From the IMG/VR virus record IMGVR_UViG_3300028569_000139, positions 1-27,799 of that record: a DNA stretch of 27,799 bases. One strand, written 5' to 3'. A program made the translations under genes and the position numbers. The notes under the pieces are model-generated. The model was not told where the DNA came from and searched no databases. It worked only from the letters and a program-made list of their open reading frames with translations. Below are positions 1 to 27,799 of the stretch, in pieces. Every line of letters starts with the position of its first letter. The first letter of the stretch is position 1. This DNA is from a virus.

Positions 1-208
1 TTTTCAAAAATATTTGATTATTATTATTATAGTGTTTTATTCTTTATACATTTTCCATATTAAAAAAGGGGGTCATTATCAACCCCCCTTTTTATTTTAG
101 TTCAACACGAAGTATCTGGTTCGACCCTCTCCATACCTATTAACAAGTTTATACGATATTAAACCATTAATTAATCTGGTAATAGTATCATATTTAACCC
201 CAAGGGCT
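1..208. repeat. Left copy of 208-bp terminal duplication
   Basis: Bases 1-208 match 27592-27799 at an offset of 27,591 with one mismatch (A81 versus G27672). This is the signature of a circular or terminally redundant genome that the assembly has read past its starting point. The duplicated stretch carries the end of one winged-helix gene and its terminator. The single difference lies in the terminator stem, so it may be population variation rather than random error. Confidence 0.93.
61..90 (-). terminator. Rho-independent terminator after the 83-aa winged-helix gene
   Basis: Read on the minus strand, an A-run leads into a GGGGG stem, a loop of about eight bases, a CCCCC stem and then TTTTTT. 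It lies a few bases past the stop codon at 97. The plus strand also reads stem then T-run, so it may work in both directions. In the second copy (27652-27681) the base change creates an extra C-G pair in the stem. Confidence 0.8.
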
Positions 209-348
209 TTGGCAAATGACATATTATTTGTATTGCATTTCCCAAATTCTTTGCAAGATTCAACAATCATTGCATAAATCTTGATGTGTTCCACCTTTAA
301 ATTTTTGTGAACTGATAATAGTTCAACATACTTTTCAAAATCTTCCAT
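97..348 (-). CDS. Small winged-helix DNA-binding protein (83 aa)
   Basis: An 83-residue protein that reads as a compact winged helix: a first helix around residues 18-33, a recognition-type helix-turn-helix around 40-65 (SFAKALGVKYDTITRLINGL) and a C-terminal beta wing (RYGEGRTRYFVL). It aligns along its length with the 87-aa protein at 27266-27529 and with the N-terminus of the protein at 26438-27211, so the three look like paralogues. On the circle it is the first gene of that series. It has its own TATTTATA box 10 bases upstream, an array of GTTAATG repeats upstream of that, and a terminator behind it. A transcriptional regulator, possibly autoregulated, is the likely role; a replication accessory role cannot be excluded. 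Confidence 0.75.
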   Translation of the reverse strand: MEDFEKYVELLSVHKNLKVEHIKIYAMIVESCKEFGKCNTNNMSFAKALGVKYDTITRLINGLISYKLVNRYGEGRTRYFVLN

Positions 349-356
349 AGTTTTTT

Positions 357-370
357 ATTATAAATATGTA
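357..370 (-). promoter_or_regulatory. Promoter-like TATTTATA box before the 83-aa gene
   Basis: The minus strand reads TACATATTTATAAT, ending about 10 bases before the ATG at 348, with TTTTTTA about eight bases further upstream. The same T-run plus box arrangement precedes the genes starting at 24721, 25449 and 27529. It resembles the AT-rich -7 element of Bacteroidetes promoters, but that assignment is inference. Confidence 0.55.
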
Positions 371-400
371 GTAATTATAAAAAATCTATATATCAAATGT

Positions 401-464
401 GTTAATGTTATGTTAATGAATGATATTTCCAACATTAAGTGGCATAATGGAAGTTAATGAATGA
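401..464. promoter_or_regulatory. GTTAATG repeat cluster, candidate operator
   Basis: GTTAATG begins at 401, 412 and 453. The copies at 401 and 412 are exactly 11 bp apart, one helical turn. The 12-mer GTTAATGAATGA occurs at both 412-423 and 453-464. A 17-bp block at 401-417 recurs with one mismatch at 25778-25794, and both blocks begin 53 bases from the start codon of their downstream minus-strand gene. This suggests a binding site for a phage-encoded regulator. Confidence 0.5.
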
Positions 465-499
465 AAAAACCCCCACTAACTTGTTAAGGAAAGCAGGGG
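464..499 (-). terminator. Terminator of the late operon
   Basis: Minus-strand order is CCCC (499-496), an internal CTT/AAG pairing, GGGGG (474-470), then six T (469-464). It follows the last late gene, which stops at 521, and precedes the promoter region of the 83-aa gene. The stem is imperfect, but the GC arms and T-run in this position make a terminator likely. Confidence 0.6.
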
Positions 500-520
500 A
501 ATATGGGAGCAAATATGAAA

Positions 521-871
521 TTATAAATTATGTCTTTCTAAAAATTGTTGGTGTATATCCTGATGTGGATCGTAACCTAATATTTTATATAAATTATCCA
601 AATCTTCTCTTTCAACATTTTTCACATTTATCCTAATAACATAAGGTCGTAGGGGGTAAACAAATTGTCTTCTATGAGGTAGTTTTTCTTTTTGTTTATT
701 AAACCAAACTCTTCTTAAAGTTCTGCAATCCAAACAAATATTCACATCACAAGCCTGTTTTCTTATTTTATTTTCTGGAACTTCTTTTTCACAGTAATCA
801 CAAACTATTTTATTTGGAGAATCTAAAAACTCTTTTTTTATGTATTTTCTTGGCATCTTTATTTTTTCCAT
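521..871 (-). CDS. Zinc-ribbon-like small protein (about 116 aa)
   Basis: Contains two CxxC pairs about 20 residues apart (CDYC and CLDC) in a basic protein, the spacing of a zinc ribbon or degenerate HNH-type fold. The C-terminal third (VIRINVKNVEREDLDNLYKI) is a separate alpha/beta segment without catalytic residues I recognise. The reading frame is open back to a TTG at 883. I prefer the ATG at 871, which overlaps the 42-aa gene by 13 bases; an ATG at 856 is also possible. It is the last gene of the late operon, just before the terminator. A nucleic-acid-binding role is inference from the cysteines; the function is unknown. Confidence 0.65.
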   Translation of the reverse strand: MEKIKMPRKYIKKEFLDSPNKIVCDYCEKEVPENKIRKQACDVNICLDCRTLRRVWFNKQKEKLPHRRQFVYPLRPYVIRINVKNVEREDLDNLYKILGYDPHQDIHQQFLERHNL

Positions 872-987
872 TTTCCCAAACAAATTGCTATTCTTTGATT
901 TTGCTCATATTCGTCTTTTAATTCAGACATACATCTTGCAATAAATTCTTCTTTTGTTTCTTTTTTTCCTGGATTGGGGATGGGCAT
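859..987 (-). CDS. Conserved phage miniprotein of the MPxPxPG...RIAIC type (42 aa)
   Basis: A 42-residue ORF starting MPIPNPGKKETKEEFIARCM and ending QRIAICLGKWKK. The pattern of a Pro/Gly start, a central FIxRCM and an AIC-x-x-W ending recurs in many tailed phages, either as a free miniprotein or fused to the N-terminus of prohead protease or minor head proteins. Here it is free and lies at the end of the late operon, about 8 kb downstream of the protease gene. It is flanked by the 88-aa gene (ends 991) and overlaps the zinc-ribbon gene by 13 bases. Its biochemical role is unknown; the two conserved cysteines could bind metal. Confidence 0.75.
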   Translation of the reverse strand: MPIPNPGKKETKEEFIARCMSELKDEYEQNQRIAICLGKWKK

Positions 988-990
988 ATT

Positions 991-1257
991 TTAATTATTT
1001 AATTTAATTCTCAATTGTTGATTTTCTTCTTTCAACTGGTCTATCTTTGCTTCAAGTTCTTGGATTTTAATGTTCAATTCACCAATTTCTTTTTTTAAAT
1101 CATCAATGATTTTTGCATATACCATAATTGATTTTTCTAAATTTGCAAGGACATTGGTATCAATCTCTGCATTTTCTTTTCTCCTTGAAAATAAAAATGT
1201 CAATACAGCAACCACTGCATTACTCCCTAAAATTGTCATTAGATTCTCTGTATTCAT
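991..1257 (-). CDS. Small membrane-anchored coiled-coil protein (88 aa)
   Basis: A single N-terminal hydrophobic segment (about residues 9-23, SNAVVAVLTFLF followed by basic SRR) is followed by a nearly continuous coiled coil to the C-terminus (heptads such as LKKEIGELNIKIQELEAKID). One TM anchor plus a coiled coil is the layout of an inner-membrane spanin, but other membrane-tethered or virion roles fit as well. It sits between the head-tail connector gene (ends 1271) and the 42-aa gene, far from the holin-like gene at 25282-25449. A lysis role is a guess; the membrane topology is the only well-supported property. Confidence 0.7.
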   Translation of the reverse strand: MNTENLMTILGSNAVVAVLTFLFSRRKENAEIDTNVLANLEKSIMVYAKIIDDLKKEIGELNIKIQELEAKIDQLKEENQQLRIKLNN

Positions 1258-1270
1258 TTTTCTTTATTTT

Positions 1271-1858
1271 TTAATCACAACAATCATTTTCCCCCCCTCT
1301 ATAAGTTGGTAAATTTCTAAATACATCCCTTCTTGGAGGATATCTATTGCCAGGAGGAAAGTGTATTCCTGCCATATATGTTTCCCTTCTTGGTGGCATT
1401 CCATCTGTGCTGCTATAAGCATAATATAAGGGGTATAGATTGGGGCGATTTCTCAATTCATCTTGCAATCTTTGTGCATAAAAGTTGAATCTGCTTTGAT
1501 ATATATCCCTCAAATAAGCCATTTCTTTTATTGTGATTGCTTTGCCTTGCTCGGTGTCCCCAATAACCACAGTTTTATTCATCATTCGCATAAAAATCTC
1601 TGGAGTTGCTTCAAACATACTTGCGTGTATAAGATATGGTGCAATCCACTCATCAATAAGTTCTTTATTAACTTGTGTTAATGTCCCTGTTCTAACTTGC
1701 TCATACAATTCATTTATGAACCTAGTCCCAATTAAATTCTGCAAATGTAAATCTTGAGCAATTTTAATCATAGGGGCTAATAATGCTGAATCAACATTCT
1801 GATGAATAGTTGAAAAGGATTTTAACTTTGTTTCACTTATAAGAAGTACACTTGCCAT
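1271..1858 (-). CDS. Head-tail connector/adaptor protein (195 aa)
   Basis: The largely helical N-terminal two thirds resembles the gp6-like/DUF6712-type connector proteins of Bacteroidetes phages: an ILLISET-like opening, a helix with LGTRF-like segment (NLIGTRFINELYEQV), then LIDEWIAPYLIHASMFEATP. Connectors of this type form the ring between portal and tail. The C-terminal 60 residues are Pro/Arg/Tyr-rich and end in GGENDCCD, probably an exposed tail. It starts where the portal gene stops (the stop and start share base 1858), the usual portal-connector coupling. The assignment rests on position and the helical pattern, not on catalytic motifs. Confidence 0.75.
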   Translation of the reverse strand: MASVLLISETKLKSFSTIHQNVDSALLAPMIKIAQDLHLQNLIGTRFINELYEQVRTGTLTQVNKELIDEWIAPYLIHASMFEATPEIFMRMMNKTVVIGDTEQGKAITIKEMAYLRDIYQSRFNFYAQRLQDELRNRPNLYPLYYAYSSTDGMPPRRETYMAGIHFPPGNRYPPRRDVFRNLPTYRGGENDCCD

Positions 1859-2943
1859 TATATTACAGGTTTTTCTAAATCCATTATTTGAACTTGCTCC
1901 ACTTTTAAATCATATTGTTTTTTGTCTCTCAAAAATAACAATTTATTAAAATGTTGTAGTATTTCATCTTGCACTGGCTTAATCACAATATTCTGAAATA
2001 AATTATATGATTCCTCCAATTCATTTCTACCCCCCAACTGTCCAGCAGTTTTTATACCAATTAAAGCAGGATTTGTAATCCTATGTGCTGTTAATATTGT
2101 TTCCTCAATATTTGTGTATAATCCTGTATAAAAATCATCACTACCATTGTTAGGTATTGGAGTTATAGTAGGGGCTGATTCTGGTGTATCACTAAAAAAT
2201 AAGAATATCTTTCCAGCATTATTTGTGCTTGTATATTTGTCAACAAGTTGTCTATATATAATATCCTTTTCCTCATCACTTGGAATACCATTGTTAAATG
2301 ATATTGCCATTGATGGTAGTAAACTATTCTGTATGTTGTTTAAATGAAAGTTTTTAACTTCAATATCTAATTGAATTGTTGCAACCGCTGCAAAATAATC
2401 TGGAACACCATAGTAATTGTAGTTAGGGGTATAAGTTTTAACAAAATATAATTGAGATGCTTTATCCTTATTTGTTAAATCAAAAGTAGGTATTTCAATT
2501 GGCACAAATTTTTGTGGATATTTCCACTCTGCACTTAAAAAATAGTTTTGAACATTGTTAAATTCATCAACCTTACCACTTCTAATTTTAGAAACGTCTG
2601 TATGATATAACTCACTTACATTCCCAGCATTATCAAGAATAACATTTATGGAGAATACCCCAAATAAAACTCTGTCAATTACACATTTCTTGTAAACTTC
2701 ATATACTGTTTCCCTTCTATTTGCCATCAATAACTGCTCATCATTAAGAGTATTATATATACCCCTACCTTTGACACCATAACTAATTGCATTGCTACAC
2801 GCTCGATGTATGGGGCTATTTTGATATAATGCTAATAAGTGATTTGGGAAATAATTATCAAATCCCCAATATACCCATTCTTTCTGTTTGATGATTTCTT
2901 GATATTGCACAACTTCCGCTGCCATAAAATCAATTCTATCCAT
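1858..2943 (-). CDS. Portal protein (about 361 aa)
   Basis: The dodecameric portal forms the DNA entry channel and docks the terminase. Recognisable portal features are the N-terminal helical clip/wing part (WVYWGFDNYFPNHLLALYQ, then SPIHRACSNAISYGVKG) and the C-terminal portal signature HRITNPALIGIKTAGQLGG followed by a long helix (NELEESYNLFQNIVIKPVQ). At about 361 residues it is at the short end for portals. The frame opens with an ATG at 2958, but the TATTTATA box ends only 3 bases before it. The ATG at 2943 (MDRIDFMAAE) gives the 10-18 base spacing seen at other genes, so I chose it. Its position, after all other structural genes, is unusual. Confidence 0.88.
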   Translation of the reverse strand: MDRIDFMAAEVVQYQEIIKQKEWVYWGFDNYFPNHLLALYQNSPIHRACSNAISYGVKGRGIYNTLNDEQLLMANRRETVYEVYKKCVIDRVLFGVFSINVILDNAGNVSELYHTDVSKIRSGKVDEFNNVQNYFLSAEWKYPQKFVPIEIPTFDLTNKDKASQLYFVKTYTPNYNYYGVPDYFAAVATIQLDIEVKNFHLNNIQNSLLPSMAISFNNGIPSDEEKDIIYRQLVDKYTSTNNAGKIFLFFSDTPESAPTITPIPNNGSDDFYTGLYTNIEETILTAHRITNPALIGIKTAGQLGGRNELEESYNLFQNIVIKPVQDEILQHFNKLLFLRDKKQYDLKVEQVQIMDLEKPVI

Positions 2944-2960
2944 TGTATTTTTAATCATAT

Positions 2961-2973
2961 CTATAAATATCTA
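2961..2973 (-). promoter_or_regulatory. Internal TATTTATA box before the portal gene
   Basis: The minus strand reads TAGATATTTATAG, preceded by TTTTGC about 14 bases upstream. It lies in the gap between the 168-aa gene (ends 2990) and the portal start at 2943, and matches boxes upstream of the scaffold and tape measure genes. If it acts as a promoter it could raise portal and connector transcript levels inside the late operon. Confidence 0.45.
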
Positions 2974-2989
2974 CGTTTTGAGCAAAAGT

Positions 2990-3496
2990 TTAAGGCGATG
3001 GAGTTATAGTAGGGGTTGGTGTAATACTTGGTGTTACCGTAATTGATGGTGTTGGTGTTGGACTTGCTGCATCACAATCATCAACATATATATCTTTTTC
3101 ATCAATCTCATTATCACTTATGTATTCATCATAATAACAATCTTCATCATTATCATTTTCATTGATAAGCCATGCCCTTCCTGATTCCAATTTTGAATAG
3201 GCATTTAAGGGGTTTGTCGTGCCACTAGATGCCATTTCATATATGGAGTAGTAATACTGCCCCAAATAAGGAAAAGTAACAGCAGGGGGAACAAGAGATA
3301 GGTTCTGTGTTGTTGATTCCACAAAACTAATTAAATCATATCTTGTATTGCTTGATAAGACTGTTGGATAAAATCTAACAAACTCATTTGAAGCAATATG
3401 TTGAAATGAAAATAAATAAAATGGATTGTTTAATGTCCTATTCATAGACATTGTAACAACTAAATTATTTGTATCAGCCCTCCTTACTATTAACAT
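2990..3496 (-). CDS. Accessory virion protein with a short Thr/Pro tail (168 aa)
   Basis: Residues 1-115 read as a beta-rich globular domain (NPFYLFSFQHIASNE, GQYYYSIYEM, ESGRAWL) of a type I associate with uncultured marine/Bacteroidetes phages; no function is known to me. An acidic linker rich in Asp/Glu/Tyr follows (about 116-140), then a Ser/Thr-Pro repeat tail ending the protein (SPTPTPSITVTPSITPTPT). The same tail chemistry forms long stalks in the 477- and 1959-aa proteins. It lies in a run of four accessory genes between the head genes and the portal. A virion-surface or fibre-associated role is inference from the shared stalk. Confidence 0.65.
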   Translation of the reverse strand: MLIVRRADTNNLVVTMSMNRTLNNPFYLFSFQHIASNEFVRFYPTVLSSNTRYDLISFVESTTQNLSLVPPAVTFPYLGQYYYSIYEMASSGTTNPLNAYSKLESGRAWLINENDNDEDCYYDEYISDNEIDEKDIYVDDCDAASPTPTPSITVTPSITPTPTITPSP

Positions 3497-3507
3497 ATTG
3501 TTTTTTT

Positions 3508-3879
3508 TTATAAACTATTCTCTACCCAAGATAAACTTTCTTCATCCCAAGTAAAATAACCCTCTTGTTCTGGATAAGGAACAGGGGATGACCAACATCC
3601 TGTATCAATATTTAATAACCAAGATGGAAATGGTTGTGGGGGAATAAACCCATCAATCTCCTCATCGTAATAATATCCAATTCCTGCATAATTCTTTCTA
3701 AAAGCAAGACCCCCATAATTGTGATTTCCACAAGATGTGTTATAAGATGTTCTTTTACAAACCTGGTTTCTTATTTCACCATAATAATTTTCCCAATCAA
3801 TATTTAATTCACCTTCATTTCTTCCAGTTATAACCTCTGTTACAATATTATTTTCATTTAAAAATGCGTAATGTGCCAT
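3508..3879 (-). CDS. Conserved marine-phage accessory protein (123 aa)
   Basis: The protein begins MAHYAFLNENNIVTEVITG and contains CKRTSYNT, RKNYAGIGYYYDEEIDGFIP and a PPQPFPSWLLN segment, followed by a W-rich end (GYFTWDEESLSWVE). This ordered set is familiar from small proteins of unknown function in T4-like cyanophages and other marine phages, where the gene lies among structural or fibre genes. The W/Y/P pattern suggests a small beta-rich fold. It sits between the glycine-rich protein and the 168-aa protein, 11 bases upstream of the latter's start. A virion protein is likely; a specific function is not supported. Confidence 0.75.
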   Translation of the reverse strand: MAHYAFLNENNIVTEVITGRNEGELNIDWENYYGEIRNQVCKRTSYNTSCGNHNYGGLAFRKNYAGIGYYYDEEIDGFIPPQPFPSWLLNIDTGCWSSPVPYPEQEGYFTWDEESLSWVENSL

Positions 3880-3907
3880 ATTTTTTTGTTTTTATTTTAA
3901 TTTAATT

Positions 3908-4888
3908 TTAAGCAAATGAAACAGTTCCTGTTCCAGCTGTGAATGTTCTTGTTTTGAATCCTCCTGCTGTTGTTTCTGATGAAGTTAATCCAACCCCTAC
4001 TGTTGCTGTTACTGTATCTGGATATACAATTATTACTATACCTGAACCACCATTACCACCAGCAGCACCAGTAAGACGAACACCGCCACCGCCACCGCCA
4101 CGATTTGTACTACCTGGATTACCTGTACCTGTCTGTTTACCAGCACCACCTACACTTGAACCACCGCTACCTTGTGTTCCTGTATTGGCAGAACCACCAC
4201 CGCCACCAGAATAAAATGTACCTTTAAAACTTGCACCAGTACCACCATTACCACCTACATTATCAGATGTGGCATTTCCACCTACACTTCCAATACCACC
4301 TCCACCGCCTGATGCAGAACCATTATTTGTGGAAATGCCACCATTATTACCTTGACTTGGACTTGTTGATGGCGTATTTCCAGAACCAGCAGCCTCATCT
4401 CTGGAAGAACCACCACCAGAGCCTCCACTTTTACCAGCAACATCTTGATCTCCCCAACCACCAGCACCACCACCAGTTGATGTTATAGTTGCAAATACAG
4501 AGGTTGAACCGCTTGCACCTTGATTGTTAAATATACCTGCTCCACCACCACCTACTGTTACTGTGTAACTTGTACCTAATGCTATTGTATAACCAGTTGC
4601 AGTTAAATAACCACCAGCACCTCCACCACCACCTTCATATCCACCACCACCAGCACCACCACCAGCAACCACAAGATATTCTACCTCTGTTGGTAAAGTT
4701 GTTGCTGAACAAACAACACCAAATGATGTGAAATTAAAGGTATATGTTCCATAAAAATAGCCACTATTTCCTGTGTATGTATATGGCATTGTTTGTGTGC
4801 CAATACTAATTGTGCCTCCTGTTTGGGGATAAAATGTTATATCAGCAGTTTGCCCACTATAATTATTTGACGTTAAGAATATTGCCAT
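3908..4888 (-). CDS. Glycine-rich adhesin-like virion protein (326 aa)
   Basis: Residues 1-66 form a beta-rich N-terminal part (YSGQTADITFYPQTGG). Residues 67-326 are a glycine-rich domain opening with TEVEYLVVAGGGAGGGG, carrying YTVTVGGGGAG and [14 protein letters not shown] in the middle, and closing GGFKTRTFTAGTGTVSFA. The same opening, middle and closing elements occur twice more in the 1959-aa tail protein. This domain type (glycine-rich domain of phage fibres) is related in style to polyglycine-sandwich receptor-binding tips such as S16 gp38, so host-surface binding is plausible. It is placed among head and accessory genes, so it may decorate the capsid rather than the tail. No signal peptide or TM segment. 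Confidence 0.75.
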   Translation of the reverse strand: MAIFLTSNNYSGQTADITFYPQTGGTISIGTQTMPYTYTGNSGYFYGTYTFNFTSFGVVCSATTLPTEVEYLVVAGGGAGGGGYEGGGGGAGGYLTATGYTIALGTSYTVTVGGGGAGIFNNQGASGSTSVFATITSTGGGAGGWGDQDVAGKSGGSGGGSSRDEAAGSGNTPSTSPSQGNNGGISTNNGSASGGGGGIGSVGGNATSDNVGGNGGTGASFKGTFYSGGGGGSANTGTQGSGGSSVGGAGKQTGTGNPGSTNRGGGGGGVRLTGAAGGNGGSGIVIIVYPDTVTATVGVGLTSSETTAGGFKTRTFTAGTGTVSFA

Positions 4889-4913
4889 TTTGTTTTAATT
4901 TTAATTTTTATTA

Positions 4914-6347
4914 TTATGTTTCACTTGTTTGAATATCACACTCTCTTTGTATATTAGCCTCAACATCACAAGCAGGAGGAGGGGTTGGAGTTACTGTTGG
5001 TGTAATTGTATTAGTAGGAGTAATTGTATTAGTAGGAGTAATCGTTGGAGTAGGTGTTTCACTACTTGTAGGTGTCATTGTAGGAGTTTCTGTATTTGTT
5101 GGTGTTACCGTTGGAGTAGGTGTTTCACTACTTGTTGGTGTCATTGTAGGAGTTTCTGTATTTGTTGGTGTTACCGTTGGAGTAGGTGTTTCACTACTTG
5201 TAGGTGTCATTGTAGGAGTTTCTGTATTTGTTGGAGTTACCGTATTTGTTGGGGTAACTGTTGGAGTTGGGGTAACACAAACTGTTGAACTATCAACATA
5301 AGCATTTCCAAATCCATCCCCTATTATAACTAAAACATTTGAACCTTCTAAAATAAAGAAAGTTGTTTCTATTGATGATAATAATGTTTGTATTTCTGCT
5401 ATTGTCCAATTATCTGTTCCATCTGGGACTTGAAATAAATATTCCCCTACTTCTAATGGTTGGTCAGCATCATATACTAATATTTGTGCTGGTTGACCAT
5501 AACATAAGCCAGAGTTTGAATCTGATATATAATAATACACCCCATCCAAAGGATTAGATGTAGATGGTGTAATAGTTGGAGTTGGGGTTGTAGTATTGGT
5601 AGGAGTTACTGTATTTGTAGGTGTAATTGTTGGAGTAGGTGTTTCTGTTGGAGTTGTTGTGTTAGTAGGAGTTACTGTATTAGTTGGAGTAGTGGTTGGC
5701 GTAGTAGTTTCTGTTGGAGTTGTAGTATTGGTAGGGGTTACAGTATTTGTTGGTGTAGTGGTTGGTGTAGTAGTTTCTGTTGGAGTTATAGTATTAGTTG
5801 GGGTTACAGTATTTGTTGGTGTAGTGGTTGGTGTAGTAGTTTCTGTTGGTGTTGTAGTATTTGTAGGGGTAATCGTTGGAGTAGGTGTTTCACTACTTGT
5901 TGGAGTAACCGTTGGAGTTTCTGTATTAGTAGGGGTAATTGTTGGAGTAGGTGTTTCACTACTTGTTGGAGTAACCGTTGGAGTTTCTGTATTAGTAGGG
6001 GTAATCGTTGGAGTAGGTGTTTCACTACTTGTTGGAGTGATTGTAGGTGTTGGAGTTTCTGTGCTTGTTGGAGTAGGAGATACACCCCCACTTTGAGTTA
6101 CAGTTGGTGTTACAGTATTTGTTGGTGTAACACTTGGTGTTGGAGATGAAACTGGTTCACCCCCACCAACAACAAATCTTGGTACTAAATCAATCCTTAC
6201 AAAATCATTTTTCTTTGAGTTAAATGGCTCAAAAGATAAGGGTGTTTCTTTTTTTTCTTGTAATACTGGCTGTGCAGTATAAACTTTTTGCTTCCCTAAT
6301 ATACCCCACCTTATGTTATTTTTACCTTTATAATTATTAAACTTCAT
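4914..6347 (-). CDS. Thr/Pro-repeat stalk protein with a central globular domain (477 aa)
   Basis: Layout: N-terminal anchor (about 1-65, basic then mixed); Thr/Pro stalk (about 66-262); globular domain (about 262-358, containing [20 protein letters not shown]); second stalk (about 358-455); and a cysteine-containing end, [18 protein letters not shown]. The stalks are built on a 22-residue super-repeat, for example [11 protein letters not shown] plus VTPTNTE. The end peptide recurs inside the 1959-aa tail protein. It lies between the 181-aa gene and the glycine-rich protein. Extended Thr/Pro tracts are rigid spacers and possible O-glycosylation sites. A surface spike or decoration protein is inferred; no enzymatic motif is visible. 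Confidence 0.7.
5035..5265 (-). repeat. 66-bp tandem repeats, distal stalk
   Basis: Three near-identical 66-bp units encode [18 protein letters not shown] plus TPTM. Units differ at only a few third positions, so the DNA itself is repetitive and could gain or lose units by slippage or recombination. Confidence 0.8.
5585..6060 (-). repeat. 66-bp tandem repeats, proximal stalk
   Basis: Two families of 22-residue units lie side by side: a [17 protein letters not shown] type (about 5640-5850) and a [20 protein letters not shown] type (about 5870-6040), each in about three copies. Both share the 66-bp length of the distal stalk units. Confidence 0.75.
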
Positions 6348-6365
6348 AATGGATTAAATTAATAT

Positions 6366-6389
6366 GGGGGTAAGAACTAACTCACCCCC
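6366..6389 (-). other. G5/C5 mRNA hairpin between the 181- and 477-aa genes
   Basis: GGGGGT at 6366-6371 pairs with ACCCCC at 6384-6389, and the inner bases AG/CT extend the stem. No T-run follows on the minus strand, so it is not a standard terminator. It may be a processing, stabilising or partial-termination structure, which would lower expression of the genes after the capsid block. Confidence 0.5.
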
Positions 6390-6406
6390 TTTAAATCTAT
6401 TTTATC

Positions 6407-6952
6407 TTATGTACATTCAGTGTATCCACCAAAATTACCAAGAATTTGTGCTTTTGTCAATGCTGTGTCAAATGCGTGTGCTGGGTCTTTTTCAAAACCA
6501 GTTAAGGTTACAGTATATCCATTTCTATCCCCAAAGGTTAAACCAGTACTAGCACTACCTGCTGATAATGCCATACCAAAATCATAACCTAATAAGTAAA
6601 ATGTACCCTCATTTGATTCAACAACAACTCGTAATTCTGTACATTGGGCTAATTTAATCAATTGATTTTGAACCAATTGACGTAATTTATTAAACACCAT
6701 AACCAACTCTTGTTGGTAGAATACAGTTCCGTTTTCTAATGATGGTGTGATTACTTCTGTAAAACTTGATGTGTTTTTCTCTAACTGATATTCATACCAA
6801 GTACCAGTTCCACTCATAGCAGTAATAATACCCGTAGAGTATGTAATACCTGTGATTGAACCTGCCAAAACATACGCACTTTTTAAACCACCAACAGTAT
6901 CTCTACATCCTTTGCAAATTGCAGATGTAATAAGACAATTAGTACAACTCAT
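6407..6952 (-). CDS. Virion protein next to the major capsid gene, possible tail tube (181 aa)
   Basis: Starts with two CxxC pairs (CTNC, CKGC) and continues with a beta-rich body: GTWYEYQLEKNTSSFTEV, a helix (QQELVMVFNKLRQLV), then ELRVVVESNEGTFYLLG, GMALSAGSASTGLTFGDRN and GYTVTLTGFEK. The strand-helix-strand order and size fit the tail-tube/HK97-gp6-like fold, and the phage otherwise lacks an evident major tail protein, so tail tube is my preferred reading. A head decoration protein is the alternative given the position just after the capsid gene. The flanking hairpins at 6366-6389 and 6972-6997 set it apart as its own mRNA segment. The N-terminal cysteines could bind zinc. Confidence 0.6.
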   Translation of the reverse strand: MSCTNCLITSAICKGCRDTVGGLKSAYVLAGSITGITYSTGIITAMSGTGTWYEYQLEKNTSSFTEVITPSLENGTVFYQQELVMVFNKLRQLVQNQLIKLAQCTELRVVVESNEGTFYLLGYDFGMALSAGSASTGLTFGDRNGYTVTLTGFEKDPAHAFDTALTKAQILGNFGGYTECT

Positions 6953-6971
6953 ATTATATGTTTTTATTTAT

Positions 6972-6997
6972 ATGAGGGGGCTTTTACACCCCCTCAT
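6972..6997 (-). other. Strong 9-bp hairpin after the major capsid gene
   Basis: ATGAGGGGG at 6972-6980 and CCCCCTCAT at 6989-6997 pair perfectly around an 8-base loop. On the minus strand the bases after it are ATATAAATAAAA, without a T-run, so complete termination is unlikely. Placed just past the capsid stop (7015), it could protect the capsid mRNA 3' end or attenuate read-through. Confidence 0.6.
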
Positions 6998-7014
6998 TAT
7001 TGTTATTTATTTGG

Positions 7015-7962
7015 TTACGCTAAACCATTAGTGATTATAAATTGTGGGAAAGCAACCTGTGCCCCTACCTTAAAGTTAGCCCTTAATCTAACCTCATCAA
7101 AATCTTGTGAATAGAACATTCTCAAACTTTCTGAATCAGAAAGCAAGTCAGTACCCATAAACATATATGATGCTTTTGATAAAACCATCAAGTTAGAACC
7201 ATTTAAACCTCCAACTGGGTGAACTAAAATGTTAGTTGCTGGGTGGAAAGTTCTCATCTCTGCAAACGATTGGTCTGGGGAGAAGTGGAAGTAATTTGCA
7301 GTTCTAAAATTGATTAAATACTTACGGTAATTAGCGTGCGACATAAATATTACTAAATCGTCAGCATCTGCAATATCATCAGGTATTTCAACCACTAAAT
7401 TATCAACTTGTGCTAATGCAGTTGTTGAAGTCAAAGCAGTTTGACCAGTTACAACAATATTACCAGAATTACCAGTTGTACCTGAACCTACTTGTGCTAA
7501 CAATTGCTTAAATCCAGAGAAACAAGTTGTTGCAGAAGATGCTTGCCATAACAAATTCTCAATATATTGAGAAATTTGTGAAGTTTTCAATTCAGCAATT
7601 TGTGCTTCAAATGGTACAGTTTCGTTATACGATCCTGGTTGTAACAATTGTCCTAACCAATAATCATTCAAGTCACGTGGACATAATGCTTCGTTCACTT
7701 TTAAATCACATACTGTGATGTCCCTTTGTGTAAAGGTTGTAGCACCCGATGTTGTCCATCCACAACTACCGTCTTGAACGTAAAGGGTGCTGTCTAACAA
7801 ATTTATTGCTTGTGTTCCTTTTACACCAGGTTGCACACGAATAATCTTTGCTGTCTCGCCTTCCAAGATTGCTCTACGGATTAACTGACCCCCAACTTCA
7901 TCTGTGTAAGTTGCAAGACCTGCTAAATCAAAAGAAAAATCATATTTTTTGTTATTACTCAT
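7015..7962 (-). CDS. Major capsid protein, HK97-fold type (315 aa)
   Basis: Size, position after scaffold and protease, and sequence pattern all fit a major capsid protein: a short N-terminal arm (FSFDLAGLATYTDEVGGQLI), a mixed E-loop/P-domain region with VCDLKVNEALCPRDLNDYW, a long helix (TSQISQYIENLLWQASS), an A-domain core (DDLVIFMSHANYRKYLINFR), then LVHPVGGLNGSNLMVLSKAS and a basic C-terminal strand (EVRLRANFKVGAQVAFP). It matches the style of capsid proteins in Bacteroidetes siphoviruses rather than the larger crAss-like ones. Codon use and base composition are less AT-biased than neighbours, as expected for a highly expressed gene. No long cleavable delta domain is visible; scaffold is supplied separately. 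Confidence 0.85.
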   Translation of the reverse strand: MSNNKKYDFSFDLAGLATYTDEVGGQLIRRAILEGETAKIIRVQPGVKGTQAINLLDSTLYVQDGSCGWTTSGATTFTQRDITVCDLKVNEALCPRDLNDYWLGQLLQPGSYNETVPFEAQIAELKTSQISQYIENLLWQASSATTCFSGFKQLLAQVGSGTTGNSGNIVVTGQTALTSTTALAQVDNLVVEIPDDIADADDLVIFMSHANYRKYLINFRTANYFHFSPDQSFAEMRTFHPATNILVHPVGGLNGSNLMVLSKASYMFMGTDLLSDSESLRMFYSQDFDEVRLRANFKVGAQVAFPQFIITNGLA

Positions 7963-7986
7963 TTTAATTAATTTTATTGTTTATGT

Positions 7987-8751
7987 TTATTTTTTATAAG
8001 CACCACCTCTAATGGCTCTTAATTCTGCGAATTTATCCTTCTTGTATTGGTTTAATTCATAGCCAATATTTCTTGGTTGGATAACAGGCTCTCCTGCTGG
8101 GCTTTTTGAAAATTGTTCAACTTGTGAGTTCATAGTTTCAAACTTCTTTTCCATTTCACCCATTCTAGTTTCTATGTTTTTTAAAATACCACCAATAGAT
8201 TTAAAAAAATCTTGTAAATCAACATTGTCAACTACATCATTTACAGATAAGTCAGCCATTTCTTCTACATTCATCCTTTCTTTAATTATTCCACCTTCTG
8301 TGATTATTCTAATTTTTACCTCTTTACCTTCTGAATCTTTTAACATTATTTCGTGTTCTCCATCAGGTGCAGGGGTTTTTTTGCCTTCTGAATCAACTAT
8401 ATCAACTTTCTCACCCACATCAAATGTTGGGGATTCTAATATAGTACCATCTTTTAATGATGCTTTTGTAAAATCATTAATAGCATTTACTTCGTTTTCT
8501 TGGTTTTCTTCCATTTTGTTTTCTTCGTATGAAATGTCCTTGATTATACCATCCTCAACTTTGACAATTGTTGAATCTTCTAACTCATATTGACCATCAC
8601 TTGCTGGTAATTGACCATCACTTGTAATAGCATATATTTCAGAACCAATTTCTAATTCATCCTCACAAATTAGTTCACCACCACCTACGGTTTTATAAGA
8701 GTTAAAATTTAATCTCAAAAGTTGATTAAGTTTTTTTATTATGTTTCTCAT
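7987..8751 (-). CDS. Capsid scaffold protein (254 aa)
   Basis: An acidic protein directly upstream of the capsid gene and downstream of the protease. Two related modules precede the scaffold helix: one around residues 25-65 with SDGQLPASDGQYELED, one around 95-140 with TPAPDGEHEIMLKDSEG, each a 'DGxxEh' hairpin motif common in Bacteroidetes-phage scaffolds. A coiled coil follows (about 180-220, IGGILKNIETRMGEMEKKFE), then a basic C-terminus (ELNQYKKDKFAELRAIRGGA) suited to contacting the capsid shell. Likely chaperones procapsid assembly and is removed by the XkdF-type protease. A TATTTATA box lies 11 bases upstream of the ATG. Confidence 0.75.
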   Translation of the reverse strand: MRNIIKKLNQLLRLNFNSYKTVGGGELICEDELEIGSEIYAITSDGQLPASDGQYELEDSTIVKVEDGIIKDISYEENKMEENQENEVNAINDFTKASLKDGTILESPTFDVGEKVDIVDSEGKKTPAPDGEHEIMLKDSEGKEVKIRIITEGGIIKERMNVEEMADLSVNDVVDNVDLQDFFKSIGGILKNIETRMGEMEKKFETMNSQVEQFSKSPAGEPVIQPRNIGYELNQYKKDKFAELRAIRGGAYKK

Positions 8752-8760
8752 AATTATTTT

Positions 8761-8775
8761 TATATAAATATACAG
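8761..8775 (-). promoter_or_regulatory. Internal TATTTATA box before the scaffold gene
   Basis: The minus strand reads CTGTATATTTATATA, ending 11 bases before the ATG at 8751. It could be an extra promoter boosting scaffold and capsid transcription; an A/T-rich translation enhancer is the alternative. Confidence 0.45.
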
Positions 8776-8790
8776 TTTATTTTATTTGTT

Positions 8791-10641
8791 CTATATTTGC
8801 ACTTTTTTTTCTGCAAAATATCCTTGAACACTAAATCCTTTTAAATCCCCTGACTTAACTTTATCCCAAATTTCATCATTATTTATCTTCATAATTATCA
8901 TCCAAGTTCCTACGGGGTTTTCAAATCCATATTTTTTTTGCTTATCAAATGTGGCATCTTCAACAATCCAACTCTCAACAACTGTAACATCTTCAATAAA
9001 TTGATTTTTGTGTTCAATATTTGCTGCATCCAATAATTTATTTGTCATAAATTTTCTTTGCAACTTTTCAATTGTTTCTTCTGAAAAATAAACAAAATAG
9101 ATTTTATCTGTTGCAAAATCCTTTCTTGCCATCATTTTATTTGGTATCATTGCTGGACCAACTAATAATTTCTTCTCCTCATCAACAATGGCAAAGGCTT
9201 CCATATTTGTTGTATCTTCATTTTCCACTCTCTCTAAATACTTTGTTGCCCAATCTAATGCTTCAATTCCACCCCAAGCATCAATTGCCAATAAACCACA
9301 ACCATCTTCATAAGATTTTGATGATTGCAAATCAACTTTATGTCTGCTTAAAAAAGATTTCATTCTCTTTATGGTATTAATTGATATGGGTTCACCTTTT
9401 GCAAGTTGGTTCATTCTTATTTTTCCAGTTTGGGTCATACAATTATTGGGGTTATCATTATCCTTAAACCACTTTAATGCCTTTGCTGCATTGTCTTTGA
9501 TATATTGGGGATAATCTGTAATTGATTCCTCAAACTCATATAATGTATCTTCAAATTGTGAAAATGCTTTTGGATGTTTACTTGGAAGAATATCATTATC
9601 TTGATTATATTTTGGGTTTTCAGGTCTTCCAGTCTTAACCAAATATAAATAAGCATTAACCCTTGCTTGTGCCCATTGTTGTTGGGATGTTACCTTTGGG
9701 GATCGACTTGTTTGAAATGCACCAACCCCCCTTTGATAAACTGTTCTTAATTGAGCAATGCTAACACCATATCCAAGTTTCTCTTTATATTTCTCATTAA
9801 ACTCATCTGCCTTCTTCTGTAATGATTCTTCTATTGCTTCTGGGACTTTTACCCCCCTTGTATCAGAGGCTTCACCTGGCTCATTTATATCACTTCCTCT
9901 CTTTGGATTTGGATTTGGGGTATCTGATTTTGGGGCTTTCTTTGATTCTTTAATACCACCCCTTTCACCAATTTCAGCAAAAGCATCTCTTGGTGGGGTA
10001 TTACCTGCTGCAATTGTTGCATCTGTCCTTGTATCAGGTCCAGGAACACCTTTCTCTGTTATCAATCCCCTTGTTACCTTTGCACTATTAATAATTGTAC
10101 CCTCTTTTGCATAGGTTAATTCAACCCATCTATGCCTACAATTATAAGACCCCCTCCATTCAAATATATCATAACCATCTGGACCAATTTCATTTACACT
10201 CTTATTGGACATAGTAATAATATCTTCTCTTCTAAAAACCCTATTAAGTGTCATCATTTCTCCACAGAATACTCTATTCTTTTCATCTTTCGGACCAACA
10301 TATTTATATCTAATCCTTACAGTAGGGGTATCAGCAATATCACTATCTTTATTTGGTTCAGCACTTATATCAGCAAATAAAAGTTTGCCAATATCTCTTA
10401 CCTTAACAATCTTAAAACCTTGATTGATTAAATCTGATTGCGTTTCACCATAAGATGCAAACATTTCAATTACCTTTGGCGTTTCTTCCTCTGATAAAAC
10501 ATAATGATTGCAATTATTTAATTCTTCTTTATTGAAGAAATGAAAATCAACTTCTATTGCTGGTTTATTAACCAATGCAATGCCATCCAATCCAGCATCA
10601 ATATCATTTTCATCAATTATTAATTCTATTATATCATTCAT
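8791..10641 (-). CDS. Multidomain XkdF-type prohead protease (616 aa)
   Basis: The N-terminus (about 1-35, GLDGIALVNKPAIEVDFHFF) is typical of XkdF-like proteins. Residues 107-175 hold a head-morphogenesis-like module with RYKYVGP, FCGEMM and NCRHRW. Residues 290-345 match a small phage domain (QLRTVYQRGVGAFQTS, DUF5824-like). Residues 372-470 resemble the phage module built on a GLxW helix, SINTIKRMKSFLSRHKVD and a WGG turn. Residues 480-616 are the XkdF/Peptidase S78_2-like domain, ending GTWMIIMKINNDEIWDKVKS and GFSVQGYF. It probably matures the prohead by cleaving scaffold. The domain fusion is longer than stand-alone proteases. The catalytic dyad cannot be assigned by eye; His543 and Ser557 are candidates by analogy only. 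It is followed by scaffold and capsid genes. Confidence 0.8.
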   Translation of the reverse strand: MNDIIELIIDENDIDAGLDGIALVNKPAIEVDFHFFNKEELNNCNHYVLSEEETPKVIEMFASYGETQSDLINQGFKIVKVRDIGKLLFADISAEPNKDSDIADTPTVRIRYKYVGPKDEKNRVFCGEMMTLNRVFRREDIITMSNKSVNEIGPDGYDIFEWRGSYNCRHRWVELTYAKEGTIINSAKVTRGLITEKGVPGPDTRTDATIAAGNTPPRDAFAEIGERGGIKESKKAPKSDTPNPNPKRGSDINEPGEASDTRGVKVPEAIEESLQKKADEFNEKYKEKLGYGVSIAQLRTVYQRGVGAFQTSRSPKVTSQQQWAQARVNAYLYLVKTGRPENPKYNQDNDILPSKHPKAFSQFEDTLYEFEESITDYPQYIKDNAAKALKWFKDNDNPNNCMTQTGKIRMNQLAKGEPISINTIKRMKSFLSRHKVDLQSSKSYEDGCGLLAIDAWGGIEALDWATKYLERVENEDTTNMEAFAIVDEEKKLLVGPAMIPNKMMARKDFATDKIYFVYFSEETIEKLQRKFMTNKLLDAANIEHKNQFIEDVTVVESWIVEDATFDKQKKYGFENPVGTWMIIMKINNDEIWDKVKSGDLKGFSVQGYFAEKKVQI

Positions 10642-10652
10642 TTTGTATAAAT

Positions 10653-12854
10653 TTAGATTGTACTTCTTTCTCTTTGAACCCTATCAAATTGTTGTGCTGA
10701 ACTCATATCAGTTGAAACAACATAGGTTTTTATTGGGGCTGTTTGTTGTGATGATAAATTAAGGAATTGCTCATTAATTAAACTTTGTGTTGATAATGCG
10801 CTTTCACCTACAACCCCCCCACTTGCAAATCGTTTTCCCCCACCAACACTATTGATTGCTGATAATAAAGGTCTAAATATTGATGTTGATCGTGCATTAA
10901 TAACACTTTCTCCATTTGATAAATATGCTGGTATGCTATCAGAAGTTGATGAACCTGGACCATATATCATTCCACCCTCTGCTCTTTTAAGTGCGCCTGA
11001 TGGGACTTCTGTGCTTTGTATCTTTAATATATTCTTTAAACCTGCTGCTGCAACCAATGCTGCGGAAGCAAAGTTTAATGGTGGGGGTGATGATGCAAGG
11101 GCTTTTGATACCCCCAATCCTGTTTGTATTCCTGCTGCTGCAATTGCCAAAAACTTTCCAGCATTTGTTTCAGCACCTGCCAATTCTGATGCTTGGGATA
11201 ATATATCACCAATTTGTGCATAAGTATCTTGCTCTGCTTGAACCTCTCTTTTACCAATTAATATTCTTGCATCTGATAATTGTTGCTTATTTGCATTAAA
11301 TTCTGTTTCAAGTGCAAGTTGGGCTGCTTCATCATCTCCTGCAAGTTGCCTACGTGCCTCATAATCTGCTTGTATTAAACTATATCTCTCATCAAGTAAT
11401 TCTCTTTGTTTATCAAAATTGCCTTCATTAGCATCAATTTCTGCTTGATTTGCATCTAATGCTATTTGTCTTTTTAAATCAGCAAAAGTTATTGCATCTT
11501 CAATTTGTTTTTTAGAATCTTCTTCTCTTTGGTCATTTACTTGTTTGTTAATGTCTGCTAATACATCTCCTAATCTTTGCTCTTCTTCTTTAACAGTATT
11601 TAACCCCTCTATCTTTTTAGTATTGTTATCTGCGTTTAAATTATTTAATTGAATTTGTAAATTAATTGCTTCTTCTGACCCTGTTTTTTCTAATTTTAAT
11701 AAATCTTCAATTCTTTTCTTTTCTCTTTGAAAATCTTCTTCTCTTTGCGCATCTTTTAATTTTAAATTTGCAATAACATCATCCCCTGCTTCTACTGTTG
11801 ACCTTGCTAATTCTGTTTCTGATTGTTCAAGATTTTCATTTAAATTAATTTCCCCTTGCTTTGCTTTTTTAATTTCTGCAATTCTTGCCAATTCTTTTTC
11901 ATGTGCTGCTTTTCTATCTGCATCTAATTTCTGTAATCTATCCTTTTCTTGTTTTGCTTTATCTTGTGCATCTTTTGCTTTTTCTTCTGCTGCTTTTTTT
12001 GCCTCTTGATCTCTTTTTGTTTGGGCTTCTGCTGCATTCTTTAATACTTCACTTGAATTGATTGATGCCTCTTTTATCTTTGATGATGATATTCCAAGTG
12101 CTTCTGCAAAAAAACTAAATCCTTTTGCTACTTTCTCTAATACAAATGCCAATCCATTGAATAGGGGGACAGCAACTTTTTCAAGTGTTGCCAATATAGG
12201 TCCTAATATCTTTCCAAATGCCCCTTGTACTCTATTTAATGTTTCTTGACCTTCTGCCGTTGAAGATAATGATTTCTTTAATAAGGCTAATACCCCTACC
12301 ACTCCTGCTAATACTGCAACAATGGGATTTGCAATTAGTAATTTAAATCCAGCATCTAATCCTTTTAATGCTTGACCAACTCCACCAAGGGGACCAGGTA
12401 AATCAACCAAAACATCATCTAATTGTTTTGATTTCAATTTGGTTGCTTCTAAATTATCTTCTAATTCATCTAAATCTTTCTTTAACTTATCAAAAGTTAG
12501 TTTATCCCCTGCCTCTTCTGCCTTCTGTAAAGCAACCCTGGTTTCCCTTATTCTTAATTCTAATTTCTTAAATTGTTCATCAGTTTCATTAACATCATTA
12601 CCCAATGTTTCAACAGAGTTTCCAGCCTTATTACTTGTTTCAGTTAATATAGTTTCAGCCTTAATAGTCTTTGCTATTTCAGTTGCTAATTGTTCAAATT
12701 GTGCTGCACCTAAATCAGCATCACTTGCTATGGCTTCTAATTGTTTTAAATTTTCTTCTAATAATACAATATTGCTTGTAACATTCTTGATGTTATTCTC
12801 CGCATCTTTTGCACTAATTGATATTTTAAAAGCAATTTCTTTTGTATTAGACAT
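10653..12854 (-). CDS. Tail tape measure protein (733 aa)
   Basis: Sets tail length and is delivered with DNA at infection. The N-terminal 150 residues and about 280-545 are charged coiled coil (QAEIDANEGNFDKQRELLDE and many EAKKAAEEKAK-type runs). A hydrophobic segment lies at about 171-193 (LLIANPIVAVLAGVVGVLAL) and a second, Ala/Gly-rich, around 590-625. The C-terminus has the usual tape measure ending (GGMIYGPGSSTSDSIPAYLS, then NGESVIN and ASGGVVG). At roughly 0.15 nm per residue it predicts a tail near 110 nm. It is downstream of the tail-tip genes and upstream of the protease, whereas tape measure genes usually follow the chaperone pair directly. Confidence 0.88.
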   Translation of the reverse strand: MSNTKEIAFKISISAKDAENNIKNVTSNIVLLEENLKQLEAIASDADLGAAQFEQLATEIAKTIKAETILTETSNKAGNSVETLGNDVNETDEQFKKLELRIRETRVALQKAEEAGDKLTFDKLKKDLDELEDNLEATKLKSKQLDDVLVDLPGPLGGVGQALKGLDAGFKLLIANPIVAVLAGVVGVLALLKKSLSSTAEGQETLNRVQGAFGKILGPILATLEKVAVPLFNGLAFVLEKVAKGFSFFAEALGISSSKIKEASINSSEVLKNAAEAQTKRDQEAKKAAEEKAKDAQDKAKQEKDRLQKLDADRKAAHEKELARIAEIKKAKQGEINLNENLEQSETELARSTVEAGDDVIANLKLKDAQREEDFQREKKRIEDLLKLEKTGSEEAINLQIQLNNLNADNNTKKIEGLNTVKEEEQRLGDVLADINKQVNDQREEDSKKQIEDAITFADLKRQIALDANQAEIDANEGNFDKQRELLDERYSLIQADYEARRQLAGDDEAAQLALETEFNANKQQLSDARILIGKREVQAEQDTYAQIGDILSQASELAGAETNAGKFLAIAAAGIQTGLGVSKALASSPPPLNFASAALVAAAGLKNILKIQSTEVPSGALKRAEGGMIYGPGSSTSDSIPAYLSNGESVINARSTSIFRPLLSAINSVGGGKRFASGGVVGESALSTQSLINEQFLNLSSQQTAPIKTYVVSTDMSSAQQFDRVQRERSTI

Positions 12855-12865
12855 CTTATTTTAAT

Positions 12866-12876
12866 TTATAAATATC
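12866..12876 (-). promoter_or_regulatory. Internal TATTTATA box before the tape measure gene
   Basis: The minus strand reads GATATTTATAA, ending 12 bases before the ATG at 12854 and just before the end of the 1959-aa gene. It is the same box as at 8761 and 2961. Confidence 0.4.
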
Positions 12877-12878
12877 AT

Positions 12879-15800
12879 TTATATTGAAAATGAAACAGTA
12901 TCACTTCCTGCTGTGAAAGTTCTTATCTTAAATCCACCTGATGTAGTTTCTGTTGAAGTTAATCCACCACCAACTGTAATTGTATATGCGTCAGGGTATT
13001 TGATTATAACAGCACCTGAACCACCATTTCCACCACCAGGTTGATAATCAGCACCACCGCCACCGCCACCGCCTAAATTTGCAGTTCCGTTGCCACCTTT
13101 ACCTATTGTGTTGCCAGGATTACCAGCATTACCACCTGCTCCACCACCAGTCGTACCAACACCACCAGTGCCTTGCCAAGCACCACCACCTCCACCACCA
13201 GCACGGAAAATAAGTGTGCCTGTTATAGTTGTTATTGAACCTGTTGCACCTACTCCACCAGTTCCACCAACACCACCAGAACCATTACCACCAAGGCTTC
13301 CACCTCCGCCTCCGCCTCCGCCACAACCAGCAGTGCCATCACTTGATGAGTTACCACCAGCAAGACCTTCACTTCCTGTACCAGAACCTCCTGTACCAGC
13401 AGTAGTATCAGCACCACCACCCCCACCAGAGCCACCAGTATTTCCATCTTTTAATGTCCCAGCACCACCGTTATAAGAACCACCTGCTCCACCACCTGTT
13501 GAAGTTATGATTGAAAATACAGAGTCTGAACCATTCACACCTTTTGCATATCCACCAGTTGCACCACCTGCACCACCTGCCCCTACTGTAACTGTATAAT
13601 TTGTTGCAGTTGCACCACTTATAGTTTCATCTTTAAAGCCTCCGCCACCGCCTCCGCCACCGTGCGATGATCCACCTCCTCCTGCACCAGCAAATACAAC
13701 TGCTTGTATATTTAATGCTACTGGTGTTGAACTTGGGGTTACTGTTGGTGTTACAGTATTTGTAGGAGTTACTGTGTTTGTAGGGGTAATTGTGTTTGTA
13801 GGGGTTATAGTATTTGTAGGAGTAACCGTATTAGTTGGCGTTATAGTATTTGTAGGAGTTACTGTATTTGTTGGAGTAATTGTGTTTGTAGGAGTTACTG
13901 TATTTGTTGGAGTAATTGTGTTTGTAGGAGTTACTGTATTTGTTGGAGTAATTGTGTTTGTAGGAGTTACTGTGTTTGTAGGAGTATTAGTTGGAGTAAT
14001 GCTTGATGTAGGGGTTATTGTATTAGTAGGTGTAATAGTATTTGTTGGTGTAACTGTATTAGTAGGAGTTACACTATTAGTTGGTGTGTTTGTAGGGGTA
14101 GGAGTATTTGTAGATGTATTTGTAGGTGTTGGAGTTGGACTTGCAACACCAAATGAAACATTCCCAGTTCCTCCTGAAAATATTGTAACACTAAATCCAC
14201 CTGATGTTGTTGTAGAACCTGTTAAACCAACATCTAATGTAATACTAAATGTATCTGGATATTTGATTATAACAATACCAGAGCCACCATTAGCACCAGC
14301 ACCATCACCACCACCGCCACCGCCACCAGTGTTTATAGTACCAGCAACCGAAGCATTACCTTGACCATCACCACCTCTACCACCTCCACCAAGTCCACCA
14401 GGTCCACCACCATTACCACCACCTGCCGCATACGTACCATGACCACCACCACCACCAGCACGATAAGTAGCAACATTAGTTATTGATGATACAACACCAA
14501 TTCCACCAGTTCCACCAGTAAATTGAATATTACTCCTACTTTGACCAGAAGCACCAGCACCTCCACCACCACCAGCAGGGTATGTTGGAGTTCCACCAGT
14601 ATTATTGCTTGAACCATTTCCACCATTAGAACCTTGATTTGCAGTTCCACTACCACCACTACCCCCTGTTTCCGCTGCGGCTCTACCACCACCACCAGAA
14701 CCACCAGCAGCACCATTACCAGGAATACCACCTCCACCTCCACCACCACCTGTTGATGTTATGGTTGCAAAGACAGAATTTGAGCCATTATTACCTACTG
14801 CACCAAGTCCACCAACAGAATTACCACCTGCACCAACTGTAACAGTATAGTTTGTTGAAGTTGTACCTGTTATTTTTGCTTCTGCAATTGCTCCACCCCC
14901 AGATGTTTCACCAGAAACAGAACTTCTATATCCACCTGCACCACCGCCACCAGAAACACCTGTACCACCAGCAGCACCACCTGCAACAACAACATATTCG
15001 ATTTCAAATAATGCTGGTGGTGTTGGAGTTATAGTTGGGGTAACTGTATTTGTATTTGTAGGAGTTACTGTGTTTGTAGGAGTTACTGTATTTGTAGGAG
15101 TTACTGTATTTGTAGGAGTTACTGTTGGAGTTCTTGTTGGGGTTGGTGTAGGAGTTGGACTTGGGTCTGCTGTTTCTAATGTTGTTACATCACATTCTCT
15201 TTGTATATTTGCTTCAACATCACAAGGAAGAGGTGTTACAAATATTGTTGGTGTTATAGTTGGTGTTACTGTATTAGTTGGAGTAATTGTATTTGTAGGA
15301 GTAATTGTATTTGTAGGGGTAATTGTGTTAGTAGGTGTTATTGTATTTGTAGGAGTAATTGTGTTTGTAGGAGTTATAGTTGGAGTTGGTGTTTCACTTG
15401 ATGTAGGGGTTATAGTTGGAGTTGGTGTTTCACTTGATGTAGGGGTTATAGTTGGAGTAATTGTATTTGTAGGTGTTACTGTATTTGTAGGAGTAATTGT
15501 GTTTGTAGGAGTTATAGTTGGAGTTGTAGTATTGGTAGGGGTTACAGTATTTGTTGGTGTAGTGGTTGGTGTAGTAGTTTCTGTTGGTGTTACTGTATTT
15601 GTGGGGGTAATAGTTGGAGTTGGTGTTTCACTTGATGTAGGGGTTATAGTTGGAGTTGGTGTTTCACTACTTGTGGGGGTAATTGTATTAGTTGGTGTAG
15701 TGGTTGGTGTAGTAGTTTCTGTTGGAGTTATAGTATTGGTAGGGGTTACAGTATTTGTTGGAGTAGGGGTAATAGTTGAGGTTGGTGTGATTGATGCATT

Positions 15801-18758
15801 TGGTGAAGTTGTTATACTTGGTGTTACAGTATTTGTAGGAGTTATCGTAGGAGTTACTGTGCTTGTTGGGGTTGGACTTGGTGCAATAAATGTTGTTGCA
15901 TCTGTTATTGTAAATGCAGAATATCCTGGTATAGATATTGTAACCCCTGAATAAGCCCCTACCAAAGCCAAATCACTAAAATTACCAGCAACACTTACAT
16001 TTAATGTTGATGTTGTAAATGAGGCATTCATTGTAATACCTGTTGTTATTACAATATTTGGTCCAGTTGTTGCTGATAATGTATTAACAAATGAAATGGT
16101 ATAAGGAAGAGGTTTTGTTATATTTGATGTTAATGTATATGCTACATCAATTGAACCTGATGTAACTACCCCTACCAAAGTTAATATTAAAGGTGCTTCT
16201 GGCTCTGGGTCAACGTGTATAATAAATTGAGTTGTTCCTGTACAAGCACAGTTATCATAAACCCCTACCCCAATATCAGTTGGACTTGGAAATGGGTCTA
16301 ATGGATTAACATCTGTTGCTTTACCAATATAAATTTGTTGATAACTATGAGCAGGATTATATGTTGTTTGTGAAACACTAAAACATCCAAGATAAGTTAG
16401 GGGAAGTGTATCACCAGTATAAACCTTAACATATCTGTCAATATAAGCAAATAAATTATAATTTATATCTGAATTAGTATATATTTCCCCCCCTGTACAA
16501 CCGGATAACTTATAGTATAGAACTGGATGAGGGGTATAATCTCTTGTTAATTTAACTAACTCAACATCACATAATCCTGGTTCAATTAAGTTATAGTTAA
16601 TCTTATTTACCCTATAATAATTGTTTTCAATTAATATCTTTTCATTAAAATATAAACCTGCAACCTCATAAGGTTCTAAAAATATCTTTAATTTTAATAT
16701 CTTGTTCTCATTGCTAATTAAATCATTCAAATAATCACTATAATAAACATCAACTATATCATAAGCATAGGGGAAAAGACTTTCATTTGAATCAAAGAAG
16801 TCCTCACTATTGTAATTTGTGTAATGACTAAACTCGTTATAATTAAATGGATAAGTTGTAAATCTATTTAATAATTGGTATTTGTCAAATTCTATATTCT
16901 CTAAATAATATGTTAAATTGTTTGGCCCTGCACTATAATTTTCTGTTGGGTACATTAATCCCCTAAATATTGTTTTTGGCAATACCTTAAATGGTTCAAA
17001 TAATGTTTGGGGTTCACCATTAATCTCTTTGATTTTAACAGCAGCCATATTTGGTATTGTAATATTGGGGTCTCTTTGTGTTCCAAGTATTGTAATATCA
17101 ACATCTGATGAAAATATACCTTCAATTGTTGTTATATTATCTTTGAACTCTTGACTTAATCTTACATTTTCTGAACCAAATAATCTATTTGAAGATATAT
17201 TAAATTGCTGATTGCCAAAATCTTTATCTAATCTATTATTAAAAAATATTGTTCCATTGATATAATTTGTTGTTGGTTCAACAGTAATTGTGCTATCATA
17301 ATCAACCCTTCCAGTCCAATCAATAATATCTCCCTTGCCAATGTAATCAATTATAGGTTCAATAATCAATGTCTTTGGTCTATCAGGTGATGGTATAACA
17401 ACAAAATTAAACATTTTATTTACTGATGTGATAAAATCAATCTGCTTATAATCATTTGGGGGAAACTGTTTAGCATAATCAAAATCCCCAACAAATTGGC
17501 TTGGGGCATTTGTAATTTCGAATGATATATCTCTAAAAGCATCAATACCATAACTTCCTAAATTTATTTCAATTGAAGTAAATGTTGAACCTGTTATTTG
17601 AACTGTTGCAGAACCTATAAATTGGACATTTTGATAATTTCCTGGAAAATCATCACACATTTCTTGTGTGAGCATATTATAGATGATTGGGGGACTTGCA
17701 TTTGCATCTGCAATTAAATCTATTGTAAAATCCGCTGCTGGACAAGCACTATAAACAACATCTGCTGTTAAAATAACATTAAATGTATAACTACCATTTA
17801 GAGAAGCAGGTATTATAAATGATGTTGAGTTTGATAATAAACTAAAATTATTACAAGTTACCCCTGATGAAGGATCAGGCACAGGTATATAATACCCAAT
17901 ATTTGAATTGGTATAACTATAACATACTTGATTATCCCCACTTGCAAATACCCCCTCACCAAATTTTAATGGTAAATAAAACTTTTCAAAATATGATGTG
18001 TTAAAAAATGAACTCTGAATATTATAACCTGCTTGATTAACAATCTGTGTATATAATTCTTTTATTGATATACTTGCTTTTAAATATTGAGATTGCACTG
18101 GTGTGCCAGAAAAACTAAATGTATTTCCAGATATTAAAGGTTTTGGTCTAAATTCTAATAAGGGGGTTTCTGTTGGTATTACATTTGCTGATGTATCATA
18201 ATTATATCCTAAATTATATAAACCAAAAAAGGTTCTACCATCTTCATATGGATAAGATGGTCTTGACCCTGCTCCTGTATATAAGAAATATAGATTGGGG
18301 TCATATTGTGATTTCTCTATAACAGTATTATTAAATGGGTGGCTTAATGATGATAAATCCAAATCATATAAGAATTTATCCTTAATATTTGATGCCAAAT
18401 CACCTACCCCATTATAAAATGTAATGTTATATATTTTTGCTGTCTTATTGATATTGACAACATTTAATCTTATATATCCAGTTAATATCTCATAACCATT
18501 ATATAATATCTGTGCTTCAAATTTAAGTTTGGGGTTAAAATCAATAAATGTGCTTGAAAATTCAAAGAAGTAATTAAATATATCATTGTTCTTCTTTGAG
18601 CCTGGCAAATTAAATTGCTTACTATATGTTGAGTTTTTCTTTGTTATATCTTGAATTTCTGCAAATGATATATTCATCTCCAAAGTTTCATTAGGAAATG
18701 TGTCCAGATATTTTTGCACACCCTCAACTATACATCTTATTTGTAAACCCTCTATCAT
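12879..18758 (-). CDS. Giant tail-tip/adhesin protein with stalks and two glycine-rich domains (1959 aa)
   Basis: Layout: residues 1 to about 955 are the baseplate/tail-tip part (start [40 protein letters not shown] is characteristic of tail proteins in marine Bacteroidetes phages). Then come a Thr/Pro stalk (about 960-1170), a peptide [18 protein letters not shown] (about 1173-1190), a short stalk (to 1245), glycine-rich domain I (about 1248-1535), a third stalk (about 1536-1673) and glycine-rich domain II (about 1678-1959). The two domains share openings such as VVVAGG, a TVTVGAGG core, an ITSTGGG segment and a GGF...VSF closing. A tail fibre fused to a baseplate protein, displaying two receptor-binding heads in series, is the best reading. 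It is 21% of the genome. Confidence 0.8.
13735..14150 (-). repeat. 36-bp repeats encoding the third stalk of the tail-tip protein
   Basis: A 36-bp unit encoding [12 protein letters not shown] is repeated head to tail (clearest at about 13850-13970), with looser Thr/Pro repeats on both sides. The tract joins glycine-rich domains I and II. Confidence 0.8.
15015..15880 (-). repeat. Thr/Pro repeat DNA of the first and second stalks
   Basis: Mixed 18-, 36- and 66-bp related units encode [17 protein letters not shown] and [15 protein letters not shown] runs. Between the two tracts (about 15165-15235) lies a non-repetitive block encoding [11 protein letters not shown], nearly the same DNA as the 3' end of the 477-aa gene (4920-4970). 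Confidence 0.8.
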
Positions 18759-18768
18759 TTTATATTAT

Positions 18769-20661
18769 TTAACCTTGTGTCCTAAATCTTTTACCCCCAC
18801 CATACTCAAATGTAAATTGGTATTGATATAATTTTTGATAATTTCTATTATATTCCACAAATGATTTATCTTTCATAACCACTGGGATTAAATACTGGAA
18901 TAATAACTCATCATTTTCAGCACAATCATAATTTATAATATCTGTGCCTTTTATTAAATATACATCAGGGGACATAAATAATTCCTCATATATAACCATA
19001 TCATTTTGTGTGATATACCAACTCGTTGCCAATACCTCATAACTTGCTTGACTATCATATACTCTCTTACCCCTATTATAAGATGCAGAAGAATATGATG
19101 ACCTACTTAAATCTTGACCTTGGAAGTATGTTTCTTTCTGAACATTGATTGTCTTTTGTGATTTCTTATCTAATGTGATTGTATCCCACATCCCCCTACC
19201 ATTCATAAATAAAAAATGTTGGGGTTCATTCCTACAATCAGCACCCTCAAAAATAAATTCTAATATCTCTGTGGTTGCACTAGCTGGATTTAATCTGTTA
19301 TCTATATCAGCACTATAACTTGTTCCAAAAAATGCAACACGGCTAACGTCTGTGGGTATTACATTGATTCCACTATTTGTATAATTGTAGGGGGTATAGA
19401 ATGTTAACATCCTAAATGTTGAATCAACCCCCTCTTTAACTGTTGGTATTGATGATGAATTTCTATTTAATGATTCTGCTTTAAATTGATATGTTGAACC
19501 ACTTGCCCCCCATATTGCAATTGAATATATATCATTGGTAAATAAATCATTCTTTCCATTTAAAAATGATACAATAATTGGGCATTCCCTATGATGTTTT
19601 CTTGTCCTACAATCACCAACAACCGTTTGTGGGGGACCGCTAAATGTATAATTTGTATTATTTGTTATTGTACCACCACTTGTAACATCATAACATATTC
19701 CATTTCTTGTCCATTTTAATTCGTGTTCAAAATCTGATGTGGTGTTTGTTTGGCAATCTGCTAAATATTTATAATATTGTGAACCAATTTGTCCATTAAA
19801 TGATGTGTATTTACCCCAAACTCCCCTTGCATTACCATTGAGTGCTATTTCACCACAACTTAAACCTTGATTCTGAAAATCAGTTCTTACTATGTATATT
19901 CTACAAGTTCCATCTGTTGCCCCACTTGGTAGAGCATTTAATGTTGAAAATGGATATTTCTCTGGTCCTGCTGCATTTAAAAACTCTGCTGGTGAACAAT
20001 CATTTGATAATGTTCCTGCACTATAAACGTGTCTAAATAAATCATAATAATAATGATTTTGACCTAATTCAGTATAAAAATTAGTTGAACCAGTATATCC
20101 AGAATATAATTTGGCATTTGTTAAATTTGGTTGGGGGATTAAATTATTATCAACCCCTGGGAATATTAATACAGCATCTGGTTGCCAAGTTGCCCCAGTT
20201 GAAATATCCATTACAGTTGTGCTACCACTTGTATAAGTGCAACCAACTTTAACCCCATATTCTTCTATTTGCCATAAATCTGGAATACTTGTTGAATAAA
20301 ATTGATTGTAAGCATTATATGAATGACATTTTGTCGCATTGACATTGGTAACAATGGTATTGACTATTGATGCTGTATTTGCAGATGGATATAATTGGTC
20401 AGCACTTGCTATAAGGGCTCTTGGATTTGCTTCTAAAAAGTTTCTAACTATTTCAACAGCATCAAACATTGCTACATTATATTCATTTGGTGATGCAATT
20501 AATCTTGCTTTCTTTTGGTTTAAATTATTTGGACTAAAATATATGTCCATAACCAATTTAAAATTAGTGCCTAATGTTGCTGCACTTAATGTCCATATAT
20601 GATTTGTATTGCTTGGTGTTATTGCAAGGGGTTTTTGTAATATTGCTATTGGATTTGGCAT
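18769..20661 (-). CDS. Tail/baseplate protein (630 aa)
   Basis: The N-terminal 80 residues (MPNPIAILQKPLAITPSNTN, then NFKLVMDIYFS and MFDAVEIVRNFLEANP) follow a pattern I associate with distal tail or baseplate proteins of marine Bacteroidetes phages: a strand with a DIY turn, then an arm of the 'vs-il..yv' type. The rest is beta-rich with many Asn/Ser/Thr/Tyr residues and scattered cysteines (WTRNGICYDVTSG, VVGDCRTRKHHRECP). It ends FQYLIPVVMKDKSFVEYNRN and a basic tail. It lies 10 bases upstream of the 1959-aa tail-tip gene and downstream of the neck genes, so it probably joins tube and fibre. No peptidase or lysin motif is visible, though a tail-associated enzyme cannot be excluded. Confidence 0.65.
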   Translation of the reverse strand: MPNPIAILQKPLAITPSNTNHIWTLSAATLGTNFKLVMDIYFSPNNLNQKKARLIASPNEYNVAMFDAVEIVRNFLEANPRALIASADQLYPSANTASIVNTIVTNVNATKCHSYNAYNQFYSTSIPDLWQIEEYGVKVGCTYTSGSTTVMDISTGATWQPDAVLIFPGVDNNLIPQPNLTNAKLYSGYTGSTNFYTELGQNHYYYDLFRHVYSAGTLSNDCSPAEFLNAAGPEKYPFSTLNALPSGATDGTCRIYIVRTDFQNQGLSCGEIALNGNARGVWGKYTSFNGQIGSQYYKYLADCQTNTTSDFEHELKWTRNGICYDVTSGGTITNNTNYTFSGPPQTVVGDCRTRKHHRECPIIVSFLNGKNDLFTNDIYSIAIWGASGSTYQFKAESLNRNSSSIPTVKEGVDSTFRMLTFYTPYNYTNSGINVIPTDVSRVAFFGTSYSADIDNRLNPASATTEILEFIFEGADCRNEPQHFLFMNGRGMWDTITLDKKSQKTINVQKETYFQGQDLSRSSYSSASYNRGKRVYDSQASYEVLATSWYITQNDMVIYEELFMSPDVYLIKGTDIINYDCAENDELLFQYLIPVVMKDKSFVEYNRNYQKLYQYQFTFEYGGGKRFRTQG

Positions 20662-20670
20662 ATTATATTT

Positions 20671-21180
20671 TTATTGATTTTCATTTATTGTGAAAGTATT
20701 GAAAAAATCATCAATTCCAATCCCCCACTTTTCTGTGAGTTCTGTTTCAAACTCTTCTATAAGTTTATCTGTTGCTACGGTATCAAAAAACTGTGAACCT
20801 GCATAACCAAACTTTTGTATATTCTTTGCAATCCCCCATTCAGAACCTTCTGGTAAACCCCTTATAATTGCCCATCTACGTATTGGTTCAATAGGGGGCA
20901 TCTTATCACTTGGTTTTCTACCCCTATTCACCCAGAACCAATAGTAAGCCATCTCAATGGTTAATACTTGGGTTGCTGGGTCAAAATTACTTGCAATAGA
21001 ATTATATAAATTGCCTGATGCAATCTTATTTGACATTCCAAATGACGCCCTACTTTTAGAATATCCCATACCATAGGGGTAATCTTGTCTTAATGAGGCT
21101 TTAATAATTTCAACAAAGCGATTACCAATGGCAACCATTGCTTGATTATTTTTATCCAGTATAATATCAAAATCACTCAT
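20671..21180 (-). CDS. HK97 gp10-like head-tail joining protein (169 aa)
   Basis: Residues 1-40 form a helix (NQAMVAIGNRFVEIIKASLR), followed by a basic loop, ASGNLYNSI, a strand pair (ATQVLTIEMAYYWFWVNRGR) and a proline-containing turn with KMPPIEPIRRWAIIRG, ending in a helix (IEEFETELTEKWGIG). The 'SGxLxxSI...YxxxVxxGR...' order is the hallmark of HK97-gp10/virion-morphogenesis proteins, which join head completion and tail. It is adjacent to the tail-terminator-like gene (2-base gap), consistent with a neck module. Confidence 0.8.
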   Translation of the reverse strand: MSDFDIILDKNNQAMVAIGNRFVEIIKASLRQDYPYGMGYSKSRASFGMSNKIASGNLYNSIASNFDPATQVLTIEMAYYWFWVNRGRKPSDKMPPIEPIRRWAIIRGLPEGSEWGIAKNIQKFGYAGSQFFDTVATDKLIEEFETELTEKWGIGIDDFFNTFTINENQ

Positions 21181-21182
21181 TA

Positions 21183-21716
21183 TTATTTGTTTTCAATACA
21201 AGGTCCAAATGGTTCAAATGGTGCATCACATAAATCAAGAGCATCTGGTATAACCAATTTAATTTCTAAATTCCAACCTGATAAATAATCATCAAACCTT
21301 TCTGAAAAGGGGGTAAATGAAATTGGAAAATTAACATCCCAATTCTCATAACACTCATCCAAATTATATTTTAATGCTGCTGCAATATCTTTGCATATAT
21401 CTAATGTATCTGACCATATATCTGTTTCAACATCAAAATTCTTAACATTTAATATATCCATCACCAATATGTTGAAAGTATATATTGTTTGTCTGCCATC
21501 ACTTGTTGCTGTGGCTGGGACAACATACATTAGGGGATAATGTGCTGCCAAATTGTCAGTTGTGTTGTTTTGTTTTAATCTCTCCTCTGTGTAGTAACCC
21601 AACTGTTTTAAATCCCCAAGTGAATAAGAGTTAATTTGTTTATGTTTGTTTGCTATATTTTTTAGCAAATCAGTTATCTTTTTAAAGTTATAAGTTCCTA
21701 ATGCTGTATTACCCAT
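21183..21716 (-). CDS. Tail terminator/tail completion-like protein (177 aa)
   Basis: An N-terminal helix (FKKITDLLKNIANKHKQINS), a strand (HYPLMYVVPATATSDGRQTI), YTFNILVMDILNV, a central helix (TDIWSDTLDICKDIAAALKY) and a C-terminal strand pair (ISFTPFSERFDDYLSGWNLE, then IKLVIPDALDLC). The beta-alpha-beta order and the 'DxWSDTLDICKDI...GWxxEIxL' pattern fit small tail-terminator proteins that cap the tube at the head-proximal end. It overlaps the end of the chaperone -1 frame by 8 bases and precedes the gp10-like gene. The fold is inferred from pattern; no motif proves it. Confidence 0.6.
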   Translation of the reverse strand: MGNTALGTYNFKKITDLLKNIANKHKQINSYSLGDLKQLGYYTEERLKQNNTTDNLAAHYPLMYVVPATATSDGRQTIYTFNILVMDILNVKNFDVETDIWSDTLDICKDIAAALKYNLDECYENWDVNFPISFTPFSERFDDYLSGWNLEIKLVIPDALDLCDAPFEPFGPCIENK

Positions 21717-22499
21717 TTTGATTATATTTAGACATCATTTTATTATGCTCTTTTTTTCTTATATCATTTATATCTGCCATATATGCTAAATGATTCATCA
21801 CAAATAAAAAATCATATTCTATTATGATTGGAATCTTTGTAATATCTTCCCCTGCCATATTTTCAAGCGCAGCATACCAACCCCAATGACTGCTAAAATT
21901 TTGATTATCATCGTTGTCATCTTCGGATATTTCACCATCCCCACTTTCCACAAATAATTTGGAGAATTTATCCGTAATTGATTTTTTAAAACTTTGAAAA
22001 AAAAAAGTGCGCCAAAGTAATATTCAATGGATAAATCTTTAAATTTCTCTGCTCTTTCCATCACATTATTTGATAAATACTTTCCATTATCAGTTTTTGG
22101 TAGATAAAGTAGAGCCAAATGTATATTTAATTCATTTTTTCGTTCATTTGGTTTCTTTGAAAAGAAATGGTCAATATCCATATAATGACCAAATGATATT
22201 TTGTTCATATCTATAAAGTTGTATTCAACCCCATCAAATATAAATGACTTATGAAACTTCTTTGATAATGACATAATAAAATTTAATACCTCATTACCAA
22301 CATCTAATACACTCTGATAGGGGCACTCTCTAATTGAATCTTCACTTTCCCCTGTCATAATTGATAATAACTTAACGCAAATGTTAAGATTATCTTCTTC
22401 ATCACCAAAAGAATCAACCTTATTGAATTTCATCCATTGTTTTATGGTGGGGGCTTTTATCTCATAAGTGTTATCCCCAATTTTTAACTCTGCTTTCAT
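21709..22499 (-). CDS. Tail assembly chaperone long form by -1 frameshift (gpGT-like, 263 aa)
   Basis: The chaperone frame starting at 22499 can pass by a -1 slip into a frame open from 22023 to a stop at 21709, giving 263 residues. The added part is acidic (ESGDGEISEDDNDDNQ), then WGWYAALENMAGEDITKIPI and YDFLFVMNHLAYMADINDI. The 'GWY..L..LAGxDITK...hLxYM' pattern is typical of gpT-like extensions. The -1 frame has only a GTG at 21951 as a possible independent start, and its coding pattern continues upstream of it as FSKLF, which supports fusion. In lambda-type phages the long form recruits tape measure and tube proteins and is absent from the finished virion. Confidence 0.75.
21822..22499 (-). 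CDS. Tail assembly chaperone short form (gpG-like, 225 aa)
   Basis: Starts MKAELKIGDNTYEIKAPTIK, with a helical core (NICVKLLSIMTGESEDSIRE; VGNEVLNFIMSLSKKF) and FDGVEYNFIDMNKISFGHYM. Translation without slipping continues about 55 residues past the slippery zone to a stop at 21822, a rather long zero-frame tail with a basic/hydrophobic character (MIIKILAVIGVGML) that looks non-functional. This fits the short member of the chaperone pair. It lies immediately after TerL, not next to the tape measure gene as usual. Confidence 0.75.
   Translation of the reverse strand: MKAELKIGDNTYEIKAPTIKQWMKFNKVDSFGDEEDNLNICVKLLSIMTGESEDSIRECPYQSVLDVGNEVLNFIMSLSKKFHKSFIFDGVEYNFIDMNKISFGHYMDIDHFFSKKPNERKNELNIHLALLYLPKTDNGKYLSNNVMERAEKFKDLSIEYYFGALFFFKVLKNQLRINSPNYLWKVGMVKYPKMTTMIIKILAVIGVGMLRLKIWQGKILQRFQS
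21981..22005 (-). promoter_or_regulatory. Triple slippery zone for -1 frameshifting
   Basis: Minus strand, in frame with the start at 22499, there are three heptamers of the X-XXY-YYZ form: T-TTT-TTT (22005-21999, inside a run of ten T), T-TTA-AAA (21990-21984) and A-AAA-AAT (21987-21981). No stop interrupts the -1 frame after 22024. All three would place ribosomes in the frame that ends at 21709. Confidence 0.7.
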
Positions 22500-22526
22500 A
22501 TTTTTATTTTTTATTACGCATATTAA

Positions 22527-23765
22527 TCATTTTATTGAATATTGCCCATAATTTAGTTTTGTCTTAAATGATTGATTTGCAAACGCCAATGACATCACAC
22601 AATCATCATGGAAGCCCACAGGCGCGCCATATCTTAACTTTCTTGTGCTTGGGGAATATGTAAATGTGAATATTCCAAGTTCATTATGCAAGGGTTCAAA
22701 TAAGGTTTTAGAGGGTAATGTTAATTTGCCCTCATTTAAAGATATAATTAATTCTTCTATAATGTTTGCCTTGCTATCCTGTGTTGTAATAAATGGCTTT
22801 GCTGCTGGATATGATTTTTGTATTCTTTCAAATAATGGATCCCCCACACCATTGACTTCCACCAATAGTTGGGGTTTATATTTCTTAACAATTATTAACA
22901 CATCATTTATTATATTTTCATAAGTGTTTTTATTTGTCCTAAATATTTCAACAACTTCTCCATTCTGATTTAATATTGTTAATACTGTATAATCATTTTG
23001 TTTTGCCAAATCTAATCCTGCATAATATTTGTGGCTAGGATTGAAAGAGGCAAATGCTTGTAATTTGCAATAGTTATCTATATTTACAAACACTTCCCCT
23101 CCCGAATCCAAGAATTGAGCCAATATCTCCTGATTAAAAACGTGTTCTGGTAATGTTTTCTTGCTCTCCCACAATTCATCTGGATTAATTAAGGGGTTAT
23201 CAAAAGATGTTCCATAACTACAATCGTACTGACCATCATGATTATCAAACATTGCCAACTGATATAAATTATAAAACCAGTTTTTTCCTTTGGGCGTTGA
23301 TAAGAATAATATCTTTTTACCTTTAACAAGTGTTGCAGGTTTTAATACCTCTGACCATACTTCTTCTTTCATAAATGCAGCCTCATCCATTATTAAATAA
23401 TCAAGAGTATAACCCCTTAATCCATCAGGTCTTTCCCCTGACTTAAATGTGATTATGCTACCATTAATAAATTTAATATATAAATCACTTTTATTAATTG
23501 ATGATGTTAAATTTGTTTCCCCCAAATAATTAACCATTTCATCAAATACCTTTCTTGCTTGGGCAAAGATGGGGGACACCCACATACAATTGCTATTATT
23601 GTCTTCTAATGCCCACTTCAACATTAAGTTGATGCCCAACATTGTTTTACCAAATTGCCTCCCCAAACTTAAAATGTGGTATTTTTTATTATTATTCTTT
23701 AATATCTTATCAATTATAACTTGCTGTGCGTGATGTGGGGTAAAACCTTCAACTGTTATATCCAT
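22527..23765 (-). CDS. terL: Terminase large subunit (412 aa)
   Basis: ATPase-nuclease that packages DNA into proheads through the portal. Walker A is GRQFGKT at residues 35-41; Walker B plus catalytic Glu is LDYLIMDEAA at 121-130; the coupling motif is STPKG at 156-160. The RNase H-like nuclease has its first Asp in YYAGLDLAKQNDYT (Asp252), an acidic strand LLVEVNGVGDP (300-310, Glu303) and paired acids in GFHDDCVMSL (Asp387/388). All key residues are present and the length is normal for a compact TerL. It follows TerS with a 9-base gap. The packaging type (cos, pac or DTR) cannot be read from the sequence. Confidence 0.95.
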   Translation of the reverse strand: MDITVEGFTPHHAQQVIIDKILKNNNKKYHILSLGRQFGKTMLGINLMLKWALEDNNSNCMWVSPIFAQARKVFDEMVNYLGETNLTSSINKSDLYIKFINGSIITFKSGERPDGLRGYTLDYLIMDEAAFMKEEVWSEVLKPATLVKGKKILFLSTPKGKNWFYNLYQLAMFDNHDGQYDCSYGTSFDNPLINPDELWESKKTLPEHVFNQEILAQFLDSGGEVFVNIDNYCKLQAFASFNPSHKYYAGLDLAKQNDYTVLTILNQNGEVVEIFRTNKNTYENIINDVLIIVKKYKPQLLVEVNGVGDPLFERIQKSYPAAKPFITTQDSKANIIEELIISLNEGKLTLPSKTLFEPLHNELGIFTFTYSPSTRKLRYGAPVGFHDDCVMSLAFANQSFKTKLNYGQYSIK

Positions 23766-23774
23766 ATTTGTTTC

Positions 23775-24263
23775 TTATTTTTCTCCCTCTATTGGGGGTG
23801 TATTATTCATTTGCCCAAAATTAAGTTTGATGGCATGGTGTGTTACATCGAGTTTATCTGGGGAATTTAATCCAATTAATTTGGATATATCATTTAAAGC
23901 ATTTCTTGCATTGGTATAATCACTATTTTCAATGGCAAGATCGTGTATATTCCACAATTTTATCAAATGCTTCTTAACCAATTCATCTTTGGATTGCTTG
24001 AATTTATCCTGGATTAAATCCCAAGACTTTCTCCAATATCTTGAAGCATCAACTCTTTTTATATCATATTTCTTAACAAGATAATTGAATACCTCATTTT
24101 GAGAATAATGCAAATCCAAAGATAATCTAATGGTTTCTTTTAATATTTCAGTTTGCAACACCAAAGGTTTCCTTTCTGCCTTTGTCCCCTCTGGTAATTT
24201 GGGTCTTCCTTTGGGGCGAACAACATCTATTGGCACATCTATTGGGGCAATTTCAAATTCCAT
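23775..24263 (-). CDS. terS: Terminase small subunit (about 162 aa)
   Basis: Recognises phage DNA and hands it to TerL. A Pro/Lys N-terminus (DVVRPKGRPKLPEGTKAERK) precedes a DNA-binding helix-turn-helix (about 50-85, YSQNEVFNYLVKKYDIKRVD), then an oligomerisation helix pair (FKQSKDELVKKHLIKLWNIH; TNARNALNDISKLIGLNSPD) and a tail DVTHHAIKLNFG. The frame extends to an ATG at 24314, but the start at 24263 (MEFEIAPIDVP) has a better leader and overlaps the preceding gene by only 11 bases. The position directly before TerL supports the call. Confidence 0.85.
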   Translation of the reverse strand: MEFEIAPIDVPIDVVRPKGRPKLPEGTKAERKPLVLQTEILKETIRLSLDLHYSQNEVFNYLVKKYDIKRVDASRYWRKSWDLIQDKFKQSKDELVKKHLIKLWNIHDLAIENSDYTNARNALNDISKLIGLNSPDKLDVTHHAIKLNFGQMNNTPPIEGEK

Positions 24264-24522
24264 TTTGTATTGAATTATATTTTTGTGATAATTTCCCAAC
24301 CAAATTTTTGACACAAGTTCTACAAGTGGTTACTGGTTTATTTGCTTGGAATATTTTATTGTAGATGTTTGTTAAAAACTCTACTTGACTATATTCTAAT
24401 TTATGGGATTGGATTAATCTTCCAACCTCATCCCATTCAATAGGGGTAATCCCATTTGAATCAGATAGTGATTCTATATGAGGGAGTTCCTGTATCGTTT
24501 TTGTTTTCTTGCAATTGCACAT
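24253..24522 (-). CDS. Small cysteine-containing protein before TerS (89 aa)
   Basis: From the ATG at 24522 the protein starts MCNCKKTKTIQEL and contains a central helical part (PIEWDEVGRLIQSHKLEYSQ; VEFLTNIYNKIFQ) and CRTC near the end (TTCRTCVKNLVGKLSQKYN). CxC plus CxxC, about 60 residues apart, could form one zinc site. The frame is open back to 24561, but the first 13 residues overlap the upstream gene and lack a good leader. It overlaps both neighbours (62 bases with the HTH gene, 11 with TerS), implying translational coupling. Function unknown; a packaging accessory is conceivable from position. Confidence 0.6.
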   Translation of the reverse strand: MCNCKKTKTIQELPHIESLSDSNGITPIEWDEVGRLIQSHKLEYSQVEFLTNIYNKIFQANKPVTTCRTCVKNLVGKLSQKYNSIQNGI

Positions 24523-24721
24523 TGATATTATATTTAATTTGTTTATTTCTTTCCTCCTCACAAAGATAACATACAGCCCATCTTTTACCAGCCCTTATGT
24601 AGTTGATATGTCTTCTATTGACATTGAACTTTTCTGCTATCTGACCATCATTTAAAATGTCTTCCTTGATTAAATCTTGAATTTCAATAACAGCGTGTCT
24701 ATCTAATTTAATTATTGGCAT
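24461..24721 (-). CDS. Helix-turn-helix protein opening the late operon (86 aa)
   Basis: Contains a homeodomain-like HTH at about residues 20-48: an approach helix (EIQDLIKEDILNDGQIAEKF) followed by NVNRRHINYIRAGKRW. A CxxC (VCYLCEEE) follows and the C-terminus is polar. It is the first late gene and has a strong T-run plus GCATATATTTATA box 22 bases upstream. A late-operon regulator or a DNA-recognition accessory of terminase are both possible; the first gene of a TerS/TerL operon is often an HTH protein. No enzymatic motif is seen. Confidence 0.7.
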   Translation of the reverse strand: MPIIKLDRHAVIEIQDLIKEDILNDGQIAEKFNVNRRHINYIRAGKRWAVCYLCEEERNKQIKYNINVQLQENKNDTGTPSYRITI

Positions 24722-24743
24722 ATTATTTATACTTTTTTCTATC

Positions 24744-24756
24744 TATAAATATATGC
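24744..24756 (-). promoter_or_regulatory. Candidate late promoter
   Basis: The minus strand reads GCATATATTTATA, identical over 13 bases to the box before the holin-like gene (25465-25477), and is preceded by TTTTTTTA seven bases upstream. It lies 22 bases before the first late gene and shortly after the early-arm terminator, so it is the best candidate for the main late promoter. Confidence 0.6.
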
Positions 24757-24845
24757 TAAATTGTAAAAAAATGATTAAGAACAAAAAAAATGTATAAAAA
24801 TCTTGCTTTAATTGAAAAAAAGTGTTATTTTTATAAAAAAAAGAT

Positions 24846-24980
24846 ATGGAAGCAAAGATTAAAACCCCCACCAAAAGAACGTTGAATAAATCTGATTTAT
24901 TTGAATTAAGCAAACCAGTTTTAAATCAAGTAATAAAATTAAGAGAGTTAGATTATTGGGTCAATGTGTCAAAAAGGTAA
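24846..24980 (+). CDS. Small plus-strand ORF (44 aa)
   Basis: Encodes MEAKIKTPTKRTLNKSDLFE and continues to WVNVSKR: a basic, helix-forming peptide with no family I recognise. It is the only plausible gene on the plus strand. The 120 bases between it and the late operon start are an A/T-rich divergent region containing TTGC (24803) and TTATTTTTATA (24824), which could serve as a promoter. It stops 8 bases before the convergent terminator at 24989-25013. It is weakly supported because of its size; the clean ATG, purine-rich leader (AAAAAAAAGAT) and lack of any opposing gene favour it. Confidence 0.4.
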   Translation: MEAKIKTPTKRTLNKSDLFELSKPVLNQVIKLRELDYWVNVSKR

Positions 24981-25013
24981 AAAGAAAAGGGATGCAACAG
25001 GACATTGCACCCC
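24981..25013 (-). terminator. Terminator of the early arm
   Basis: Minus strand: GGGGTGCAA (25013-25005), loop of 7, TTGCATCCC (24997-24989) pairing over nine positions with one G-T wobble, followed by TTTTCTTT. It starts 16 bases after the stop of the 83-aa gene at 25029 and separates the early arm from the late promoter. It also lies between convergent transcripts. Confidence 0.85.
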
Positions 25014-25028
25014 TACTTTAAGTGGAGA

Positions 25029-25280
25029 TTAGAGAACTCCTTTTGGTGTGTCATATTCATTCTTAATGATAAAATATTTTACCTCTATATCTGATTGGGC
25101 TTTTAACCCATATTCAATTGTAGAGTTCTTTGCCCAGTTAGGTAATGGTTTTTTCAAATCTTTTATCAAAAGTTTTTGATTATTTTCTAAAATTAGTTCA
25201 TAATTGTATGTCGTACATTCACCCTCTGTTCTTGTAAAGTAATTCTCTTGTCCTAATAACGTAATTTGCTTAATCTTCAT
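25029..25280 (-). CDS. Unknown 83-aa protein after the holin-like gene
   Basis: From the ATG at 25280 the protein starts MKIKQITLLGQENYFTRTEG and continues as a beta-rich small domain (YNYELILENNQKLLIKDLKK, LPNWAKNSTIEYGLKAQ). The frame is open back to 25322, but that stretch overlaps the holin-like gene. The stop of the holin-like gene and this ATG are one base apart, so translation is probably coupled. No TM segment, signal peptide or lysin residues are visible, so pairing with the holin does not by itself make it an endolysin. Function unknown. Confidence 0.65.
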   Translation of the reverse strand: MKIKQITLLGQENYFTRTEGECTTYNYELILENNQKLLIKDLKKPLPNWAKNSTIEYGLKAQSDIEVKYFIIKNEYDTPKGVL

Positions 25281-25281
25281 T

Positions 25282-25449
25282 CTAATTTTTTTTCTTTGAA
25301 ATGAATGACCAGACTGTTCCAATGACTGTTACAACTGTGCCAACTATTTCATTTGCTAATTCAGGGTCAAATATCCCTTTTGTAATTAGTGTACCCCCAA
25401 TGAAGGTAAGCACGTGGCGGAATACACCTAATACTTGTTCTTTGTTCAT
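25282..25449 (-). CDS. Holin-like two-TM protein (55 aa)
   Basis: Starts MNKEQVLGVFRHVLTFIGGT: a short amphipathic start, a first TM (about 10-24), a turn with FDPELANE, a second TM (about 33-51, EIVGTVVTVIGTVWSFI) and a basic SKKKN end. This layout and wording closely fit the Pam3-gp28-type putative holins of many phages. The frame extends to 25497, but the extra residues are the promoter box (ATGCATATATTTATA) read as protein, so the start at 25449 is preferred. It is expressed from its own box 15 bases upstream, behind a terminator, so timing can be set separately. It would permeabilise the inner membrane for lysis. Confidence 0.75.
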   Translation of the reverse strand: MNKEQVLGVFRHVLTFIGGTLITKGIFDPELANEIVGTVVTVIGTVWSFISKKKN

Positions 25450-25464
25450 ATTATTTAATTTTCT

Positions 25465-25477
25465 TATAAATATATGC
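25465..25477 (-). promoter_or_regulatory. Candidate promoter of the holin-like gene
   Basis: GCATATATTTATA on the minus strand, 15 bases before the ATG, with TTTTTTA seven bases upstream of it. The T-run is also the tail of the terminator at 25486-25515, so terminator and promoter are packed together. Confidence 0.6.
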
Positions 25478-25485
25478 ATTTTGTT

Positions 25486-25515
25486 AAAAAACCCCACCTT
25501 AATTAAAAAGTGGGG
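25486..25515 (-). terminator. Terminator after the 59-aa gene
   Basis: Minus strand: CCCCAC (25515-25510), AT-rich loop, GTGGGG (25497-25492), then six T (25491-25486). It lies 31 bases past the stop of the 59-aa gene and directly upstream of the holin promoter. Confidence 0.85.
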
Positions 25516-25545
25516 GAAAATAAAAAAAGAATTTGTGGCAAAAAT

Positions 25546-25725
25546 CTAATTAGTTTTTTTAATACATCCGTTCATTTCAAGAATTTCAGCAATATCTCCT
25601 GCACTACCCCAACCGTATTTTTCTGCAAATTCTGTTATGTCAAATGTTTCACAATCAATTTTGATTTGTGACATAGGAACACCATTATAGGTTTTTTCTT
25701 TAATTACTTTTTTTGTTGTTTTCAT
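25546..25725 (-). CDS. Small unknown protein (59 aa)
   Basis: Encodes MKTTKKVIKEKTYNGVPMSQ, then IDCETFDITEFAEKYGWGSA and GDIAEILEMNGCIKKTN. The acidic, mostly helical C-terminal part (ITEFAEKYGWGS-GDIAEIL) could be a small HTH-like or protein-binding fold. No family recognised. It is monocistronic: a dedicated upstream region with the 17-bp GTTAATG block 53 bases before the ATG, a TATTTATTATA box variant about 10 bases before it, and its own terminator. Single control makes an early takeover or anti-host role plausible, but that is inference. Confidence 0.7.
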   Translation of the reverse strand: MKTTKKVIKEKTYNGVPMSQIKIDCETFDITEFAEKYGWGSAGDIAEILEMNGCIKKTN

Positions 25726-25777
25726 ATTTGTTTTTATAATAAATAGTTATATCCCCACAAAAATCCAATTTATAATT

Positions 25778-25794
25778 GTTAATGTTTTGTTAAT
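25778..25794. promoter_or_regulatory. Second copy of the 17-bp GTTAATG operator-like block
   Basis: GTTAATGTTTTGTTAAT here versus GTTAATGTTATGTTAAT at 401-417: 16 of 17 bases agree, the half-sites are 11 bp apart in both, and both lie 53 bases from the downstream ATG (25725 and 348). This places the two genes under one probable regulator. Confidence 0.55.
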
Positions 25795-25873
25795 AATTAT
25801 TTGGCTCATATTTGACTTCTAACACACTTTTATTTATTCCCCTACCTTGGGTATGATTTTTATATTATAATTA

Positions 25874-25950
25874 ATCCTGGTTAATTTGTAGGGGGTAATT
25901 CAATAAAATTCAAATCATTTTCAAGATTAAAACCCCACGTAAACCAGGAT
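25874..25950. other. 77-nt inverted-repeat structure in the longest non-coding region
   Basis: ATCCTGGTT (25874-25882) and AACCAGGAT (25942-25950) form a 9-bp outer stem. Inside it GT-A-GGGG (25888-25894) can pair with CCCCAC (25933-25938), leaving a 37-base AT-rich loop. It lies in the 306-base gap between the early genes and the 59-aa gene. A structured leader/ncRNA or a replication origin are possible. The rest of this gap shows only short AT-rich sequence and the operator-like block. Confidence 0.4.
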
Positions 25951-26017
25951 GTTTGAAACCAAGCACTAGATTTTGTTTTTAAGACACTTTTTTAGTTGAG
26001 TGGTATATGAATACCAT
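25881..26017 (-). pseudogene. Possible frame-disrupted small ORF (45 aa if one base is re-read)
   Basis: An ATG at 26017 opens MVFIYHSTKK and meets a stop two codons after a run of six A. In the -1 frame the text continues as SVLKTKSSAWFQTSWFTWGF and NLENDLNFIELPPTN to a stop at 25881, with no start codon of its own upstream. Four Trp in 35 residues is unusual for random AT-rich DNA. Either a frameshift at the A-run, a base error, or a decayed gene would explain it. It overlaps the inverted-repeat structure, so the apparent coding may also be chance. Confidence 0.3.
26001..26016. promoter_or_regulatory. Short palindrome TGGTAT-ATGA-ATACCA
   Basis: A perfect 6-bp inverted repeat with a 4-base loop, 16 bases below the stop of the 137-aa gene. 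On the plus strand it is followed by TTTTTATATTT; on the minus strand there is no T-run. It could be an operator or part of a replication or termination region. Confidence 0.35.
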
Positions 26018-26031
26018 TTTTATATTTAAGT

Positions 26032-26445
26032 TTATTTGAGTTGATATTTGTGGGGAAATTTAACCTTATGTGAATTTACAAATGGAAGCCAAACATCTAC
26101 AAACAAAAAATGATAGAATGTTTTATTTATTTCCCCATTTCCACCATATAGTAAATTGTCAAAATAATAATTGAAGGTATCTTGTTTCATTAATAGTTTT
26201 TCTTGTTTCACTTCTTCTTTAACTTTTTCTTCTTCTTTAACTTTTTTATGAAACTTATCTTCAATTTTATTATGTAAAAATTCATCAAATATTTGTTTTG
26301 ATAATTGAAGGGATGAGATATTACATTGTTCTCCGTATTGTTGTATCATAGTTTTAATTACCAGTATATTAACCTCATCTTCTTGGAAGAGCATAACTTC
26401 CAATAAACTTTTTATTGCTTCTTCCATTTTTTTTACATTACTCAT
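26032..26445 (-). CDS. Unknown early protein with charged coiled coil (137 aa)
   Basis: From the ATG at 26445 (MSNVKKMEEAIKSLL) the protein has an N-terminal helical part (EVNILVIKTMIQQYGEQCNI), a Lys/Glu coiled coil around residues 68-88 (KVKEEEKVKEEVKQEK) and an aromatic C-terminal part (FYHFLFVDVWLPFVNSHKVK). The start overlaps the stop of the winged-helix/repeat protein by 8 bases (ATGAGTAA), so the two are translated together. A partner of the putative replication initiator, such as a loader or accessory factor, is the contextual guess. No ATPase or nuclease motif is seen. Confidence 0.65.
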   Translation of the reverse strand: MSNVKKMEEAIKSLLEVMLFQEDEVNILVIKTMIQQYGEQCNISSLQLSKQIFDEFLHNKIEDKFHKKVKEEEKVKEEVKQEKLLMKQDTFNYYFDNLLYGGNGEINKTFYHFLFVDVWLPFVNSHKVKFPHKYQLK

Positions 26446-27211
26446 AGTCCAATGCATTTAATTTTTCATCATCTGTAAATTTTGAATCAAAATCTCTTTG
26501 AGGATAATCAGATTCTTCTTTAGTTGAAGGTTTATTTTTAAAGTTATTGAACCTGTTGTCAAATGGTTCTTCTTCAATTGATGCTAAATATAAATCAATA
26601 TCATCCCCCACCGAAGGTGGTATAGTTGAAGTATTATTATCAACCCCTTCCATATCTTCAACTAAATCAAAATTTTGCATATTATAGTTAATATTATTAG
26701 ATTCTAATTTATTTTCTAATTTATTTTCTAATTTAGATTCTATTTTATGTAGCCCTGTGTGGTCTAGGGGTAGCCCTGTGTGGTCTAGGGGTAGCCCTGT
26801 GTGGTCTAGGGGTAGCCCTGTGTGGTCTAGGGGTAGCCCTGTGTGGTCTAGGGGTAGCCCTGTGTGAGTAGGGGGTTGCTCTGTGTGAGTAGGGGGTTGC
26901 TCTGTGTGGTCTGGTTCATTCATCTCAATTATAAAAAGTTTTCTTTTATAATTTTTTTCCATTACACGAGTGATTAAACCTACCTCAATTAAATTACTAA
27001 TCATTCTTTTTATTTGTGTTTGTGAAACATCAAATATATCTGCAAATTGTTCATTACTGGCAAAACAATATCCTTCTTTATTTGTTGCCCAATATTTAAT
27101 CTGCCCATATAAACTTGCAGTTAGAAAATCAATATTAAATTTTCTTTTAATTTCATAAGAAGTGAATACTCCCTCTTGACACTTTTGACTTTTTTCTGTA
27201 TATTTATACAT
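26438..27211 (-). CDS. Winged-helix protein with heptapeptide-repeat linker, candidate replication initiator (257 aa)
   Basis: Residues about 10-95 are a winged helix of the replication-initiator/HTH type: LTASLYGQIKYWATNKEGYC, FASNEQFADIFDVSQTQIKR and a wing MEKNYKRKLFIIEM. Residues about 100-155 are a tandem heptapeptide linker (TEQPPTH then GLPLDHT), followed by KLENKLEN repeats and an acidic C-terminus (DLYLASIEEEPFDNRF). The frame reaches a GTG at 27253, but that sits inside a hairpin, so the ATG at 27211 (MYKYTEKS) is preferred. DNA-binding head plus flexible linker plus acidic tail resembles phage O-type initiators that recruit host helicase loaders. No helicase, primase or polymerase is encoded, so the host replisome must be borrowed. 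Confidence 0.65.
   Translation of the reverse strand: MYKYTEKSQKCQEGVFTSYEIKRKFNIDFLTASLYGQIKYWATNKEGYCFASNEQFADIFDVSQTQIKRMISNLIEVGLITRVMEKNYKRKLFIIEMNEPDHTEQPPTHTEQPPTHTGLPLDHTGLPLDHTGLPLDHTGLPLDHTGLPLDHTGLHKIESKLENKLENKLESNNINYNMQNFDLVEDMEGVDNNTSTIPPSVGDDIDLYLASIEEEPFDNRFNNFKNKPSTKEESDYPQRDFDSKFTDDEKLNALDYE
26751..26914 (-). repeat. 21-bp tandem repeats inside the putative initiator gene
   Basis: Five exact copies of a 21-bp unit (AGCCCTGTGTGGTCTAGGGG plus T) run from 26751 to 26855, followed by three diverged units with GAGTAGGGGGTTGCTCTG-type changes. Each encodes one heptapeptide. The units are GC-rich against an AT-rich background and exact at DNA level, which suggests recent expansion. 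A second, 12-bp repeat (about 26705-26740) encodes KLEN copies beside it. Confidence 0.9.
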
Positions 27212-27230
27212 AATTGAATGTTTTTTAATT

Positions 27231-27257
27231 GGGGGGATGTGCTTGTAACACACCCCC
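27231..27257 (-). other. Hairpin in the leader of the putative initiator gene
   Basis: GGGGG-TGTG and CACA-CCCCC arms (27257-27249 and 27241-27231 on the minus strand, one bulged base) surround a 7-base loop, 20 bases upstream of the ATG at 27211 and just after the stop of the 87-aa gene. No T-run follows on the minus strand. It could uncouple the two genes, attenuate transcription or shield the ribosome site. Confidence 0.5.
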
Positions 27258-27265
27258 TATTTTAT

Positions 27266-27529
27266 TTACTTAACTATTGTAAGTAATCTTTTTGCTCTAT
27301 TTCTTAAATCTCTCTCAACTAAATTTTTATCAACTAATGCTGTTATACTTACACTTACCAGCATTGGACATCTTCGGATAATATGCCCCATCTGGTCATT
27401 GTTCAATCTACATACACCGTTATTTTCTTCACAGTCCTGTTTGATAATGCTATATACAATAGCCTGGGTAAAAGTTAGTTCTTCAAATAAAGAGGTTTGA
27501 ACCCCAATCACATAATCATTTGTTTCCAT
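27266..27529 (-). CDS. Small winged-helix DNA-binding protein (87 aa)
   Basis: A helix (TFTQAIVYSIIKQDCEENNG), an HTH (RLNNDQMGHIIRRCPMLVSV then SITALVDKNLVER) and a short wing (LRNRAKRLLTIV). It aligns with the 83-aa protein at 97-348 and with the head of the protein at 26438-27211: all have a Tyr-Ile helix, a G-x-C turn, an N-x-x-x-A/G HTH and an R-x-x-x-I wing. It starts METNDYVIG with a TATATTTATA box 16 bases upstream and is followed by the hairpin in front of the putative initiator gene. Regulation of the early operon is the likely role. Confidence 0.75.
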   Translation of the reverse strand: METNDYVIGVQTSLFEELTFTQAIVYSIIKQDCEENNGVCRLNNDQMGHIIRRCPMLVSVSITALVDKNLVERDLRNRAKRLLTIVK

Positions 27530-27545
27530 ATTTATTTATTTTTAT

Positions 27546-27557
27546 TATAAATATATC
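27546..27557 (-). promoter_or_regulatory. Candidate early promoter before the 87-aa gene
   Basis: The minus strand reads GATATATTTATA, 16 bases before the ATG at 27529, with a run of eight T and TTAATGTTAA directly upstream. The last element resembles half of the GTTAATG operator in the opposite orientation. Confidence 0.55.
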
Positions 27558-27591
27558 TTAACATTAAAAAAAATGAATAAACTTCAATTTA

Positions 27592-27799
27592 TTTTCAAAA
27601 ATATTTGATTATTATTATTATAGTGTTTTATTCTTTATACATTTTCCATATTAAAAAAGGGGGTCATTATCGACCCCCCTTTTTATTTTAGTTCAACACG
27701 AAGTATCTGGTTCGACCCTCTCCATACCTATTAACAAGTTTATACGATATTAAACCATTAATTAATCTGGTAATAGTATCATATTTAACCCCAAGGGCT
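27592..27799. repeat. Right copy of 208-bp terminal duplication
   Basis: Repeats bases 1-208 except for G27672 in place of A81. The base change turns a C-A mismatch of the terminator stem into a C-G pair. Confidence 0.93.
27688..27799 (-). CDS. Second, partial copy of the 83-aa winged-helix gene (3' part)
   Basis: This is the duplicated end of the gene at 97-348, cut by the window edge. It holds the last 36 codons and the stop, without changes. It should be counted once on the circle. Confidence 0.9.
   Translation of the reverse strand, partial: ALGVKYDTITRLINGLISYKLVNRYGEGRTRYFVLN

Follow-up and report, generated by a model that had tools for sequence, protein, structure and literature searches.

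An array of eight 21-bp iteron-like units (26749..26908, minus strand), delimited by TRF and pattern searches, lies inside the replication initiator gene of the phage analyzed in this work, and it very probably represents the iteron part of the phage replication origin, which would be embedded in this gene in the manner of lambda O. The analyzed window, i.e., the whole stretch of 27,799 nt, corresponds to positions 1 to 27,799 of the IMG/VR virus record IMGVR_UViG_3300028569_000139, which may be a fragment. Lambda-O-like origin iterons had already been proposed in the preliminary description of this DNA, and this reading, drawn from sequence comparisons, gains support because the repeats of relatives switch reading frame, the DNA-binding domain and the repeats co-vary, the stability minimum of the window adjoins the array, and there are precedents with the same layout.

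The initiator gene (26438..27211, minus strand) was recognized by an HTH_36 match, PHROG matches and an AlphaFold model. Its product consists of an N-terminal winged helix, followed by a linker encoded by the array and a C-terminal tail conserved in relatives. Pfam HTH_36 (PF13730) was matched by residues 42-80 with 27.7 bits (cut-off 25), and several PHROG replication-initiation families also matched (among them phrog_428, 3.4e-11, and phrog_270, 4.3e-11). The winged-helix DNA-binding domain (approximately residues 20-95; 26926..27154, minus strand), a putative iteron reader, was delimited by the model and by PDB matches. In the AlphaFold model, the winged helix spans residues 20-95, with block-mean pLDDT values of 91-98 up to residue 90, while the linker is predicted to be disordered (block pLDDT 43-55) and the C-terminal tail is of low confidence, only the winged helix being well covered. 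The PDB structural matches to the modelled domain are winged-helix DNA binders, including the plasmid initiator 4pt7 (Z 8.9, 92 residues, rmsd 3.6). Both 4pt7 (titled 'Structure of initiator') and 4pql (titled 'N-Terminal domain of DNA binding protein'), which is also among the matches, are RepA_N structures; these matches of a predicted model speak for the fold and not for the function. No RepA_N profile was found among the Pfam matches of the initiator up to E 0.1, which limits the likeness to 4pt7 and 4pql to the fold level, and the Phage_rep_O (PF04492) cut-off was missed (14.1 bits vs 28.7, E 0.07); judged by profile, the initiator is thus a member of neither family.

The C-terminal tail (26438..26678, minus strand; alignment A1) is kept in close relatives with differing repeats, and it is presumed to contact the replisome. 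A direct search of viral contigs returned no relatives of the whole initiator. The ORF overlapping its 3' end (26032-26457) showed no loader or helicase match in Pfam and PHROG, and no helicase loader was recognized among the window proteins tested. Two further ORFs encode small winged-helix-like proteins, one weakly similar to the initiator domain (27266-27529) and one matching HTH_36 (97-348).

The TRF analysis of the window reported a repeat at 26749-26912 with a period of 21, 7.8 copies and 93% match. The eight CACACAGRGC cores, all within 26752-26908, start (low coordinate) at 26752, 26773, 26794, 26815, 26836, 26857, 26878, and 26899, i.e., in exact 21-bp steps, and all units are read in a single frame. 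The preliminary description had counted five identical and three diverged units, which is correct; of the latter three, two are variants identical to each other and the third is truncated. The order of the units, read along the minus (sense) strand, is as follows: two copies of CACACAGAGCAACCCCCTACT, reading HTEQPPT (26867..26908, minus strand; pattern searches), five exact copies of CACACAGGGCTACCCCTAGAC, reading HTGLPLD (26762..26866, minus strand; found with zero mismatches in the 21-mer search), and the truncated last unit CACACAGGGCTAC (26749..26761, minus strand; pattern searches), which borders an AT-rich element. When up to three mismatches were allowed, the 21-mer occurred 5 times in the window and 0 times in 100 shuffles, and the 10-bp core with one mismatch occurred 8 times, always inside the array (0.9 expected); neither search found a copy of the unit in the leader or in the rest of the window.

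The location of GC-rich repeats inside an AT-rich initiator gene, as previously described, was confirmed both by composition (61% GC in the array vs about 30% in its surroundings) and by the HTH_36 and PHROG matches of the gene product. The exact 21-mer is GC-richer than predicted for its peptide under the phage codon usage (P=0.003), with the rare CTA and GAC codons being used. The palindrome test for this unit gave p=0.43, and the unit has no central A-tract palindrome, a feature frequent among its family. The exact 18-bp unit was absent from all other viral contigs searched, and for this reason the window iteron could not be traced across phages.

Directly beside the array there is a putative DNA-unwinding element (26679..26748, minus strand; stability, TRF and codon test), which contains about four 12-bp repeats (TTAGAAAATAAA) coding KLENKLENKLESNNINYN. 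These AT-rich repeats, located by TRF at 26702-26748, were absent from the preliminary description. By nearest-neighbour energies, no other 60-bp stretch in the entire 27.8-kb window is as unstable as that at 26679-26738, which adjoins the array and lies inside the gene. The rank of this stretch depends on the segment size, as it was third at 40 bp and second at both 80 and 100 bp, where it is surpassed by a less stable stretch, near 27540 and upstream of a small gene. The AT-rich stretch is also AT-richer than its peptide needs under the phage codon usage (P=0.018). In the survey of initiators presented below, 12-bp AT-rich direct repeats following the iterons were counted fifteen times (L105-L264), often as TAATAATACA and coding NNTxNNT; together with those of the window they possibly represent a shared design of the unwinding element. 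Iterons with a flanking AT-rich element make up the layout of the lambda (PMC7466680) and SPP1 (PMC6316719) origins.

For the comparison with close relatives, contigs were collected by a terminase search, the terminase identity to the window being 94% for L004, 92% for L005-L007 and L011, and 78% for L008. The C-terminal tail of the initiator is homologous in all of these, and the linkers differ from that of the window (alignment A1), reading QGGMSVP in L004, TPPRDKSD/TPPATNL in L005-L007 and L011, and ERTCTQDMKELARGD in L008. The L004-L007 contigs stop at the array or inside it, and comparison of the DNA-binding domain covers L008 and L011, in both of which the winged helix is divergent from that of the window. 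The window, L004, L008 and L011 therefore have the tail in common, with different repeats and, where readable, different domains.

The L008 array is composed of GAAAGAACTTGCAC units spaced by 23, 22, 23, 22 and 23 bp, which are read alternately as ERTCT and KELAR, and that of L011 of CCCCCCCGCGACAAATCTGAC units spaced by 23 and 22 bp, for which the two readings are PRDKSD and PATNLT; 45 bp farther along, L011 has one more, partial copy. The same DNA is thus read in two frames in both arrays, which means that the DNA is conserved and not the peptide, a pattern that a repeat kept for its peptide could not produce. Where structural genes on the same contigs encode long peptide repeats, these are all in frame. 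The preliminary description had treated the absence of repeats from close relatives as an argument against origin iterons; wherever the initiator linker of a close relative is covered, it has an array, each time of a different sequence.

Several other features of these genomes were noted. L004 (positions 1-130) and the starts of L005, L006 and L007 show that the contigs end in or at iteron arrays (the L006 linker being diverged), which may reflect either assembly breaks or population variation; since these contigs break there, the assembled copy number may be inexact. The ORF at 26032-26457 has a homologue in L004; searches in L008 and L011 found no counterpart. The initiator start is immediately preceded, within the leader, by a strong hairpin rich in GC (GGGGGTGTG...CACATCCCCC; 27227-27255), which L008 has in nearly the same form; the hairpin at this place in L011 is a different one (GGGGGA...TCCCCC). 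A terminator-like hairpin AAAAAAGGGGGTCATTATCGACCCCCCTTTTT lies between small genes at 27654-27682. Long PTPTNT/TPTSSE peptide repeats occupy 4914-6347 and 12879-18758, in two large, probably structural genes, and their TRF periods are multiples of 3, save for a few marginal rows. No annotated phage was found with the protein of ORF 7015-7962, nor by DNA comparison of the region.

A broader survey comprised 120 distinct HTH_36 initiators from viral and genome contigs, with near-duplicates removed; they were chosen for their likeness to a profile representing typical members, and the window lies at the edge of the sample. A DNA repeat of at least 12 bp was present in the linker of 104 of the 120 initiators, and in 92 of the 120 the spacing was 20-25 bp. 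Repeats lying off the triplet, i.e., switching frame, were found in 66 of the 120. The contrast between gene parts was pronounced, with about 200 repeats in 28.5 kb of linker vs 4 in 29.9 kb of C-terminal parts. Palindromic iterons, typically centered on an A-tract, were recognized in 31/92 cases (p<=0.05). Iteron similarity followed that of the DNA-binding domain (partial rho 0.37, or 0.33 with the domain trimmed; Mantel p=0.001), a correlation partly expected from physical linkage, and the values for the C-terminus were far lower (0.09-0.10). Among HTH_36 initiators deposited in GenBank, that of Lysinibacillus phage vB_LspM-01 carries GGTATTCAG at 22, 22, 21 and 22 bp in all three frames, that of Fusobacterium phage FNU4 carries CCTATCACG at 22, 23 and 24, and that of Cellulophaga phage phi39:1 carries CCCACGACA at 21 and 22.

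These patterns suggest, with moderate confidence, that most phage and prophage initiators of the HTH_36 type, from many bacterial phyla, encode their own iterons in the linker, that frame switching reflects selection at the DNA level, and that the domain and the iterons form one travelling specificity cassette. If this is true, pairing each domain with its array could allow an iteron recognition code to be read off directly, and the clade of the window, with GC-rich iterons lacking the central A-tract palindrome, would have an outlying specificity.

In the mechanism that we infer for this phage, the N-terminal winged helix would bind the 21-bp units, and copies bound two helical turns apart would be aligned on one face of the DNA. 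The initiator-array complex would then melt the adjoining AT-rich 12-mer stretch, and the C-terminal tail may recruit the helicase via a host or other loader, with the peptide encoded by the array serving as a flexible linker only. GC skew, suggested in the preliminary description as an origin check, was computed, but it tracks gene orientation and provides no independent origin signal in the window, as the genes share one strand.

Three other explanations of the array were weighed against origin activity. It could be a peptide repeat only, that is, a flexible heptapeptide linker of which the length or motif matters, produced by recent slippage and with no role for the DNA. Taking this phage alone, a peptide repeat or recent slippage would fit, as all units are 21 bp long and lie in one frame; moreover, the exact identity of the units fits recent duplication, and the structural genes of the same phage contain long in-frame PTPTNT repeats. 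This explanation is nevertheless improbable, given that the same DNA is translated in different frames in homologous linkers, that linker peptides are unrelated between close relatives, that the linker is predicted to be disordered, and that rare GC-rich codons are used in the array.

It is slightly less probable still that the units are initiator sites serving mainly autoregulation or copy-number control, as an operator-like array within the gene, with the origin elsewhere. Plasmid iteron arrays can also limit replication via handcuffing, and this speaks for such a role. The window is possibly a fragment, so another origin could exist, and in SPP1 a second origin lies at a distance from gene 38 (PMC6316719). 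However, the unit is absent from the leader and the rest of the window, a stretch resembling an unwinding element adjoins the array, and the precedents place the origin within the initiator gene. A functionless expansion, neutral or driven by assembly, would agree with the error-prone copy number implied by relatives' contigs ending in or at arrays, but it is hardly credible in view of the arrays, differing in sequence and mostly spaced by 21-24 bp, that occupy the same place in 104/120 distinct initiators.

Reading the array as origin iterons gives an uncultured phage group candidate coordinates for its origin, and frame switching offers a simple test, requiring sequence only, for telling whether repeats inside a gene function as DNA or as peptide. 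Since each gene carries a DNA-binding domain and its presumed target, many domain-site pairs can be collected, which opens a route to learning the rules of site choice by these winged helices. Cassette swapping may also be a way in which phages avoid replication incompatibility.

The architecture of a self-encoded origin is already known from lambda O, SPP1 gp38, TP901-1, 80alpha and pSK41/pPR9 Rep, and the location of the origin inside the initiator gene is experimentally supported for TP901-1 and Tuc2009 (PMC8965321), SPP1 (PMC6316719), 80alpha (PMC5499656) and pSK41 (PMC5703833). Lambda and the window share an N-terminal winged-helix initiator with iterons in the middle of the gene and an AT-rich region flanking them, which is the unwinding region in lambda (PMC7466680). 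The annotated lambda iterons (39034, 39054, 39078, and 39101; spacing 20, 24 and 23) start in all three frames, and they are dyads around A-tracts, 20-24 bp apart, unlike the units found here, which are direct 21-mers rich in GC and have no significant dyad. Furthermore, lambda O is a Pfam Phage_rep_O protein, a family for which the window initiator stays below the cut-off (14.1 vs 28.7 bits), and lambda has the P loader, while a P-like loader was not recognized among the window proteins tested.

SPP1 gp38 binds direct repeats within its own gene (PMC6316719), and so do the replisome organizers TP901-1 ORF13 and Tuc2009 Rep (PMC8965321), although the latter two did not match the HTH_36-type profile built in this analysis. 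Cellulophaga phage phi39:1 gp41 is, like the window protein, an HTH_36 initiator in which the domain is immediately followed by repeats (CCCACGACAAAATT, at 21 and 22 bp), but its iteron is different and its gene is followed directly by a replicative helicase gene. In the case of 80alpha, a deletion of ORF20 was not complemented in trans, from which its authors inferred an origin inside ORF20, and ORF20 plus ORF21 were enough for autonomous replication (PMC5499656). The 80alpha record has a rep_origin annotated within the initiator gene, with a DnaC-like loader gene following it; its gp20 C-terminus is Phg_2220_C, and neither this nor the loader was recognized in the window. The C-termini of 80alpha gp20 and of ORF016 of Staphylococcus phage 77 are near-identical, with different domains and repeats, which resembles the clade of the window, where the domain and repeats vary over a conserved C-terminus.

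The N-terminal winged helix of the pSK41 Rep protein (RepA_N) binds Rep boxes inside the rep gene, the C-terminal domain is conserved, and the linker encoded by the origin is dispensable as protein; in the chimeric pPR9 Rep, a segment that carries a pfam13730 (HTH_36) domain has taken the place of the RepA_N domain and origin, and replication is retained (PMC5703833). pSK41 is a plasmid, and its C-terminal domain binds DnaG primase, whereas the window is viral and its initiator does not match RepA_N, but the pSK41/pPR9 Rep proteins and the window initiator are alike in having a winged helix, repeats inside the gene, an origin-type linker and a conserved C-terminus.
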